The translations under genes and the position numbers were made by a program. DNA of 64,000 nucleotides, taken from contig NZ_CP009754.1 in the NCBI RefSeq assembly GCF_000772045.1, positions 2,170,001-2,234,000 of the forward strand, in the 5' to 3' direction. Source of the stretch: Streptomyces sp. CCM_MD2014. Lineage in GTDB: Bacteria; Actinomycetota; Actinomycetes; Streptomycetales; Streptomycetaceae. Positions 1 through 64,000 of this stretch are shown here, piece after piece. The notes under the pieces were generated by a model, which ran no database searches, was not told where the DNA came from, and worked only from the letters and a program-made list of their open reading frames with translations. Every line of letters begins with the position of its first letter. Positions within the stretch are counted from its first letter, which is position 1.

Positions 1-143
1 TTCCGAGTTGAGACCTCCCGGAAATATGAGTGCCCTGTGCGTCGCATGCCGTAGGAATCCCCGCCATAACCCCCGAACGCCACATCCAACACCCTTGACA
101 TCACTTGCCACTTGACCCCTACTGGTCCTTGCGCAGTTGAATT

Positions 144-155
144 GACAACGTTGTC
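144..155. promoter_or_regulatory. LacI-family-type operator upstream of GH92 gene
   Basis: The 12 bases GACAACGTTGTC are a perfect palindrome 27 bases before the GH92 start codon. The central AACGTT flanked by GAC/GTC is the usual form of LacI/GalR-family operators for sugar genes in Streptomyces. A TTGACA hexamer lies upstream at 95-100, but no convincing -10 is visible. Repression by a LacI-type regulator responding to a mannose-containing sugar is inferred. No such regulator gene is in the window. Confidence 0.55.
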
Positions 156-181
156 CCCAGCGCTGGGAGGGTGGCCAGGAC

Positions 182-3100
182 ATGCAGTACAGAGTTCGGC
201 ACAGATGGGGTCCGGCGGTCGTTACGGCGACCGCCTTCGCCTTGGCCGTGGGTTCTCAGGGGGCGGCGGTCGCCCTGCCCGGCGCGCCCGTAAAGGCCGA
301 CCGGGAGTTCGCGTCGTCCTTCGAGAAGGGCGACCCGGCTCCGGACTGGACCGACACCGTGGACACCGGCGCGGACGGCCGCAAGCGGGCTTCCGGCGTG
401 GACGGCGGGTTCAGCACCGGCATACCGGGCAACGTCACGGAGAACGTCACCGGGGTGCGGGCCAGCGCCGAGAACACGGGCGGCGGGGAGGTGAAGGAGA
501 ACCTCGTCGACAACGAGCCGGGCACCAAGTGGCTGACCTTCGCCCCGACCGGCTGGCTCGAGTTCGACCTGGACTCCCCGCAGAAGATCGCCAAGTACGC
601 GCTCACCTCGGCCAACGACCACGACGAGCGCGACCCGGTGGACTGGACGCTGAAGGGCTCGGCGGACGGCGAGAACTGGCAGACCGTGGACACCCGCTCC
701 GGGGAGAGCTTCGGCGAGCGCTTCCAGACGAAGACGTACGAGCTGGACGGGACCGCCGAATTCCAGCACTTCCGGCTGGAGATCACCAAGAACAACGGCG
801 CCGGCGACGCCCTCCAGCTCGCCGACGTGCAGCTCGCCACCGGCGACACCGAGGTCCCCACCCCCGAGGACATGCTCTCCTCGGTCGACGACGGCCCGGC
901 GGGCTCGCCCACCGCGAAGGCGAACGCGGGCTTCACCGGCACGCACGCGCTGCGCTACGCGGGCCGCCACACGGCGGACGGCCGGGCCTACTCGTACAAC
1001 AAGGTCTTCGACGTCGACGTCAAGGTCGACCGGCGCACCGAGCTGTCGTACAAGATCTTCCCGTCCATGGCGGACGGCGACCTCGACTACGACGCCACGA
1101 ACGTCTCCGTCGACCTCGCCTTCACCGACGGCACCTACCTGAGCGACCTCAAGGCCACCGACCAGCACGGGTTCCCGCTGACGCCGCGCGGTCAGGGCGA
1201 CGCCAAGATCCTCTACGTGAACCAGTGGAACAGCGTCGAGTCGGGCATCGGCACGGTCGCGGCCGGCAAGACGGTCGACCGGATCCTGGTCGCCTACGAC
1301 TCCCCCAAGGGCCCGGCTAAGTTCCGGGGCTGGCTGGACGACGTGGAGATCAAGCGCGCCGAGCCCGAGCGTCCCAAGGCCCACCTGTCCGACTACGCGC
1401 TCACCACCCGCGGCACCAACTCCAGCGGCAGCTTCTCGCGCGGCAACAACTTCCCCGCGACCGCCGTGCCGCACGGCTTCAACTTCTGGACGCCGGTGAC
1501 CAACGCCGGTTCGCTCAGCTGGCTCTACGAGTACGCGCGCGGCAACAACGACGCCAACCTGCCCACCCTGCAGGCGTTCGGCGCGAGCCACGAGCCGAGC
1601 CCCTGGATGGGCGACCGGCAGACCTTCCAGGTGATGCCCTCGGCCGCCTCCGGCACCCCGGACACCGGCCGCGACGCCCGCGAGCTGGCCTTCCGGCACG
1701 AGAACGAGACGGCCAGGCCCTACTACTACGGCGTACGGTTCGAGAACGGCCTCAAGGCCGAGATGACGCCGACCGACCACGCGGCGATGATGCGCTTCAC
1801 CTACCCCGGTGACGACGCGAGCGTGATCTTCGACAACGTGGAGAACAGCGCCGGCCTGACCCTGGACAAGGAGAACGGCACCTTCTCCGGCTACTCGGAC
1901 GTCAAGTCCGGGCTCTCCACCGGCGCCACCCGCCTCTTCGTGTACGGCGAGTTCGACAGCAAGGTGACCGGCGGCGACTCCAACGGCGTCAAGGGCCACC
2001 TGCGCTTCGACGCCGGCCGGGACCGCACCGTGACGCTGCGCATCGCGACCTCGCTGATCGGCGTGGACCAGGCGAAGGACAACCTGCGCCAGGAGATCCC
2101 GAAGCGCGCCTCCTTCGACAAGGTCAAGCGCGCCGCCCAGAAGCAGTGGGACCGGATCCTCGGCAAGGTCGAGGTCGAGGGCGCCACGCGGGACCAGCTG
2201 ACCACGCTGTACTCCAGCCTCTACCGCCTGTACCTGTACCCGAACGCGGGCCACGAGAAGGTCGACGGGAAGTACAGGTACGCCTCCCCGTTCTCCAAGG
2301 CGGTCAAGGAGGACACGCCGACCGAGACCGGCTCGAAGATCGTGGACGGCAAGGTCTACGTCAACAACGGCTTCTGGGACACGTACCGGACCACCTGGCC
2401 CGCGTACTCCTTCCTCACCCCCTCCCAGGCCGGTGAGCTGGTCGACGGCTTCGTGCAGCACTACAAGGACGGCGGCTGGACCTCGCGCTGGTCCTCCCCC
2501 GGCTACGCGGACCTGATGACCGGCACCTCCTCCGACGTGGCCTTCGCCGACGCCTACGTCAAGGGCGTCGACTTCGACGCGAAGGCGGCGTACGACGCGG
2601 CCCTCAAGAACGCCACCGTCGTGCCCCCGTCCTCCGGTGTGGGCCGCAAGGGCATGGAGACCTCGCCCTTCCTCGGTTACACCGGCACCGAGACCCACGA
2701 GGGCCTGTCGTGGGCGCTGGAGGGCTACCTCAACGACTACGGCATCGCCAAGATGGGCGAGAAGCTCTACAAGGAGACCGGCGAGAAGCACTACAAGGAG
2801 GAGTCCGCCTACTTCCTCAACCGCGCCCAGGACTACGTCAACCTCTTCGACGCGAAGGCCGGCTTCTTCCAGGGCAAGGACGCCGAGGGCAACTGGCGCG
2901 TGGACTCCGAGAAGTACGACCCGCGCGTGTGGGGCTACGACTACACGGAGACCAACGGCTGGGGCTACGCCTTCACCGCCCCGCAGGACAGCCGGGGCCT
3001 CGCCAACCTGTACGGCGGACGCAAGGGCCTCGGCGACAAGCTCGACGAGTACCTGTCGACCCCGGAGACGGCCTCCCCCGAGCTGAAGGGCTCCTACGGC

Positions 3101-3988
3101 GGGGTCATCCACGAGATGGTCGAGGCGCGCGACGTCCGCATGGGCATGTACGGGCACTCCAACCAGGTCGCCCACCACGCCCTGTACATGTACGACGCGG
3201 CCGGGCAGCCGTACAAGACGCAGAAGAACATCCGCGAGGTGCTCCAGCGGCTGTACACCGGCAGCGACATCGGCCAGGGCTACCACGGGGACGAGGACAA
3301 CGGCGAGCAGTCGGCCTGGTTCCTCTTCTCCTCGCTCGGCTTCTACCCGCTGGTGATGGGCAGCGGCGAGTACGCCGTCGGGTCCCCCCTGTTCACGAAG
3401 GCCACGGTGCACCTGGAGAACGGCCGCGAGCTGGTCGTCAAGGCGCCGAAGAACAGCACGAAGAACGTCTACGTGCAGGGTCTGAAGGTCAACGGCAAGC
3501 GCTGGAACTCCACTTCGCTCCCCCACTCGCTGCTCGCCAAGGGCGGCGTGCTGGAGTTCGACATGGGCGCCAAGCCGTCCTCGTGGGGCACCGGGGAGAA
3601 CGCCGCGCCGCCGTCGATCACCGAGGACGACGAGGTGGCGACGCCGCGCGCCGACGCGATCACGGGTGAGGGTGCCCTGTTCGACAACACGTCGGGGACG
3701 GACGCGAGCGTGACGTCCGTGGACCTGCCCGTGCCCGGCAAGGGCGCCGAGGCGGTCCAGTACACACTCACCTCGTCGGCGGACCGCACCAAGGCCCCGA
3801 CCGGCTGGAAGCTCCAGGGCTCGGCCGACGGCACCACCTGGAAGACGCTGGACGAGCGCTCGGGCGAGTCCTTCGCCTGGGACCGGCAGACGCGGGCGTT
3901 CTCGGTGAAGTCGCCGGGCTCGTACGCCGAGTACCGGCTCGTCCTGGACGGCGAGCACACGCTGGCGGAGGTGGAGCTGCTGGCGTAG
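182..3988 (+). CDS. Secreted GH92 family alpha-1,2-mannosidase with F5/8-type carbohydrate-binding domains
   Basis: Glycoside hydrolase family 92 enzymes are Ca-dependent exo-alpha-mannosidases that trim mannose from glycans outside the cell. The 1268-residue product starts with an Arg-rich signal peptide (cleavage probably after ALPGAPVKA, about residue 39). It has an F5/8 type C (discoidin-like) domain at about 75-220 and the long GH92 core at about 400-1150. The family block GYHGDEDNGEQSAWF lies near residues 1031-1045, and HEMVE lies upstream of it. A second discoidin-like segment closes the protein (about 1180-1268, with the phrase WKLQGSADG). ATG at 182 follows a G-rich Shine-Dalgarno stretch (GGGAGGG). 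The neighbouring GH67 remnant suggests this was part of a polysaccharide-use locus. The family call is firm; the exact linkage specificity is inferred from the family. Confidence 0.93.
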   Translation: MQYRVRHRWGPAVVTATAFALAVGSQGAAVALPGAPVKADREFASSFEKGDPAPDWTDTVDTGADGRKRASGVDGGFSTGIPGNVTENVTGVRASAENTGGGEVKENLVDNEPGTKWLTFAPTGWLEFDLDSPQKIAKYALTSANDHDERDPVDWTLKGSADGENWQTVDTRSGESFGERFQTKTYELDGTAEFQHFRLEITKNNGAGDALQLADVQLATGDTEVPTPEDMLSSVDDGPAGSPTAKANAGFTGTHALRYAGRHTADGRAYSYNKVFDVDVKVDRRTELSYKIFPSMADGDLDYDATNVSVDLAFTDGTYLSDLKATDQHGFPLTPRGQGDAKILYVNQWNSVESGIGTVAAGKTVDRILVAYDSPKGPAKFRGWLDDVEIKRAEPERPKAHLSDYALTTRGTNSSGSFSRGNNFPATAVPHGFNFWTPVTNAGSLSWLYEYARGNNDANLPTLQAFGASHEPSPWMGDRQTFQVMPSAASGTPDTGRDARELAFRHENETARPYYYGVRFENGLKAEMTPTDHAAMMRFTYPGDDASVIFDNVENSAGLTLDKENGTFSGYSDVKSGLSTGATRLFVYGEFDSKVTGGDSNGVKGHLRFDAGRDRTVTLRIATSLIGVDQAKDNLRQEIPKRASFDKVKRAAQKQWDRILGKVEVEGATRDQLTTLYSSLYRLYLYPNAGHEKVDGKYRYASPFSKAVKEDTPTETGSKIVDGKVYVNNGFWDTYRTTWPAYSFLTPSQAGELVDGFVQHYKDGGWTSRWSSPGYADLMTGTSSDVAFADAYVKGVDFDAKAAYDAALKNATVVPPSSGVGRKGMETSPFLGYTGTETHEGLSWALEGYLNDYGIAKMGEKLYKETGEKHYKEESAYFLNRAQDYVNLFDAKAGFFQGKDAEGNWRVDSEKYDPRVWGYDYTETNGWGYAFTAPQDSRGLANLYGGRKGLGDKLDEYLSTPETASPELKGSYGGVIHEMVEARDVRMGMYGHSNQVAHHALYMYDAAGQPYKTQKNIREVLQRLYTGSDIGQGYHGDEDNGEQSAWFLFSSLGFYPLVMGSGEYAVGSPLFTKATVHLENGRELVVKAPKNSTKNVYVQGLKVNGKRWNSTSLPHSLLAKGGVLEFDMGAKPSSWGTGENAAPPSITEDDEVATPRADAITGEGALFDNTSGTDASVTSVDLPVPGKGAEAVQYTLTSSADRTKAPTGWKLQGSADGTTWKTLDERSGESFAWDRQTRAFSVKSPGSYAEYRLVLDGEHTLAEVELLA

Positions 3989-4008
3989 GCGCGGTACGCG
4001 CGGGACGG

Positions 4009-4042
4009 GCGGCGGGTTCGGGCTTCGGCCGGAACCCGCCGC
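4009..4042. terminator. Rho-independent-type hairpin after GH92 gene
   Basis: A perfect 11-bp inverted repeat, GCGGCGGGTTC / GAACCCGCCGC, encloses a 12-base loop 21 bases after the GH92 stop. There is no U-tract, which is normal for Streptomyces terminators. Confidence 0.75.
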
Positions 4043-4189
4043 TCGCTCGTGCCGGCCCATTCCCCCTGGGCGTGCACGTGGCACAGAACGCACGGGCACG
4101 GTCGGCGGCCGCCGAGACCGCGTCACGCATCGTCAGGGGAACGCTGTGCGGCCATCCGTCGGCAAACGCGTCACCGGCGGGGCGGTCGC

Positions 4190-4345
4190 CTGACGGCACG
4201 GGCGATGCCCTCGGCCACGACCGCGTGCGGTCGTACGGCAGGCGGCTCGCGGCCTGCGGGATCAACGCGCTCTGCGTCAACACGTCAACGTCCACGAGAC
4301 CGAGGCGCATCTGCTCACCGGCCGGATCGGCGAGGTCGCCCCTTC
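4190..4345 (+). pseudogene. Remnant of GH67-type alpha-glucuronidase (frameshifted)
   Basis: Between the GH92 and VCBS genes no intact gene exists, but a short stretch reads as a known enzyme in two frames. At about 4213-4281 one frame gives VRSYGRRLAACGINALCVN. From about 4283 the next frame continues VNVHETEAHLLTGRIGEVA. GH67 alpha-glucuronidases have the motif (V/L)R.YARLLASVGINGxVxNNVNVHxxEARLLT at this place, and loss of one base in the AAC-AAC pair (now AACAC near 4281) explains the break. Only about 45 codons survive, with no start or end. The family call is from memory of the motif. Confidence 0.6.
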
Positions 4346-4487
4346 AACGGGCACGAGGGCGGGGACGCGGTGCGCGTGCGGCGCCAACTGGCTTGGCCGG
4401 CGGGGGTGTGGGGGTCCGACTGAGGCGGCTTCGGTGCCCTTTCCGCGCGTTTGCGGTGGCTTCCCGTGTCAATTTCATCTAATCCGA

Positions 4488-4516
4488 TTGACATGTAAAA
4501 GCCATGTGTAAGGATC
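4488..4516 (+). promoter_or_regulatory. Possible promoter of the VCBS protein gene
   Basis: TTGACA at 4488-4493 is a perfect -35 hexamer in a locally AT-rich patch. A TAAGGAT-like -10 follows with roughly 15-16 bp spacing, slightly short. The gene start is about 75 bases downstream. The -35 is clear and the -10 is weak. Confidence 0.35.
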
Positions 4517-4590
4517 ACGGAGTTATCGGGATCATGCTGTGCCCTACCCCGGCACCCGATCCCTTCGGCATGACCATATGGAGGACCCAC

Positions 4591-5520
4591 GTGGCCAAAA
4601 GCTCCGGCCTGAACACGCGTCGCGCCCTGGCGCGTGCCACGGCTGCGGCGCTCACCGCCGCACTGGTGGCGACCGGTGCGGGCAGCGCCGTCGCCGCGGA
4701 CGGCCCTGGACGTTCCGCGTCGAAGGCTCCCGTCGACGTGAAGGCGTCCGACGCCTCGAAGTTCAGCACCTCCGCCGAGGAGGACTACGCACCGATCAAC
4801 GGCCTGTACGGCGTGGACTCGGCCGGCGACATGTGGGCCTACGTGCCCAACGGCGAAGGCGGCCTGGACTCCCGCCTCTACAACGGCTACGGCTGGGAGA
4901 ACTCCCGCTTCATCACCCAGGTCGACCACGACGCCGACGGCTTCTCGGACGGTATCTGGGACGTCACCGGCAGTCAGCTCTACTACACCGAGTGGGGCAC
5001 CGACCAGCAGCTCTTCGTTGGCAACGGCTGGAACATCTACGACCGGCTCCTCTCGACCGGCAACCTCGGTGGCGCCGCCGCCGACGACCTGCTGGCCCGG
5101 GACAAGTCCGGTGTGCTGTACCTGTACCTCGGCTACGGCAACGGCAAGCTGACCCAGCGCTACCGGGTCGGCGGCGGGTGGAACGCCTACACCCACATCG
5201 CCGGACAGGGAGACCTGACCGGTGACGGCAAGAACGACATCGTCGCCAAGGACTCGTCCGGCGTGCTGTGGCTCTACAAGGGCACCGGCGACTACAAGGC
5301 GCCGTTCACGTCCCGCACCCGCATCGGCGGGGGCTGGAACACCTACAACAACGTCGTCTCCGTCGGCGACATCGACATCGACGGCATCACCGACCTGGTC
5401 GCGCGCGACAAGAACGGCGCGCTGTACCTGTACAAGGGCACCGGCAACGCCGCTTCCCCGTACAAGTCCCGGGTGAAGATCGGCAGCGGCGGCTGGAACA
5501 CGTACCGCCTGATGTTCTAA
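4591..5520 (+). CDS. Secreted FG-GAP/VCBS-repeat protein
   Basis: The 309-residue product carries a signal peptide (Arg-rich start, then a hydrophobic Ala-rich stretch ending near AVAADG) followed by tandem beta-propeller repeats. Repeats have the pattern GDLTGDGKNDIVAKD...LWLYKGTG and GDIDIDGITDLVARD...LYLYKGTG, with Asp-rich Ca-binding loops and recurring GGGWNTY units. Such FG-GAP/VCBS propellers are common stand-alone exported proteins in Streptomyces; ligand and role are unknown. GTG at 4591 is preferred because GGAGG lies 6 bases upstream. In-frame starts further up (4504) would precede the signal peptide and put the ribosome site inside the gene. Confidence 0.85.
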   Translation: MAKSSGLNTRRALARATAAALTAALVATGAGSAVAADGPGRSASKAPVDVKASDASKFSTSAEEDYAPINGLYGVDSAGDMWAYVPNGEGGLDSRLYNGYGWENSRFITQVDHDADGFSDGIWDVTGSQLYYTEWGTDQQLFVGNGWNIYDRLLSTGNLGGAAADDLLARDKSGVLYLYLGYGNGKLTQRYRVGGGWNAYTHIAGQGDLTGDGKNDIVAKDSSGVLWLYKGTGDYKAPFTSRTRIGGGWNTYNNVVSVGDIDIDGITDLVARDKNGALYLYKGTGNAASPYKSRVKIGSGGWNTYRLMF

Positions 5521-5556
5521 AGCCGTACGCGACGCCTCTGCGAGGCGGGCAAGCGC

Positions 5557-5592
5557 GAGGGCCGCACCCCCGTCACCGGGGATGCGGCCCTC
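5557..5592. terminator. Bidirectional terminator between VCBS gene and acnA
   Basis: A perfect 10-bp inverted repeat GAGGGCCGCA / TGCGGCCCTC with a 16-base loop lies between the ends of two convergent genes, 20 bases before the acnA stop. It can serve both directions. Confidence 0.8.
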
Positions 5593-5611
5593 AACCGTTG
5601 TGCGCCGCCGC

Positions 5612-8344
<2,733 letters not shown>

Positions 8345-8410
8345 TCATGTGCGCGTACCACCGCATCCTGCCGCCACGCCCCCTGGCCGATCCGCTAAGG
8401 TAGGGCTAAG

Positions 8411-8429
8411 TTAGGTAACCCTTACCAGG
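8411..8429. promoter_or_regulatory. Candidate iron box (DmdR/DtxR-type) upstream of acnA
   Basis: TTAGGTAACCCTTACCAGG agrees at about 13 of 19 positions with the actinobacterial iron-box consensus (TTAGGTTAG-CTAACCTAA type). It lies in an unusually AT-richer patch with further TTAG/CTAA half-sites at 8395-8414. It is 82 bases before the acnA start, where a promoter would sit. DtxR-family control of aconitase by iron is plausible but unproven. Confidence 0.45.
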
Positions 8430-8456
8430 GTGGTGGCTGCGGTACGCCTCGGCAGA

Positions 8457-8474
8457 TATCTCGATGTCGAGATA
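8457..8474. promoter_or_regulatory. 18-bp MarR-type palindrome upstream of acnA (TamR-like site)
   Basis: TATCTCGATGTCGAGATA is a perfect 8+2+8 palindrome between acnA and the divergent DUF4236 gene. Its size and TATCT..AGATA ends are those of MarR/UrtR-family operators. In S. coelicolor the MarR regulator TamR, which senses trans-aconitate, is reported to control aconitase through such palindromes, so it is the first candidate. The regulator assignment is inference. Confidence 0.6.
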
Positions 8475-8624
8475 ACTCTAGTACATGGGGGCGGCCCGGT
8501 CATGTCCGGGCACCGTGTGGCGTGCGCCCCATCCCGGGTGACCCGCGCGGCCATCAGTACGCCGGACGGGGGTATCCGACTTGCGCCGGGAGTGCCGGCC
8601 CGGCACGACTCGGAAGGAGGCGCG

Positions 8625-8822
8625 ATGCCACTCACGTTCCGCAAGAGCTTCCGGATCCTCCCGGGAGTGCGGCTGAACATCAACAAACGCTCGTGGTCCA
8701 TCACGACCGGAGGCCGGAACGGCCCGCGCCACACCCGCAGCAGTACCGGACGTCGTACGACATCGATGGATTTGCCGGGACCTTTCGGGTGGCGTCGCAC
8801 GACGACGAGCAGGCGCCGCTGA
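8625..8822 (+). CDS. Small DUF4236 family protein
   Basis: A 65-residue basic protein starting MPLTFRKSFRILPGVRLNINKR. This N-terminus (RKSF...PGVRLNxxKRS) is the DUF4236 signature, and the following GGRNG and STGRRTTSMDLPG segment fits the rest of the domain, whose function is unknown. ATG at 8625 follows a strong GGAAGGAGG site at 7 bases. It is divergent from acnA and upstream of the MurA fusion gene. The C-terminus is Arg-rich (RRTTTSRRR). Confidence 0.72.
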   Translation: MPLTFRKSFRILPGVRLNINKRSWSITTGGRNGPRHTRSSTGRRTTSMDLPGPFGWRRTTTSRRR

Positions 8823-8880
8823 GCCGCGACCGGGGGTTTCTTGACGTGACGTCACCCGAACAGACCCCCCGAGAGGCGCG

Positions 8881-8896
8881 ATCTCATATCTGAGAT
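8881..8896. promoter_or_regulatory. Palindrome immediately upstream of XRE-MurA gene
   Basis: ATCTCATATCTGAGAT is a 6+4+6 perfect inverted repeat ending 12 bases before the ATG of a gene whose product begins with an XRE DNA-binding domain. Autoregulation is the simplest reading. A second palindromic element, TGACGTCA, lies at about 8846-8853. Confidence 0.5.
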
Positions 8897-8908
8897 AGCC
8901 TCAACCTC

Positions 8909-10438
8909 ATGGCAGACGACTACCTCGTACGCATCGGCAGGCTCATCCGTGACGCCCGGCAGCACCGCGGCTGGACGCAGTCACAGCTTGCGGAGGCGCT
9001 CAACACCAGTCAGAGCGCCGTCAACCGCATCGAGCGCGGCAACCAGAACATCAGCCTTGAGATGATCGCCCGGATCGGCGAAGCGCTGGACAGCGAGATC
9101 GTCTCCCTGGGGTACGCGGGCCCGATGCACCTGCGTGTGGTCGGCGGCCGTCGCCTGTCCGGCGCCATCGACGTCAAGACCAGCAAGAACGCGTGCGTGG
9201 CCCTGCTGTGCGCCTCGCTGCTCAACAAGGGGCGCACGGTGCTGCGCCGGGTCGCCCGCATCGAGGAGGTCTACCGCCTCCTGGAGGTGCTCAACTCCAT
9301 CGGCGTGCGCACCCGCTGGGTCAACGACGGCACCGACCTGGAGATCGTGCCGCCCGCCGAGCTGGACATGGAGGCCATCGACGCGGAGGCGGCCGTCCGC
9401 ACCCGCTCCATCATCATGTTCCTCGGCCCCCTGCTGCACCGCATGGACCGCTTCCGCCTGCCCTACGCCGGCGGCTGCGACCTCGGCACCCGCACCATCG
9501 AGCCACACATGATCGCGCTGCGCCGCTTCGGCCTGGACGTCGCCGCGACCGAGGGCCACTACCACGCGGTGGTCGACCGCACGGTGCGACCGGACCGTCC
9601 GATCGTCCTGACCGAGCGGGGCGACACCGTCACGGAGAACGCGCTGCTGGCCGCCGCCCGCCACGACGGCGTCACCGTCATCCGCAACGCCTCCTCCAAC
9701 TACATGGTCCAGGACCTCTGCTTCTTCCTCGAAGCCCTGGGCGTCCGCGTCGAGGGCATCGGCACCACCACCCTCACCGTGCACGGCATGCCGGTCATCG
9801 ACGCCGACGTGGACTACTCCCCCTCCGAGGACCCGGTCGAGGCGATGAGCCTGCTGGCCGCCGCGGTGGTCACGGAGTCGGAGCTGACGGTGCGCCGGGT
9901 CCCGATCGAGTTCCTGGAGATCGAGCTGGCGGTCCTGGAGGAGATGGGCCTCGACCACGACCGCACCCCGGAGTACTTCGCCGACAACGGCCGCACCCGC
10001 CTGGTGGACCTGACGGTGCGCCCGTCGAAACTCGAAGCGCCGATCGACAAGATCCACCCCATGCCCTTCCCGGGCCTGAACATCGACAACGTCCCCTTCT
10101 TCGCGGCCATCGCGGCCTCCGCCCAGGGCCAGACCCTCATCCACGACTGGGTCTACGACAACCGCGCCATCTACCTCACCGACCTGAACCGCCTCGGCGG
10201 CCGCCTCCAGCTCCTGGACCCCCACCGCGTCCTGGTCGAGGGCCCCACCCGCTGGCGCGCCGCCGAGATGATGTGCCCGCCGGCCCTGCGCCCCGCGGTC
10301 GTCGTCCTCCTGGCGATGATGGCCGCCGAGGGCACGTCGGTGCTGCGCAACGTGTACGTCATCAACCGCGGTTACGAGGACCTGGCGGAACGGCTGAACT
10401 CGATCGGGGCACAGATCGAGATCTTCCGGGACATCTGA
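8909..10438 (+). CDS. murA: XRE-type HTH fused to UDP-N-acetylglucosamine 1-carboxyvinyltransferase (MurA2)
   Basis: 509 residues in two parts. Residues about 8-62 are a complete XRE/Cro helix-turn-helix (WTQSQLAEALNTSQSAVNRIERG). The remainder is an EPSP-synthase/MurA fold, which transfers enolpyruvate from PEP to UDP-GlcNAc as the first committed step of peptidoglycan synthesis. The PEP-binding Lys-Asn pair is present in TSKNACVALL, and a Cys occupies the catalytic loop position (C190 in GGCDLGTR, compared with GGCAIGxRP in E. coli MurA). The usual TD..Q motif near residue 390 reads PFPGLNIDN, so the active site is not fully canonical. The same fusion is found next to acnA in other Streptomyces (memory). 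Whether the protein is enzyme, regulator or both is open. Confidence 0.88.
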   Translation: MADDYLVRIGRLIRDARQHRGWTQSQLAEALNTSQSAVNRIERGNQNISLEMIARIGEALDSEIVSLGYAGPMHLRVVGGRRLSGAIDVKTSKNACVALLCASLLNKGRTVLRRVARIEEVYRLLEVLNSIGVRTRWVNDGTDLEIVPPAELDMEAIDAEAAVRTRSIIMFLGPLLHRMDRFRLPYAGGCDLGTRTIEPHMIALRRFGLDVAATEGHYHAVVDRTVRPDRPIVLTERGDTVTENALLAAARHDGVTVIRNASSNYMVQDLCFFLEALGVRVEGIGTTTLTVHGMPVIDADVDYSPSEDPVEAMSLLAAAVVTESELTVRRVPIEFLEIELAVLEEMGLDHDRTPEYFADNGRTRLVDLTVRPSKLEAPIDKIHPMPFPGLNIDNVPFFAAIAASAQGQTLIHDWVYDNRAIYLTDLNRLGGRLQLLDPHRVLVEGPTRWRAAEMMCPPALRPAVVVLLAMMAAEGTSVLRNVYVINRGYEDLAERLNSIGAQIEIFRDI

Positions 10439-11033
10439 AGGCTCTGCGGGACAACGGCGCGAGACCCCTTCTGACCTGCGCGGTGCGGGGCAGGAGGGGC
10501 TCGCAGTTTCCTACGCCAAGGAGCAGAAGTCGCGCATGTGCAGCTGACCGCCGCGGTGGTGACGGAGCTGGGCTGTCGCGGCCCCCTGGCACTCGCCGAG
10601 CAACTTGCCACCCTCGCGGACGGGGCGGCCAGCCGCGTCATGGTGCTGAACGAGACGCACTACGGTCGGCACGCGCGGGCGGCGGCGGAGATCCTGCTCG
10701 CCGAGGCTCTGCCAGGAGGAAGGGAGCAGGGCTGCCGAGACAGACGCCGTCGCAGCGCTGCGGACCCACGAGACCTTCGGCGGCCACACTGTTCCTCGAC
10801 CACGGGATCACCACCAGGTCGGCGGGTGGCCCGACGGACGGAATCCCGAACACGCCGACCGCGATCGCGGCGGGCACGCTGAGGGGCCCGCGCACCCACG
10901 CTCTGGAGCGACGCCTTCAGCGGCCGGGGCCCCTTCGGAGCCAACACCCCCGAAGAGGCCGAACTCATGGTGGCGGCCGGGAAGTCCGCCAAGTCACCTC
11001 GCCGCCCAGGGCGAGGGCCTCGATGGTCAGTTG
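10439..11033. other. 595-bp stretch with no intact gene; scattered coding remnants
   Basis: No frame is convincingly open from start to stop. Pieces look once-coding. One frame gives GLAVSYAKEQKSRM (about 10500-10543), the next gives TAAVVTELGCRGPLALAEQL and on to ETHYGRHARAAAEILLAEAL (about 10541-10712), and a third gives WSDAFSGRGPFGANTPEEAE (about 10902-10961). They appear to be parts of one or more rightward genes broken by frameshifts. I cannot name the family. Confidence 0.4.
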
Positions 11034-11783
11034 TCAGTAGGCGAGTTGCCCGATGCCTCCGTCGACCCGCAGTACGGTGCCTGCGGTGTAGGCGGATTCG
11101 TCCGAGGCGAGGTAGACCGCCGCCTTCGCCAGTTCGGTGGCGCTTCCCAAACGATGGAGAGGCACGGTCTGCCGGAGTTCCTCGTAGAGGGCGGCCTGGC
11201 GCTCGGGGCCGAGGGGCGCGAAGGCATTGGTGATCGTCGGACCGGGACTCAGTCCGTTGACTCGGATGCCGCGGTCCTTCAGCTCGTGGGTGAGCCCGCG
11301 CGCGTAGGAGAGCAGGCCTGCCTTGGCCGCGCCGTAGACCGTCGCGTTCTCGTGTCCGATGTACGCGGAGACGGAGCCGACGAGGATGACCGAGGACTGG
11401 TCCGAGAAGAGCGGCAGCAGGTCCCTGATCAGGAAGAAGGGTGACTTGAGGTTGGTCGTGAGGAGCCTGTCGAACGCCTCCTCGGTCCATGCCTCGATCG
11501 GGAGGTGGGTGACGTCGGCGGCGTTGCTCATCAGGATGTCGAGCTTCGGCCATTCCTCCCTGAGCCGCGCCGCGAGCGCCGCTTGGCCGGGTACGTCGCC
11601 GGCGTCACTGGCGATGGCGAGCAGCGGGCCGTCCAGTTGCCGGGCCGCCGCGTCCAGCTTTTCCTGCGAGCGGCCGGTGATGGCGACAGTCGCTCCCTCG
11701 GCGAGGAACTCGCGGGCCGTTTCCAGGCCGATGCCGCTCGTCCCCCCGGTGATCAGTGCGTGCTTTCCTGCAAGGCGATCCAT
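11034..11783 (-). CDS. SDR family NAD(P)-dependent oxidoreductase
   Basis: 249 residues, the classical short-chain dehydrogenase length. It has the cofactor motif TGGTSGIG at about 12-19, the catalytic YGAAK at about 155 with a Ser 13 residues earlier (GSVSAY), and a C-terminal ESAYTAGTVLRVDGG block. The structural NNAG motif is altered to SNAAD. Neither substrate nor cofactor preference can be read reliably. The start at 11783 follows GGAGGCGG. It lies 14 bases downstream of a second SDR gene and is probably co-transcribed with it under the TetR regulator upstream. Confidence 0.9.
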   Translation of the reverse strand: MDRLAGKHALITGGTSGIGLETAREFLAEGATVAITGRSQEKLDAAARQLDGPLLAIASDAGDVPGQAALAARLREEWPKLDILMSNAADVTHLPIEAWTEEAFDRLLTTNLKSPFFLIRDLLPLFSDQSSVILVGSVSAYIGHENATVYGAAKAGLLSYARGLTHELKDRGIRVNGLSPGPTITNAFAPLGPERQAALYEELRQTVPLHRLGSATELAKAAVYLASDESAYTAGTVLRVDGGIGQLAY

Positions 11784-11797
11784 TGTTCCGCCTCCCT

Positions 11798-12547
11798 TCA
11801 GATCGCGGTGCGGCCACCGTCGGCGGCGACGATCGCCCCGGTCATGTAACTGGCCCGGTCACTGGCGAGAAAGGCGACCACGTGGGCCACCTCGGCCGGG
11901 TCGGAGGTGCGCCCGAGTGCGGTGGCCAGGCCCATGCCGCCCATGTCCGGCCCCATGGCCGCGACCACCTTCGAGGTGCGCATCGGGCCCGGCGCGACGG
12001 CGTTGACCCGCACGTTCGACTTGGCGAATTCCGCCGCCCAGGTACGGGTCAGCGATTCGAGCGCCGCCTTGGTGGCGCCGTAGACGGCCATGCCCGGCAT
12101 GCCGAGGCCGGCTGCGGTGGAGCTGACATTGACGATGCTGCCGCCGCCGCTCGCGGCCATCCTCTGCGCGAGCAGGGCGGTGAGCAGGAACGGGGCCCGC
12201 ACATTGACCGCGAAGGCGGCATCGAAATCGGCGAGATCCTGCTCGGCGGTCGGGGCGAACGTCATGACGCTCGCGTTGTTGATCAGGATGTCGACGGCCC
12301 CGGCGTCCTCGACCAGCTGGCGCACGCCCGCCGCGTCGGACACGTCGGCCGCGACGAAGCGCACCGTCCCGGCGGACTCGCCACCGGCTGCGCGAAGGTC
12401 TTCCACCACCTGGGCGCCGCGCCTTGGATCGGTGCCGGTGAGGATCAGGTTGGCGCCGCCCGCGGCCAACGCCTTGGCCGTCGCGTGCCCAAGTCCGCCG
12501 ATCGCACCGGACCCGGTGACCAGCGCCGTCCTGCCTGCGAATTGCAT
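11798..12547 (-). CDS. SDR family oxidoreductase
   Basis: 249 residues. The glycine-rich cofactor motif is TGSGAIGGLG (one residue longer than usual), followed by NNAS at the NNAG position, the catalytic pair SS.. / YGATK, and RASYMTGAIVAADGG near the C-terminus. It is the first gene of a two-SDR operon, divergent from a TetR-family gene; the intergenic palindrome carries a promoter for this gene. The usual arrangement is a TetR repressor sensing a substrate of the reductases; the substrate is unknown. Confidence 0.9.
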   Translation of the reverse strand: MQFAGRTALVTGSGAIGGLGHATAKALAAGGANLILTGTDPRRGAQVVEDLRAAGGESAGTVRFVAADVSDAAGVRQLVEDAGAVDILINNASVMTFAPTAEQDLADFDAAFAVNVRAPFLLTALLAQRMAASGGGSIVNVSSTAAGLGMPGMAVYGATKAALESLTRTWAAEFAKSNVRVNAVAPGPMRTSKVVAAMGPDMGGMGLATALGRTSDPAEVAHVVAFLASDRASYMTGAIVAADGGRTAI

Positions 12548-12616
12548 AGCTCAGCCCTTCGTGTCGACCGGCACGCGGCCGACTTCTGTGCGTCCGTTCA
12601 AGAACTCCTTCAACGG

Positions 12617-12658
12617 AAGCTACGACTTCTTGAACACGCAGTCAAGAAGTCGTAGTAT
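12617..12658. promoter_or_regulatory. TetR operator with nested divergent promoters
   Basis: A perfect 14-bp inverted repeat (CTACGACTTCTTGA at 12620-12633 and its complement at 12642-12655) has an 8-base centre. It contains two promoters back to back. Rightward: TTGAAC (12630-12635), 17 bp, TAGTAT (12653-12658). Leftward: TTGACT (12645-12640), 17 bp, TAGCTT (12622-12617). A bound dimer would shut off both genes. A further half-site TCAAGAACT lies at 12599-12607. Confidence 0.82.
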
Positions 12659-12665
12659 CGAGCAC

Positions 12666-13265
12666 GTGGCACGAACCGGACGCCCCCGCGAGTTCGACAG
12701 GGAACAGACGCTGGAGCGCGCACTCGAACTGTTCTGGTCCCGGGGGTACGGGGCGACGTCGATCCAGGACCTGGTCGACGCACTGGGCATCGAACGCGGC
12801 AGCCTCTACGGAGCGTTCGGCGACAAGCGCCGCTTTTACCTGGAAGCCGTCAGGCTCTACTGGGAGGTGTACGAGCGGCACCTGATCGCCGCGCTCGACA
12901 CCGGCCCGCTCCTGCCCGCCCTGCGTGAGATCCTGACCCATCCCGCGCGGCTGGACGAACTGATCTCCGACGTGGGTGTCCCGCAGGGCTGCCTGGTCGG
13001 CAACACGACCGCCGAACTCGTCCCCCATGACAGTGAAGCCACGGAGATCGTCACCCGCTCATACCGCCGGTTCACCGACATCCTGTCCGGCGCGCTCCGC
13101 CGCGCACAGGCCGCCGGAGAGGTCACGGACGCCCACTCCCCCGAGGCCCAGGCGCAGCTCCTGCTCTATGTCGTCCAGGGCCTCTCGCTCGTATCCAGGG
13201 CGGGTCTCGACAAGGCGGCAGCCCTGGCAGCGATCAACACGACCGTGGACGGACTGAGGGCGTAA
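12666..13265 (+). CDS. TetR/AcrR family transcriptional regulator
   Basis: 199 residues: an N-terminal HTH (RPREFDREQTLERALELFWSRGYGATSIQDLVDALGI, beginning near residue 5), then an all-helical ligand-binding half with CLVGNTTAEL, typical of regulators close to the NemR/AcuR type. GTG at 12666 is chosen because the TAGTAT -10 ends at 12658, placing transcription start at or within a base of the GTG; the mRNA would be leaderless and there is no ribosome site. It probably represses itself and the two divergent SDR genes through the palindrome just upstream. The ligand is unknown. Confidence 0.92.
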   Translation: MARTGRPREFDREQTLERALELFWSRGYGATSIQDLVDALGIERGSLYGAFGDKRRFYLEAVRLYWEVYERHLIAALDTGPLLPALREILTHPARLDELISDVGVPQGCLVGNTTAELVPHDSEATEIVTRSYRRFTDILSGALRRAQAAGEVTDAHSPEAQAQLLLYVVQGLSLVSRAGLDKAAALAAINTTVDGLRA

Positions 13266-13408
13266 CCGCCCCCTCCCCGGCGAGCGAGGATTCCTTCGCC
13301 GTCCACGTCCACCGGTCGTCCCGCCGCCCACTTGCCGTGCGGCGACCAGGGCGGGGGCAGCACGACGGAGTGTCGCTCCAGCATCCGCGTTGCCGCCACC
13401 GACCGAGT

Positions 13409-13907
13409 ATGGACACCGATGTCAGTGCCGGGCCCTGGTTTGGTCGCGTGACCTCCGAAAAGCTACGCGAGCGACTGGCCCGTTTCCGCGATGGAGCGGT
13501 CCAACTGGACATCCCGGCCGACGAGGTTGACCGGTGGATGGACATGGTATGGCCCTGCGCGGTCCTGTCGACGCGCGACGACGGCCCGGTCGCCGCCCGG
13601 TTCGGCGGCCCCGTCCTGCTGCCGGTCGGCACCCCGCCCCCCCCGTTCCCGTACGTCGCGTCCATCGACCTCGCGGCGCTGCCGCAGGCCTCGACCGATC
13701 TGCCCCCGCCGGACGACGGCCGCCTACTCCTCTTCGCCTGGCCGCGCGGTGTCCGAAAACGTCGGGGACTGGGTTCTGCTCGCGAGCTGGAGCCCCGGCC
13801 TCGGTGACGTGCCGGCCGGATCCAGCGTCCACTGGGCGATCCAGCGCAAGGACCTGGAGGCCGGACGCTTCGACCGGACGTTCACCGACGTGTACTGGAA
13901 CCCCTGA
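13409..13907 (+). pseudogene. Frameshifted DUF1963-like (YwqG-type) gene
   Basis: Reading from ATG 13409 gives a protein with FGGPVLLPVGTPPPPFPYVASIDLAALP and DDGRLLLFAWPR, resembling DUF1963 proteins. Near 13740-13755 the sensible frame changes: the continuing text (AVSENVGDWVLLASWSPGLGDVPAG ... FTDVYWNP, ending at 13907) is in another frame, while the first frame runs on as Arg-rich nonsense to 13807. The joined product would still be short for the family (about 165 residues), so it is both frameshifted and probably truncated. A sequencing error could explain the shift alone. Confidence 0.55.
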
Positions 13908-14132
13908 GCCGGCCGGTTGGGGGGGCGGCGGCGCCCGTCAGCCTGGCCGGTGTACGGGGCTGGAGTCTGGCAGCGGCGGTGAGGGCCGGTCCACCCCCAC
14001 CGCCGCCGTTCCCCTCACTCGACGGCCTCGGTCGAGCACGGCGACCGCGGTCCCGCGTCGGGAGAACTCAACGCGGCGCGCCCGATCCCATGCCGGCGCC
14101 GGTGACCGGGCCGGCTTTGCCGACGTGGCCGC

Positions 14133-14450
14133 TCACGCCAGCGGCTCGTGGTTGACCCAGATCGCCTTGTACGGATGGCGGCTCTGCCAGCGCTTGATGA
14201 GGTCGACCGCCCCGGGCATGCTGAAGATCGCGTTCAAGGCGTCGAGGTCGCGCACGCGCAGTTGCAGGATGGCGCTGGCGATGGCCACCGGGGCGTGGTC
14301 GTCGCCCGGGACGCGGATGTGATGGCGGGTAGCGACCGACTCGACCAGACCGGATCCCTTGGCGAGCCCCTCGAACTCCATGAGGTACTGGTCCAGCTCG
14401 CTCGCGGGAATCGGTTGGTCGAACGCAACGATCATCGTGTGGTGAATCAT
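14133..14450 (-). CDS. Dabb (stress-responsive A/B barrel) family protein
   Basis: 105 residues from the ATG at 14450 (MIHHTMIVAF...). The small dimeric alpha/beta barrel domain is recognisable by the opening HH.MIVAFD, the central SVATRHHIRVPGDDHAP, and the ending W.SRHPYKAIWVNHEPLA. An in-frame start 12 codons upstream exists, but the domain begins exactly at the chosen Met and GGTGGGGG precedes it. It is divergent from a LysR gene that may control it. Relatives act in oxidation or cyclisation of aromatic polyketides or are of unknown function. Confidence 0.75.
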   Translation of the reverse strand: MIHHTMIVAFDQPIPASELDQYLMEFEGLAKGSGLVESVATRHHIRVPGDDHAPVAIASAILQLRVRDLDALNAIFSMPGAVDLIKRWQSRHPYKAIWVNHEPLA

Positions 14451-14544
14451 GCCCCCACCGAACAGGAATTTTCCGGATCGGTCCAAGATCTATTCGTTCA
14501 CATTTCATGCCTGCCAGGAATGGAACGGCCGATAGTCTTGTGCC

Positions 14545-15402
14545 ATGGCCGAGCTGGAAACCCGCGAACTGGAGTACTTCATCGCCGTCGCCGAGGAACT
14601 GCACTTCGGCCGCGCCGCGGCCTGCCTGGCGATCGCGCAGCCGGCCCTGTCCAAAGCGATCCGGCGCTTGGAATCCCGGCTCGGAGTGAAGCTCCTGGAA
14701 CGCTCGAGCAGGCATGTCGCGCTCACCCCCGCCGGCGAAGCTTTGCTGCACCACGGCAGGCACGCCCTGAACGCTGTCAGCGCGGCTGCCGAGAAGGCAC
14801 GCCGGGCCGGTGACCAGCAAGCCCGTCTGCGCCTGGTGATCAAACCCGGCGGTGATGCGAACCTTCTGTCCGGAATCCTGGCCGCCTACGCCGGTCGGCC
14901 CGACGCCCGACAGGTGGACATCCTCTTCGGCGGAGCCACCGACCGAGCCGACTACGTCCGCGACGGCCGCGCCGATGTCGCCCTGCTGTACGCGCCCTTC
15001 GACGACATGACCGGCCTTGACCACGAAACCCTGACGGTCGAAGGACGTGTCGCGATCCTGCCGCCGGACCACCGGCTCGCCTCTCGCCCGGAGATCACTC
15101 TCGCCGACCTCGCCCAGGAGACACTGCCGCGCTGGAAGGGCGTGCACTGGACCGGAGTACCCGAGGCCAGGCCGGGGCCCGAGGTCACGGACGCGGTCGA
15201 AGCCATGCAGATGATCAGGCTGGGACGCGCAGTCGCGGTCCTGCCGCGCTCGCTGGCCCAGCCCATGCACCCCGACCTCGTCCACCGCCCCGTCATCGAT
15301 GCCCCCAACAGTGAACTCGTCCTCGCGTGGTCCCAGGACGACTGCCGCAGCATGGTCGCCTCCTTCGTCGCTGCCGCTGTGGATGCCGCAAGGGCGACCT
15401 GA
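14545..15402 (+). CDS. LysR family transcriptional regulator
   Basis: 285 residues with the standard N-terminal winged HTH (LETRELEYFIAVAEELHFGRAAACLAIAQPALSKAIRRLESRLG) and a periplasmic-binding-protein-like effector domain. It starts with ATG at 14545, divergent from the Dabb gene with a 94-base intergenic region that should carry the binding site, as is usual for LysR pairs. The target and co-inducer are not evident. Length is slightly below the typical 300. Confidence 0.93.
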   Translation: MAELETRELEYFIAVAEELHFGRAAACLAIAQPALSKAIRRLESRLGVKLLERSSRHVALTPAGEALLHHGRHALNAVSAAAEKARRAGDQQARLRLVIKPGGDANLLSGILAAYAGRPDARQVDILFGGATDRADYVRDGRADVALLYAPFDDMTGLDHETLTVEGRVAILPPDHRLASRPEITLADLAQETLPRWKGVHWTGVPEARPGPEVTDAVEAMQMIRLGRAVAVLPRSLAQPMHPDLVHRPVIDAPNSELVLAWSQDDCRSMVASFVAAAVDAARAT

Positions 15403-15484
15403 GGAGGCGGGTGCGAAGTGGCCGCCGCGGATCGTCGGCATGACCTCATGGTCTTCGAGGCCGACCTGATGTCCCGGGGTGCCT

Positions 15485-15865
15485 TCAGGACCTGGGGGGG
15501 GCTGTTCCGCACTCGGCCCGGACGGCCTTGCCGGGGCCGAGGCGGTCGCGTACGCACCAGTCGCCGGGCGAGTGCGTCGACGAGGAGCAGGCCCCGACCG
15601 CCGTTCTCGTCCGTACCGGGGTCTGCCGCGTCGGCTGAGCAGGGTGAGTGTCGGTCACCTCGACCCGGATGACGCGTCGGCCGTGGTCGTGGGACAGGAA
15701 GGGCGACGTCCCGCCCGGGGACGCGGCCGTACAGGGCCCCGTTCGCCGCGAGTTTTCGGCAACGACGAGGACGACGGTGTCGTGCGCCCCGGTGCCGTGC
15801 GGGTGGCCCCACTCGGTGAGTTGGTGCGCGGTGAGCAGCCGGGCGAGTGACGCGTCTGCGGCCAC
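15485..15865 (-). pseudogene. Broken anti-sigma-factor-type ATP-binding protein (HATPase_c) gene
   Basis: Pieces of one protein are spread over two frames: ASLARLLTAHQLTEWGHP and TVVLVVAEN (frame 1), LAANGALYGRVPGRDVALP (frame 2), RVIRVEVTDTHPAQP (frame 1), GGRGLLLVDALARR (frame 2), LGPGKAVRAE (frame 1). In order they reproduce the RsbW-like HATPase_c fold common in Streptomyces: N-box, D-x-x-P box, GGRGLLL box, G-GK-VW. At least three frameshifts are needed, so the gene is dead. The intact copy of this family in the window is at 42027-42467. Confidence 0.65.
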
Positions 15866-15869
15866 TACG

Positions 15870-15977
15870 AGCCCCGGGCTCCTCGCCGGTCACCCACCCA
15901 TTGGCGCGCCAGGTGCGTCCGGCGTGGGAGACGGTCTCTCCGCCGGTGCAGACGTTCCCGGCGCTCCAGGTGACGCA
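15870..15977 (-). pseudogene. Orphan fragment of a chitin-binding (CBM5/12-type) module
   Basis: About 36 codons read CVTWSAG-VCTGGETVSHAGRTWRANGWVTGEEPG. The spacing W-(S)-x-G-x-V-(Y)-x-GG-x-V-x-x-x-G-x-x-W-x-A-x-x-W-x-x-x-EEPG is the ChtBD3/CBM5-12 signature of Streptomyces chitinases and proteases. No catalytic domain or start is attached; it runs directly into the broken ATPase gene. It probably is the C-terminal relic of a lost secreted hydrolase. Confidence 0.5.
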
Positions 15978-16081
15978 TTCAGGATGAGACCGCCGACGGC
16001 GGCACCACACGCGGTGGCCGGCCGCACTCGAGGACATCGAGTGCGGCCGGCCAGGGCACGTCGGTGGTGAGGCCGGCCCTC

Positions 16082-16627
16082 CTAGCGGTTCGTCACGAGG
16101 TAAACCCGTGCACTATTGCTCGAGTCCTCCACGACGGCGACCTTCTTGTCGGTCTCGGGCCCTGATTCCGGCACCGGAATCCAAGCCCCGGACAACGCGT
16201 CCGACACCGCGATGTCCCAGCCCGCTTCCCGGAGCTCGTGAGAATTGAAGGGACTCCATCCCCGTGTCAGATCCGAGGGACTCCCGCCGAGGGCACTCAG
16301 CCAATTCCGGGCGTTCGGATCCGGCACCCGCATTCGCACATAGAGCGTCCCGCCGGACCGCGGCAGAACCTCCCGGTAACGGACCCCTGTCGCGCCCTCC
16401 GGAAGCACCACGCCGTACTCCTTCAGGAGTGCAGCAGGCGGCCGTCCCGTACGCTCCGGAGAAATCGACGTGGTTTTCACGCGCCCGGTGGCACCGTCGG
16501 CCCCGGCGCTCCCGAGCTCCTGGGCGGTGCCCCCGCCGGACTCCGTCGTGCCGCACGCGGCAAGTGCCAAGGCCAGGACTGCCGCCGCACCCACCGCACG
16601 GCGCCTCACCCGTGTCACAGTCGTCAT
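16082..16627 (-). CDS. Lipoprotein translationally coupled to the RHS gene (putative immunity/partner protein)
   Basis: 181 residues with an Arg-rich start and lipobox LALAAC (lipidated Cys25), hence exported and anchored in the outer face of the membrane. A Ser/Gly/Thr-rich linker follows, then a compact domain with LLKEYGVVLPEGATGVRYREV and SPFNSHELREAGWDIAVSDALSG. I do not recognise the domain. The ATG (16625-16627) overlaps the stop of the upstream RHS gene as ATGA, so translation is coupled. By analogy with polymorphic toxin loci the gene directly after an RHS C-terminus is the natural place for an immunity protein; this role is inference. Confidence 0.85.
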   Translation of the reverse strand: MTTVTRVRRRAVGAAAVLALALAACGTTESGGGTAQELGSAGADGATGRVKTTSISPERTGRPPAALLKEYGVVLPEGATGVRYREVLPRSGGTLYVRMRVPDPNARNWLSALGGSPSDLTRGWSPFNSHELREAGWDIAVSDALSGAWIPVPESGPETDKKVAVVEDSSNSARVYLVTNR

Positions 16628-19600
16628 GGCATGCCTCTCATGGTGGCGGAACCATATACGTCGAAGTCCTGGGCGAGCCCGACGGTATGGAGGTGTGCCA
16701 CCTCTGCCTGCTGTACATCGATGTCGACCCACAGGAAGCTCTGTTTCAGGTCGTTGCGCTTCTCGCTCGGTACACCCCAGTCGTACCGCTTCCGCACCTG
16801 GACGGTGTACGTCATCCCGTACTTCCGCTGATTGCTCCCTGTGACCCTGAACTGGAAATTGTTCAGGGCGTAGTACCAGTCGAGACTCGACTCGCCGTCC
16901 TCCTCGTCCGCTCGAGTCCTCAACCAGCCCGAGTCGAAGGTGGCGTTTCCTTCAATCCGCTCCTTTTGGAGATACTTCGTCACATCCTCCCTGAAACGCG
17001 GGATATCACGCAGCATGGCCTCGGGATCAACCTCGTACGCATCGCCGGAGTTCCCGAGCCAGTGGGACAGCAGGTCGTATGCGTTGTCCCAGTCCTGGAC
17101 CCACGTGCCGAGCTTCACCCAGTACATCTGGTTCAGGACGTCCCGGTCGCGGTCTGTTGGTTCTTCCTTGTCGTAGACCCGGTCCTCAGTACTGGCCAGC
17201 GGCGACGGCTCCTTGTAGTCGACATCCCAGCCACCGGCAGAGTTCATGCTGCAGGTGTACCCGGGCTCATCGCACTCGGCGAGACGATGCCCGTCGAGTT
17301 CGGTGAAGGTGGTGGGGTTGCCGCCGGTGAAGGCGTACCGGTTGCCCGTGAACGGGTCGGTTCCCAGGCCCATGTCCGCGAGGGCGCCGTTGTACATGTC
17401 CCGGGTGGTGAAGCGGTTGAGACCCGGGCTGTAGTCGCGGAAGCCCATGTCGTAGGTGCCGGACTGGGCGTCCCAGCGCTTGGCGTTGTAGCGGTAGGGG
17501 TTGTACGCCTCCTTGGTCGGGTCGCCCGCGTCGGGCTTGTCGATGCCGGTGAACTCGGACTCGTCGTCGGAGCCGTAGGCGGTGTAGCCGTAGGTGGCCT
17601 TGGTGTCGCCGTTGTCGTCGGTCAGGGTTTCGACGTCGGTGTGGCTGTTGTAGCCGTAGTAGCCGTCCTCGGTCGTCCCGTCGGTGTTGTGCTTGATCTG
17701 CGACAGGCGCTCGCCCCACGGGCTGTACTGGTAGGACTTGGTCAGCTCGCCGGCGACTTCCTCGTTCAGCACTTCGGTGGACAGGCCGAGATAGGTGAAG
17801 TCGGTGGTCTTGCCGTCCGCCGTCTTCGAGGCGGTGCGGTCCAGCGGGTCGAAGGTGTACGTGGTGGACTTCATCGCGCCGGTGTCGTCCATCTTCTGGG
17901 ACTCCACGACGTGGTCGAAGCCGTCGTACACGCTCCGGGAGATGACCTGCCCCTGCGACGTCACCGACTGCTGGCGGCCGAAGGGGTCGTAGGTGTAGTC
18001 GGCCGTGACGCCGGAGGCCGTCGCGGTCAGGAGGCGGTTGCGGTCGTAGTGGTAGGCGGTCGTCGTGCCCTTGACCGTCTGGCTGACGACGTTGGCGTTG
18101 TCGTCGTGGACGTAGGTTTCCGTGCCCGCGCCGTTGCCCGTCTTGACGGACGTGGTGAGCCGGTCCGCCGGGTCGTAGGAGTAGTCGGTCGTGGAGTCGA
18201 GGTACGCCGCGTGGTTGTCGGCGTTCATCTTCTTCGCGACGTCCTGCGCCTTGTTGCCGTTGGGGTCGTAGGCGTAGGTGTGGGAGGCGACCAGCGTGGT
18301 GCCGTCCGCCTTCTTCTCCGTCGTCGACCTCAGGGCGCCGTCGAGGTAATAGGTGTAGTCGACGGTGTTGTCGTTGGCCTTGGTCTCCTTCAGTTTCTGG
18401 CCACGGGCCGTGTACGTGTACGACGTCACCTTCGGGTCGGTGTCCGTCGCCGTCTTGCCGACCGACACGGTCTTCACCAGTTCGCGCAGGTCGTAGGTGT
18501 ACTGGGAGAACTGGCTGGGGTGGGTGACCGTCTCCGGCTGCCCGTTTGCGTCGTACGTGTACGACGTCGCCTTCTTCTCCGTGCCGGACAGGGACTCCGT
18601 GACCTTCTGGACCTGGTTGAGGCCCGTGTAGGCGACCGTGTAGGCATCGGTCCGCGCCCCGGACGACGTGTCGTCGATCGAGGTCAGGTTGCCGTTGACG
18701 TCGTAGCCGTAGGTGAACGTCTTCTGTTCGGTGTCCGTGTCGGCGGAGTTGTCACGGACCAGCTTGACCGCGTCGGCCACCGCGGTGCCGGTGCTGCTCT
18801 GTTCCAGCTTCAGTTCGGTGTCCTCGCCCCGCTTGAGGGCGTAGTCACCGAGGGCGACCCAGGTACCGGGGCCGGTCGTCTGGTTCTTGGTGACGGCAGG
18901 TTCGGTGGTCGTGCCGTGGGTGAGGGTGTACTCGGCGGCCGTGGCGGCGCCGGTCACCTCCGGGTACTTCACGTACGCGGTGTACGTGCCGTCCTCGGGG
19001 ATGTCCAGCGTCCACGTGAAGGCGTCCGTGCCCGTGCCGGCGGCGTGGGTGCGGTGGTCGTAGCCGTGCTGGCCGGCGCCGTCCCCCTGCGTCCAGGTGC
19101 CGGTGGCGGCGGTGCTCTGGGTGTCGGAGTTGTCCACCAGGACCACCGACCTGCCCACCGGGACACCGTCGTCGGAGCGGGACTCGAGCTTGCCGTCGGG
19201 GTAGTACGACCACGACATCGTGCGGTTGGAGGAACCGCCCGCCGATGTGAGGGTGCGGGCCGTCTGCTGGCCCAGGTCGTTGTAGTCGTAGGTGGTGGCG
19301 ATGGACCACGGGTCCGTGGAGGACCTCACCCAGCCGTTGTCGAAGTAGTCGAACACCGTGGTGTTGCGGACCGTCTGTCCCTCGGAGGGCGGCAGTGAGG
19401 TCTTCGCCACCCGGCCGACCTTGTCGTACACGGTCTCGGTGTAGACGTTCGGGTCGTTGTGGCGGGCGTCCGCCGGATCGTAGGGCTGGTACTGCTTGAC
19501 GGGCCGGTTCAGCGCGTCGTATTCGGTGCGGGCGGTGAAGGCCGTGGTCGTGTCCGCCGCGACGGCCCGCGGGGTGATCACCTTGGTGGTGTTGCCGACC

Positions 19601-21246
19601 TCGTCGTACTCGTACCGGGTCGTGCGGTAGGTGACCGTCGTGGTGCCGCTGTGCGGAACCTTGACCTCTGCGGTCTTGCCGCGCTCGTCGTAGGTGATGA
19701 GCGTGGTGTTGTTCTCCGCGTCCGTGGTCGAGGTGACCAGGGAGTCCTTGTCGTAGGCCCGCTTGGTGGTGTTGCCCGCGGCGTCCGTGACCGAGGTGAC
19801 GCGGTGGTTCAGGTCGTAGGCGGTCTTGGTGGTGTAGTCGGTGGTGTCGGCCGTGGCGTTCTTCTTCGGGTCGACGACCCTGGTGGTGTTGCCGACGTCG
19901 TCGTACCCGAAACTGATCGTGTCGCCGTCCGCGTTGACCACGGAGGTGAGCTGGTAGATCTCGTCGTAGTGGTTCGTCGTGACGTAGTCGGCCGGGTCCG
20001 ACGCGGTCAGCGTGCCCTTGGGCTCGGTGGTCGTGGTGAGGTGGCCGGCCTTGTCGTAGGTGTAGGTGGTCCTGCGTTCGTCCGAGGTGGTGGTGTCCTT
20101 CGGCGCGGTCGCCGAGGTGATCTGGTCCGCGGCGTCGTACACGGCGGTGGACACCGCTCCGTTGGGCGCCGTCGACGTGGTGACGTTGTCGTTGGCGTCG
20201 TACTCGGGGGCGGGCGTGGTGATCAGGTCGCCCTCGTCCTGGTCCTTCGGCACCGTGCCGACCAGGGGCCGGCCGAAGGTGTCGTACGTCTGCGTGGTCA
20301 CCTTGTCGTAGGCGTCGGTCACCTTGGTGACCTGGCCGCGCTCGTCGTAGACGAACTCCGTGGTGTGGGCCAGCGCGTCGGTGATCGTCTCCGGATAGCC
20401 GGTCGCGTCGAAGGCCCCGTACGTCGTCGGGTTGCCGTTGGCGTCGACGGCCTTGGTCAGCTGTCCGTAGGCGTCGTAGTCGTAGGTCGTCGTGTAGTCG
20501 CCGGCGGTGGCCGTCGCGACGCCCTTGGGGTCGGTGACCGTCTTCAGGTTGCCGAAGGTGTCGTAGCCGAACTGCCAGGCGCGGCCCTCGGGCGAGGTCT
20601 TGCGCCACAGGTCGGCGGCGAAGCCGTCGGCGCGGGTCTGGTAGTCGTACGTGACCGCGTTCGCCGGGTGGGTGCCGGGGGCGCAGTCCGTGGCCGGCGG
20701 GACGCCGTTCTTGTTGTTCTCGGCGTCACGTGACCAGAGGGGGTAGCCGGTCTTCTGGTCGTAGCAGTAGGCGGTCTTCGCGCCGTTGGCCTCCTCCAGG
20801 TAGGTGACGTTGTTGTCCGCGTCCCAGCTCGTCTTCGTGGTCTGGGACTTGGCGTTGGTGGTCTGGACGGGGCGGCCGTAGTCGTCGGTGACGTACTTCG
20901 TCGCGTGACTCTCGGCGTCCGTCACGGTGGCGTCCGTGAACTTGGGGTTCGCCGTGTTCGCCGCGTAGGTGAAGCCCGTGTCACCGCCGAGGCGGTCGGT
21001 GAGGGTCTTCGTCCACCAGTGGTACTTCGGGTCGTCGCCGGTCTGCGGCGCGTAGTACGCCAGGCCCGTGCCGTTGCCGCGCGGGTCGGTGGCGGTGACG
21101 AGCTTGACGTTCTTGTTGCCCTGGGTGGCGTCGTAGGTGAAGGCGAACACCTTCGGCTGGGCGGAGCCCGCGCCGTCGGTCAGCCTGGTCAGCAGCGCCT
21201 TGTCCGAGTACTCGAAGGCCAGCTTGCGGCCCGAGACGTCGGTCAT
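16624..21246 (-). CDS. RHS/YD-repeat protein, C-terminal part with RHS core and unknown C-terminal domain
   Basis: 1540 residues from the first Met after an amber codon; the frame itself is open from 21384. Dozens of YD repeats (YDxxGxxxxxxxxxGxxxxYxYD) are interrupted by a golvesin-C/xanthan-lyase-like domain (VDNSDTQST...AVADAVKLVRD). The RHS core follows (YNPYRYNAKRWDAQSGTYDMGFRDYSPGLNRF...DPFTGNRYAFTGGNPTTF). Cleavage-type RHS cores end near ELDGH (about 17285). The last roughly 220 residues form a different domain with a conserved-looking KRYDWGVPSEKR and ending AQDFDVYGSATMRG; this is the position of toxin domains in polymorphic RHS effectors, but I cannot assign it. Together with 21385-25176 it reads as one about 2850-residue protein. 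Confidence 0.85.
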   Translation of the reverse strand: MTDVSGRKLAFEYSDKALLTRLTDGAGSAQPKVFAFTYDATQGNKNVKLVTATDPRGNGTGLAYYAPQTGDDPKYHWWTKTLTDRLGGDTGFTYAANTANPKFTDATVTDAESHATKYVTDDYGRPVQTTNAKSQTTKTSWDADNNVTYLEEANGAKTAYCYDQKTGYPLWSRDAENNKNGVPPATDCAPGTHPANAVTYDYQTRADGFAADLWRKTSPEGRAWQFGYDTFGNLKTVTDPKGVATATAGDYTTTYDYDAYGQLTKAVDANGNPTTYGAFDATGYPETITDALAHTTEFVYDERGQVTKVTDAYDKVTTQTYDTFGRPLVGTVPKDQDEGDLITTPAPEYDANDNVTTSTAPNGAVSTAVYDAADQITSATAPKDTTTSDERRTTYTYDKAGHLTTTTEPKGTLTASDPADYVTTNHYDEIYQLTSVVNADGDTISFGYDDVGNTTRVVDPKKNATADTTDYTTKTAYDLNHRVTSVTDAAGNTTKRAYDKDSLVTSTTDAENNTTLITYDERGKTAEVKVPHSGTTTVTYRTTRYEYDEVGNTTKVITPRAVAADTTTAFTARTEYDALNRPVKQYQPYDPADARHNDPNVYTETVYDKVGRVAKTSLPPSEGQTVRNTTVFDYFDNGWVRSSTDPWSIATTYDYNDLGQQTARTLTSAGGSSNRTMSWSYYPDGKLESRSDDGVPVGRSVVLVDNSDTQSTAATGTWTQGDGAGQHGYDHRTHAAGTGTDAFTWTLDIPEDGTYTAYVKYPEVTGAATAAEYTLTHGTTTEPAVTKNQTTGPGTWVALGDYALKRGEDTELKLEQSSTGTAVADAVKLVRDNSADTDTEQKTFTYGYDVNGNLTSIDDTSSGARTDAYTVAYTGLNQVQKVTESLSGTEKKATSYTYDANGQPETVTHPSQFSQYTYDLRELVKTVSVGKTATDTDPKVTSYTYTARGQKLKETKANDNTVDYTYYLDGALRSTTEKKADGTTLVASHTYAYDPNGNKAQDVAKKMNADNHAAYLDSTTDYSYDPADRLTTSVKTGNGAGTETYVHDDNANVVSQTVKGTTTAYHYDRNRLLTATASGVTADYTYDPFGRQQSVTSQGQVISRSVYDGFDHVVESQKMDDTGAMKSTTYTFDPLDRTASKTADGKTTDFTYLGLSTEVLNEEVAGELTKSYQYSPWGERLSQIKHNTDGTTEDGYYGYNSHTDVETLTDDNGDTKATYGYTAYGSDDESEFTGIDKPDAGDPTKEAYNPYRYNAKRWDAQSGTYDMGFRDYSPGLNRFTTRDMYNGALADMGLGTDPFTGNRYAFTGGNPTTFTELDGHRLAECDEPGYTCSMNSAGGWDVDYKEPSPLASTEDRVYDKEEPTDRDRDVLNQMYWVKLGTWVQDWDNAYDLLSHWLGNSGDAYEVDPEAMLRDIPRFREDVTKYLQKERIEGNATFDSGWLRTRADEEDGESSLDWYYALNNFQFRVTGSNQRKYGMTYTVQVRKRYDWGVPSEKRNDLKQSFLWVDIDVQQAEVAHLHTVGLAQDFDVYGSATMRGMP

Positions 21247-21384
21247 GGACCGGACGTGGTCCGCGACCTTCGGGAACGGCGCGTCGGCCTTGTCGTAGTA
21301 GTCGACGGTGAGAGAGGTCCGGCCCGCGGGGTCGGTGATGTACTTGAGGAACTTGGTCGGCTTGTTGTTGGACTTGCGTTCCTC

Positions 21385-21387
21385 CTA
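21385..21387 (-). other. In-frame amber (TAG) codon splitting the RHS gene
   Basis: The upstream open frame ends ...GNTQTYT-TAG and the same frame continues EERKSNNKPTKF...YITDPAGR for 46 codons before the first possible start (ATG 21246). Other Streptomyces RHS proteins, as remembered, have Tyr here (TYEERKSNNKPTKFL), so a single C-to-G change (TAC to TAG) is the likely cause. The TAG creates an AGGAGG sequence, but no start codon follows within reach, so direct re-initiation is unlikely. Confidence 0.85.
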
Positions 21388-24300
21388 CGTGTACGTCTGC
21401 GTGTTGCCGTTCTTGTCGACCGTCGAGGTCAGATAGCCGTCGCAGCCGAAGAGGAAGCGGGTGCCGTCCGGGCGCAGCAGGGTCCAGGCGTCCGGGACGG
21501 GATCCTTGGTGGGCTTGCAGTCCAGGCCGGCCTTCATCGTCAGCCGGTAGTGGACGCCGGCGGGAGCCTTCCAGGTGCCGTCGTCCTGCAGACGGAAGAC
21601 GTGTGTGGTGCCGTCGCCGTCGGGGAGGCGGACCTCGGTGGGGTTCGGGTTGGGGTGGAAGTCCAGGGGCGCGCCCAGGCGGACGGGACCGGCGAGTTGT
21701 GCGGACCAGCCCGCGCCCGAGACGGTGTCGGACGTGTCGAGCGAGTTGTAGGAGAAGCGCGCGAACGTCGTCAGGCCGCGGCCCGGGTTGGTGAACGCGT
21801 TGTAGGACCACACGCTGTTGCCGGAGGCCAGGTTGTTCATGACCGTGGAGCCGGCGCCGGTGTTCTTGCCGGTGTAGGAGTAGAACTTCTCCAGGCCCAG
21901 CTGGTTGGAGGTGGGGTCCTCGACCGCGACGCTCTGCTTCAGCGGCGGGATGCCGTTCGTGCCGGCCGACAGCCAGCTGCCGTCGGCACTCTTGCGGACG
22001 TCCCAGCCCAGGACGTACTCGCCGCGCTTGTTGCCCGAGTCGGAGTTGACCGGTGTGGAGACCTTCGCCTGGATCGTGGCCGACTTGCCCGGCAGCAGGG
22101 CCGGGATCGGCGTGGCCAGCTGGTTGCCGCCGGTGGTGACGTCGGTGCCGTCGGGGAGCTTCCAGGTGTAGGACAGCTCCCGCTCGCCCGCCGCCCACTG
22201 GGCGGAGGTGGTGTTGGTGACCGTGAAGTCCACCGTGTAGGTGGTGTTCGGGGTCATCCGGGACGGGGTCTGCGGGGCGTAGTACGTGTCCTCGGTGGTG
22301 GAGTCGACGTAGATGACCTGCATGTACGGGCGCAGCTGCGGGTCGGCGGCCTCGGCGGACAGGAACAGGGTGCGCTCCTGCGGGCCGGATGCGGACTCGT
22401 CCTTGAGCTTCACCGCGACGCCCTTGTTGCCCGCCGGGTCGTCGATCCAGCTCTGCATCAGGCCGGTGGCGTCCCACCAGTGGCGGCCGACGTCCGACAC
22501 GCTCGCCACGGTGTCGGAGACGGCGGCGGACATGTCACCGCCGGCGCTGCTCCAGGCGGTGGTGGAGGTCGCGTTGTCCCACGTGGCCTGGGTTTCGGAG
22601 AAGTCCCGCGTGAGAGCGTGGAGTTCGTAGATCGCGCCGTCGGTGTCGGTGGTGGTCTCCGCGCCCCACATGTACATGCGGTTGTTGATCACCGTGGCGG
22701 TGGACGGGATGTCGTCCGTGGGGAACTTCAGCACCGCCCGGGTTTTGCCGTAGGTGCCGGAGTTGTTGCCGACGCTGAGCCACCTCTGGTCGACGTCCCA
22801 GGAGCGGATGGCGTCCTGGTTGGTGGACGGCTGGGCGGAGGACAGGGTGGTGTCGGTGACGCCGCCCTGGCTGCCCTGGATGATCTTCATCGTCCGGCCG
22901 GCCTTGGGGATGCCGACGATGCGGGTCGGGGAGCCGAGCAGTTCCCCGCTCCGCGTCTTCACCGCGATCTGGTAGTAGTACGACTTGTCGATCTCGTTGG
23001 CGGCCGAGTCGGGCGTCGGGACCGCGGTGGTGTCCGTGTAGGTGGTCTCCGACGCGCTGATCGGCGCGATCAGGGTCGCCGCCGACGGGGTGAACGCCTG
23101 CTGGGTGGAGCGGTGCAGCTGGTACTCCACGATGTCCAGACCCGCGTCACCGGTGGTGTTGGAGTACGCCTTCCAGGACAGCTCCGGGCCCGTGGAGTGC
23201 ACCACCGTCGGCGAGTTCAGCGACGTGCCGACCTTGCCGTAGGTCACCGTCAGCCGCGGGACGGTCGACGTCTCGCCACCGTAGGCGCCGTCACCGGCCT
23301 CGTAGCGGGGGCCGCCGAGCGGCCCGGTGGACGACTCGTCCTTCGCCATCAGCACGAAGCCGTGGTTGGCGGCGGTGCCGCTCACCCACTTCTGGACCGT
23401 GTCGGCGACGGGGAACTCGTGCCACTGGTTGTACTCGCCCTTGTTCTTCACGATCTGCGCCGGGTTCACCAGCCGCACCGCGTCCGCGAGCACCGCGGTC
23501 GAGGACGACGCCGGTCCGTCACCGAGGACGACCTTGCCGACCGTGCCCTTGGCGAACGGCAGCTGACCGCCGCCGTTCAGCGACGCCCAGACGCCGTTGG
23601 TGCCGGCCGTCTGGTCGACGGTGAAGGTCTGGGTGCCGTCCCGGTGCGTGACCGTGTACGGGGCGTTCGTCGCCCGGTCGAAGGCCGCGACGTAGTGCAC
23701 GTCGACGCGGTAGGTGCCGCTGTCGGTGACCTTCGGCTGCCAGGTGTAGGTGTCCCCGGCGACGGTGTCCTTGTTGTAGCGGTAGTCGTCGCCGATCGCG
23801 TACTGCGTCAGCGTCGACCCCGACGGCGGCCACGAACCCTTCGCCGCCGTGGTGCCCGCGTCCCCGTCGTCCACCTGGACGCTGGTGCCCGACAACTCAC
23901 CGACCAGGCCGGACGTGTTGGACCAGGTCGCCGTCGACTCGTCCCAGGCGCCGGTCGCACGGTGCGCCTCGATGGTGACGTCGTTGCCGTTCGTCGTGTG
24001 CGACTGGTCGAAGTAGACGCCCAGCCGGGCGCCGTCGATCTTCACCCCGTCCGGGATCTCGTCCAGCGGGAACTTCAGCAGCGAACGGGAGGTCGCCGAC
24101 GCGGACGTCTTGCCCGCCGCCAGCTTCCAGGAGGAGTTGAAGTTCACCCCCGGCTGGTCGGAGAGGACCATGGTGTCCTGCGAACCCGACGGCGACGGCG
24201 CGATCGTGATCGTCGGGTCGATCACGACCGGATACTGCCGCTCCTTCGCCGCCAGCCACTTCGCGTCCGGCGTGACGGTCAGCGTCCAGCCGTCACCTGC

Positions 24301-25176
24301 GCGCTGGAGCTTCTGCGTGACGTCGGCGCTGTACGCGTACCCGTACGGCGACGACGCCGACTTCTTCGCGTCCGTCATGTACGGGGCCGGGATGATCAGC
24401 ACCGGGGTGTTGGGCAGCTCCCCGAAGAACGCGATCGAGCCGTCCTCGCGGGCCTTCGGCGTCAGCCCCTCCGTGTCCAGCGTGAACGTGTACGTCACGG
24501 GACCTTCGGGCCGCTCGGACAGGGTGATGTTCTCCTTCACCCGGCCCGGGCCGACCACGTAGGACAGATCGGCGCCGCCGACCGCGTCCTTGTAGGTGAC
24601 GGTGGAATCCTCCGCCTGCGGCTTCAGCCGCCCACTCGCGCCCCGCAGACCGAGAGTGACCGACTGGCCCCCGTCACCGGCCTCGAAACGCAGCAGCCGG
24701 TCCGGGTCGGACCCGAACCAGCTGCGACCGGTGTTGGCCCTGTTGGCGAAGTCGAATCCCTTGGCCCTGGTCTCGGCCACCCGGGTGTCGATCGTCTTCC
24801 AGGACTTGCCCGCCGGGTCCTTGTAGGAGGTCGGCGCGGCCGTCAGTTCCGCCTCCACCCGCCCGTCGGACAGCTGCCAGAAGCGGGCCGTCAGGGTGCG
24901 GTGCGAGGTCAGTTCCTTGACCCTCTTCGCCTTCGGCGCGTTCTTCCCCTTGGGGAGCTTCTGCCGGTCGGCCATGCCGAGACCGCCGTACGACGGCGGC
25001 TCGGGGGTCTCCTTGTCGTCGTCCCCGAGCCAGTCGGAGACGGTGTCGAAGAATCCCTTGTCACCGTCCTTGCCGGAATTCGACGGTGGAGCCGCATAGG
25101 CGACTTGCGGCAATAGCGTCCCCGCAATCGCCGCGGCCACCAGACAGGAGAAATATCTCCTGTAAGGCACCTTCAC
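21385..25176 (-). CDS. RHS/YD-repeat protein, N-terminal secreted part (DNRLRE, golvesin and Fn3-like domains)
   Basis: About 1263 residues beginning with a signal peptide (MKVPYRRYFSCLVAAAIAG..., cleavage near VAYAA). In order: an extracellular beta-rich region, a DNRLRE domain (DTMVLSDQPGVNFNSSW ... LLKFPLDEIP), a golvesin-C-like domain, an Fn3-like segment (SPTVVHSTGPELSWKAYSN), a second DNRLRE domain, and an entry region (GRGLTTFARFSYNSLDTSD) preceding YD repeats. Such scaffolds form the shell of secreted Gram-positive RHS/wall-associated proteins. GTG at 25176 is preferred because AAAGG lies 7 bases upstream and the signal peptide starts there; ATGs at 25182 and 25194 are alternatives. 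The frame ends at an in-frame amber codon with the rest of the protein continuing at 21384. Confidence 0.85.
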   Translation of the reverse strand: MKVPYRRYFSCLVAAAIAGTLLPQVAYAAPPSNSGKDGDKGFFDTVSDWLGDDDKETPEPPSYGGLGMADRQKLPKGKNAPKAKRVKELTSHRTLTARFWQLSDGRVEAELTAAPTSYKDPAGKSWKTIDTRVAETRAKGFDFANRANTGRSWFGSDPDRLLRFEAGDGGQSVTLGLRGASGRLKPQAEDSTVTYKDAVGGADLSYVVGPGRVKENITLSERPEGPVTYTFTLDTEGLTPKAREDGSIAFFGELPNTPVLIIPAPYMTDAKKSASSPYGYAYSADVTQKLQRAGDGWTLTVTPDAKWLAAKERQYPVVIDPTITIAPSPSGSQDTMVLSDQPGVNFNSSWKLAAGKTSASATSRSLLKFPLDEIPDGVKIDGARLGVYFDQSHTTNGNDVTIEAHRATGAWDESTATWSNTSGLVGELSGTSVQVDDGDAGTTAAKGSWPPSGSTLTQYAIGDDYRYNKDTVAGDTYTWQPKVTDSGTYRVDVHYVAAFDRATNAPYTVTHRDGTQTFTVDQTAGTNGVWASLNGGGQLPFAKGTVGKVVLGDGPASSSTAVLADAVRLVNPAQIVKNKGEYNQWHEFPVADTVQKWVSGTAANHGFVLMAKDESSTGPLGGPRYEAGDGAYGGETSTVPRLTVTYGKVGTSLNSPTVVHSTGPELSWKAYSNTTGDAGLDIVEYQLHRSTQQAFTPSAATLIAPISASETTYTDTTAVPTPDSAANEIDKSYYYQIAVKTRSGELLGSPTRIVGIPKAGRTMKIIQGSQGGVTDTTLSSAQPSTNQDAIRSWDVDQRWLSVGNNSGTYGKTRAVLKFPTDDIPSTATVINNRMYMWGAETTTDTDGAIYELHALTRDFSETQATWDNATSTTAWSSAGGDMSAAVSDTVASVSDVGRHWWDATGLMQSWIDDPAGNKGVAVKLKDESASGPQERTLFLSAEAADPQLRPYMQVIYVDSTTEDTYYAPQTPSRMTPNTTYTVDFTVTNTTSAQWAAGERELSYTWKLPDGTDVTTGGNQLATPIPALLPGKSATIQAKVSTPVNSDSGNKRGEYVLGWDVRKSADGSWLSAGTNGIPPLKQSVAVEDPTSNQLGLEKFYSYTGKNTGAGSTVMNNLASGNSVWSYNAFTNPGRGLTTFARFSYNSLDTSDTVSGAGWSAQLAGPVRLGAPLDFHPNPNPTEVRLPDGDGTTHVFRLQDDGTWKAPAGVHYRLTMKAGLDCKPTKDPVPDAWTLLRPDGTRFLFGCDGYLTSTVDKNGNTQTYT

Positions 25177-25499
25177 GTGCATACCTTTCGCCATCGGCGA
25201 CCCACTCCGCCGAACGCGAATCGGGCGCGCCGAACGAGCCGTCGCGGAGAGTTCCGCACGGCTTGGTGCATAGCTGTGCGGCACCCGGCGAGCAGGTGAA
25301 ACATCGGCTCGCGGGGCGCGGCGGCGGGATTATCGACCGGGTGACTGACGGCCTGTCAAGCGAAGGTTCAAATCGGGCAATTGACTGACGGAAAGGCTAC
25401 TCTTTCGCCCGCGTTTGTCCGCTCGATGGCGTCGCCGACCCGCCATGGTGTATAACCGCCCCGCAATTGATCCGGACCGTCGAAAGCCGAGCCCCGTAC
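25177..25499. promoter_or_regulatory. Intergenic region between RHS gene and MmpS-like gene
   Basis: 323 bases without a gene. On the minus strand TTGACA (25359-25354) and GATAAT (25334-25329) are 19 bp apart, a reasonable though loosely spaced promoter for the RHS gene with a leader of about 145 bases. On the plus strand TATAAC at 25451-25456 could be the -10 for the MmpS-like gene; no good -35 pairs with it. Confidence 0.35.
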
Positions 25500-26012
25500 A
25501 TGTCAGCCAAGGATTCCGCGGAGAGCGCGGAGAACACCGGGAGCACCGAAAGGCCAGAGGACTCGGACAGCTCGGCGAACCCGGAGACCCCGGAGGTCAC
25601 GGCGACTGGTGGCGGCCGGGCCGGCGTCCTGATCGCCGCCGTCCTGCTGCTCGCCTGCGCCGGGCTCGTCGGCTACGGACTGCTCGACACCGAGGACGAG
25701 CCGAAGCCGTCCGTGACCCCCGCCGCCGCCGTGACTTACGAGGTCACCGGCGACGGCACGGCCGAGATCTCCTACCTCGGCCCGGACGAGGACGGCAGAG
25801 CCACCGTCGTGCGGGACGCCGAACTGCCCTGGAAACAAACCGTCCAGGTGCCGCTCGGTGAGACCCCCACCGTGGCCGTCGTGCTCGGCGAGGGCGGCGG
25901 ACAGGCGTCCTGCACGCTCGCGATCCGCGGCAAGCACGTGCAACGGGCAACGGCCATCGGCGAGTTCGGGCGCGCCACCTGCACGGGTGAGCTGCCCGCC
26001 GCCGGCACTTGA
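25500..26012 (+). CDS. Single-pass membrane protein, MmpS-like
   Basis: 170 residues: an acidic Ser/Glu/Pro-rich cytoplasmic N-terminus (about 38 residues), one membrane helix (GVLIAAVLLLACAGLVGYGLL), and an extracytoplasmic beta-sandwich starting VTYEVTGDGTAEISYLG and ending with two Cys (ASCTLAIRG..., ATCTGEL) that may pair. This layout matches actinobacterial MmpS/transport-accessory-type membrane proteins, although no MmpL transporter is adjacent. ATG at 25500 is chosen; a TTG at 25467 is also in frame and closer to the TATAAC element. Role unknown. Confidence 0.7.
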   Translation: MSAKDSAESAENTGSTERPEDSDSSANPETPEVTATGGGRAGVLIAAVLLLACAGLVGYGLLDTEDEPKPSVTPAAAVTYEVTGDGTAEISYLGPDEDGRATVVRDAELPWKQTVQVPLGETPTVAVVLGEGGGQASCTLAIRGKHVQRATAIGEFGRATCTGELPAAGT

Positions 26013-26039
26013 TCACGTACTCGTACTCATACTCGAAGA

Positions 26040-26615
26040 AGGAGAGGTCGGCAGTGCCACGCAGGTGATCACGGTCGAGGCCCGTGGCTCCTACACCGCA
26101 GTCACCGCGTGGGCCAAGGGGTCCGCCGACTGGAAGGCGCAATTTCTCCACCGCTTCCGGGCGGGCCGGGTCCAACGGGGTCACGAACGGGCGACGCGGC
26201 GGCAGGGCACCTGGATGACCCCCACCGGGACGTACACGATCACCGAAGGTTCGGCGTGGAGGCGAGCAGCACGAGCACGCCGTACCACGTCGTCACGGAC
26301 GACGACTGGTGGGTGGAGGACCCCGAGTCGAAGCTCTACAACTCCATGCACGGCGCACAGGGCGCGGACTTCCCGCTGACCGAGTCCGGCGACCGAGGCA
26401 GCGAACCCCTCATCGACTACCCCACCCGGTACGCCGAAGCGCTCGTGATCAACTTCAACCGGCGGCCCGCCGTCCCCGGCCACGGCGTCGGCATCTTCCC
26501 CCACGTCAACGGCGGCGGCGCCACGGCAGGATGCGTCTCAGTCCCCCGGGCCACCACGGACCGACTCATGGACTGGATCAAACCGTCCGCCCACCCCCGG
26601 ATCGCCATCGGCTGA
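26040..26615 (+). pseudogene. Truncated, frameshifted L,D-transpeptidase (YkuD-type) gene
   Basis: The first part (TQVITVEARGSYTAVTAWAKGSADWKAQ, then after an apparent slip RQGTWMTPTGTYTITEG) and the last part (STPYHVVTDDDWWVEDPESKLYN ... GHGVGIFPHVNGGGATAGCVSVP ... HPRIAIG, ending at 26615) are in different frames. Together they match secreted Streptomyces L,D-transpeptidase-like proteins; the catalytic Cys motif H-(x)n-TAGCVS-P survives. There is no start codon with a signal peptide, and at least two frameshifts near 26135-26200 and 26250 are needed. Non-functional, or a damaged assembly. Confidence 0.6.
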
Positions 26616-26650
26616 CCTTCCTGAGCCGTTCTGCGGCCGGGCGCCGGGCG

Positions 26651-26953
26651 TCAGAACTGTCCGGCGACGCCGACCACTCGGCAGACGCAGCCGAGGATGA
26701 TCGCCGCGAAGACGGCCTTGGACAGCGGACGTCGAGAGAGCGACGTCACGGCCACCACTGCCGAGAAGGCAGCGATACCGGCACACAGCAGCGCTCCGAA
26801 AGCCCCGTCGTTGTCCCGCCGTCCCGGGAACGCGGCCGGGTTGTCCGCTTCGACCGTCATGGCGAAGCTGAACAGCACCAGGGCCGCCGCCACCGCGTAC
26901 AGCACGGCGGCAGCGCAGGACTTGACGACGGAAGACGCTCGTGTGGTCGTCAT
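26651..26953 (-). CDS. Small hypothetical membrane protein
   Basis: 100 residues from ATG 26953 with three hydrophobic segments (AAAVLYAVAAALVLFSFAM; GALLCAGIAAFSAVVAVTS; KAVFAAIILGCVCRVVGVAG). No family recognised. An in-frame start 20 codons upstream (27013) would add a polar extension. There is no clear ribosome site at either. Convergent with the broken transpeptidase gene. Confidence 0.45.
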   Translation of the reverse strand: MTTTRASSVVKSCAAAVLYAVAAALVLFSFAMTVEADNPAAFPGRRDNDGAFGALLCAGIAAFSAVVAVTSLSRRPLSKAVFAAIILGCVCRVVGVAGQF

Positions 26954-27307
26954 CGGCCAGTGGGTCCGCACTTTCGGGTGGAGCGAGTCGAACACGCCAG
27001 GAGATGATCCCATAACGTGGCTGAAGAGGCAGGTACGGACGCGGACGATGCCGGTGCTTGGGCTGCCCGACGGGGCGTGGGGTGGTCCCGTGTACGGGGA
27101 TCCGGCGATGTGGCCGGGGCTGCCCTACGCGTTGCTCTTCCTCGAGTGGGAGGGATGCCGGGCGTGGCGGTGCCCCGGACGAAGTAGCGCCGGCCGAGGA
27201 GGAAGACCAGGAGGAGCAGGGCAGTCGGCCTCACATTATCTTTTCTGATCGGATCGACACCGGCAGTGATCCATCGGCTTGTGCGACTCAGGACCGGAAC
27301 CCGTCCC
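26954..27307. other. 354-bp stretch without a supported gene
   Basis: A plus-strand frame at 27049-27170 gives MPVLGLPDGAWGGPVYGDPAMWPGLPYALLFLEWEG-like text that could be a coding relic, but it has no ribosome site, no good end and no family match I know. Nothing else is visible. Confidence 0.3.
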
Positions 27308-28153
27308 TCACCGGTCCCGTCGGCGTCGTGCTTCACCTGCGGCGGGCCGGAGCAGCATCAGCAGTGCGGTCGCGGCCGCAGCGCCGGCCAGGATCAGCAG
27401 GACCGCCCGGTCGGACACCGCCGCGCCGATGTCCGACAGCCGTTCCTCCAGGGCGAACTCGGTGTCGGTGCTGAGCACCGACGGCAGTGCGGAGGTGCCG
27501 TCGAAGGCCAGGAACGCCACCCCGAGCGCGACGAAGAACAGGCCGCCGATCAGGGCGGTGCTGTGCAGGGTCAGCGGGCCCGCCCGGAAGGTCCGGCCCC
27601 GCAGCCAGCGTTTGCGGCCCAGGTCGAACCGGTCCCACAGCAGGGCGAGTACGAACATCGGAACCGCCATGCCGAGCGCGTAGACGGAGAGCAGTACGCC
27701 GCCGTGCAGGGGGTCGCCGTCCACGGCGGCCACGGTCAGGATGCCCCCCAGGATCGGCCCCGCGCAGAAGCCCGCCAGCCCGTAGACGGCGCCCAGGGCG
27801 AGGACCGACAGGGCCGAGCCCGAACGGCGCCCGCCCGCGGCCCGCGCCATCCGCCGGGAGCCGAAGCCCAGTCCGGCGATCTGGGCGACGCCCAGGGCGA
27901 TGACCGTCCATCCTCCCGTCGTCACCAGTGCGTCCCGGTGGCCGTAGAAGAGGCGGCTGGCGAACGAGCCGGCCACGCCGAGCGGGACGAGGGTGGTGCA
28001 CAGCCCGGCGTAGAACAGGCCGGTGCGCGTCACCAGTCGGGTGCGGCCGGTGAAGGAGTAGGCGAAGAAGGCGGGCAGCAGCAGTGCGCTGCACGGACTG
28101 AGCAGGGCCAGGAGTCCGCCGAGGAAGGCCATCGCCAGGCCCACCTCACTCAT
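27308..28153 (-). CDS. CcdA-type cytochrome c biogenesis / thiol-disulfide transmembrane reductase
   Basis: 281 residues, six or more membrane helices. The family carries electrons from cytosolic thioredoxin across the membrane to extracytoplasmic thiol proteins through two membrane Cys: here C21 in LLSPCSALLLPAF and one in YGLAGFCAGPILGG (about residue 134). A final hydrophobic segment follows LSDIGAAVSDRAV. ATG (28151-28153) overlaps the TGA of the DsbA-like gene (ATGA), so the two are coupled. The natural partner is that thioredoxin-fold protein. A role in disulfide or heme/metal protein maturation is inferred. Confidence 0.85.
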   Translation of the reverse strand: MSEVGLAMAFLGGLLALLSPCSALLLPAFFAYSFTGRTRLVTRTGLFYAGLCTTLVPLGVAGSFASRLFYGHRDALVTTGGWTVIALGVAQIAGLGFGSRRMARAAGGRRSGSALSVLALGAVYGLAGFCAGPILGGILTVAAVDGDPLHGGVLLSVYALGMAVPMFVLALLWDRFDLGRKRWLRGRTFRAGPLTLHSTALIGGLFFVALGVAFLAFDGTSALPSVLSTDTEFALEERLSDIGAAVSDRAVLLILAGAAAATALLMLLRPAAGEARRRRDR

Positions 28154-28917
28154 CGTCCGGCCGCCTTGGCCGTGTCCGCCGCGGTCTCGACGGCTTCCTC
28201 GAAGGTGTCCGTGGGCTGGGCCCCCAGGATCGGCTTGCCGTTGACCAGGAATGCCGGGGTGCTGGTCACGCCGAGGTTGTAGCCCTCCTCCTGGTCGGCG
28301 CGCACGGCGCTGCGGGCCTGGTCGGAGGCCATGTCGGTCTGGAAGCGCTCGATGTCGGCGACGCCCGCCTCGCGGGCCATGGCGATGAGGTTCTCGGCGT
28401 CGAACGCGCCGGAGTTGCGCTCGCGCGGCTTGCCGTAGGCGACGTCGTGGAACTCCCAGAACTTCTTCTGCCGCCCCGCGGCCCAGCCGGCCAGCGCGGC
28501 GCGCTCGGACTCTTCGCCGAAGATGGGGAAGTTGCGCCACTCGATGCGCAGGATTCCCTTGTCGACGTACGAGCGCAGCAGTTCGGGCTTGGTCTCCCGG
28601 GCGAACCGGCCGCAGAACGGGCACTGGAAGTCGGAGTACTCGATCAGGACGACGGGGGCGTCCGCACGTCCGACGGCCAGCGGGTCGGAGGCGTCGCGGC
28701 GGGCGAGGGCGAGCAGGCTCTCGTCGGCGGGTACGGGAGCGGCGGAGCCGGTCACGGCCGCGGGCCCGCCTGCCTTCTCCTCGCGGTCGTCCGAGCCGTC
28801 GAGCGTGAGGGCGAAGGCCGCGGTCACCGCGGCGGCGGTGAGAACCGCGGCGGCCGTGACGGTCCGCCTGCGGTTGCGGCGGGACGGGGACGGGGTGGAT
28901 CCGGTCGATCCGGTCAT
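28150..28917 (-). CDS. DsbA-family thioredoxin-fold protein, membrane anchored
   Basis: 255 residues. A basic N-terminus and one hydrophobic helix (about 20-37) act as signal anchor. The DsbA-like domain has the redox motif C99-P-F-C102 in EYSDFQCPFCGRFARET, an inserted helical part, and the cis-Pro loop TSTPAFLVNG. It works outside the membrane in thiol-disulfide exchange. CPFC is found in Gram-positive DsbA/BdbD-like proteins. It is followed directly by a CcdA-like protein that may keep it reduced, and preceded by a CPVC membrane protein. Confidence 0.93.
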   Translation of the reverse strand: MTGSTGSTPSPSRRNRRRTVTAAAVLTAAAVTAAFALTLDGSDDREEKAGGPAAVTGSAAPVPADESLLALARRDASDPLAVGRADAPVVLIEYSDFQCPFCGRFARETKPELLRSYVDKGILRIEWRNFPIFGEESERAALAGWAAGRQKKFWEFHDVAYGKPRERNSGAFDAENLIAMAREAGVADIERFQTDMASDQARSAVRADQEEGYNLGVTSTPAFLVNGKPILGAQPTDTFEEAVETAADTAKAAGR

Positions 28918-28975
28918 GGGGCACCTCAGACGTTGAGGGAGGGAAGGGGAAAAGGGTGTGGGACCGGGCCTCGGG

Positions 28976-29485
28976 TCAGGCGGAAGCCGTGACCGGGCAC
29001 TCGGTCTGCAAGGACAGGCGACGCAGCGCGGCTTCCGCCAGCAGACCTGCCGACAGGACGGCCAGCAGCGGCTGCAGCGGTGCCCAGTAGCTCAGGGCGC
29101 CGGAGGCTCCCAGGAGCACGAGGACGAGTTTGTTGCAGACGGGGCAGCCGACCGCGAAGAAGGACAGCACCCCGCCGATCGCCCCGAGACGGCCGCCGTC
29201 GGCGGCTCGCGGCTCCGGGGCGGACGAGGGCTCACGCACGGCGGGCCCGCGCACGTAGGTGCTCAGCACGATGCCGGCCAGTGCGGCCGTGACGGCGAGG
29301 GCCGGGTAGTTCCACCACTGCACGGGGACTGACCGGCCGAACAGGGGGTTGGGCACCACGTCGGTGGGCGCGCCGACCAGGATCGCCGTGGCCAGGGCAC
29401 CTGCGCCCGCCACGGTCCACTGTCGGGACCGCCAACCACGCAGTGCCTCACCCGCCCGCCGCCAGGAGCGCCGGGAAGAGGACAT
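28976..29485 (-). CDS. Membrane protein with conserved-looking CPVC motif
   Basis: 169 residues with about four membrane helices. Between the second pair lies a hydrophobic block LSFFAVGCPVCNKLVLVLLGASGAL with C114-P-V-C117, a thioredoxin-like CxxC placed at or in the membrane, and another Cys near the C-terminus (TECPV). I do not recognise a named family. Its place 58 bases before the DsbA-like and CcdA-like genes, all on one strand, argues for a thiol-redox role. ATG at 29485 begins a basic leader (MSSSRRSWRRAG). Confidence 0.72.
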   Translation of the reverse strand: MSSSRRSWRRAGEALRGWRSRQWTVAGAGALATAILVGAPTDVVPNPLFGRSVPVQWWNYPALAVTAALAGIVLSTYVRGPAVREPSSAPEPRAADGGRLGAIGGVLSFFAVGCPVCNKLVLVLLGASGALSYWAPLQPLLAVLSAGLLAEAALRRLSLQTECPVTASA

Positions 29486-29535
29486 GCCGAATGACTCCGT
29501 TTCCGAGGATTCAGGGACGCGGCCTACGGGCCGGT

Positions 29536-29988
29536 CTAGATCCGCAGAACGGAGTGGAGGGTCGCCGGGGGCGGATCGGGGCCGCCTGCCGACGCCACGA
29601 AGTGCTGTGACACGAGAGGCGCGGGATCGGTGTCCGGGGACGCGAGACCGGCGCGGCCGCCGGAAGTGGACGGCGGCGGCGGATTCTCGGCCCGCTGCGC
29701 TCCGTGGTCGCCGACGGCCTTCTTGCCGCACGGGGCCGCCGCACCGTCCGACGGTTCGGCGACGGTGTCGAAGGCGGCGACGGCATGGGCGGCCTCGGCT
29801 GCATCCGCTGCGTTCGCTGCATCCGCTGTGGTCGCGACGGTATGCAGCAGCTCCGCCGTGGGCGGGAGCGCGTCCCGTCCGCCGCGTTCCGCGTGCCCGA
29901 AGACGCACAGCAGCGTCACCGCGCCCACGAGCAGCGCCAGCACACCGCGGAACCGGGCGTGCGCCCGTCCGTGTGCCGCTCGCTTCAT
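29536..29988 (-). CDS. Hypothetical exported protein, possibly first gene of the redox cluster
   Basis: 150 residues; a basic start (MKRAAHGRAHARFRG), one hydrophobic helix (VLALLVGAVTLLCVFG), then a low-complexity Ala/Asp stretch and a Pro-rich tail ending HSVLRI. A single Cys occurs in the mature part (APCGKK). No family recognised. It is separated by 50 bases from the CPVC gene, on the same strand. Confidence 0.5.
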   Translation of the reverse strand: MKRAAHGRAHARFRGVLALLVGAVTLLCVFGHAERGGRDALPPTAELLHTVATTADAANAADAAEAAHAVAAFDTVAEPSDGAAAPCGKKAVGDHGAQRAENPPPPSTSGGRAGLASPDTDPAPLVSQHFVASAGGPDPPPATLHSVLRI

Positions 29989-30261
29989 CGCCGCTCCCGC
30001 GCTGTCACGCCGTCCGTGGTCACCGCCAGCCTAGGTCACCCGCACCGGGGGCCGGCCACCCAGGGGCCGGGGCCCGCCGGCTGCGGCCTTCCAGCGGACT
30101 CCTCGCGGCGGCGCGCCCGGCCGGGTGACCCGAGGAACCTTTGACGCTTTTCGTACAGGGCCACGATAGAACCGGTGTGAATTCGAGATTGGGTAAGTAT
30201 CGCAGAAATCGTTCACTCGACTGCCGCGCATCCGACGGAGTAGGCAGACGTTACTTCGGAT

Positions 30262-30498
30262 ATGACCGAGGAACACGGGGAATTGACGGCGCTTGGCCCG
30301 TCCACCTACAGGCCCGGCAGAGCTCACTGTCCGTCACCGGCGGACGGAACTCCGACCAGAGGACGGCATCCCGTCCCTCCCCGTGTGGCCGAGCCGGTCC
30401 TGCAACGCTTCCTGGACGTCATGACCGAGTTGGAGAGCGGCCTCGCCGAGCGGTGGGACCGTACGCAGGGCTCCCTGACGTGCACCCGGGCAGAGTGA
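30262..30498 (+). CDS. Small hypothetical protein
   Basis: 78 residues starting MTEEHGELTALG; the C-terminal third VAEPVLQRFLDVMTELESGLAERWD looks like a real amphipathic helix. It ends 10 bases before the start of the DUF2637 gene, which suggests an operon. No clear ribosome site and no family match. A TTGACG element at 30141-30146 could be the promoter -35. Confidence 0.42.
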   Translation: MTEEHGELTALGPSTYRPGRAHCPSPADGTPTRGRHPVPPRVAEPVLQRFLDVMTELESGLAERWDRTQGSLTCTRAE

Positions 30499-30508
30499 TC
30501 CGCACCTC

Positions 30509-31387
30509 GTGTACGAAGAACACACTCATCCCCGCATGCCGTACGGCGAGGGACCGTTCCGCGCCACGGGCACGGGCCGGCACCGGGCGCCCGAGCAAGC
30601 CTTCCAGGAGACGCTGGTCCCGCCCGAACCCGGCTGGGACCCGGCCGAGGAGCTCGCGTTCCTGCTCCAGGACGCCATGGAGCAGCAGACCGGCGTGCCC
30701 TCCCCCTCCGCCACGGACGCATCGGCGCTCGCACCCGCCCCGGGCACACCGCTGAGCAATCTCCAGGAGATCACGGCGGAGCTGCCCCCGTTGAGGGAGT
30801 CCCCGACGAGTCACCGCAGGGTCCGCAGAGGGAGAAGGGTGAGCCGGCTGCGCGCCGCGAGCCTGTTCGTCGCCGCGCTGGCCGCGGTCATCGCCGCCTC
30901 CGTGAGCCTGTTCGGCGGCATGGTGGCGTACGAGCCGTTGCGTCTGGCCGCCGTGACCCGGACCCGGGGCAGCGTCGTGTCCTGGTGGCCCCTGCTGGTC
31001 TACGGCCCCTGGCTGGTGGCGTCGCTGGCGGTGCTGCGGGCCGCGCTGCACCAGCGCCGCGCGGTGCACTCCTGGGCCGTCGTCCTGCTGTTCTCGGCCA
31101 TCGCGATGTTCCTGTGCATCGTCGAGGCGCCCAGGACCGTCAGCGACGGCGCGGCGGCCGCCCTGCCCGGTCTGGCCTCGCTGGTCTGCTTCCAGCAGGT
31201 CGTCCGGCAGATCACGCTCACCCGTCCGCCGCGGCGGGCTGTGCCGCGCCACCGGCAGCGCGCCGCGGTCACACCGGGTGACGATCCGTCGGGCAAGGCG
31301 CTCTCCGACGGGGTGTCCCTTCCGCAGCAACGGCAGAATCAGGTGCGCTCGCCGCGGCCGGGCACCCGCCCGGGGAAAAGAATCTGA
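30509..31387 (+). CDS. DUF2637 domain membrane protein
   Basis: 292 residues. A Pro/Glu-rich cytoplasmic N-terminus (1-108) is followed by four hydrophobic segments (ASLFVAALAAVIAASVSLFGG, WWPLLVYGPWLVASLAVLRAAL, SWAVVLLFSAIAMFLCIV, ALPGLASLVCFQQVV) forming the DUF2637 domain, and a basic tail. DUF2637 proteins are frequent in Streptomyces chromosomes and conjugative elements, where Spd-type relatives help plasmid spread; here the function is unknown. GTG at 30509 or ATG at 30536 may be the start. Ribosome sites are weak at both. Confidence 0.78.
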   Translation: MYEEHTHPRMPYGEGPFRATGTGRHRAPEQAFQETLVPPEPGWDPAEELAFLLQDAMEQQTGVPSPSATDASALAPAPGTPLSNLQEITAELPPLRESPTSHRRVRRGRRVSRLRAASLFVAALAAVIAASVSLFGGMVAYEPLRLAAVTRTRGSVVSWWPLLVYGPWLVASLAVLRAALHQRRAVHSWAVVLLFSAIAMFLCIVEAPRTVSDGAAAALPGLASLVCFQQVVRQITLTRPPRRAVPRHRQRAAVTPGDDPSGKALSDGVSLPQQRQNQVRSPRPGTRPGKRI

Positions 31388-31414
31388 CCCGGAGCGCAAC
31401 GAAACGGTCGGAAC

Positions 31415-31475
31415 GGGATTCCCTTCCCTCCACGGGACGCGAAGGACGCCGAGGACGCGAAGGAAAGGGAATTCC
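31415..31475. terminator. Possible terminator between DUF2637 and DUF6299 genes
   Basis: GGGATTCCCTTCC (31415-31427) and GGAAAGGGAATTCC (31462-31475) pair over about 12 bp with one bulge and a 34-base loop, between two convergent genes. Confidence 0.5.
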
Positions 31476-31532
31476 GGCTGTCGTCGTGGGGCGCTTTTCC
31501 GGACGGGTTCGGACACCCGCCGTCGCGAGAGG

Positions 31533-32048
<516 letters not shown>

Positions 32049-32217
32049 TCACCCCTTCGGTGGCGAGTCCGCGTCGGCCGTCGTGGAACCGTCGCCGGCG
32101 TGTCCGGGTGTTGTCACGCTTGCCACCGGGGCCTTGGCGGGGACTCGCCGGCGGGCGCACGGTCGGTACACGCGACGGTCCCGACGACGGGACGGTCTCC
32201 CGACACGGAGGTGCGCC

Positions 32218-32409
32218 ATGTGTACCCACCGGCCTTCCTGCCCCGCAACCGACGCCCGCGCGCACGTCGTCGCCACCCACCCGGAGCAGGGGTGGAACCT
32301 GCTGTGCGACGGCACGCTCGTCTTCGACGACACCGGCGAACTGCGGCCCGACGGCCTGGTCGTCGCCCCGCACCGGGTGCCGGGCGGACATCCGGCGACG
32401 GCCGCCTGA
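32218..32409 (+). CDS. DUF5999 family small protein
   Basis: 63 residues: MCTHRPSCPATDARAHVVATHPEQGWNLLCDGTLVFDDTGEL. The spacing of Cys and His (MCxHxPxCP ... HPEQGW.LLC.G.ViFDDTGeL) is the DUF5999 signature, widespread in Streptomyces and probably a small metal-binding protein, though that is inference. ATG at 32218 has ACGGAGG 7 bases upstream. Confidence 0.85.
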   Translation: MCTHRPSCPATDARAHVVATHPEQGWNLLCDGTLVFDDTGELRPDGLVVAPHRVPGGHPATAA

Positions 32410-32484
32410 CCCCTTTCGCCCCGCCGGGACCGGCAGCGGTCGAAGGGCTGATGAAGTCAACGAGGGCGAGCGAAGTCGGCGGGG

Positions 32485-33312
32485 TCAGCGCTTCCCGGCG
32501 ACGAACTCCCGCAGCAGGGTGGCGAGCAGCTCCGGCTGGTCCTCGGGGATCAGCGTCCGGGTGTCCTCGATCTCCACCAGCCTTCCCCGCGGGAGGAGTT
32601 CGGCCAGGCGTCGGCCGTGGGCGCGGGGCATCATCAGGTCCTCGGTCGCCCAGACGACGAGTGCGGGCCGGTCGAACCTCCGCAGGCCCTGGGCGGCTTC
32701 CAGGAGTTCGTCCCGCCGCACGTGCGTGCCGTAGTGCCGGAAGTCGCGGCGGATCGCCGGGTCGGTGCGCAGCGGGTGCAGCCAGCCGTCGACGACCGCG
32801 TCCGGCACCGGCCGCTTGGTGAGGGCGCCGATGCCGACGGGCAGGCGGCGCAGCGGTCTGAGGCCCAGGACGCGGACCAGCGCGGACACGCCGCCGGGCG
32901 TCCGGCAGGCGACGCCGATCAGCTTTCCCGGCAGGCCCGGCGGGTAGTTGTCGAACGCCTCGCACGCGACGAGGGCCAGCCGGGCGAGGCGCTCGGGGTG
33001 CCGGGCGGCCACCGTCTGGGCGCGTCCGCAGTCGTTCTCGACGAGGGTGACGTCGGTGAGGTCGAGGCGGTCGAGGAACTCGGCGATCAGTTCGTTGACC
33101 AGGTCGGGGGTGGGCGGCCGGCGCATCGGGCGGCGGTGGGCGCCGTAGGGCAGGGTCGGCGCGATCACCCGGTGGTCGGTGCGCAGGTCGGCGGCGACCT
33201 TGCGCCAGACGGTCCGGTCGTGGACGAGGCCGTGCAGGAGGACGACGACCGGGCCGTCGCCGCCGGTGTCCTCGTACTCGATGGTTCCCGCGCTCAGTTC
33301 GATGTCCGGCAT
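32485..33312 (-). CDS. Alpha/beta hydrolase with Ser-to-Cys change at the nucleophile elbow
   Basis: 275 residues, alpha/beta-hydrolase fold (oxyanion region LLHGLVHD, cap domain, C-terminal PALVVWATEDLMMP acid loop). The nucleophile elbow, normally GNDSGG or GxSxG, reads ENDCGRAQ, putting Cys where Ser should be. The usual catalytic His near the end is not obvious (IEDTRTLIPEDQPELL, a form seen in some homologues). It is probably the last gene of the acyl-CoA dehydrogenase / Rid operon (27 bases after the Rid gene). Role in the aromatic-CoA pathway is inferred from position only. Confidence 0.82.
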   Translation of the reverse strand: MPDIELSAGTIEYEDTGGDGPVVVLLHGLVHDRTVWRKVAADLRTDHRVIAPTLPYGAHRRPMRRPPTPDLVNELIAEFLDRLDLTDVTLVENDCGRAQTVAARHPERLARLALVACEAFDNYPPGLPGKLIGVACRTPGGVSALVRVLGLRPLRRLPVGIGALTKRPVPDAVVDGWLHPLRTDPAIRRDFRHYGTHVRRDELLEAAQGLRRFDRPALVVWATEDLMMPRAHGRRLAELLPRGRLVEIEDTRTLIPEDQPELLATLLREFVAGKR

Positions 33313-33339
33313 GCCGGAATGGTAGGGGCGTCGGGTGCG

Positions 33340-33738
33340 CTACGGCAGTACGGCGAACCCGTCGAGTTCGACCAACGCCCTTTCGTCCCAGAGCCGTACG
33401 ACCTCCACAACCGCCATCGCCGGGTAGTCGCGGCCCGCCAGCTCGCGCCAGGTGCGGCCGAGGTCGGCGGCGTGGGTGCGGTAGGCGGCGACGTCGGTGG
33501 CGTAGACGGTGACGCGGGCGAGGTCGGCGGGGGTGCCGCCGGCGGCGCGCAGGGCGGTGAGGAGGTTGGCGAGGGCCCGTTCGAACTGGGCGGGGAGGGT
33601 GTCGCCGGTGATCTTGCCGTCGGTGTCGAGGGCGGTCTGGCCGGCCAGGAAGACGACGCGGGTGCCGGTGGCGACGACGGCGTGGGAGAAGCCGGTGGGC
33701 GGGGAGAGTTCGGGCGGGTTCACCCGTTCGGCGGTCAT
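33340..33738 (-). CDS. RidA (YjgF/YER057c/UK114) family protein
   Basis: 132 residues, full length for the trimeric Rid fold. It has the opening PPTGFSHAVVATGTRVVFLAGQTALDTDG, the middle QFERALANLLTALRAAGGTPADLARVTVYATD, and YPAMAVVEVVRL near the end. RidA itself hydrolyses enamines/imines and needs an Arg in the ARS motif; here that place reads PAM-A, so the canonical deaminase residue is missing and this belongs to another Rid subgroup. ATG overlaps the stop of the acyl-CoA dehydrogenase gene (ATGA). Confidence 0.9.
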   Translation of the reverse strand: MTAERVNPPELSPPTGFSHAVVATGTRVVFLAGQTALDTDGKITGDTLPAQFERALANLLTALRAAGGTPADLARVTVYATDVAAYRTHAADLGRTWRELAGRDYPAMAVVEVVRLWDERALVELDGFAVLP

Positions 33739-34913
33739 GCTCCGGCCTCCTCGGTGGTGGTGTCATGGGTCCGCTGCGTCTGGTACGTCCGGTACAGCTC
33801 CTTGGCGACGATGCCGCGCTGCACCTCGCTCGCGCCCTCGTAGACGCGGGGTGCGCGCACCTCCCGGTAGAGGTGTTCGAGGAGGTGGCCGCGGCGCAGG
33901 GCGCGGGCGCCGTGCAGCTGGACGGCCTTGTCGACGACGTACTGGGCGGTCTCGGTGGCGAGGAGCTTCGCCATCGCCGCGCGCCGGGGGACGTCCGGAG
34001 CGCCCGCGTCGTACGCCGTCGCCGCCGCGTACACCATCAGGCGGGCCGCCTCGGTGCGCAGGGCCATCTCGGCGACCTGGTGGGAGACGGTCTGGAGGTC
34101 GCACAGCTTGCCGCCGAAGGCGTCGCGGGCGGCGGTGTGCGCGAGGGTCGCGTCCAGGGCGGCCTGCGCCATGCCGACGGCGAAGGCGCCGACGCTGGGG
34201 CGGAACAGGTTGAGGGTGCCCATGGCGACCCGGAAGCCGCGGTCCGGTTCGCCCAGGACGTCGTCCGCGGTGACGGGCACGGCGTCGAAGGAGAGGGCGC
34301 CGATGGGATGCGGCGAGAGCATGTCGAGCGGGGTGCCGGTGAGGCCGGGGCGGTCGGCGGGCACGAGGAAGGCGGTGACGCCGCGGGCGCCGGCGCCGGG
34401 AGTGGTGCGGGCGAACACGGTGTAGAAGTCGGCCTCGGGGGCGTTGGAGATCCAGCACTTCTCGCCCGTGAGCCGCCAGGCGGGGCTTCCCGCGCCGCTC
34501 CCGGCGTCCGATTCCGCCCTCAGCGACAGCGCGGCCGCGTCCGAGCCCGCGTCGGGCTCACTGAGGGCGAAGGCGGCCACCGCGCTGCCGTCGCTCACGC
34601 CGGGGAGCCAGCGGGCGCGCTGGGCCGCGGTGCCGTGGGCGTGCACCGGGTGGGCGCCCAGACCCTGGAGGGCGAGGGCGGTCTCGGCCTCGGTGCAGGC
34701 GCGGGCGAGGGACTCGCGCATCAGGCACAGGTCGAGCGCGCCGGAGGTGAACAGGCGGGGCAGCAGGCCGAGGGCGCCGAGCTCGGCTACCAGGGCGCGG
34801 TTGACGCGGCCCGGCTCGCCCTTCTCCGCGAGCGGGCGCAGCCGTTCGGCGGCGAGGGTGCGCAGCTCGTCGCACCAGGTGAGTTGTGCCGGTTCGAGCG
34901 AGAATGCGGTCAT
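33735..34913 (-). CDS. Acyl-CoA dehydrogenase
   Basis: 392 residues, the usual length for the FAD-dependent family that makes 2,3-enoyl-CoA. Seen: FAD/substrate motif FALSEPDAGSDAAAL, W-x-SNAPEADFYTVFARTTP, the C-terminal segment with Gln/Gly-rich VQLHGARALRRGHLLEHLYREVRAPRVYEGASEVQR (YEG Glu as likely catalytic base). It is the first gene of the leftward operon dehydrogenase, Rid protein, hydrolase. Upstream is one of two matching promoter/operator modules shared with the crotonase-monooxygenase operon. A role in the cyclic intermediates of the aryl-CoA pathway is inferred. Confidence 0.94.
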   Translation of the reverse strand: MTAFSLEPAQLTWCDELRTLAAERLRPLAEKGEPGRVNRALVAELGALGLLPRLFTSGALDLCLMRESLARACTEAETALALQGLGAHPVHAHGTAAQRARWLPGVSDGSAVAAFALSEPDAGSDAAALSLRAESDAGSGAGSPAWRLTGEKCWISNAPEADFYTVFARTTPGAGARGVTAFLVPADRPGLTGTPLDMLSPHPIGALSFDAVPVTADDVLGEPDRGFRVAMGTLNLFRPSVGAFAVGMAQAALDATLAHTAARDAFGGKLCDLQTVSHQVAEMALRTEAARLMVYAAATAYDAGAPDVPRRAAMAKLLATETAQYVVDKAVQLHGARALRRGHLLEHLYREVRAPRVYEGASEVQRGIVAKELYRTYQTQRTHDTTTEEAGA

Positions 34914-34994
34914 CGGCCGTCCCTTCCCCTGCTCCCCTGCCCTGCCTGCGCCCGGCTTCCGGCCCGCCGGACGGGCCGTCGGTCCACGACCGAG

Positions 34995-35022
34995 GTTATC
35001 GCGCCCCGTTGACTGTCGTCAC
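34995..35022. promoter_or_regulatory. Shared promoter/operator module A (aryl-CoA regulon)
   Basis: GTTATC, 9 bases, then TGACTGTCGTCAC. The second part contains the inverted repeat TGAC-TGTC-GTCA. Leftward it reads as GTGACG -16- GATAAC, a promoter for the acyl-CoA dehydrogenase operon. Rightward TTGACT (35009-35014) -16- TACGCT (35031-35036) serves the ligase operon. The same 28-bp layout occurs at 41844-41871. PaaX-family control is inferred. Confidence 0.7.
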
Positions 35023-35075
35023 CAACACGATACGCTCGTTGCGCGAGCCCACCACGACAAAGGGGGCGAACCGCC

Positions 35076-36752
35076 ATGGCCGATCCGCGCCACGCGGACC
35101 CGCACCGCTCCGCCCACGTCGACACCTTCGCGCGGGACCACCTGCCGCCCCCCGAGCAGTGGCCGGAGCTTGTCTTCGAGCTGCCCGAGCTGCGCTACCC
35201 GGCCCGGCTGAACTGCGCCGCCGAGCTGCTCACCGGCCCGCCCGACGACCGCCCGGTCTTCCGCACCGCGTCCGGGGACACCTGGACCTACGGCGGGCTG
35301 CGGGAGCGCGTCGACCGGATCGCGCACGTGCTGACCGGCGACCTCGGTGTCGTCCCGGGCAACCGGGTGCTGCTGCGCGGCCCCACCACCCCGTGGCTGG
35401 CCGCCTGCTGGCTGGCGGTGCTGAAGGCGGGCGCGGTGGCGGTCACCGTGCTGGCCCAGCAGCGCCCGCACGAGCTGCGCGCCGTCTGCGAGATCGCCCG
35501 GGTGCGGCACGCGCTGTGCGACGTCCGGGCGGTCGACGACCTCGCCAAGGCGGAGATCGCCGGCCTGCGCATCACGACCTTCGGCGGGGACGCTCCGGAC
35601 GACCTGCGGACCCGTACGGCGTCCGGCGCGGTGCCCGGCACGCCGTACGAGGCCGTCGACACCGCCGCCGACGACGTGGCGCTCATCGCGTTCACCTCCG
35701 GCACCACGGGGCGGCCCAAGGGCTGCATGCACTTCCACCGCGACGTGCTGGCGATCGCGGACACCTTCTCCGCGCATGTGCTGAAGCCGCGACCGGACGA
35801 CGTCTTCGCGGGCAGCCCGCCGCTCGGCTTCACCTTCGGGCTCGGCGGTCTCGTGGTCTTCCCGCTGCGGGCCGGGGCGAGTGCACTGCTGCTCGAACAG
35901 GCGGGGCCCAAGCAGCTGTTGCCGGCGGTCGCCGAGCACCGGGTGTCGGTGCTGTTCACCGCGCCGACGGCGTACCGGGCGCTGCTGGACGAGCTGGACG
36001 CGTACGACGTGAGCAGTCTCAGGCGCTGCGTCTCGGCGGGCGAGAACCTGCCCGCGGCCACCTGGCGGGCCTGGCACGAGCGCACCGGCCTGCGCATCAT
36101 CAACGGCATCGGCGCCACCGAACTGCTGCACATCTTCGTGTCCGCGGCGGACGACGCCATCAGGCCCGGCACGACGGGCGTTCCGGTGCCGGGGTGGCAC
36201 GCGCGCGTGCAGGACGAGCGGGGCGGGCCGGTGCCCGACGGGGAGCCGGGGCTGCTGGCGGTGCGCGGGCCGGTCGGGTGCCGCTACCTCGCCGATCCGC
36301 GGCAGCGCGAGTACGTGCGCGACGGCTGGAACGTCACCGGGGACACTTACGTCCGCGAACCCGACGGGTACTTCCGGTACGTGGCCCGCGCCGACGACAT
36401 GATCATCTCCGCCGGGTACAACATCGCGGGGCCGGAGGTGGAGGACGCGCTGCTGCGCCATCCGGACGTGGTGGAGGCGGCCGTGGTGGGCCGGCCCGAC
36501 CAGCGCCGGGGACAGGTCGTCGTGGCGCACGCGGTGCTGCGGGAGGGGGCCGCGCGGGACGCGGACGCGCTGCGCGCGTTCCTGCGGTCGGAGCTGGCGC
36601 CGTACAAGTGCCCGCGGGAGATCGTCTTCCTGGACGCGCTGCCGCGCACGGCGACCGGGAAGCTCCAGCGCTACCGCCTCCTGGACGCACCCGACCCCAA
36701 TCCGGCCGCCGTTCCCGGTGCTCGTCCGGATCCCCTGGGCGGCCGGGCCTGA
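35076..36752 (+). CDS. AMP-dependent aryl-CoA ligase (benzoate / 2-aminobenzoate-CoA ligase type)
   Basis: 558 residues of the ANL superfamily: P-loop FTSGTTGRPKGCMHF at about 207, the acyl-binding GSPPLGFTFGLGG, NGIGATELLHIF, RADDMIISAGYNIAGPEVED, and the A10 lysine in RTATGKLQRYRL near 530. The combination (PPLGFTFGLG, GATELLHIFVSA) is characteristic of benzoate- and 2-aminobenzoate-CoA ligases. With the neighbouring anthraniloyl-CoA-type monooxygenase, 2-aminobenzoate (anthranilate) is the likeliest substrate, with benzoate or salicylate as alternatives. ATG at 35076 follows GGGGGCGA. The PaaX-like gene follows 15 bases later. Confidence 0.9.
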   Translation: MADPRHADPHRSAHVDTFARDHLPPPEQWPELVFELPELRYPARLNCAAELLTGPPDDRPVFRTASGDTWTYGGLRERVDRIAHVLTGDLGVVPGNRVLLRGPTTPWLAACWLAVLKAGAVAVTVLAQQRPHELRAVCEIARVRHALCDVRAVDDLAKAEIAGLRITTFGGDAPDDLRTRTASGAVPGTPYEAVDTAADDVALIAFTSGTTGRPKGCMHFHRDVLAIADTFSAHVLKPRPDDVFAGSPPLGFTFGLGGLVVFPLRAGASALLLEQAGPKQLLPAVAEHRVSVLFTAPTAYRALLDELDAYDVSSLRRCVSAGENLPAATWRAWHERTGLRIINGIGATELLHIFVSAADDAIRPGTTGVPVPGWHARVQDERGGPVPDGEPGLLAVRGPVGCRYLADPRQREYVRDGWNVTGDTYVREPDGYFRYVARADDMIISAGYNIAGPEVEDALLRHPDVVEAAVVGRPDQRRGQVVVAHAVLREGAARDADALRAFLRSELAPYKCPREIVFLDALPRTATGKLQRYRLLDAPDPNPAAVPGARPDPLGGRA

Positions 36753-36767
36753 GGCCGACGACATAAG

Positions 36768-37625
36768 ATGATCAACGTGTCCGACCAGCACGTGCAGTAC
36801 GCCCCGAGGTCCCTCATCGTCACGCTCTACGGCGCCTACGGCCGTTTCGCGCCGGGCCCGGTGCCCGTCGCCGAGCTGATCCGGCTGCTGGCGGCGGTCG
36901 GGGTGGACGCGCCCTCCGTACGCTCGTCCGTGTCCCGGCTGAAGCGGCGCGGTCTGCTGCTGCCCGCCCGTACGGCCGAGGGCGCGGCCGGTTACGAACT
37001 CTCCGCCGAGGCGCGCGAGTTGCTGGACGACGGCGACCGGCGCGTCTACGCCACCGCGCCCCGTGAGGACGAGGGCTGGGTGCTCGCCGTGTTCTCCGTG
37101 CCCGAGTCGGAGCGGCAGAAGCGGCACGTCCTGCGCTCGCGCCTGGCCGGTCTCGGCTTCGGCACCGCCGCACCCGGCGTGTGGATCGCCCCGGCCCGGC
37201 TGTACGAGGAGACCCGGCACGCCCTGGGACGCCTGGGTCTGGACTCCTACGTGGACTTCTTCCGCGGTGAGCACCTGGGCTTCGCGCCGACCGCCGAGGC
37301 GGTGGCCCGCTGGTGGGACCTGGCCGCCATCGCCAAGGAGCACGAGGCGTTCCTCGACCGGCACGCGCGCGTCCTGCACGCGTGGGAGCGCCGCGCGGAC
37401 ACCCCGCCCGAGGAGGCCTACCGCGACTACCTCCTCGCCCTGGACTCGTGGCGGCACCTGCCCTACGCGGACCCGGGGCTGCCCGCCCGGCTGCTGCCCG
37501 AAAACTGGCCGGGCACGCGCTCGGCGGCCGTGTTCCGGGCGCTGCACGAACGGCTGCACGACGCGGGTGCCCGTTATGCGGACATGGGGCCCGTCACGGG
37601 ACCAACTCCACCTTCCGGGCAGTGA
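36768..37625 (+). CDS. PaaX family transcriptional regulator
   Basis: 285 residues: N-terminal winged helix (SLIVTLYGAYGRFAPGPVPVAELIRLLAAVGVDAPSVRSSVSRLKRRGLL), central PaaX domain (WVLAVFSVPESERQKRHVLRSRLAGLGFGTAAPGVWIAP), and C-terminal FLDRHARV...YLLALDSWRHLPYADPGLPARLLPENWPG. PaaX represses phenylacetate genes and responds to an acyl-CoA, so an aryl-CoA is the expected ligand here. It sits directly behind the ligase gene; the regulated sites are probably the two matching 28-bp modules. Start could be ATG 36768 or GTG 36777. Confidence 0.93.
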   Translation: MINVSDQHVQYAPRSLIVTLYGAYGRFAPGPVPVAELIRLLAAVGVDAPSVRSSVSRLKRRGLLLPARTAEGAAGYELSAEARELLDDGDRRVYATAPREDEGWVLAVFSVPESERQKRHVLRSRLAGLGFGTAAPGVWIAPARLYEETRHALGRLGLDSYVDFFRGEHLGFAPTAEAVARWWDLAAIAKEHEAFLDRHARVLHAWERRADTPPEEAYRDYLLALDSWRHLPYADPGLPARLLPENWPGTRSAAVFRALHERLHDAGARYADMGPVTGPTPPSGQ

Positions 37626-37636
37626 TTCACATCACA
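37621..37636. promoter_or_regulatory. CRP-like palindrome upstream of sulfotransferase gene
   Basis: AGTGATTCACATCACA fits TGTGA-N6-TCACA at 9 of 10 half-site bases and nearly fits the GTG-N6-GNCAC pattern described for Streptomyces Crp. It overlaps the end of the PaaX-like gene, 73 bases before the next start. One occurrence of a short motif, so weak evidence. Confidence 0.35.
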
Positions 37637-37708
37637 TTTTAGCGGGATGAGCGAACCCTCAGCCCTCTCAGATCCTCTTCTCAGGTTTCTCACCTACCGT
37701 GCGGACGC

Positions 37709-38608
37709 ATGAGTCTCGCGCGCAACTTGAACCGGGCCCTCACCGTCACCACCGGCCTCCAGGTACGGAGAGCACCCCAGGCGGCGAAGGGGAAGCAGGG
37801 GAAGAAGTCCGCCGCGGCCAAGCCCGCGGCACGGCAGCAGGCCGACTACCGATGTCCGCCGGCCGGGGAACTGCCGACCGAGCGCCTGCTGCGCCGGCCC
37901 GTCTTCATCATCTCGTCCATCCGTTCCGGCTCCACCCTGCTGCGCATGATGATGGGCGCCCATCCTCGGCTGCACGCCCCGCACGAGCTGCACATCGGGC
38001 GGCTGGAGGTCGCCTGCACCAACTGGCACTCCGAGCGTGCGATGGGCGAACTCGGCCTGCGGCGCGGCGACCTGGAGCACCTGTTGTGGGACCGCGTCCT
38101 GCACCGCGAACTCACCAGGTCCGGCAAGGACCACGTGGTCGAGAAGACCCCGGCCAACGCGTACATGTACCGGCGTCTCAAGGACTGCTGGCCCGACGCG
38201 CGCTTCGTCTTCCTGCTGCGCCACCCCGCGTCGATCGCCCGTTCCTGGCACGAGAGCGACCCCGTGAAACGGCCGCACGAGACGGCCGTCACGGATGTGC
38301 TGCGCTACATGACGGCCGTGGAGGAGGCCCGCACGGCCGACGCCGACGGCTTCACCGTGCGCTACGAGGACATCACCGACGACCCGGAGCGCGAGATGCG
38401 CCGCCTGTGCGCGTACCTCGACGTCGACTACGCGCCGGCCATGCTGAACTACGGCAGGAAGAGCAGCGCCGAACTGGTCAGGGGCCTGGGCGACTGGCGC
38501 GAGAACATCCGCACCGGCACCGTGCAGCCCGGCCGCGCGCTGCCGCGGGAGGACGAGATCCCTCAGCGGCTGCGTCCGATGTGCGCGGCCTGGGGCTACA
38601 CGTCCTGA
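37709..38608 (+). CDS. PAPS-dependent sulfotransferase family protein
   Basis: 299 residues. After a basic Lys/Ala-rich N-terminal extension (about 1-45), the sulfotransferase_3-type domain begins with the 5'-phosphosulfate loop PVFIISSIRSGSTLLRMMM and has the 3'-phosphate segment FVFLLRHPASIARSWHES, then YEDITDDPEREMRRLCAYLDV. Such enzymes move sulfate from PAPS to an alcohol or amine; the acceptor is unknown. It lies between the two halves of the aryl-CoA cluster but carries no obvious link to it. Its end overlaps the end of the convergent monooxygenase gene by 13 bases. Confidence 0.9.
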   Translation: MSLARNLNRALTVTTGLQVRRAPQAAKGKQGKKSAAAKPAARQQADYRCPPAGELPTERLLRRPVFIISSIRSGSTLLRMMMGAHPRLHAPHELHIGRLEVACTNWHSERAMGELGLRRGDLEHLLWDRVLHRELTRSGKDHVVEKTPANAYMYRRLKDCWPDARFVFLLRHPASIARSWHESDPVKRPHETAVTDVLRYMTAVEEARTADADGFTVRYEDITDDPEREMRRLCAYLDVDYAPAMLNYGRKSSAELVRGLGDWRENIRTGTVQPGRALPREDEIPQRLRPMCAAWGYTS

Positions 38609-41001
38609 CGCGGGCCGTGCAGCGTCAGCCGCGGTTTGGGGGCGTCGGTGCGTCCGGTGCGCGGCGGTCGGCTGCCCGCCCGGTACGGCGCCGGCCAGAC
38701 GGCGCCCGGCCCGTCGTAGCCCTGCTCGGCGGCGGCGTGCAGCGTCCAGTGCGGGTCGTAGAGGTGGGGGCGGGCCAGCGCGCACAGGTCGGTGCGTCCG
38801 GCCAGGATCAGCGAGTTGACGTCGTCCCAGGAGGAGATCGCGCCGACGGCGATCACCGGCACCCCCGCCTCGTGCCGGATGCGGTCGGCGTACGGCGTCT
38901 GGTACGACCGCCCGAACTCGGGGCGTTCACCGGACACCACCTGGCCGGTGGACACGTCGACGGCGTCGGCGCCGTGCGCGGCGAAGGCCCGGGCGATCTC
39001 CACCGCCTCCTCGCCGCTCGTGCCGCCCTCGGCCCAGTCGGTGGCGGAGATCCGTACGGTCATGGGCCGTTCGCCGGGCCACACCTCGCGTACGGCGTCG
39101 AAGACCTCCAGCGGGAAACGCAGCCGCTTCTCCAGTGAGCCGCCGTAGGCGTCGGTGCGGTGGTTGGTGAGCGGGGAGAGGAAGCCGGAGAGCAGATAGC
39201 CGTGGGCGCAGTGCAGTTCGAGCAGGTCGAAGCGGGCGTCGGCGGCCCGTTCGGCGGCGGCCCTGAACTGCTGACGTACGTCGGTGAGCTGGGCCCGGGA
39301 CAGTTCGCGCGGGATCTGGCTGCCCGGCCGGTACGGCAGCGGGGAGGGGGCCACGAGGGGCCAGTTGCCGTCGGGCAGCGGTTCGTCCATGCCCTCCCAC
39401 ATCAGGCGGGTCGAGCCCTTGCGGCCGCTGTGGCCGAGCTGCACGCCGATCGCGGTGCCGGGCGCGCTGTCGTGCACGAAGTCGGTGATCCGCCGCCACG
39501 CCTCGCCCTGGCGGCCGGTGTAGAGGCCCGCGCAGCCGGGGGTGATGCGGCCCTCGGGGCTGACGCACACCATCTCGGTCATCACCAGGGCGGCCCCGCC
39601 CAGGGCCCTGGCCCCGAGGTGGACCAGGTGGAAGTCGCCGGGGACGCCGTCGGTGGCCGAGTACATGTCCATCGCGGAGACGACGACGCGGTTGCGCAGG
39701 GTCAGGCCGCGCAGCCGGAACGGGGTGAACATCGGCGGTGTGCCGGGCGGGCAGCCGAACTCGCGCTCGACGGAGTCGGTGAAGCCGGCGTCGCGCAGCC
39801 GCAGGTTCTCGTGGGTGACCCGGCGGCTGCGGGTGAGCAGGTTGAAGGCGAACTGGCGCGGTGGCTGGCCGAGGTACCGGGCCAGGTCCTCGAACCACTC
39901 CAGGCTGGCCTTGGCGGCCCGCTGCGTGGACGCGACGACGGGGCGCCGCTCCTCCTCGTAGGCGGCGAGTGCCTGCGGGAGGGCGGGCTGTTCCTCCAGA
40001 CAGGCGGCGAGCGCGAGGGCGTCCTCCACGGCGAGTTTGGTGCCGGAGCCGATGGAGAAGTGGGCGGTGTGGGCGGCGTCGCCGAGCAGGACGACGTTGC
40101 CGTGCGACCAGCGTTCGTTGACGACCGTGCGGAAGGTGGTCCACGCGGACTTGTTGGACCGCAGGGGGCGGCCGCCGAGGGCGCCGGCGAAGATCTTGGC
40201 GCAGCGGGCGGTGGACTCCGCCTCGTCGAGCTCGTCGAAGCCGGCCGCCCGCCAGACCTCCTCGCGCATCTCGACGATGACGGTGGAGGCGTCGGGTGCG
40301 TAGGGGTAGCCGTGCAGTTGCATCACGCCGTGCTCGGTCTCGGCGATCTCGAAGCGGAAGGCGTCGAAGGCGAAGTCGGCGGCGAGCCAGATGTAGCGGC
40401 AGCGGTGGGGCGTGAGCCGCGGCCGGAAGACGTCGCGGTACGCCTCGCGGGTGGCGCTGTGCACGCCGTCGGCGGCGACGACGAGGTCGTGGGTCCGTGC
40501 GAGGCGGTCCGGGGGCGGTGCCTCGGTGCGAAAGCGCAGGTCCACGCCGAGGTCGCGGCAGCGGTCGTGCAGGATCTCCAGGAGGCGGCGGCGGCCGAGG
40601 GCGGCGAAGCGGTGTCCTCCGGAGGTGTGGCGGGTGCCTCGGTGGACGATGTCGATGTCGTCCCAGCGGACGAAGTGGGCCTTGAGTGCCTCGTAGACGA
40701 CGGGGTCGGCGTGCTCGATGCCGCCCAGGGTCTCGTCGGAGAGGACCACGCCGAAGCCGAAGGTGTCGTCGGGGGCGTTGCGCTCGTAGACGGTGATCTC
40801 GCGGTCGGGGGCCAGGCGTTTGAGGAGGGCGGCGGTGTAGAGGCCGCCGGGGCCGCCACCGACAATGGCGATGCGGTGAGGGTGGTTGCGGTTGTCCCGC
40901 GGGTGCGGGTTCGTTGTGGCTGGTCGCGCCCCGCGGCGGAGCCGCTGATCGACACAGCCCCGCGCCCCTGAGGTTGGCGTGCTCCCCCGCGTTGACAACA
41001 T
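38596..41001 (-). CDS. Bifunctional FAD monooxygenase / OYE-family reductase (2-aminobenzoyl-CoA or salicylyl-CoA type)
   Basis: 801 residues. Part 1 (about 43-415) is a class A flavin monooxygenase: RIAIVGGGPGGLYTAALLKR, the DG motif VVAADGVHSATRE, and GDAAHTAHFSIGSGTKLAVEDA. Part 2 (about 425-775) is an old-yellow-enzyme barrel: FTPFRLRGLTLRNRVVVSAM, HLGARALGG, GVQLGHSGRKGS, FDLLELHCAHGYLLSGFLSP. This fusion is that of Azoarcus 2-aminobenzoyl-CoA monooxygenase/reductase, which hydroxylates and then reduces the ring of the CoA thioester; databases also call it salicylyl-CoA 5-hydroxylase. ATG 41001 has AGGGAGG at 7 bases. The first about 40 codons derive from a dispersed intergenic repeat, an odd N-terminal extension. 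Confidence 0.92.
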   Translation of the reverse strand: MLSTRGSTPTSGARGCVDQRLRRGARPATTNPHPRDNRNHPHRIAIVGGGPGGLYTAALLKRLAPDREITVYERNAPDDTFGFGVVLSDETLGGIEHADPVVYEALKAHFVRWDDIDIVHRGTRHTSGGHRFAALGRRRLLEILHDRCRDLGVDLRFRTEAPPPDRLARTHDLVVAADGVHSATREAYRDVFRPRLTPHRCRYIWLAADFAFDAFRFEIAETEHGVMQLHGYPYAPDASTVIVEMREEVWRAAGFDELDEAESTARCAKIFAGALGGRPLRSNKSAWTTFRTVVNERWSHGNVVLLGDAAHTAHFSIGSGTKLAVEDALALAACLEEQPALPQALAAYEEERRPVVASTQRAAKASLEWFEDLARYLGQPPRQFAFNLLTRSRRVTHENLRLRDAGFTDSVEREFGCPPGTPPMFTPFRLRGLTLRNRVVVSAMDMYSATDGVPGDFHLVHLGARALGGAALVMTEMVCVSPEGRITPGCAGLYTGRQGEAWRRITDFVHDSAPGTAIGVQLGHSGRKGSTRLMWEGMDEPLPDGNWPLVAPSPLPYRPGSQIPRELSRAQLTDVRQQFRAAAERAADARFDLLELHCAHGYLLSGFLSPLTNHRTDAYGGSLEKRLRFPLEVFDAVREVWPGERPMTVRISATDWAEGGTSGEEAVEIARAFAAHGADAVDVSTGQVVSGERPEFGRSYQTPYADRIRHEAGVPVIAVGAISSWDDVNSLILAGRTDLCALARPHLYDPHWTLHAAAEQGYDGPGAVWPAPYRAGSRPPRTGRTDAPKPRLTLHGPRQDV
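40898..40974. repeat. Dispersed Streptomyces intergenic repeat inside the 5' end of the monooxygenase gene
   Basis: The text GGTGCGGGTTCGTTGTGGCTGG followed by TCGCGC, a GC-rich hairpin (CGCGGCGGAGCCGC) and ACAGCCCCGCGCCCCTGA is the wording of a repeat often seen between Streptomyces genes (GCGGGT-GGCTGGTCGCGC...CCCGCGCCCCT). Here it lies downstream of the ribosome site and start codon, so it is translated in frame. Recognition is from memory; no second copy is in the window. Confidence 0.55.
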
Positions 41002-41005
41002 CTCC

Positions 41006-41833
41006 CTACCTCCCTTGCCACTTCGGGGGGCGTTTTTCCGTGAAGGACGCGTGGAATTCGGCGTAGTCGTCGCCCGTCATCAGGAGGGCCTGCGTGGACG
41101 CGTCCAGTTCGATCGCTGCCGCGAGCGGCATGTCGAGCTCCGCCGTCAGGAGGGCCTTGGTCTGGGCGTACGCCAGCGCCGGTCCGTCGGCCAGGCGGCG
41201 GGCCAGGGTGTGGGCGGCCTCGTCGGCGCGACCCTCCTCGGTCAGTTCGCTGATCAGGCCGATGCGCTCGGCCTCGGGCGCGCGGACCGTGTCGCCGAGC
41301 ATCAGCAGGCGGGTGGCGTGACCGAGGCCCACGACGCGGGGCAGCAGGTACGCGGCGCCCATGTCGCCGCCGGACAGGCCGACGCGGGTGAAGAGGAAGG
41401 CGAAGCGGGCGGAGGGGTCGGCGACGCGGAAGTCGGCGGCCAGGGCGAGGACGGCGCCCGCACCGGCGGCGACGCCGTGCAGGGCGGCGATCACCGGGAA
41501 CGGGCACTCCCGCACCGCCCGCACCACCTGGCCCGTCATCCGGTTGAAGTCGAGCAGCGTCGCGGTGTCCATGGACAGGGTGGCGCCGATGATCTCGTCC
41601 ACGTCGCCGCCGGAGCAGAAGCCGCGCCCCTCGCCGGCCAGCACCAGGGCGCGCACGGACCGCCGGCGGGACAGCTCGGCGAGCAGGTCGCGCAGGTCGG
41701 CGTAGGCCTCGAAGGTGAGCGCGTTGAGCTTGTCGGGGCGGGCGAGGGTGACGGTGGCGACGCCGTCGGTGATCTCGACACGCAGGTGCCGCCAGTCGGG
41801 GGTGGGGGCGGCCGAGCCGGTGAAGGGACTCAT
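41006..41833 (-). CDS. Enoyl-CoA hydratase/isomerase (crotonase) family protein
   Basis: 275 residues, single crotonase domain: VTLARPDKLNALTFEAYADL, oxyanion strand GEGRGFCSGGDVDEII, ALHGVAAGAGAVLALAADFRVADPSARFAF, RVGLSGGDMGAAYLLPRVVG. The two glutamates of true enoyl-CoA hydratases are not at their usual places (Val and Thr there). An Asp in SGGDMG stands where ring-opening relatives such as BadI or MenB place theirs, so hydrolytic ring cleavage of a cyclic oxo-acyl-CoA is a fair guess. ATG 41833 lies 10 bases from a GATAAC -10 (41849-41844), giving an almost leaderless mRNA. It ends 4 bases before the monooxygenase start. Confidence 0.92.
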   Translation of the reverse strand: MSPFTGSAAPTPDWRHLRVEITDGVATVTLARPDKLNALTFEAYADLRDLLAELSRRRSVRALVLAGEGRGFCSGGDVDEIIGATLSMDTATLLDFNRMTGQVVRAVRECPFPVIAALHGVAAGAGAVLALAADFRVADPSARFAFLFTRVGLSGGDMGAAYLLPRVVGLGHATRLLMLGDTVRAPEAERIGLISELTEEGRADEAAHTLARRLADGPALAYAQTKALLTAELDMPLAAAIELDASTQALLMTGDDYAEFHASFTEKRPPKWQGR

Positions 41834-41843
41834 GACACTCGAA

Positions 41844-41871
41844 GTTATCACCCATCCGTGACTGTCGTCAC
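41844..41871. promoter_or_regulatory. Shared promoter/operator module B (aryl-CoA regulon)
   Basis: GTTATC, 9 bases, TGACTGTCGTCAC: identical in fixed bases and spacing to module A at 34995-35022. Leftward it gives GTGACG -16- GATAAC in front of the crotonase-monooxygenase operon, with the GTGAC-TGTC-GTCAC inverted repeat over the -35. Confidence 0.72.
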
Positions 41872-42026
41872 GAGTGCGCGATAAAGCACGGAGGGTGCCG
41901 GAGGCACCGTGTCGAGGGGCGAAGGTCCCGAGGGGTGCCCGTCGAACGGCTCTGCCGGGTGGCGCCGTACCATTCATAAGGTCGAAAGCAGGACAGGACG
42001 CCCCTGCTCCACGAAACGGACCTGCC

Positions 42027-42467
42027 GTGCACGATCACTCCCCCGCACCCGCCTCCTGGCGCATCGCGCTGCCGCACTCCGCCGCGGCCGTGCCGGTGGC
42101 GCGTGCGCTGGTGCGCAACGCCCTGGCCGAGCTGGAGCACACGGCCGACGGGGACACCGCGGAGCTGCTCACGGCGGAGCTGGTCGCCAACGCCGTGGAG
42201 CACACCTCGGTGGGCCGGACACCGATCGAGCTGGTGGTGGAGCTGAGGCCGACCGGCTGCCAGGTCGAGGTGCACGACCCGGACCCGTCACCGCCCGCCG
42301 ACCTCACCCGGCCGGACGTGGAGCCGCCCGACCCGTGGCGCGAGGGCGGGCGCGGTCTGCTGCTGATCCGCGCCCTCAGCTCGTCCTGCGGCCACCGGCC
42401 CACCGGGGCGGGCAAGGCGGTCTGGTTCAGGCTTCCTGCGGTACCCGCTCAGCGTCGTCCGCACTGA
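42027..42467 (+). CDS. ATP-binding protein, anti-sigma factor (RsbW-like) family
   Basis: 146 residues of the HATPase_c_2 type: ALPHSAAAVPVARALVRNAL, N-box ELVANAVEHT, G1-like EVHDPDPSPP, and the lid GGRGLLLIRALSSSCG with GAGKAVWF at the end. These stand-alone kinases or anti-sigma regulators are very numerous in Streptomyces; the partner cannot be inferred. GTG at 42027 follows ACGGA. The last 41 bases overlap the end of the convergent permease gene. Confidence 0.88.
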   Translation: MHDHSPAPASWRIALPHSAAAVPVARALVRNALAELEHTADGDTAELLTAELVANAVEHTSVGRTPIELVVELRPTGCQVEVHDPDPSPPADLTRPDVEPPDPWREGGRGLLLIRALSSSCGHRPTGAGKAVWFRLPAVPAQRRPH

Positions 42468-43866
42468 CGGCGGCCCGGGCCAGGCGGGAGTGGCGGCGGC
42501 CGTAGGCGCCGTAGACCAGCAGGCCCACCGCGAGGAAGACCGCGAACTGCAGCCAGGTCGCACCGCCCGTCTCGTACATCAGGTACAGGCAGAAGCCGAC
42601 CCCGAGCAGCGGCGTGACCGGGTACAGCGGGACCCGGAAGGTACGGGCGAGTCCCGGTTCGCGGCGGCGCAGGGTGATCACCGAGACGTTGACGGCGGCC
42701 ATCGTGGCGAGGGTGCCGATGGTGCACAGGTTGACCACCGCGTCGAGCGGGGCGAAGGCGGCCGGGAGGGCGAAGACCACGCCGACGATCAGGGTGCCGG
42801 CGACGGGCGTCGCGGTGCGCGGGGAGACCTTCTCGAAGACCCGGGGGATCAGTCCGTCCCGGGACATCGACAGCAGGATGCGGGTCTGGCCGTACATCAC
42901 GGCGAGCACCACCGAGGCGATGGCGACGACCGCGCCGAAGGCGACCACGCCGCCGCCGATCGCGGAGCCGGTGACCTCGTCGACGACGTAGGAGAGCGCG
43001 GCGGGCCGGTCGCCGACCTGGTCGCCGCCGACGGCGCCGATCGCGGCGACGGCGACCGCGCAGTACAGCAGGGTGACCAGGCCGATGCAGACCAGGATCG
43101 CGACGGGGATGTCCCGGCGCGGGTTCTTGGCCTCCTCGCCGGCCGTGGTGATCGCGTCGAAGCCGATGTACGAGAAGAAGGCGGCCGTGGTGCCGGCGCC
43201 GATGCCGCCGAGGCCGGCCGGGGAGAACGGGGTGAGGTTGCCGTCCTCGAAGGCGTAGAAGCCGATGGCGCAGAAGGCGAGCAGGACGGCCAGCTTGAGG
43301 ACGGCCATGGCGGCCGTGGCGCGGGCGCTCTCCCGCACCCCGCGCACCAGCAGCACGCAGGCCAGGGCGATGACGATCACCGCGGGCAGGTTGACGGCGC
43401 CGCCGTCGCCGGGGCCCGCGGACAGGGCGTGCGGGAGCTGTACGCCGAGGACGCTGTCGAGCAGTTCGTTGACGTACTGGCTCCAGCCGACGGCGACCGC
43501 CGAGACCGACACGCCGTACTCCAGGAGCAGGCACCAGCCGACGAGGAACGCGGTGCGCTCGCCGAGCCCCGCGTAGGCGAAGGAGTACGAGGAGCCGGAG
43601 ACCGGGATCGCGCCGCCCAGCTCGGCGAAGGAGAACGCGGTGAACACGCAGGTGATCGCTGCCAGGACGAAGGAGACGACGACGGCCGGGCCGGCCTCGG
43701 CCACGGAGTCGGACAGGCCGACGAAGATGCCGGTGCCGACGATCGCGCCGACGCCGAAGCAGACGAGCTGGAACAGCCCCATCGTGCGCTTGAGGCCGTG
43801 GCCTTCGCGGTCGGCGCCGGATTCGGCGACCAGCAGGTGGGGGGACTTGACGCGGGAAGCGGGCAT
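42427..43866 (-). CDS. APC family amino acid permease
   Basis: 479 residues with about 12 membrane helices. The first helix carries the APC signature QLVCFGVGAIVGTGIFVGLSD, then SFAELGGAIPVSGSSYSFAYAGLGE and FFSYIGFDAITTAGEEAKNPRRDIP, as in cationic amino acid transporters. ATG 43866 is chosen since the cytoplasmic leader MPASRVKSPHLLVAESG precedes helix 1. It lies on the same strand 128 bases after argF of the arginine deiminase cluster, so arginine or ornithine transport is plausible but not shown. Confidence 0.92.
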   Translation of the reverse strand: MPASRVKSPHLLVAESGADREGHGLKRTMGLFQLVCFGVGAIVGTGIFVGLSDSVAEAGPAVVVSFVLAAITCVFTAFSFAELGGAIPVSGSSYSFAYAGLGERTAFLVGWCLLLEYGVSVSAVAVGWSQYVNELLDSVLGVQLPHALSAGPGDGGAVNLPAVIVIALACVLLVRGVRESARATAAMAVLKLAVLLAFCAIGFYAFEDGNLTPFSPAGLGGIGAGTTAAFFSYIGFDAITTAGEEAKNPRRDIPVAILVCIGLVTLLYCAVAVAAIGAVGGDQVGDRPAALSYVVDEVTGSAIGGGVVAFGAVVAIASVVLAVMYGQTRILLSMSRDGLIPRVFEKVSPRTATPVAGTLIVGVVFALPAAFAPLDAVVNLCTIGTLATMAAVNVSVITLRRREPGLARTFRVPLYPVTPLLGVGFCLYLMYETGGATWLQFAVFLAVGLLVYGAYGRRHSRLARAAVSADDAERVPQEA

Positions 43867-43994
43867 TGCGGGTGGTGCTCGTTTCTGGTGGTGCGGGGGG
43901 GCGCGACGGTGGTCGCGGCCGGCGGCACCGGAAGGGGTGGCTCCGGAACCGCCGGTCAGCATAGGTCCTGGTCGGGCGGGCTGTGAAGAAGAAG

Positions 43995-45002
43995 TCAGGC
44001 GAGGGTGGCCACGAGGACGGCCTTGATGGTGTGCAGACGGTTCTCCGCCTCGTCGAAGACGACGGAGTGCTCCGACTCGAAGACCTCGTCCGTGACCTCC
44101 AGGGAGTCGAGCCCGTGGGCCTCGAAGATCTCCTGGCCGACCTTGGTGCCCAGGTCGTGGAAGGCGGGCAGGCAGTGCAGGAACTTGACGTCCGGGTTGC
44201 CGGTGGCGCGCAGGACGTCCATGGTCACGGCGTAGGGCGCGAGGGCCTTGATGCGCTCGGCCCAGACCTCCTTGGGCTCGCCCATCGAGACCCAGACGTC
44301 GGTCACGACGAAATCGGCGCCGCGCACCCCCTCGGCCACGGTCTCGGTGAGGGTGATGCGCGCCCCGCTGGTCCGGGCGAGCGCGTTCGCCCGGTCGACG
44401 ACCTCCTGGGCGGGCCAGTAGGCCTTCGGGGCGACGATGCGCACGTCCATGCCGAGCAGGGCGCCGGTGACCAGGTAGGAGTTGCCCATGTTGAAGCGGG
44501 CGTCGCCGAGGTAGGCGAAGGTGATCTCCCGCAGGGGGCGGTCGCTGTGCTCGGTCATGGTGAGGACGTCGGCGAGCATCTGGGTGGGGTGCCAGTCGTC
44601 GGTCAGGCCGTTGTAGACGGGGACGCCCGCGAAGGCCGCCAGCTCCTCGACCTTGGCCTGGCTGTCGCCGCGGTACTCGATGCCGTCGAACATCCGCCCC
44701 AGCACGCGCGCGGTGTCCTTCACGGACTCCTTGTGGCCGATCTGCGAGCCGGCCGGGTCCAGGTACGTGGTCGAGGCGCCCTGGTCGGCGGCGGCGACCT
44801 CGAACGCGCAGCGGGTGCGGGTCGAGGTCTTCTCGAAGATCAGCGCGATGTTCTTGCCGGTGAGGTACCGCGTCTCGGTCCCGGCCCGCTTGGCGGCCTT
44901 CAGCTCCGCGGCCAGCTCGACCAGGCCGCGGAACTCCTCCTCGGTGACATCGAGCTCCTTGAGGAAGTGGCGGCCGGCGAGGGCGGTCGGGACTGTCGCC
45001 AT
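43995..45002 (-). CDS. argF: Ornithine carbamoyltransferase
   Basis: 335 residues. Carbamoyl-phosphate motif STRTRC (60-65), [12 protein letters not shown], and the ornithine/SMG region with DVWVSMGE and [10 protein letters not shown] (active Cys). In the arginine deiminase route it works in the catabolic direction, splitting citrulline to ornithine and carbamoyl phosphate; in biosynthesis the reverse. Adjacency to arcA favours the catabolic type (ArcB), but the sequence alone does not decide. Tandem ARG-box-like repeats lie 32-71 bases upstream of ATG 45002. Confidence 0.96.
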
Positions 45003-45033
45003 GGGGGCACTCCAGAGGTGCGGGGTCGGGGAC

Positions 45034-45073
45034 TGACTTCTGGAAGTCTATACGAACTTCTGAATTTCTATAC
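45034..45073. promoter_or_regulatory. Tandem 20-bp repeats upstream of argF (candidate ArgR boxes)
   Basis: On the minus strand two adjacent units, GTATAGAAATTCAGAAGTTC and GTATAGACTTCCAGAAGTCA, agree at 14 of 20 positions. They are AT-rich against their surroundings and spaced by two helical turns. Paired ARG boxes bound by the ArgR hexamer have this spacing. The unit also contains an imperfect CTTCTG..CAGAAG palindrome. ArgR as the binder is inferred. Confidence 0.55.
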
Positions 45074-45094
45074 AGAAGGCTCCGCCCTGCCCCT

Positions 45095-46318
45095 CTACAC
45101 GGCCCCCCGCTCCACCGGGCAGCTCATGCAGCGCGGCCCGCCCCGGCCACGGCCCAGTTCGCTGCCCGGGATCTCGATCACCTCGATGCCCTGTTTGCGC
45201 AGGTGCGTGTTGGTGGTGGCGTTGCGTTCGTAGGCGACGACGACGCCCGGTTCGACGGCCAGGACGTTGCAGCCGTCGTCCCACTGCTCGCGCTCGGCGG
45301 CGTGCACGTCCTGGGTGGCGGTGAGGACCCGGATCTCACCGAGCCCGAGGGCGGCGGCCATCGCGCGGTGCATGTGCTCCGGCGGGTGGTCGGTGACCTT
45401 CAGGTCCTTCTCCCCGGCCCCCGGCTCGATGGTGTAGGAGCGGAGCATGCCGAGCCCGGCGTACTGGGTGAAGGTGTCGCCGTCGACCATCGTCATCACC
45501 GTGTCCAGGTGCATGAAGGCACGCCGCTTCGGCATGTCGAGGGCCACGATGGTCCGCGCCGACCCGGCGGCGAACAGCTTGTGGGCCAGCATCTCGACGG
45601 CCTGGGGCGTGGTGCGCTCGCTCATGCCGATGAGCACGGCGCCGTTGCCGATGACCAGTACGTCGCCGCCCTCGATGGTGGAGGGGTAGTCGGCCTGCCC
45701 CTCGGACCAGAGGTGGAAGGTCTCGTCGCGGAAGAGCGGGTGGTGCCGGTAGATCGCCTCGAAGTGCACCGTCTCGCGCTGCCGGGCGGGCCAGCGCATG
45801 GCGTTGATCGACACGCCGTCGTAGATCCAGGCCGAGGTGTCCCGGGTGAAGAGGTGGTTGGGCAGCGGGCCGAGCAGGAAGTCGTCCAGTTCCATGGCGT
45901 GGAAGCGCACGGAGGTCGGCTCCGGGTGCGCCTCCAGGAACTCCCGCTTGGTCATGCCGCCGACCAGCCACTCGGCCAGTTCACCGGCGGGCAGGGTCTC
46001 GAAGGCGGCCCGGAGGTGGTCCGTGGCCAGCACTCCGTACTCCTTCTCGTCGAAGACCCGGTCCAGGACGAGCCGCCGCGCGGCCGGCACGTCCAGGGTC
46101 TCGGTGAGCAGGTCGCCGAAGAGGTGCACCGCCACCCCGCGGTCGCGGAGCACGTCGGCGAACCCGTCGTGCTCGGCGCGCGCCCGGCGCACCCACAGCA
46201 CGTCGTCGAAGAGAAGGGCGTCCTTGTTGCTGGGGGTGAGCCTTTTGAGCTCGAGATCCGGCCGGTGCAGGATGACGCGGGTGAGCCGCCCGGCTTCGGA
46301 GTCGACTTGGAATCCCAT
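45095..46318 (-). CDS. arcA: Arginine deiminase
   Basis: 407 residues; converts arginine to citrulline and ammonia. Full-length guanidino-group-modifying fold: opening [61 protein letters not shown] (catalytic His), and the nucleophile C397 in [16 protein letters not shown] 46318 ([10 protein letters not shown]) is the family start; an ATG 11 codons upstream adds a non-conserved leader. It is upstream of argF on the same strand. No carbamate kinase gene (arcC) occurs in the window, so the last step of the pathway is elsewhere or absent. Confidence 0.96.
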
Positions 46319-46360
46319 GTCTCCATCCTGACCACTCGGACGCGAGTTCACCCCCTGCTT

Positions 46361-46374
46361 TCACGGTCCCGTGA
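46361..46374. promoter_or_regulatory. Palindrome between arcA and antiporter gene
   Basis: TCACGG-TC-CCGTGA is a perfect 6+2+6 inverted repeat 43 bases before the arcA start, in the 166-bp divergent region. Possible operator; no factor suggested. Confidence 0.35.
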
Positions 46375-46484
46375 CCACAGTGCGCCCTCCGGGTGCCCCC
46401 GTGCGACGCCGGGGCGCCCCGGCGGTGCCGCGTAATGCCTGGCGACGGCCGGAGCGCCCGGCCGCGCGTCAGGGGGGAGACCTG

Positions 46485-47807
46485 TTGAGCTCCGGTATCG
46501 CTTCCAGTCCAGATGCTCTGAGTCCGGATGCGTTGATCACCCATTTCGTGGGTGCGTCGGCGCTCGTCCTGGTGGCCGCCCACAGCGGCGGCTGGCTGGC
46601 CCGGCGGCTCGGGCAGCCGTACATCGTGGGCCAGTTGGCGACGGGCATCGCGCTCGGCCCCTCGTTGCTCGGCAGCACGGCCCCCACGGTGTACGAGGCT
46701 CTGTTCCCGGCGGCGATCGGCCCGGCGCTGACCGGTCTCGCGCAGTTCTCGCTGGTGGTGTTCCTGTTCGCGGTGGGCTACGAACTGGACCTGAAGGTGC
46801 TCGGTGTCCGGGCGCGCAGCTCGGTGACCGTGGCGCTGGCCTCGTTCGCGGTGCCGATGGCCGTGGGCAGCGGCTGCGCGCTGCTGTTCCGGGGCACGCT
46901 GCACGACCTGGGCATGCCGCTGGACCTCTCCCCCGCCATGGTGGTCTTCGCCGGGGTCGCCCTGGCCACGACGGCGGTACCGGTGCTGACGGCCATCGTG
47001 CGCGAGAACGGGCTGTCCCGCACGGTTCCCGGGGTGCTGGCCGTCTCCGCCGCCGGGGTGCTGGACGCGCTCTGCTGGACCGTGCTGGCGGGTGCCCTGC
47101 TGAACGCGGGCGGCGGCGCCGGAGCGGCCCTCGACTGGCCGTGGCGGGTGGGGCTCACCCTCGGCTACGTCGTCCTGATGGCGTGCGCGGCCCGGCCGCT
47201 GCTGCGCCTGCTGCTGTGGCGGACCCGCCTGGAGCCCTCGCTGCGGATGGCGCTGCTCATCGGTTTCGCGCTCGGTTCGGCGTGGGTCACGCACGCGCTG
47301 GGGCTGCACGTGATCTTCGGTGCGCTGCTCGCCGGTGTGGTCGTCCCGCGGGAGGAGGGCGGCACGCTCGACCCCGACCTGCTGCGGCCGCTGCTGTCCG
47401 TGGCCTCGCTGCTGCTGCCGTTCTTCTTCGTCCTCTCGGGCCAGTCCGTGGCCCTGAACAACATGACAGGCACGGGCTGGGCCGCCCTGTCGGTGGTGAC
47501 GCTCCTCGCGGTCGTCACGAAGGTCGGCAGCGGGGCGGTGGCGGCCGGCCTGGGCGGCCTCGACCGGCACGACGCGCGGACGGTCGGCATCCTGCTCAAC
47601 ACCCGGGGGCTGACCGAGCTGATCGCCCTCAACGCGGGCCTGGACGCGGGCCTGCTGAGCGCCCCGCTCTACACGGTCCTCGTCTTCATGGCCCTCGCCA
47701 CGACGCTCCTGACCCAGCCGCTCCTGCGGCTGAACGCCCGGATCGCCACACGCGAACGCCGGCCGGAGTCGGCCCGGTCCACGGCGGTGAAGCCGTACGC
47801 CGGGTGA
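46485..47807 (+). CDS. Cation/proton antiporter (CPA2 family)
   Basis: 440 residues with 12-13 membrane helices: LGQPYIVGQLATGIALGPSLLG in helix 2-3, FLFAVGYELDL (central Glu/Asp), VALATTAVPVLTAIV, HVIFGALLAGVVVPRE, and NTRGLTELIALNAGLDAG near the end. This is the Na+/H+ or K+/H+ exchanger type without a RCK domain. TTG at 46485 is chosen because AGGGGGGAG stands 5-6 bases upstream; the frame is open further up (46371), but that part is Arg/Pro-rich and lacks a ribosome site. Convergent with pnkp. Confidence 0.9.
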   Translation: MSSGIASSPDALSPDALITHFVGASALVLVAAHSGGWLARRLGQPYIVGQLATGIALGPSLLGSTAPTVYEALFPAAIGPALTGLAQFSLVVFLFAVGYELDLKVLGVRARSSVTVALASFAVPMAVGSGCALLFRGTLHDLGMPLDLSPAMVVFAGVALATTAVPVLTAIVRENGLSRTVPGVLAVSAAGVLDALCWTVLAGALLNAGGGAGAALDWPWRVGLTLGYVVLMACAARPLLRLLLWRTRLEPSLRMALLIGFALGSAWVTHALGLHVIFGALLAGVVVPREEGGTLDPDLLRPLLSVASLLLPFFFVLSGQSVALNNMTGTGWAALSVVTLLAVVTKVGSGAVAAGLGGLDRHDARTVGILLNTRGLTELIALNAGLDAGLLSAPLYTVLVFMALATTLLTQPLLRLNARIATRERRPESARSTAVKPYAG

Positions 47808-47860
47808 CACCGGCCGGCGCACGCCCGCACCGCCGCGGCCGGATCACCGGACCACGGAGG

Positions 47861-50434
47861 TCACAGCCGCGGGTCCACCGGCTCCGACTCCAGGGCCAGC
47901 ACCCCGAACACCGCCTCGTGCACGCGCCACAGCGGCTCGCCGTCCGCGAGCCGGTCCAGGGCCTCCAGGCCGAGGGCGTACTCGCGGATCGCCAGGGATC
48001 GCTTGTGGTTCAGGAAGCGGTTCCGGAGGCGGGCGAGGTGGTCGGGGCGGGTGTACTCGGGGCCGTAGATGATCCGCAGGTACTCCCGGCCGCGGCACTT
48101 GATGCCGGGCTGCACCAGGCGACCCTTCCCGTCGCGTACGAGGGCGCCGACGGGCTTGACCACCATGCCCTCGCCGCCCCGGCCGGTCATCTCCAGCCAC
48201 CAGTCGACGCCCGCCGCCACCGACTCGGGGTCGCCGGTGTCCACGTACAGCCGGCGGGTGGTCTGGAGCAGGCCGCTGCCGTCGTGCTCGACGATGCGGT
48301 CGATGAGGGCGAGCTGCTCGTCGTGCGGCAGTGCGGCCAGGCTGCGGCCCTGGACGGCGAGGATCTGGAACGGGGCCAGGCGGACGCCGTCCAGGCCGTC
48401 GGTGGGCCAGCAGTAGCGGCGGTAGGCGTCGGTGAAGGCGGCCGCGTCGGCGGACCGGTCGCGCTGGCGGTCGAGGAGGTCCTGCACTTCGACGCCGCGC
48501 GCCGCGGCACCCTCCAGCGCGGTCAGCACGCCCGGGAACACCGCGCCGGAGGCGGCGCCCACGGCGGCGTACTGGGAGCGCAGCAGCCCGGCGGCCTTGA
48601 GCGACCACGGCATCAGCTCGGTGTCCAGCAGCAGCCAGTCGGTGGCCAGTTCGTCCCACAGACCGGCCTCCCCGATCGCCGTGCGCAGCCGGTCGAGGAT
48701 CTCCTCGGTGGCGGACGCGTCGTCGAGGAAGGGGCGGCCGGTACGGGTGTACAGGGACCCGGTGATGCCGCCGTCGACGCCGAAGCGGGCGCGGGCCGCC
48801 TCCGCGTCGCGGCAGACCAGGACCACCGCCCGGGAGCCCATGTGCTTCTCCTCGCACACCACCCGGGCGACGCCGTCCGCCGCGTACTGCGCGAAGGCCT
48901 CCTTCGGGTGCTCCAGGTAGCCGTCCACGCCCGAGGTGGCGGTCGGTGCCATGGTCGGCGGGAGGTACGGCAGCAGGCGGGGGTCGGTGGCGAAGCGGCT
49001 CATGACCTCCAGGGCGGCCGCCCCGTTCTCCTCGCGCACGGTGATCCGCCCGGCGTGCCGGGTCTCCACCACCCGTCGGCCCTGGACGTCGGCCAGGTCC
49101 AGCGGGCGGCCGTCGTGCCCGCCGGGTGCCTCGGCACGCAGCGGCCTGGCCGGCTCGTACCAGACCCGCTCGGCCGGTACGTCGACGATCTCCCGCTCCG
49201 GCCAGCGCAGCGCGGTGAGCCTGCCGCCGAACACGGCGCCGGTGTCCAGGCAGATGGTGTTGTTCAGCCAGGTGGCCTCCGGGACCGGGGTGTGGCCGTA
49301 GACGACGGCCGCGCGGCCCCGGTAGTCCTCGGCCCACGGGTAGCGCACGGGCAGGCCGAACTCGTCGGTCTCGCCGGTGGTGTCGCCGTACAGGGCGTGG
49401 CTGCGGACCCGGCCGGAGGTGCGGCCGTGGTACTTCTCGGGCAGACCGGCGTGGCAGACCACCAGTCTGCCGCCGTCGAGGACGTAGTGGCTGACCAGGC
49501 CGTCGATGAACTCCCGCACCTCGGCGCGGAACTCCTCGCTCTCCCCCTCCATCTGCTCGATGGTCTCGGCGAGTCCGTGGGTGTGCTGGACCTTGCGGCC
49601 CTTCAGGAAGCGGCCGTACTTGTTCTCGTGGTTGCCGGGGACGCACAGGGCGTTGCCCGACGTGACCATGGACATCACACGGCGCAGCACGCCCGGGCTG
49701 TCGGGGCCGCGGTCGACCAGGTCGCCGACGAAGACGGCGGTGCGGCCGTCGGGGTGGACGCCGTCGGTGTAGCCGAGCTTGGCGAGCAGGGTCTCCAGTT
49801 CGGCGGCGCAGCCGTGGATGTCACCGATGATGTCGAAGGGGCCGGTGAGGTGGGTGAGGTCGTTGAACCGCTTCTCGGTGACGACGGTGGCGTGCTCCAC
49901 CTCCGCGACGCCGCGCAGCACGTGCACCTTGCGGAAGCCCTCGCGCTCCAGGTGGCGCAGGGAGCGGCGGAGTTCGCGGGTGTGGCGCTGGACGACCCGG
50001 CGGGGCATGTCGGCGCGGTCGGTGCGGCCGGCGTTGCGCTCGGCGCAGACCTGCTCGGGCACGTCGAGCACGATGGCGATGGGCAGCACGTCGTGCTCCC
50101 TGGCCAGGCCGATCAGCTGACGGCGGGCGTCCTGCTGCACGTTGGTCGCGTCGACGACGGTGCGGCGGCCGGCGGCGAGCCGCTTGCCCGCGATGTAGTG
50201 CAGGACGTCGAAGGCGTCGCGGCTGGCGCTCTGGTCGTTCTCGTCGTCGGCGACCAGGCCCCGGCAGAAGTCGGAGGAGATGACCTCGGTCGGCTTGAAG
50301 TGGCGCCGGGCGAAGGTGGACTTGCCGGAGCCGGAGGCGCCGATCAGCACGACGAGGGAGAGGTCGGTGACGGGCAGGGCGCGGGCCCGCGCGGGGGTGG
50401 CGTCGGTGGTGCCGGTGGTGTCCGCGGTGCTCAT
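47861..50434 (-). CDS. pnkp: Polynucleotide kinase-phosphatase-ligase (Pnkp), RNA repair
   Basis: 857 residues in three domains. The 5'-OH polynucleotide kinase has P-loop GASGSGKST (32-40). The binuclear metallophosphoesterase (2',3'-phosphatase) has GDIHGC (204-209), GDLVDRGP, GNHE and GHTPVP. The C-terminal ligase/adenylyltransferase has Lys530 in EEKHMGSRA. This is the bacterial Pnkp that heals and seals cleaved RNA (for example tRNAs cut by ribotoxins) together with Hen1. ATG overlaps the stop of hen1 (ATGA), so the two are made together. All catalytic motifs are intact. Confidence 0.97.
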   Translation of the reverse strand: MSTADTTGTTDATPARARALPVTDLSLVVLIGASGSGKSTFARRHFKPTEVISSDFCRGLVADDENDQSASRDAFDVLHYIAGKRLAAGRRTVVDATNVQQDARRQLIGLAREHDVLPIAIVLDVPEQVCAERNAGRTDRADMPRRVVQRHTRELRRSLRHLEREGFRKVHVLRGVAEVEHATVVTEKRFNDLTHLTGPFDIIGDIHGCAAELETLLAKLGYTDGVHPDGRTAVFVGDLVDRGPDSPGVLRRVMSMVTSGNALCVPGNHENKYGRFLKGRKVQHTHGLAETIEQMEGESEEFRAEVREFIDGLVSHYVLDGGRLVVCHAGLPEKYHGRTSGRVRSHALYGDTTGETDEFGLPVRYPWAEDYRGRAAVVYGHTPVPEATWLNNTICLDTGAVFGGRLTALRWPEREIVDVPAERVWYEPARPLRAEAPGGHDGRPLDLADVQGRRVVETRHAGRITVREENGAAALEVMSRFATDPRLLPYLPPTMAPTATSGVDGYLEHPKEAFAQYAADGVARVVCEEKHMGSRAVVLVCRDAEAARARFGVDGGITGSLYTRTGRPFLDDASATEEILDRLRTAIGEAGLWDELATDWLLLDTELMPWSLKAAGLLRSQYAAVGAASGAVFPGVLTALEGAAARGVEVQDLLDRQRDRSADAAAFTDAYRRYCWPTDGLDGVRLAPFQILAVQGRSLAALPHDEQLALIDRIVEHDGSGLLQTTRRLYVDTGDPESVAAGVDWWLEMTGRGGEGMVVKPVGALVRDGKGRLVQPGIKCRGREYLRIIYGPEYTRPDHLARLRNRFLNHKRSLAIREYALGLEALDRLADGEPLWRVHEAVFGVLALESEPVDPRL

Positions 50435-51912
50435 GCGGCCTTCGCCTCCTTCTCGGTCGCGGTGCCGGCCGGGGTGTCGAGGGTGAACAGGGCCAGCTGG
50501 GTGGGCGGGCCCACCTCGGGGTCGTCGGGTCCGACGGGGCGGAACTCCACGTCGTAGCCGTGCCGCTCGGCGACCGCCCGGGCCCAGGTGCGGAACTCCT
50601 CGCGGGTCCACTCGAAGCGGTGGTCCCGGTGGCGGACGTGACCGGCGGGCAGGGTCTCCCACCGCACGTTGTACTCGACGTTGGGGGTGGTGACGACGAC
50701 GGTGCGGGGGCGGGCCGCGCCGAAGACGGCGTACTCCAGGGCGGGCAGCCGGGGCAGGTCGAGGTGCTCGATCACCTCGCTCAGCACGGCGGCGTCGTAC
50801 CCCGTCAGACGCTTGTCGGTGTAGGCGAGGGAGCCCTGGAAGAGCCGGACGCGGGCGGCCTGCCGCTCGCCCATGCGGTCCAGCTTGAGCCGCCGGGAGG
50901 CGATGGTGAGCGCGCGCACCGACACGTCCACGCCGGCGATCTCGGTGAACCGCGGCTCCTTGAGCAGCTCGCGCACCAGCTGTCCCTCGCCGCAGCCGAG
51001 GTCGAGGACGCGGGCGGCGGCGCGGTCGCGCAGCGCGGTGAGGATCGCCTCGCGGCGCTGTACGGCGAGCGGGGTGGGCTTCGCCTCCTGCTCGGCCTCC
51101 GCCTCGACGGCGTTGTCGATCTCCTCGACCTCGCTGTCGTCGGTCTCGGCCAGCCGGATCAGCTCCAGCCGGTCCATCGCCTCACGGGTCAGGGACCAGC
51201 GGCGGGACAGGTAGCGGCTGGTGATCAGCTTCTGCTCGGGGTGGCCGGGCAGCCAGCCCTCTCCGGCCCGCAGCAGCTTGTCGACCTCGTCCGGGGCGAC
51301 CCAGTAGTGCTTGGCGTCGTCGAGCACGGGGAGGAGGACGTACAGGTGGCGCAGGGCGTCGGAGAGGGTGAGGGTCTCGGACTCCAGCACGAGCCGGACG
51401 TAGCGCGAGTCGCCCCACTCGGGGAACTCGGTGTCCAGGGGGACCGCCTCGACGGCGACCGCCCAGCCGAGCGGCTCGAACAGGCGCCGTACCAGGTCGG
51501 GGCCGCCGCGGGCGGGCAGCGCCGGGATCTCGACGCGCAGCGGGAGCGGCCGGGCGGCGCGCTCGGGGCGGGCCTTGCACACGCCGCGCATGGCGCTGGA
51601 GAAGACGTTGCTCAGCGCGACGGCGAGCAGCGACGAGGCCGCGTACGGGCGGTCGTTGACGTACTGGGCGAGGGCGGCGTCGGGGGCGCCGCCGCGGCCC
51701 TTGCCCTTGCCGCGCCTGACCAGCGCCACCGGATCGACCTCCAGCAGCAGCGCCGCCGTGCAGCGCTGTTCCTCCGCCTCGGGGTAGAGCACGTGAGCCG
51801 TGCCGAAGGAGGTGGAGAACGCCTGCGCCTTCTCGGGATGCTTGTGCAGCAGGAAACCGAGGTCGGTCGCGGGGTGCTCGGCGTTGCCGGTGGTGGTGAT
51901 GGTCAGGAACAT
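50431..51912 (-). CDS. hen1: 3'-terminal RNA ribose 2'-O-methyltransferase Hen1
   Basis: 493 residues. Residues 1-about 240 form the bacterial-only N-terminal half that activates the Pnkp ligase. The methyltransferase half has SAM motif DLGCGEG (304-310) and metal-binding residues in EVIEHL (379-384) and HVRHRDHRFEW (His425/428/431 region). It methylates the 2'-OH at the 3' end of the break before sealing, making repaired RNA resistant to re-cleavage. ATG 51912 (MFLTITTTG) is the family start. It is the first gene of the hen1-pnkp pair; a short acidic linker (EVEEIDNAVEAEAEQE) joins its halves. Confidence 0.97.
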   Translation of the reverse strand: MFLTITTTGNAEHPATDLGFLLHKHPEKAQAFSTSFGTAHVLYPEAEEQRCTAALLLEVDPVALVRRGKGKGRGGAPDAALAQYVNDRPYAASSLLAVALSNVFSSAMRGVCKARPERAARPLPLRVEIPALPARGGPDLVRRLFEPLGWAVAVEAVPLDTEFPEWGDSRYVRLVLESETLTLSDALRHLYVLLPVLDDAKHYWVAPDEVDKLLRAGEGWLPGHPEQKLITSRYLSRRWSLTREAMDRLELIRLAETDDSEVEEIDNAVEAEAEQEAKPTPLAVQRREAILTALRDRAAARVLDLGCGEGQLVRELLKEPRFTEIAGVDVSVRALTIASRRLKLDRMGERQAARVRLFQGSLAYTDKRLTGYDAAVLSEVIEHLDLPRLPALEYAVFGAARPRTVVVTTPNVEYNVRWETLPAGHVRHRDHRFEWTREEFRTWARAVAERHGYDVEFRPVGPDDPEVGPPTQLALFTLDTPAGTATEKEAKAA

Positions 51913-51969
51913 GGGCCTCTCCGGCCGGGTCGGCGGTGCAACGGACGACTGCTGACGCCGTACGCGCGG

Positions 51970-51998
51970 GAGCCCCCGGGGCGGTACCCCGAGGGCTC
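51970..51998. terminator. Hairpin between F420-type oxidoreductase gene and hen1
   Basis: GAGCCCCCGGGG / CCCCGAGGGCTC, 12 bp with one mismatch and a 5-base loop, after the end of the oxidoreductase gene (both leftward) and before hen1. Confidence 0.6.
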
Positions 51999-52076
51999 CG
52001 GCGAAGCGACGGTCATACGATCGCACAGGGCGGGTGACCGGCGCCTTCGGTTATTCGGCCGTGCGGCAGGGACGGT

Positions 52077-53000
52077 TCAGGTCAGCTGCGACTGGACCTG
52101 GGCGGAGATCAGCTCCAGGTGGTCCAGGTCGTCGAGGTCGAGGATCTGGAGGTAGATCCGCTGGGCGCCGGCCTCGGCGTAGCGGCCGATCTTCTCGACG
52201 ACCTCGGCAGGGGAGCCCGCGAGGCCGTTGGCCTTCAGCTCCTCGACCTCGCGGCCGATGACGGCGGCGCGGCGGGCGACCTCGGCGTCGTCCTTGCCGA
52301 CGCAGGCGACGAGGGCGTTGGAGTAGGTGAGCGCGTCGGCCGCGCGGCCGGCCGCCTCGGCGGCGGCGCGCACCCGGCCGAACTGGCGGGCGGTGTCCTC
52401 GAGGGAGGCGAACGGCATGTTGAACTCGTCGGCGTACTGGCCGGCCAGCCGCGGGGTGCGGGTGGCGCCGTGGCCGCCGATGAGCACGGGCACCTTGGCC
52501 TGCGCGGGCTTGGGCAGCGCGGGCGAGTCCGTGAGGTCGTAGAACTTCCCGTGGAAGTCGAAGGTCTTGCCGGTCTCGGTGGCCCACAGACCGGTGACGA
52601 TCGCCAGCTGCTCCTCCAGACGGCCGATCTTCTCCTTCGGGAAGGGGATGCCGTACGCCTTGTGCTCCTCCTCGAACCAGCCGGCGCCCAGGCCCAGCTC
52701 GACGCGGCCGCCGGACATCTGGTCGACCTGGGCGACCTGGATGGCGAGGACGCCGGGCAGCCGGAAGGTGCCCGCGGTCATCAGGGTGCCGAGGCGGATG
52801 CGCTTGGTCTCCCGGGCGAGGCCGGCGAGGGTGATCCAGGCGTCGGTGGGGCCGGGAAGGCCGTCCACTGCGCCCATGCGGAGGTAGTGATCGCTGCGGA
52901 AGAAGGCGTCGAAGCCCAGGTCCTCGGTGGCCTTGGCCACGGTGAGCAAGGTGTCGTAGGTGGCCCCCTGCTGGGGCTCGGTGAAGATACGGAGATCCAT
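52077..53000 (-). CDS. LLM-class F420-dependent oxidoreductase
   Basis: 307 residues, luciferase-like TIM barrel: MDLRIFTEPQQGATYDTLLTVAKATEDLGFDAFFRSDHY, TLMTAGTFRLPGVLAIQVAQVDQMSGGRVELGLGAGWFEEEH, and VPVLIGGHGATRTPRLAGQYADEFN. This is the usual Streptomyces type predicted to use coenzyme F420. The substrate is unknown. ATG 53000 is preferred over 53009 because GGATGGAAG then acts as ribosome site. Single gene by spacing. Confidence 0.93.
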   Translation of the reverse strand: MDLRIFTEPQQGATYDTLLTVAKATEDLGFDAFFRSDHYLRMGAVDGLPGPTDAWITLAGLARETKRIRLGTLMTAGTFRLPGVLAIQVAQVDQMSGGRVELGLGAGWFEEEHKAYGIPFPKEKIGRLEEQLAIVTGLWATETGKTFDFHGKFYDLTDSPALPKPAQAKVPVLIGGHGATRTPRLAGQYADEFNMPFASLEDTARQFGRVRAAAEAAGRAADALTYSNALVACVGKDDAEVARRAAVIGREVEELKANGLAGSPAEVVEKIGRYAEAGAQRIYLQILDLDDLDHLELISAQVQSQLT

Positions 53001-53081
53001 GTCTTCCATCCTGCCTGCTCGGCGCGGGTGTCGGGCACAGGCTCCGGTCGCGGCGCGCGGAACGCGGGACGCCGTGGAGCG

Positions 53082-53552
53082 CTAGCCCGCCTCCCGCTCC
53101 GGTAAGTGCGCGTCGCGGTCCGCCAGTTTGCGCAGCATCTCCAGGACCCGGTCCCGTGACTCGTCGGCCGCGTCGATGGCCTCCATGCACTGCCAGTACG
53201 TTGCCTCGTCGGCGGCGGCGCAGGCGACGCCCACGAGGGCGATGCCGGTCTCGCCGAGCAGGGTGCCCAGGCGCATCAGGGCCTGCCGGGCGTCGCCCAG
53301 TTCGGTGAGCTGGGCGGCGCGCAGCTCACCCGGGGGCAGCTGCGGCGTGCCCAGCACGCCGCAGCCCCGGCCCGCCAGCTCGGTCAATCCGATGGCCTCG
53401 CCCCGCAGTTCCGGTGGTCCGTACACCGCCAGCCGGCTGCCGATCGCCTGGGCGAGGGCCTGCACCTGCCACACCTCCGCCAGGACCTCCGGCACCTCGC
53501 CGCCGGCGGCCAGGGCGCGCCCACTCGTCACGATGAGCCGCACAGCGTCCAT
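53082..53552 (-). CDS. DUF6099 family protein
   Basis: 156 residues, mostly helical: MDAVRLIVTSGRALAAGGEVPEVLAEVWQVQALAQAIGSRLAVYGPPELRGEA, ending with LRKLADRDAHLPEREAG. This matches the Streptomyces-specific DUF6099 family as I remember it; function unknown. ATG 53552 has GGGGGCAG upstream; an in-frame start at 53612 adds an Arg-rich leader. Confidence 0.75.
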   Translation of the reverse strand: MDAVRLIVTSGRALAAGGEVPEVLAEVWQVQALAQAIGSRLAVYGPPELRGEAIGLTELAGRGCGVLGTPQLPPGELRAAQLTELGDARQALMRLGTLLGETGIALVGVACAAADEATYWQCMEAIDAADESRDRVLEMLRKLADRDAHLPEREAG

Positions 53553-53748
53553 GCGCTGCCCCCGTCTGTTCCGACGCGCGCGCGGCGCGTCCGCCCGAAC
53601 TCCGTTGTCCACTACCCAGAGTGAAGGCGTGTGGGGCGAAAAGCTAGAGGAAGGCGGAAATCTTCGGACACCATATTGATTTCTGTCCTGATCCCGACTG
53701 CGGAGAGTGATAACGGAGTCGTTGACTCCTCCCCGCTCAGCCTCCCGG

Positions 53749-54111
53749 TCAGCCTTCCGGTTCCCCCGCCGCGGGGGGTGCGCCGGGCACGGGGAACCGG
53801 GATTCGTTCCGCTCGATCTTCGCCTCCAGCGCGGCCAGCGGGTCGACGCCGAGCACCTCGCAGAACTGGAGGAGGTACGCCAGGACGTCGGCGACCTCGT
53901 CCCGGACCCGGTGGGCGGTGTCCGGGTCGGACATCACGCGGGCCGACTGCTCCGGCGTCAACCACTGGAAGATCTCCAGGAGTTCGGAGGCCTCCACGCT
54001 CAGGGCCGCAGCCAGGTTCTTGGGCGTGTGGTACGGCTGCCAGTCGCGGGCGGCGGCGAACTCGGCCAGCCTGCGCCGCAGGGCCGGAAGGTCACGGGGA
54101 TGATCGGTCAC
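53749..54111 (-). CDS. MazG-like nucleotide pyrophosphohydrolase
   Basis: 120 residues with the all-alpha NTP pyrophosphatase motif: EASELLEIFQWL (ExxE) and EVADVLAYLLQF (ExxD), as in the RS21-C6/MazG-like dCTPase branch, after a helix RLAEFAAARDWQPYHTPKNLAAAL. Such enzymes hydrolyse (d)NTPs to NMP and PPi. ATG overlaps the stop of the upstream AAA ATPase gene as ATGA, so the products are made together. The substrate is unknown. Confidence 0.92.
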   Translation of the reverse strand: MTDHPRDLPALRRRLAEFAAARDWQPYHTPKNLAAALSVEASELLEIFQWLTPEQSARVMSDPDTAHRVRDEVADVLAYLLQFCEVLGVDPLAALEAKIERNESRFPVPGAPPAAGEPEG

Positions 54112-55358
54112 GGCTCCAGGTGTACCACCGTGACGCCGCCCGGCCCCTCCCCTGCCGCCGTCCCCGCGTCACCGGCCGTCCCGACCGCTCCGGCCGCCCA
54201 CGAGGCGTCGGCGACCGCTCCGACGAAGCGGATGTGCCCGCGGTCGCACATCCGCGCCGCCAGCCGGAGCAGTTCGGCGCGCTGGGCCGCGTCCAGCCCG
54301 CGGTCGAAGCCGTCGGCGAGGACGGTGAGCGTCTGCAGGGCGGCGGGGACCTCGCCGGCCGGGTCGACCTCCAGCACGCCGGGGCCGGTGAACAGCACGA
54401 GCGCGAGGGCGAGGTAGCGCAGTTCGCCGTAGCCGAGGCGGGCGAGGCCCGTGCGGGTGCCGTCGCCCCGGTCGATCAGCGCCCGGACCACACCGCCGAC
54501 GTCCGGTTCGGCCAGGACGTCCGCGACGGGACCCGCGCATCCGGTGCGTACCGCCGCGACGAACTGCGCGTGCCGCCGGCCGCACTCGACTCGGGTGCGC
54601 CACAGCACGTCGGCGAGGTTGTCGCAGCCGCCCAGCAGACGCCCCGAGCCGGTGGGCACGGGCTCGCGCATCCGGCCCGGCCGCGGGTCGCAGGCGAAGA
54701 CGGAGCGCAGGGCGACCACCATCTGCTCGGCCGCCGCCAGCACTCTGCGCTGCCCGTCCGTCTTGCCGGCCACCCGCAGCGGCAGCAGCGGGGTGCCGAG
54801 CCGGTCGTCCGGCAGGGGGGCGCGGGTCACGGGCGCCGACCCGGCGGTGTGCCAGGCCGCCTGCACGGCACGGCGGCCCGGGTCGCGCAGGGCCGTCTCG
54901 AGGAGCACGACGCCGTCCGCCGACAGCCTCTCCCCCACGATGCGCAGTTCGGGCTCGGCCTGCACGGCGACGTCCAGGTGCACCGGTCCCTCGGCCCCGT
55001 CGGCCGTGCAGCCGATGCGGAAGCCCCGGCGGCGCTGGGCGTCGGGCCGGGCCCGCTCGGGCACGCAGGCACCGGGGTCCGGGAACACCGCGCCGAGTTC
55101 CGCGCCGCCGCCGAGCCGGGCCAGGGCGTCGTAGGCCCTGAGCGCGCTGGTCTTGCCGCTGCCGCTAGGCCCGGCGAGCAGGGTGAGCGGCCCGAGCCGC
55201 AGCACGGAGCGCCGGTGCCCGGCGAAGGCGGCCAGCCTCAACTGGGTGACGCGGGGCCGGTCGGGAAGCGCCACGACGGAGGCCGGTGGCGCGGAGGAGC
55301 GGGGTAATCCGGGCGGTGCCGGTGACGGGGAGGACGCAGGTGACGTTGACGCTGCCAT
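54108..55358 (-). CDS. AAA family ATPase (RecF/OLD-like), coupled to MazG-like gene
   Basis: 416 residues. After an Ala/Pro/Ser-rich N-terminus, VTQLRLAAFAGHRRSVLRLGPLTLLAGPSGSGKTSALRAYDAL gives the RecF/SMC-type start with Walker A GPSGSGKT (about 64-71). A signature-like RLGYGELRYLALALVLFTGPGVLEVDPAGE combines an ABC-signature-like stretch with a Walker B-like segment, and ALQTLTVLADGFDRG follows. No TOPRIM/OLD nuclease domain is attached. It is the first gene of an ATGA-coupled pair with the MazG-like gene. Function unknown; nucleotide housekeeping or defence are both possible. Confidence 0.8.
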   Translation of the reverse strand: MAASTSPASSPSPAPPGLPRSSAPPASVVALPDRPRVTQLRLAAFAGHRRSVLRLGPLTLLAGPSGSGKTSALRAYDALARLGGGAELGAVFPDPGACVPERARPDAQRRRGFRIGCTADGAEGPVHLDVAVQAEPELRIVGERLSADGVVLLETALRDPGRRAVQAAWHTAGSAPVTRAPLPDDRLGTPLLPLRVAGKTDGQRRVLAAAEQMVVALRSVFACDPRPGRMREPVPTGSGRLLGGCDNLADVLWRTRVECGRRHAQFVAAVRTGCAGPVADVLAEPDVGGVVRALIDRGDGTRTGLARLGYGELRYLALALVLFTGPGVLEVDPAGEVPAALQTLTVLADGFDRGLDAAQRAELLRLAARMCDRGHIRFVGAVADASWAAGAVGTAGDAGTAAGEGPGGVTVVHLEP

Positions 55359-55458
55359 ATGCGGACCGTAGGACTCCGCCGGACGGCGAACCGTTTTGCC
55401 CGGACGGCTTTCCTACGATCGGGGGACCGCCCGGTCAGAACCGGGGGCGGCCCTCACT

Positions 55459-55496
55459 CTCCGGGATCACCTGCGCCCTCCGGGATCACCGGCGTC
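55459..55496. repeat. Two-copy 19-bp tandem repeat
   Basis: CTCCGGGATCACCTGCGCC is followed directly by CTCCGGGATCACCGGCGTC, in the gap before the AAA ATPase gene. A slipped duplication; no function seen. Confidence 0.7.
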
Positions 55497-55534
55497 CTCC
55501 CTGGCCACCGGCATCCCCGGGGACCTCGGAGCCG

Positions 55535-55927
55535 TCACATCCCGGGGACTCCCACCGCGCCCTCCATCAGTCCGTTCACCTCGGTCCCCGCGGGGGTCAG
55601 CAGGAAGACGTTGCGGTCGACCCGGTGCATCCCGCTGGCCAGGCCGAAGACGACGCCGGTACTGAAGTCCAGGACGCGCTTGGCGACCTCGCCCTCGGCG
55701 CTGGTCAGGTCCAGGAGGACCGGGATGCCCGCCATCAGGGTCTCGGCGACCTCGCGGGCGTCCGCGAACACGTTGACCCGCAGCACGACGAACCGGCGGC
55801 GCCGCTCCGTCTCCGCCTCCGGCATCGCCCGGTGACCGACCGCCGACGGCCAGGCGTCGCGCCCGCGCAAGGGAACGACCTGGGCGAGCCCTTCCCACTG
55901 TTCATCGGTGACGTCGTGGCTGTTCAC
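55535..55927 (-). CDS. SepF-like cell division protein paralogue
   Basis: 130 residues with the SepF/YlmF core: RFVVLRVNVFADAREVAETLMAGIPVLLDLTSAEGEVAKRVLDFSTGVVFGLASGMHRVDRNVFLLTP. SepF ties FtsZ to the membrane through an N-terminal amphipathic helix; here the N-terminus (MNSHDVTDEQWEGLAQVVPLRG) is short and does not look like that helix. Streptomyces carry several SepF-like proteins besides the one in the dcw cluster, and this is one of the extras. GTG 55927 behind GGGGGGAG is chosen. Confidence 0.88.
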   Translation of the reverse strand: MNSHDVTDEQWEGLAQVVPLRGRDAWPSAVGHRAMPEAETERRRRFVVLRVNVFADAREVAETLMAGIPVLLDLTSAEGEVAKRVLDFSTGVVFGLASGMHRVDRNVFLLTPAGTEVNGLMEGAVGVPGM

Positions 55928-56136
55928 CGGCTCCCCCCGATTCCACTCGCCTTCATTGCGTGCACCAGCCAATTCTTACGCCAAGTCACCCGTTCGGCCC
56001 AACAGCGACACGGATGGCGACGCTCCGTGTCCGGTGATTGCCCGGTGCCGGGCGGGGTACTCAGCGACGGCCGTCGTGTCCGGGCGGGTGCCGCCGACGC
56101 GCCGGCGGCCGTACACCGCCACACGGAGGAGTGCCC

Positions 56137-59100
56137 ATGGGTGCGCTGGACCTGCCCGAACCCGTCACGCGGGAAGGGGCACCGCCGCCGGTGGACACCG
56201 AGGGGCTGCGGGCGGCCCTGAGCGAGCGGGTGGACGGTGAGATCCGCTTCGACGCCGGGAGCCGGGCCGCGTACTCCACGGACGCGTCGAACTTCCGGCA
56301 GACCCCCATCGGCGTGGTCGTCCCGCGCACCCCGGAGGCCGGGGCCGAAGCGGTGGCCGTGGCGCGGGAGTTCGGCGCGCCCGTGCTCTCGCGCGGCGGC
56401 GGGACGAGCCTGGCCGGGCAGTGCACCAACGCGGGCGTGGTCCTCGACTGGTCCAAGTACTGCACGCGGGTGGAGTCGGTGGACCCCGACGCCCGCACCT
56501 GCGTCGTACAGCCCGGGATCGTGCTCGACGACCTGAACCGGCAGCTCGCGCCGTACGGCCTGCGGTACGGGCCCGAGCCCGCCACGCACCCCAACTGCAC
56601 CATCGGCGGCATGATCGGCAACAACTCGTGCGGCGCCACCGCACAGGCGCACGGCAAGGTCGTCGACAACATCGCCCGCCTGGAGGTGCTGCTGTACGAC
56701 GGCACCCGCTTCTGGTGCGGGGAGACCGGCGACGAGGAGTACGCGGAGATCGAGCGGCAGGGCGATCTGCGGGCGACCGTGTACCGGCGGCTGCGCGCAC
56801 TGCGCGACACCTACGGGGACGAGGTGCGCCGCCGCTTCCCGGACATTCCGCGCCGGGTCTCCGGCTACAACCTGGACTCGTTGCTGCCCGAGTACGGCTT
56901 CGACGTGGCCGGGCTGCTGGTGGGCAGCGAGTCGACGCTGGTCACCGTCCTGCGGGCGGAGCTGGAACTGGTGCCGGTGGTGAAGGAGCGCTCCCTGCTG
57001 GTGCTGGGGTTCGACAGCATCGACAAGGCCGCCGACGCGGTGCCGGAGATCCTGCCGCACGAGCCGATCGCGCTGGAGGGCGTCGACGCCCGGCTGGTCC
57101 GCGACGAGCGGATCAAGCACCTGAACGAGGAGGCGCTGGCCGAGATGCCCGAGGGCAACGCCTACCTGATGGTGCAGTTCGGAGGGGACACCGTCGAGGA
57201 GGCCGACGCGCGGGCGCACCGGATGCTGGAGGCGGTGCGCCGCTCGGAGCACGACGCCGACTGCGCGTTCCTGGACGACCCGGGACACGAGCAGGACCTG
57301 TGGCAGGTGCGCGAGGCCGGGCTCGGCGCCACCGCGCACATCCCGGGCAGGCCCGACACCTTCGAGGGCTGGGAGGACTCGGCGGTCTCCCCCGACCGGC
57401 TGGGCGACTACCTGCGGCGCCTGCGGGCCCTGTTCGAGGAGTTCGGGTATCTGAGCGACACCGGCCCGAGCCTCTACGGCCACTTCGGGCAGGGGTGCGT
57501 GCACACGCGCATCCCGTTCGACCTCTACACGGCGGACGGGGTGGCGACGTACCGGCGGTTCATGGAGCGGGCGGCCGATCTCGTCGTCGAGTTCGGCGGC
57601 TCGCTCTCCGGCGAGCACGGGGACGGACAGAGCCGGGGCGAGCTGCTGTCGCGGATGTTCGGGGACCGGCTCGTCGAGGCGTTCGGGCGGCTGAAGGCGG
57701 TCTTCGACCCGCTGGACCGGATGAACCCGGGGAAGGTCGTCGCGCCGTACGGGCTGGACGAGAATCTGCGTCTGGGAGGTGACTGGGCCCCGTTCGAGCC
57801 GCGCGACCTGCGCTTCGGGTTCCCGCACGACGGGGGTTCGTTCTCGCAGGCGGCCAACCGCTGCGTCGGCGTCGGGAAGTGCCGGCAGCACACCAGCGAC
57901 GGCACGGTGATGTGCCCGTCGTACCAGGTGACCCGGGAGGAGGAGCACTCGACGCGGGGGCGGGCCCGGCTGCTGTTCGAGATGCTCGACGGGCACGGCG
58001 ACGGCGCGATCCGGGACGGCTGGCGTTCGGAGGCGGTCAAGGACGCCCTCGATCTGTGCCTGGCCTGCAAGGGCTGCAAGAAGGACTGTCCGGCGGACGT
58101 GGACATGGCCACGTACAAGGCGGAGTTCCTGTCCCACCACTACGCGGGCCGGCCGTGGCGCAGGCCGCGCTCGGACTGGTCGATGGGCTGGCTGCCCGCG
58201 CTCGCGCAGGTGGTGGGCCGCACCCGGCTGGGGCCGGTCGTCAACGCGCTCACGCACGCCCCGCTGCTGTCGAAGGCCGCGGTGCTGGTGGCAGGGGTGG
58301 CGGACCGGGAGGTGCCGCTGTTCGCGGACCGGACCTTCGAACAGTGGTTCGCGGACCACGAGCCGGAGGGCGACGGACACCGCGGCTCGGTGCTGCTGTG
58401 GCCGGACACGTTCACCAACCACTTCCACCCGCACATCGGGCGGGCGGCGGTACGAGTCCTCGAACACGCGGGCTGGCGGGTGCGGCTGCCGGGCGAGCCG
58501 CTGTGCTGCGGGCTGACCTGGATCTCCACCGGACAGCTCGGTACGGCTCAGAGGGTCCTCACCCGGACCGTGCGGGGCCTGGCCGAGCACGTCCGGTCGG
58601 GCGGCCTGGTCGTGGCGCTGGAGCCGAGCTGCACGGCCGTGTTCCGGGCGGACGCGGGCGAGTTGTTCCCCGGCGACCAGGACGTACGCCGGCTGGCCGA
58701 GCAGACGGTCACGCTTTCGGAGCTGCTGACCGAGCACTCCCCCGGCTACGAACCGCCGCGGGTGCCCGAGCGGTCCGCGCGTGCGCTGGCCCAGGTGCAC
58801 TGCCACCAGCACGCGGTACTGGGCTGGGAGGCCGACCGGGAGCTGTTGCGCCGGGCCGGTGTGGACGCGGAACGGCTGGACTCCGGCTGCTGCGGGCTGG
58901 CGGGCAACTTCGGCTTCGAGCGCGGCCATCTGGACGTCAGCGAGGCGTGCGCGGAGCGGGTGCTGCTGCCCCGGCTGCGGGAGGAGGACGAGTCGACCGT
59001 CGTCCTCGCCGACGGGTTCAGCTGCCGCACCCAGATCCACGAGTTCGACAGCGGCGGCCACGAGGGCGTGCACCTGGCGGAGTTGCTGGCCTCGGCCCTG

Positions 59101-59268
59101 CCGGGCGGCCCCGAGGTCGCGGGCAGCGCGTACGGCGTCGCGCCGGGCGTCCGTCCGGGAGGCCCGAGCCGCCGGGCCCGGATGCTGGCCCTCGCGGGCA
59201 CGGCGGCGGCCGCGGCGGGCACCGCGGGGGCGGCGGCGGTCCTGGCCCGGAGCCTGCGCCGCCGCTGA
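56137..59268 (+). CDS. FAD-binding / Fe-S oxidase fusion (D-lactate or glycolate dehydrogenase type)
   Basis: 1043 residues. N-terminal half (about 30-545): PCMH-type FAD domain (RGGGTSLAGQ, NCTIGGMIGNNSCGA) and FAD-oxidase C domain (SLYGHFGQGCVHTRI, GGSLSGEHGDGQSRGELL). Then a ferredoxin-like part with CVGVGKCRQ...MCPSY and CLACKGCKKDCPADVD (two 4Fe-4S sites), and a GlpC/CCG-domain half with LCCGLTW and SGCCGLAGNFGFE. A final hydrophobic stretch (LALAGTAAAAAGTAGAAAVLA) could tether it to the membrane. Fusions of GlcD and GlpC/GlcF halves oxidise 2-hydroxyacids such as D-lactate and feed the quinone pool. ATG 56137 follows GGAGGAG. Confidence 0.92.
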   Translation: MGALDLPEPVTREGAPPPVDTEGLRAALSERVDGEIRFDAGSRAAYSTDASNFRQTPIGVVVPRTPEAGAEAVAVAREFGAPVLSRGGGTSLAGQCTNAGVVLDWSKYCTRVESVDPDARTCVVQPGIVLDDLNRQLAPYGLRYGPEPATHPNCTIGGMIGNNSCGATAQAHGKVVDNIARLEVLLYDGTRFWCGETGDEEYAEIERQGDLRATVYRRLRALRDTYGDEVRRRFPDIPRRVSGYNLDSLLPEYGFDVAGLLVGSESTLVTVLRAELELVPVVKERSLLVLGFDSIDKAADAVPEILPHEPIALEGVDARLVRDERIKHLNEEALAEMPEGNAYLMVQFGGDTVEEADARAHRMLEAVRRSEHDADCAFLDDPGHEQDLWQVREAGLGATAHIPGRPDTFEGWEDSAVSPDRLGDYLRRLRALFEEFGYLSDTGPSLYGHFGQGCVHTRIPFDLYTADGVATYRRFMERAADLVVEFGGSLSGEHGDGQSRGELLSRMFGDRLVEAFGRLKAVFDPLDRMNPGKVVAPYGLDENLRLGGDWAPFEPRDLRFGFPHDGGSFSQAANRCVGVGKCRQHTSDGTVMCPSYQVTREEEHSTRGRARLLFEMLDGHGDGAIRDGWRSEAVKDALDLCLACKGCKKDCPADVDMATYKAEFLSHHYAGRPWRRPRSDWSMGWLPALAQVVGRTRLGPVVNALTHAPLLSKAAVLVAGVADREVPLFADRTFEQWFADHEPEGDGHRGSVLLWPDTFTNHFHPHIGRAAVRVLEHAGWRVRLPGEPLCCGLTWISTGQLGTAQRVLTRTVRGLAEHVRSGGLVVALEPSCTAVFRADAGELFPGDQDVRRLAEQTVTLSELLTEHSPGYEPPRVPERSARALAQVHCHQHAVLGWEADRELLRRAGVDAERLDSGCCGLAGNFGFERGHLDVSEACAERVLLPRLREEDESTVVLADGFSCRTQIHEFDSGGHEGVHLAELLASALPGGPEVAGSAYGVAPGVRPGGPSRRARMLALAGTAAAAAGTAGAAAVLARSLRRR

Positions 59269-59336
59269 GCCTGCGCGGGGGGGGCTGCCGCCCAGGTGGC
59301 CCAGCCCGGTGTCCGGAAGCTCCCCCGGGCCAACCG

Positions 59337-59389
59337 CCCGGGCCACGGCGGTCACCGCCGCAGACGCGGGGTGACCGCCGTGGCCCGGG
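59337..59389. terminator. Strong bidirectional terminator
   Basis: A perfect 20-bp inverted repeat (59337-59356 and 59370-59389, CCCGGGCCACGGCGGTCACC and its complement) with a 13-base loop lies between the convergent oxidase and DUF7144 genes. Confidence 0.9.
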
Positions 59390-59410
59390 GCGACCGCCGG
59401 GGGCGCGGTC

Positions 59411-59875
59411 TCAGACGCGGGAGGAGCTCTCCTGCCGCCTGGCCAGGGCCCAGATCACGAACACGTCGATCGCCATCATGATCACGGACCAGACGGGCGA
59501 GTACGGCAGGAACAGGAACTGGGCGATCAGGCTCAGCGAGGCCAGGACGATGCCCGCCATACGCGCCCAGGCCATGTCCTTGAGCAGGCCGTATCCGGTG
59601 ATGAACACGAGGGCGCCGAGGATGACGTGGAGGATCCCCCAGCCGGTGAGGTTCATCTCGTAGACGTAGGTGCCGATGCGGGCGTAGACGTCGTCCTCGG
59701 CGATGGCCGCGATGCCCTGCAGGACGGCGAGGGCGCCGTTCAGCAGCAGCAGTACGCCCGCGAAGACGACGCCGCCGGTCACCCAGCCGCTGGCGCGGTC
59801 GCCCGAGCGCTGTGCCCAGGAGGCGTCGCCGCCGTGGGACGGCCGGCCGGGAGAGGGTTCGGCGTGCTGGCTCAT
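59411..59875 (-). CDS. DUF7144 family membrane protein
   Basis: 154 residues, four membrane helices: WVTGGVVFAGVLLLLNGALAVLQGIAAI, WGILHVILGALVFITGYGLL, MAGIVLASLSLIAQFLFLPYSPVWS, VIMMAIDVFVIWALA. The arrangement with EDDVYARIGTYVYEMNLTGWG between helices 1 and 2 is the DUF7144 pattern of actinobacteria. Function unknown. ATG 59875 lies after AAAGGACTC. Confidence 0.85.
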   Translation of the reverse strand: MSQHAEPSPGRPSHGGDASWAQRSGDRASGWVTGGVVFAGVLLLLNGALAVLQGIAAIAEDDVYARIGTYVYEMNLTGWGILHVILGALVFITGYGLLKDMAWARMAGIVLASLSLIAQFLFLPYSPVWSVIMMAIDVFVIWALARRQESSSRV

Positions 59876-60053
59876 GAGCGGAGTCCTTTCTGTGTCCCCC
59901 GTACGGGGCGGCTGCCCACCGGCGCCGACGGCACCGACAGGTCTGTTAGAGCCTGCGGGCGTCCGCGGTCCCCGGCCACGTGGGTCCGCCGGACGGGTGA
60001 ACCGCCCTCGGGCGTGCGCATGCGGGTGCCCGCCGACTGGCGTTGACTGAGGC

Positions 60054-60071
60054 CACCCGCGGCCACGGGTG
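60054..60071. promoter_or_regulatory. Palindrome near candidate -35 upstream of ClC operon
   Basis: CACCCG-N6-CGGGTG is a perfect inverted repeat, 5 bases after a TTGACT hexamer (60043-60048). It may be an operator over the ClC promoter; no clear -10 is seen. Confidence 0.3.
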
Positions 60072-60103
60072 ACGCGAGGGCCGGGGCGGAAGAAGGAGGG
60101 CGT

Positions 60104-60172
60104 GTGACGAGTCGGCCGCTGCCCCGGCGGGGCCCGCTGTCCGGGCGCGGACGGCGCGCACGGGTTCCGTGA
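60104..60172 (+). CDS. 22-codon leader ORF overlapping the ClC start
   Basis: GTG at 60104 sits 5 bases after AAGGAGGG, the best ribosome site in the region. It encodes an Arg/Pro/Gly-rich peptide (VTSRPLPRRG...RARVP). Its TGA (60170-60172) overlaps the GTG start of the ClC gene (60169) as GTGA. The ClC gene has no ribosome site of its own, so the leader probably delivers ribosomes to it. Confidence 0.5.
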   Translation: MTSRPLPRRGPLSGRGRRARVP

Positions 60173-61518
60173 CCGCGCCGGCGAACGCCGTTCCGGACCG
60201 GGCCGAGCAGTCGCTGCGGCAGACCCTGCTCAGCCCCGGCTACCGGCGGCTGTTGCTGCTGTGCGTGCTGCTCGGCGTTCCCATCGCGCTGGCCTGCTTC
60301 TTCTTCGTCGGGCTCCAGCACGAGTTGCAGCACTGGGTGTGGACGTCGCTGCCCGAGGCGGCCGGTTACGACACCCCGCCCTGGTGGTGGCCGCTGCCCG
60401 CGCTGTTCCTGGCCGGGCTGATCCTGGCGCCGATCGTGACCCGGATGCCGGGCGGCGGCGGCCATCTGCCGGTGAACGGCCTGGGCGGCGCGCCCGTCGG
60501 CCCCCGTGCCCTGCCCGGCGCGGTGCTCGCCGCGCTGGCCACGCTGCCGCTCGGCGTCGTACTGGGCCCGGAGGCCCCGCTCATGGCGGTCGGCAGCGGG
60601 CTCGCCCTGCTGGCGCTGCGGCGGGCGGGCGCGGGCGCGGACCAGCGGGCCAGCGCGATCCTCGCCACGGCCGGCTCCACCGCCGCGATCTCCACCATCC
60701 TCGGCGGCCCGATCGCGGCGGCGGTCCTGCTCGTCGAGGGGGCGGGGCTCGCCGGGACGCAGCTGGTCGCGCTGCTGCTGCCCTGTCTGCTGGCCAGCGC
60801 GACGGGCGCCCTGGTCTTCACCGGCTTCGGGCAGTGGACGGGGCTGAAGATCGGCGCGCTGGCCCTGCCCGAGCTGCCGCCGCAGGCCGGTCCCGACGCG
60901 GGCGACTTCCTGTGGGGCCTCCCCACGGCCGCCCTGATCGCCGTACTGGTCACGCTGGCCCGCGGGCTGGGGCACCGCACGGTCACCTGGACCCGACACC
61001 GCACGGCGGCCCGCACCGTCGTCTGCGCCACCGCGGTCGGCGTCTGTGTCGCCGCGTACGCGCTGATCACGGGCCGTTCCCCGGCCGGGGCCGCGCTGTC
61101 CGGGCAGGCCACCCTCGCCGAGCTGGCCGCGCACCCGCACGCCTGGTCCGTGGGGGCGCTCGTCGCGCTGGTCGCGTGCAAGGGGCTGGCCTGGGGCATC
61201 GCGCTGGGCGCCCTGCGCGGCGGCCCGATCTTCCCGTCCGTGCTGCTGGGCGCGGCGACCGCCCTGGCCTGTTCCGGCCTGCCCGGATTCGGCGCGGCCC
61301 CGGCCCTCGCCCTCGGCATCTCCGCCGCGGCGGCCGCGGTGACGGGGCTGCCGCTGGCCAGCGCGGTCCTGGCGGTGCTGCTGATGGGGCGGGACGCCCA
61401 CGACCAGATGCCGCTGATCGTCATGGCCTCGGTCGTCGCCTTCGTCGTCGCCCAGCTGGTGCGCCGGGACGGCCCGGGAGCGGGCGGGGCGCCGCCGACG
61501 GGAGCGGCGGAACGGTGA
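60169..61518 (+). CDS. ClC-type chloride channel/transporter
   Basis: 449 residues, 10 or more hydrophobic segments. ClC filter motifs are partly conserved: GGGGHLPVNGLGG for the GSGIP region, VLGPEAPLMAVGSGLA for GxEGP, and GGPIFPSVLLGAA for GxFxP. The gating Glu position is retained as PEAP. GTG 60169 is overlapped by the stop of a 22-codon leader ORF. The gene is coupled (GTGA) to a K+ channel gene downstream, suggesting paired ion fluxes; direction and physiological role are not evident. Confidence 0.88.
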   Translation: MTAPANAVPDRAEQSLRQTLLSPGYRRLLLLCVLLGVPIALACFFFVGLQHELQHWVWTSLPEAAGYDTPPWWWPLPALFLAGLILAPIVTRMPGGGGHLPVNGLGGAPVGPRALPGAVLAALATLPLGVVLGPEAPLMAVGSGLALLALRRAGAGADQRASAILATAGSTAAISTILGGPIAAAVLLVEGAGLAGTQLVALLLPCLLASATGALVFTGFGQWTGLKIGALALPELPPQAGPDAGDFLWGLPTAALIAVLVTLARGLGHRTVTWTRHRTAARTVVCATAVGVCVAAYALITGRSPAGAALSGQATLAELAAHPHAWSVGALVALVACKGLAWGIALGALRGGPIFPSVLLGAATALACSGLPGFGAAPALALGISAAAAAVTGLPLASAVLAVLLMGRDAHDQMPLIVMASVVAFVVAQLVRRDGPGAGGAPPTGAAER

Positions 61519-62138
61519 CCGACCCGACCGGCCCTGAAGACCCCGGCCCCACGGACCGGACGGACCCCGCGGCCCGCGAGGCCCCCGCGGACGGAACGGA
61601 CGGCCGGGACGCCCACCGCCGTACCGGCCGGGACGCCGTCGGGCCCTGGCTCGTGCGGGTCGGGATCGCGGCCGCCGTGGTCGTCGCCTACTTCCTGCTC
61701 CCCCTCGACCACCTGGGTCCTCAACGCCCCGTGCTGAGCTGGGTGCTGTTCGCCGTCCTGCTGACCGTCGTGGCCGTCCTGCTGCTCCGGCAGATCCGGC
61801 ACGTGCTCCTCGACCGTCCGGACAGCCGGCCCGGCGTGGTCATCTCCCTGCTGATCGTCCTGTCCGTGCACGTCTTCTCGGCGGCGTACTACACCCTGGC
61901 CAAGCAGCCGGGCGAGTTCAGCGGGCTGCACACCAGGATCGACGCCCTGTACTTCACCGTGGTGACGCTCGCCACCGTCGGGTACGGCGACATCACCCCG
62001 CGGGGCCAGGCCGCGCGGGTCGTGACCGTCCTGCAGATCACGTACAGCTTCGTCTTCCTCACGGCGGCCGCCACCGCGCTGACCACCCGGATGCGGGACA
62101 TGGTGGTCCGACGGCCCGAGCGGGGCCGCTTCCGCTGA
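61515..62138 (+). CDS. Two-transmembrane-pore potassium channel family protein
   Basis: 207 residues. After a charged Pro/Asp-rich cytoplasmic N-terminus (about 45 residues) come two hydrophobic helices, then a further helix, the pore loop with the K+ selectivity filter TVGYGD (154-159) in DALYFTVVTLATVGYGDITPRG, and a final helix. There is no RCK or cyclic-nucleotide domain. GTG 61515 overlaps the ClC stop as GTGA, indicating translational coupling. Confidence 0.92.
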   Translation: MTDPTGPEDPGPTDRTDPAAREAPADGTDGRDAHRRTGRDAVGPWLVRVGIAAAVVVAYFLLPLDHLGPQRPVLSWVLFAVLLTVVAVLLLRQIRHVLLDRPDSRPGVVISLLIVLSVHVFSAAYYTLAKQPGEFSGLHTRIDALYFTVVTLATVGYGDITPRGQAARVVTVLQITYSFVFLTAAATALTTRMRDMVVRRPERGRFR

Positions 62139-62213
62139 GGCGGGCCTTGAAACTGCCGCCGCGTCACCTCCTGGCCTCGGTCGCACACGCGCGGAGGAGC
62201 CCGGAGGAACTGC

Positions 62214-62807
62214 ATGACCCACACGACCGGCGGCACCCGGCGCATCGGCGAACTCGCGCGGGAGACCGGGCTGAGCATCCGCGCCCTGCGCCACTACGAC
62301 CGGCTCGGGCTGCTCACCCCCTCTGCCCGCAGCGAGGGCGGCCACCGCTGCTACGACGCCGACGACGTCCGGCGCCTGCACCGGGTGCTGGCGCTGCGCA
62401 GCTTCGGGCTCCCCCTGGCGCAGATCCGCGCGGTGCTGGACGACGAGCCGGACCACGATCCGGCGGAGCTGATCCGGCGCCGGCTCGACGTCGTCGAGGA
62501 GCGGCTGCGGCAGACCGCCGAGCTGCGGCTCCGGTTGCTCGGCGCGCTGAGCGCGCTGGACGCCGCGGCCGACGGTTCGACCGAGGCTTATCTGGACGTG
62601 ATCGAGGAGATGACCGCCGTGGAACGCCCGCTGACGCCGCAAGAGGTCGCCCGCCTGGGCGAGGCGCGCCGCCGCTGGGCCGCGTCGCTCGGCGAGGAGG
62701 AGCTGCGTGCGCTGCACCACAGGCGCGCGGAGATCTTCGCCACGATGGGCGAGGACGAGAGGCGGCTGATGTCCGAGCGGCGACGCCAAGCGTTTCCGCA
62801 GCCCTGA
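62214..62807 (+). CDS. MerR family transcriptional regulator
   Basis: 197 residues: N-terminal MerR HTH (RRIGELARETGLSIRALRHYDRLGLLTPSARSEGGHRCYDADDVRRLHRVLALRSFGLPLAQIRAVLDD), a dimerisation coiled coil (VVEERLRQTAELRLRLLGALSAL), and a C-terminal TipAS-like helical part without the metal Cys. The effector is unknown. ATG 62214 lies after GGAGGAAC. It is not obviously linked to the cobalt genes downstream, which have their own riboswitch. Confidence 0.92.
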   Translation: MTHTTGGTRRIGELARETGLSIRALRHYDRLGLLTPSARSEGGHRCYDADDVRRLHRVLALRSFGLPLAQIRAVLDDEPDHDPAELIRRRLDVVEERLRQTAELRLRLLGALSALDAAADGSTEAYLDVIEEMTAVERPLTPQEVARLGEARRRWAASLGEEELRALHHRRAEIFATMGEDERRLMSERRRQAFPQP

Positions 62808-62892
62808 GGCGTGTGGGGCGGTCCGGAGGGGTGTCCGTCCGGCCCGAGGCCCGCTTGTGCCCACCCCCGTGGGAGCACTACTGTCGCCACGC

Positions 62893-63056
62893 CTTGGTGA
62901 ACGGGAAATCCGGTGTGATGCCGGTGCGGCCCTCGCCACTGTGAATCGGGAAGTCCGGCTCCGGCCCTCGCGGGCAGCCACTGGATCGCTTGCGATCCGG
63001 GAAGGCGGAGCACGGGCGGTGGTACCCGTAAGCCAGGAGACCGGCCAAGGCGCGTC
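62893..63056 (+). ncRNA. Cobalamin (B12) riboswitch
   Basis: The leader has the standard elements in order: GGTGAACGGGAA, CCGGTGTGATGCCGGTGCGG, CGCCACTGT (the conserved core before P3-P6), AATCGGGAAGTCCGG, and the B12 box AGCCAGGAGACCGGC at 63031-63045. It lies 38 bases before the ribosome site of cbiM and should turn off cobalt uptake when adenosylcobalamin is abundant. Confidence 0.93.
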
Positions 63057-63093
63057 GTCCATCCACGAGGTGCTGGAGAGGGTCTGCTGAGCC

Positions 63094-63792
63094 ATGCACA
63101 TAGCCGAGGGCTTTCTGCCGCCGGCGCACGCGATCGCCTGGGGTGTCGCGTCCGCGCCGTTCGTCGTCCACGGAGTCCGGTCACTCACCCGTGAGGTCAG
63201 GGAGCACCCGGAGAGCACGCTGCTCCTCGGCGCCTCCGGAGCCTTCACGTTCGTCCTGTCGGCCCTGAAACTGCCGTCCGTCACCGGGAGTTGCTCGCAT
63301 CCGACGGGCACCGGTCTGGGCGCGATCCTGTTCCGGCCGCCGATCATGGCGGTCCTGGGCACCATCACCCTGCTCTTCCAGGCGCTGCTGCTCGCCCACG
63401 GCGGGCTGACCACGCTCGGCGCCAACGTCTTCTCGATGGCGATCGTCGGCCCCTGGGCCGGGTACGGCGTCTACCGGTTGCTGCGCCGCTGGGACGTGCC
63501 GCTGATGGTCACCGTGTTCTTCGGCGCGTTCGTCGCCGACCTGTCCACGTACTGCGTGACCAGCGTGCAGCTTGCGCTGGCCTTCCCCGACCCGAGCAGC
63601 GGATTCCTGGGCGCGCTCGGCAAGTTCGGCTCGATCTTCGCCGTCACGCAGATCCCGCTCGCGGTCAGCGAGGGCCTGCTCACGGTGATCGTGATGCGGC
63701 TGCTCGTGCAGTCCAGCAAGGGCGAACTGACCCGGCTGGGCGTGCTGCTGACCCGGTCCGGCGAGCAGAAGCGGGAGGCGGTGGCCCGATGA
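63094..63792 (+). CDS. cbiM: Cobalt ECF transporter S-component CbiM
   Basis: 232 residues, starting [17 protein letters not shown]: the invariant N-terminal Met-His-Ile-x-(E/D)-G that binds Co(II) through the amino group and His2. About six membrane helices; [26 protein letters not shown] is the family block with metal-site His, and [18 protein letters not shown] follows. It brings cobalt in for B12 synthesis. Controlled by the riboswitch upstream. The stop overlaps the cbiN start (ATGA). Confidence 0.96.
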
Positions 63793-64000
63793 GCCGCAAC
63801 GCGAAGATCAACGCCCTGCTGCTGCTCGCCGTGGCCGCGCTGGCCGTACTCCCGCTGGTGCTGGGGCTGGGCGACCACAAGGAGGAACCGTTCGCCGGGG
63901 CCGACGCGGAGGCGGAGACGGCGATCACCGAGATCGAGCCGGACTACGAGCCGTGGTTCTCCCCGCTGTACGAACCGCCGTCCGGGGAGGTCGAGTCGGC
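63789..64000 (+). CDS. cbiN: Cobalt ECF transporter accessory subunit CbiN (cut by window end)
   Basis: The first 70 residues of CbiN: one membrane helix ([19 protein letters not shown]), then [43 protein letters not shown]. The motif F.GAD.(Q/E)AE..I.ei.PdYePWf.p...P.sgEveS is the CbiN signature. A second helix is expected beyond 64000, then cbiQ and cbiO. Confidence 0.95.

Follow-up and report, generated by a model that had tools for sequence, protein, structure and literature searches.

Two copies of an operator-like module in a Streptomyces cluster probably devoted to CoA-dependent anthranilate breakdown, and the PaaX-type protein encoded between them

PaaX-type repressors and the Streptomyces cluster

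Anthranilate arises as an intermediate in the metabolism of tryptophan and also serves as a building block for natural products. MeqR2 of Arthrobacter sp. Rue61a, specified by plasmid pAL1, belongs to the anthraniloyl-CoA-responsive type of repressor. Work by Niewerth et al. 2013 in J Bacteriol reportedly assigned MeqR2 the palindrome TGACGNNCGTCA, with sites said to overlie the -35 of promoters of catabolic genes and to occur at the MeqR2 gene too. Excerpts of a further account (PMC3534580) state that both PaaX-related proteins of pAL1 take part in the control of quinaldine degradation, and that two ligase genes of strain Rue61a gave anthranilate-CoA ligase activity. The PaaX protein of Escherichia coli represses its own and catabolic promoters, answers to aryl-CoA, and has the operator TGATTC-N27-GAATCA (PMC9493321, in part). 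According to that 2022 review, the structure of a PaaX-operator complex had yet to be solved.

The DNA analysed here, called the window, is a 64,000-nucleotide stretch of the genome of Streptomyces sp. CCM_MD2014, a soil strain. In a preliminary description made from its letters, one promoter/operator module was noted at two distant points of a gene cluster (Table 1), with a PaaX-like protein proposed as the repressor. From the homologies of its products the cluster most likely serves CoA-dependent breakdown of anthranilate (2-aminobenzoate): homologs, by sequence, of the anthranilate-CoA catabolic ligase and fusion monooxygenase are linked to paaX, and the monooxygenase scores 1246.6 bits with NF006101 (cut-off 1078). 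The sulfotransferase-like gene is probably outside the regulon core. With an enoyl-CoA hydratase ortholog in 123 of 150 genus genomes, the cluster offers a fate for anthranilate. In the PaaX-like protein, the PaaX N-terminal, Cas2-like middle and PaaX_C domains were all recognized above the cut-offs of the three Pfam models, and the match to E. coli PaaX 8a39 was 2.8e-14. The equivalog model for the phenylacetate regulator, TIGR02277, gave 137 bits, below its cut-off of 264.55; the protein is therefore taken to be a member of the PaaX family and not the phenylacetate regulator.

Table 1. Features of the cluster and its two sites, in window coordinates
Feature	Position	Strand	Basis or remark
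Acyl-CoA dehydrogenase	33735..34913	-	Pfam PF00441/PF02770/PF02771
Possible leftward acyl-CoA dehydrogenase promoter	34993..35022	-	GTGACG 35022-35017, 18-bp spacer, TAACCT 34998-34993
Site 1 upstream arm TATCGCG (TATNNCG)	34997..35003	+	6 bp from core; 7/7 bases in 41/41 aligned sites
Rightward ligase-paaX promoter	35009..35036	+	TTGACT 35009-35014, 16-bp spacer, TACGCT 35031-35036; predicted position
Site 1 core dyad TGAC-TGTC-GTCA	35010..35021	.	Seen in sequence and relatives
AMP-binding aryl-CoA ligase, probable 2-aminobenzoate-CoA ligase	35076..36752	+	Pfam; 54% identical to pAL1 ligase adjoining monooxygenase
PaaX-type transcriptional regulator, candidate repressor	36768..37625	+	PF07848, PF20803, PF08223
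Sulfotransferase-like gene	37709..38608	+	PF13469; in a minority of loci examined
Flavin monooxygenase/OYE fusion, 2-aminobenzoyl-CoA or salicylyl-CoA type	38596..40875	-	NF006101; exact start uncertain
Enoyl-CoA hydratase	41006..41833	-	NF006107, 400.5 bits (cut-off 330)
Leftward enoyl-CoA hydratase-monooxygenase promoter	41842..41871	-	GTGACG 41871-41866, 18-bp spacer, TAACTT 41847-41842
Site 2 candidate operator, 38 bp	41846..41883	-	Core 41859-41870, upstream arm CGCGATA 41877-41883
Probable OsdR (hypoxia/dormancy regulator) box AGGGGCGAAGGTCCCG	41915..41930	.	44 bp beyond site 2 core

The two sites and their conservation

Both copies of GTTATC-N9-TGACTGTCGTCAC named in the preliminary description, at 34995-35022 (site 1) and 41844-41871 (site 2), are present with identical spacing. 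The whole genome (8.27 Mb) was scanned, as had been proposed there; it holds the exact 28-bp module twice and no third time, and the reversed control gave 0 matches. The outcome that the description had named as damaging, the module standing before many unrelated genes, was not seen in the strain's own genome. With up to 3 mismatches allowed, the window contained 2 matches against 0.01 expected from shuffles, a figure for a pattern picked after both copies had been seen; independent evidence that the module is real comes from its conservation across genomes. The claimed extent did not stand, as the true unit is larger than 28 bp and directional. The full form of site 2 is the 38-bp TATC-N9-TGAC-N4-GTCA-N9-GATA, complete in 29 of 35 aligned sites, and site 1 continues past the 28 bp to GATACGCT.

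A 25-bp pattern with 1 mismatch matched 7 other places in the genome, and its reversed control matched 0. All 7 places fit within an open frame, 3 of them being one stretch of one protein family, so they were presumed to be coding and on that presumption rejected as further regulon members. The 12-bp core with 1 mismatch was found at 29 other places versus 11 for the control, and given this excess there may be weaker targets elsewhere in the genome.

Of 150 genus genomes, 134 carry the pattern TATC-N9-TGAC-N4-GTCA; its reversed control gave one match in each of 3 genomes. Every genome with the hydratase ortholog (123/123) carries at least one exact copy, versus 11 of 27 genomes without the ortholog (Fisher p 9.5e-15, uncorrected for relatedness). 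Upstream of paaX, arm and core were found in 75 of 80 loci, kept from 422 named relatives; in two of the five loci without the site, L194 and L219, the sequence before paaX is shorter than 1.2 kb, and there the site may lie beyond. In L146 and L148, no ligase gene separates site 1 from paaX, which follows it directly; this arrangement supports the autoregulation suggested earlier. Among the matches listed, a few single ones lie far from the cluster in other genomes, e.g., G013, G060, G073, G095, G097 and G114; when the distant G013 match (L097) was fetched, no cluster gene was found there.

Beyond the genus, 26 exact cores were found in 20 loci of other families, 10 of which lie no more than 250 bp upstream of a cluster gene versus 1.0 expected. 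When the linked PaaX is at least 50% identical, a core is found this close upstream of a cluster gene in 9 of 12 loci (11 of 12 if cores slightly farther off are included), versus 1 of 8 loci with a less similar PaaX. That other families have cores at homologous clusters, and Arthrobacter at its quinaldine/anthranilate genes, argues for the PaaX-like protein as the natural candidate repressor.

The upstream arm, the promoters and the proposed control

For sequence comparison, 41 site 1 and 35 site 2 sequences were taken as exact TGAC-N4-GTCA cores lying up to 400 bp from a match to the ligase or the hydratase of at least 55% identity; an exact core being the selection criterion, the counts omit sites with a changed core. 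The sites come from 45 sequences (the window, 40 genus loci, L083, L096, L098 and L099), and L083, one of the site 1 sequences, represents a paralogous cluster. The inverted repeat TGAC-N4-GTCA covers the -35 at both sites, as had been described, and the overlap of site 1 with the rightward TTGACT of ligase-paaX is also supported, TTGAC being kept in 41/41 sites, TANNNT in 40/41 and TACGCT in 38/41. The assignment of GATAAC as the leftward -10 at both sites was right in part. The hexamers that fit TANNNT are TAACCT for site 1 and TAACTT for site 2; strict conservation is confined to the latter, with TANNNT found in 35/35 sites. At site 1, TATCGCG is invariant yet leftward TANNNT is kept in only 23/41, so the assignment as written is not supported, and this possible promoter is weaker than the other two. 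A rightward site 2 promoter toward a HATPase gene was rejected (TANNNT 1/35).

The arm TATNNCG lies exactly 6 bp from the dyad. At site 1 it is found on the left in 41/41 sites and on the right, as CGNNATA, in 1/41; at site 2 the left arm is found in 0/35 and the right arm in 33/35, with CGCGATA conserved in 29/35 on the side that lacks a usable -10. Because TATCGCG is invariant at site 1 despite the poorly kept TANNNT, and the same arm is kept at site 2 where there is no -10, it is better read as mainly an operator arm rather than a -10. Outside the genus the arm was found at offset 0 in 14 of 31 cores (26 from L104-L123 and 5 on pAL1), versus a total of 1 over 16 shifted registers. An earlier set of 25 sites had been chosen by hand (20 of the 26 L104-L123 cores plus the 5 of pAL1), and the repeat with all 31 gave the same 14 and 1. 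A symmetric four-part operator, suggested by the 38-bp site, was rejected as the general form since each site has a single arm, its other outer element being part of the -10.

We consider it very probable, judging from sequence, that the PaaX-type repressor encoded between the two modules uses both as operators, over the promoters of a CoA-dependent anthranilate cluster. The pair of sites is restricted to the cluster and serves three gene blocks, which fits the proposal of one regulon of three units, and the TGAC-N4-GTCA core expected of a MeqR2-like repressor is found at the target promoters. In the proposed mechanism, each site would present the arm TATNNCG, exactly 6 bp, and then the dyad on the -35 of the controlled promoter. 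Site 1 would control ligase-paaX rightward and, more weakly, the acyl-CoA dehydrogenase gene leftward, and site 2 would control enoyl-CoA hydratase-monooxygenase leftward. When substrate is absent, repressor over the -35 would block RNA polymerase, its own operon included. Slight leakage of the ligase would then turn the substrate into its CoA thioester, most likely 2-aminobenzoyl-CoA, and this product would bind the repressor and free all of the promoters. In Streptomyces, a defined operator paired with its repressor would serve as an inducible promoter or an aryl-CoA sensor.

More tentatively, and at somewhat short of even chances, the operator of this branch of the PaaX family may be a directional composite and no simple palindrome, bound by two or more dimers or by way of an additional contact, with arm orientation marking the main target within a divergent promoter pair and the hydratase promoter tied to OsdR. 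The TATNNCG arm, of which each genus site has one, placed across the -35, is kept at many sites over several actinobacterial families. If so, aromatic degradation would also be linked to the OsdR hypoxia response through the promoter of the enoyl-CoA hydratase. The register-locked arm also raises the concrete question of how PaaX-type proteins read DNA.

Several observations speak against control by the linked PaaX-type protein. Genomes G023, G072 and G075 retain the enzymes together with the two sites but have no paaX at the usual place; G023 and G075 have a PaaX 46-53% identical located elsewhere, and for G072 the best hit was 1.7e-66. Six examined genomes (G014, G062, G068, G092, G125 and G130) keep paaX and lack both the hydratase ortholog and the full pattern, and in L110 the linked PaaX is 54% identical, yet no core was found near its cluster genes. 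Four genus clusters with PaaX paralogs (44-47%) keep just the left half along with the arm or a variant of it, and others keep neither. Upstream regions of ligase, paaX and monooxygenase in paralogous clusters have the arm or a variant with TTGAC in L083, L086, L087, L091 and L095, the right half being decayed in 4 of these 5; nothing clear emerged from a search for a separate motif in the same regions of the remaining paralog clusters. The recognition-helix region VRSSVSRLK-RG, common to the pAL1 and window proteins, is not discriminating, because it is nearly present in many PaaX relatives without the core. A palindrome within a -35 could also serve another DNA-binding protein.

The retention of sites in the three genomes lacking a linked paaX is what would be expected if an unlinked regulator, e.g., a PaaX paralog or OsdR, were their main user, and in vitro the region between SCO5978 and SCO5979 is bound by phosphorylated OsdR (PMC5069765, in part). 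We nevertheless regard such a user as improbable: the module tracks PaaX-linked clusters of the same pathway in other families and on pAL1, and the OsdR consensus AGGGCCGATCGGCCCT differs from it, no such OsdR/DevR-like palindrome being present in either module. The probable OsdR box of the window is a separate element; compared as its reverse complement, the box that was reported before SCO5979 (PMC5069765, in part) differs from it by 1 mismatch. It is claimed for the window and near relatives only, since 15 of 35 loci had no match within 4 mismatches and the best matches of the other 20 were in several cases hardly above shuffles.

Slightly less probable still is that the sites are merely a pair of strong housekeeping promoters, with the dyad incidental to the -35 and used by no repressor. 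The conservation of the rightward promoter of site 1 and the leftward -10 of site 2 is what this predicts, but a promoter alone would not need the pattern that all hydratase-bearing genomes carry, nor account for an arm kept at site 2 without a usable -10 and fixed at 6 bp across families. In some paralog clusters, moreover, TATCGCG or a variant precedes TTGAC where the left flank, by eye, resembles the 3' end of another rightward gene. A rival that grants PaaX binding holds that the substrate is another aromatic acid, e.g., salicylate, with salicylyl-CoA and not 2-aminobenzoyl-CoA as effector. The NCBIfam name of the fusion enzyme, salicylyl-CoA 5-hydroxylase/oxidoreductase, points that way, yet the same enzyme family with a CoA ligase makes up the proposed anthranilate route of Arthrobacter Rue61a (PMC3534580, in part), and we think salicylate or the like unlikely, though the least so of these alternatives.

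Comparison with known systems

The SCO5976-SCO5982 region of S. coelicolor is inferred to be orthologous from gene names, gene order and the neighbouring ornithine carbamoyltransferase; SCO5983/5984 also enter this comparison. There the SCO5979 enoyl-CoA hydratase gene is cotranscribed with SCO5980, a 'bifunctional hydroxylase, oxidoreductase', and an OsdR box is described; the excerpts of that paper (PMC5069765) mention no PaaX operator. SCO5982, a 'Regulator', is listed as glucose up-regulated (PMC4848846, in part).

The window protein and the phenylacetate regulator PaaX of E. coli are of the same three-domain family. The operator TGATTC-N27-GAATCA was found with one mismatch between paaZ and paaA of E. 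coli NC_000913, and neither of its hexamers, TGATTC or GAATCA, occurs in the two window sites. The aligned E. coli helix VRTALFRLNKEG also differs from the corresponding helix of the window protein. A shared outer spacing (39 bp versus 38 bp) was dropped as too weak.

The closest precedent is MeqR2. Protein identity between the two systems is 40-43%; no quinaldine genes were seen beside the window cluster, unlike pAL1. The palindrome reportedly assigned to MeqR2 is one base off, on either strand, from TGACTGTCGTCA in the window. We found five cores in pAL1 DNA, three exact and two one base off; exact TATC/GATA arms are absent from all five, and the looser TATNNCG arm is present in two. Four of the five lie upstream of anthranilate/quinaldine genes or of the PaaX-like gene adjoining these, and on pAL1, as in the window, the PaaX-type protein adjoins a CoA ligase and a fusion monooxygenase.

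Anatomy of the two sites

The two copies of the 28-bp promoter/operator module, site 1 before the ligase-paaX genes and site 2 before the enoyl-CoA hydratase gene, lie exactly where the preliminary description placed them. That description proposed a genome scan for further copies, and no third exact copy was found in the whole genome (8,274,043 bases, one contig). The pattern TATC-N9-TGAC-N4-GTCA with one of its 12 fixed bases changed occurred at seven further places (reversed control, 0), all readable within open frames. Three of the seven matches (loci L058, L061 and L062) sit in near-identical short frames (YQxMxTSVD) of a repeated small gene family of this genome.

Features of the cluster, in window coordinates
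Feature	Position	Direction	Remark
Acyl-CoA dehydrogenase	33735-34913	leftward	left of site 1
Site 1	34995-35022		
AMP-binding ligase	35076-36752	rightward	right of site 1
PaaX-type regulator	36768-37625	rightward	
Sulfotransferase-like gene	37709-38608	rightward	between paaX and monooxygenase
Monooxygenase/OYE fusion	38596 to about 40875	leftward	NF006101
Enoyl-CoA hydratase	41006-41833	leftward	left of site 2
Site 2	41844-41871		
HATPase_c_2 gene	42027-42467	rightward	beyond site 2
Ornithine carbamoyltransferase	43995-45002		named from its sequence

Alignments of site 1 (41 sequences) and site 2 (35 sequences) were anchored on the exact dyad TGAC-N4-GTCA (the core) alone; because the core was chosen by exact match only, its conservation is conditioned, and that of the flanking TATNNCG element is unconditioned. 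At site 1, TATCGCG and TTGAC were each present in 41/41 sequences, and a rightward TANNNT at 16-bp spacing in 40/41 (TACGCT in 38). Site 2 had TATCA in 35/35. The earlier reading of GATAAC as the leftward -10 of both sites is partly borne out: leftward TANNNT at 18-bp spacing was found in 35/35 site 2 sequences (TAACTT in the window), and 23/41 site 1 sequences had a leftward TANNNT. On the far side of site 2, CGCGATA was kept in 29/35 sequences, yet a rightward TANNNT was present in 1/35, so that CGCGATA/TATCGCG is kept where a -10 role is impossible; we read this element as a putative operator arm upstream of the -35. Information content was about background left of site 1 and right of site 2, and conservation remained moderate in the stretch left of site 2 and in the leader that follows site 1. 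In the window (41831-41847) the site 2 -10, TAACTT, ends 8 bp before the hydratase ATG, which would leave the hydratase mRNA with little or no leader. Measured from the far edge of the core, the hydratase start lay 36-37 bp away in four of the 35 alignment members and 56-146 bp away in the remaining 31.

Conservation and arm-core register

Among 150 Streptomyces genomes, 143 had a PaaX match (E <=1e-20), 134 had TATC-N9-TGAC-N4-GTCA and 123 had a hydratase ortholog (E <=1e-120); the reversed control gave one match each in three genomes. The pattern was present in 123/123 genomes with the hydratase ortholog versus 11/27 without it (Fisher p 9.5e-15, uncorrected for kinship). It often occurred three times per genome, site 1 once and site 2 on both strands, and among the matches listed nearly all were of site 1 or site 2 type, with a few elsewhere. 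TATCGCG-N6-TGAC-N4-GTCA lay no more than 3 kb upstream of paaX in 75/80 loci of named genomes (the best 80 of 422 relatives). The two-copy regulatory module is real, conserved and well explained.

In a draw of 296 genomes from the class, 53 had a PaaX match at E <=1e-40, and 26 of these 53 belong to the genus of the window. Twenty loci from other families held 26 exact cores, ten of which lay upstream of a cluster gene at a distance of no more than 250 bp, versus 1.0 expected (binomial p 2e-8). Such a core was present in 9/12 loci whose linked PaaX was at least 50% identical (11/12 including cores farther off) and in 1/8 loci below 50%; none was found near the cluster genes of L110, whose PaaX is 54% identical. 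When five cores of pAL1 (L103), a plasmid of Arthrobacter sp. Rue61a with quinaldine/anthranilate genes, were added, TATNNCG or its reverse complement stood exactly 6 bp from the core at 14 of 31 cores, though related loci share descent and the 14 are not independent events. The arm was missing at the other 17. Sliding it by -8 to +8 gave one match in all over the 31 cores, and its rate at random positions of the same loci was 0.0005. No other new result is as strong as this 6-bp register lock.

Proposed autoregulation and exceptions to PaaX-site pairing

The proposal that paaX is autoregulated gained support from two genomes, G032 and G109 (L146, L148), in which site 1 stands directly before paaX with no ligase gene between, as expected if paaX, too, is a target. 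The main evidence against exclusive PaaX-site pairing comes from G023, G072 and G075 (L142, L096, L141), which keep the enzymes and both sites but lack paaX between them. The 980-bp gap in G072 (L096 8726-9705) gave no PaaX match, and by eye its translation looks like an acetyltransferase. Conversely, G014, G062, G068, G092, G125 and G130 keep paaX without the hydratase ortholog or the full pattern. In six loci with paaX and no enzyme genes (L075, L080, L101, L102, L143, L144) the HATPase gene is still within about 6 kb, and L101 retains two cores that lack exact arms between it and paaX.

Second ligase-monooxygenase-paaX clusters of the genus (L083, L086, L087, L091, L095) have TTGAC and the arm, either TATCGCG itself or a variant, before the ligase gene. 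In four of these five loci the right half-dyad has decayed; these sequences suggest a diverged operator for a paralogous regulator. To the left, the sequence in some of them resembles, by eye, the end of another rightward gene.

Pathway, proposed mechanism and the pAL1 precedent

The fusion enzyme scored 1246.6 bits against NF006101 (salicylyl-CoA 5-hydroxylase/oxidoreductase; cut-off 1078). Given that the window ligase and monooxygenase are 54% and 63% identical to their pAL1 counterparts, anthranilate is most likely the substrate degraded by the cluster. The closest PaaX match among named genomes, where very near records were possibly left out, was that of S. coelicoflavus (94%). Gene names and gene order, with the neighbouring ornithine carbamoyltransferase (SCO5976) taken into account, point to orthology with a cluster of S. 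coelicolor. There, an OsdR box, CGGGACCTTCGGCCCT, is predicted 80 bp before SCO5979, an enoyl-CoA hydratase gene that shares a transcript with SCO5980, and gel shifts place OsdR on the SCO5978-SCO5979 intergenic region (PMC5069765); SCO5982 is up-regulated in glucose (PMC4848846). The reverse complement of that box, with one mismatch, lies at window 41915-41930, beside site 2, and is a probable OsdR (hypoxia/dormancy) box; the promoter at site 2 may therefore respond to oxygen limitation too. The sulfotransferase-like gene, which most of the loci read lack, is by gene order the likely counterpart of SCO5981, for which a sigma-E binding site and repression by sigma-E are reported (PMC10771440).

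The sites, their register, their link to the cluster and the conserved promoter-like elements are direct observations. In the mechanism we propose, PaaX would bind both sites and cover the -35, 2-aminobenzoyl-CoA would release it, and PaaX would repress its own gene.

Niewerth et al. 2013 (J Bacteriol) reportedly found that MeqR2, a PaaX-type repressor encoded on pAL1, binds 5'-TGACGNNCGTCA-3' at catabolic promoters and at that of its own gene, and that anthraniloyl-CoA releases it. At the sequence level pAL1 agrees with this account: cores lie at 7223 of L103, upstream of a PaaX-like gene adjoining the monooxygenase, at 14933, one base off, before the lower-pathway operon, and at 27408 and 27814, both in the divergent meq region. 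A fifth core, TGACGATCGTAA at 17786, is MeqR2-like with a CGATATA arm, and precedes a superoxide dismutase gene by about 350 bp. Both PaaX-related genes of pAL1 take part in control of quinaldine degradation, as PMC3534580 independently states. Among the literature matches listed, with subscription journals mostly outside the search, we found no PaaX operator study in Streptomyces; as far as the searches show, the operator description is new for this cluster, and the kind of operator is already known. The presumed recognition helix is VRSSVSRLKKRG in the pAL1 PaaX-related proteins versus VRSSVSRLKRRG in the window PaaX. This likeness is not proof, because nearly the same sequence occurs in many PaaX relatives without the core, but it is compatible with a common target of the window PaaX and the pAL1 proteins.
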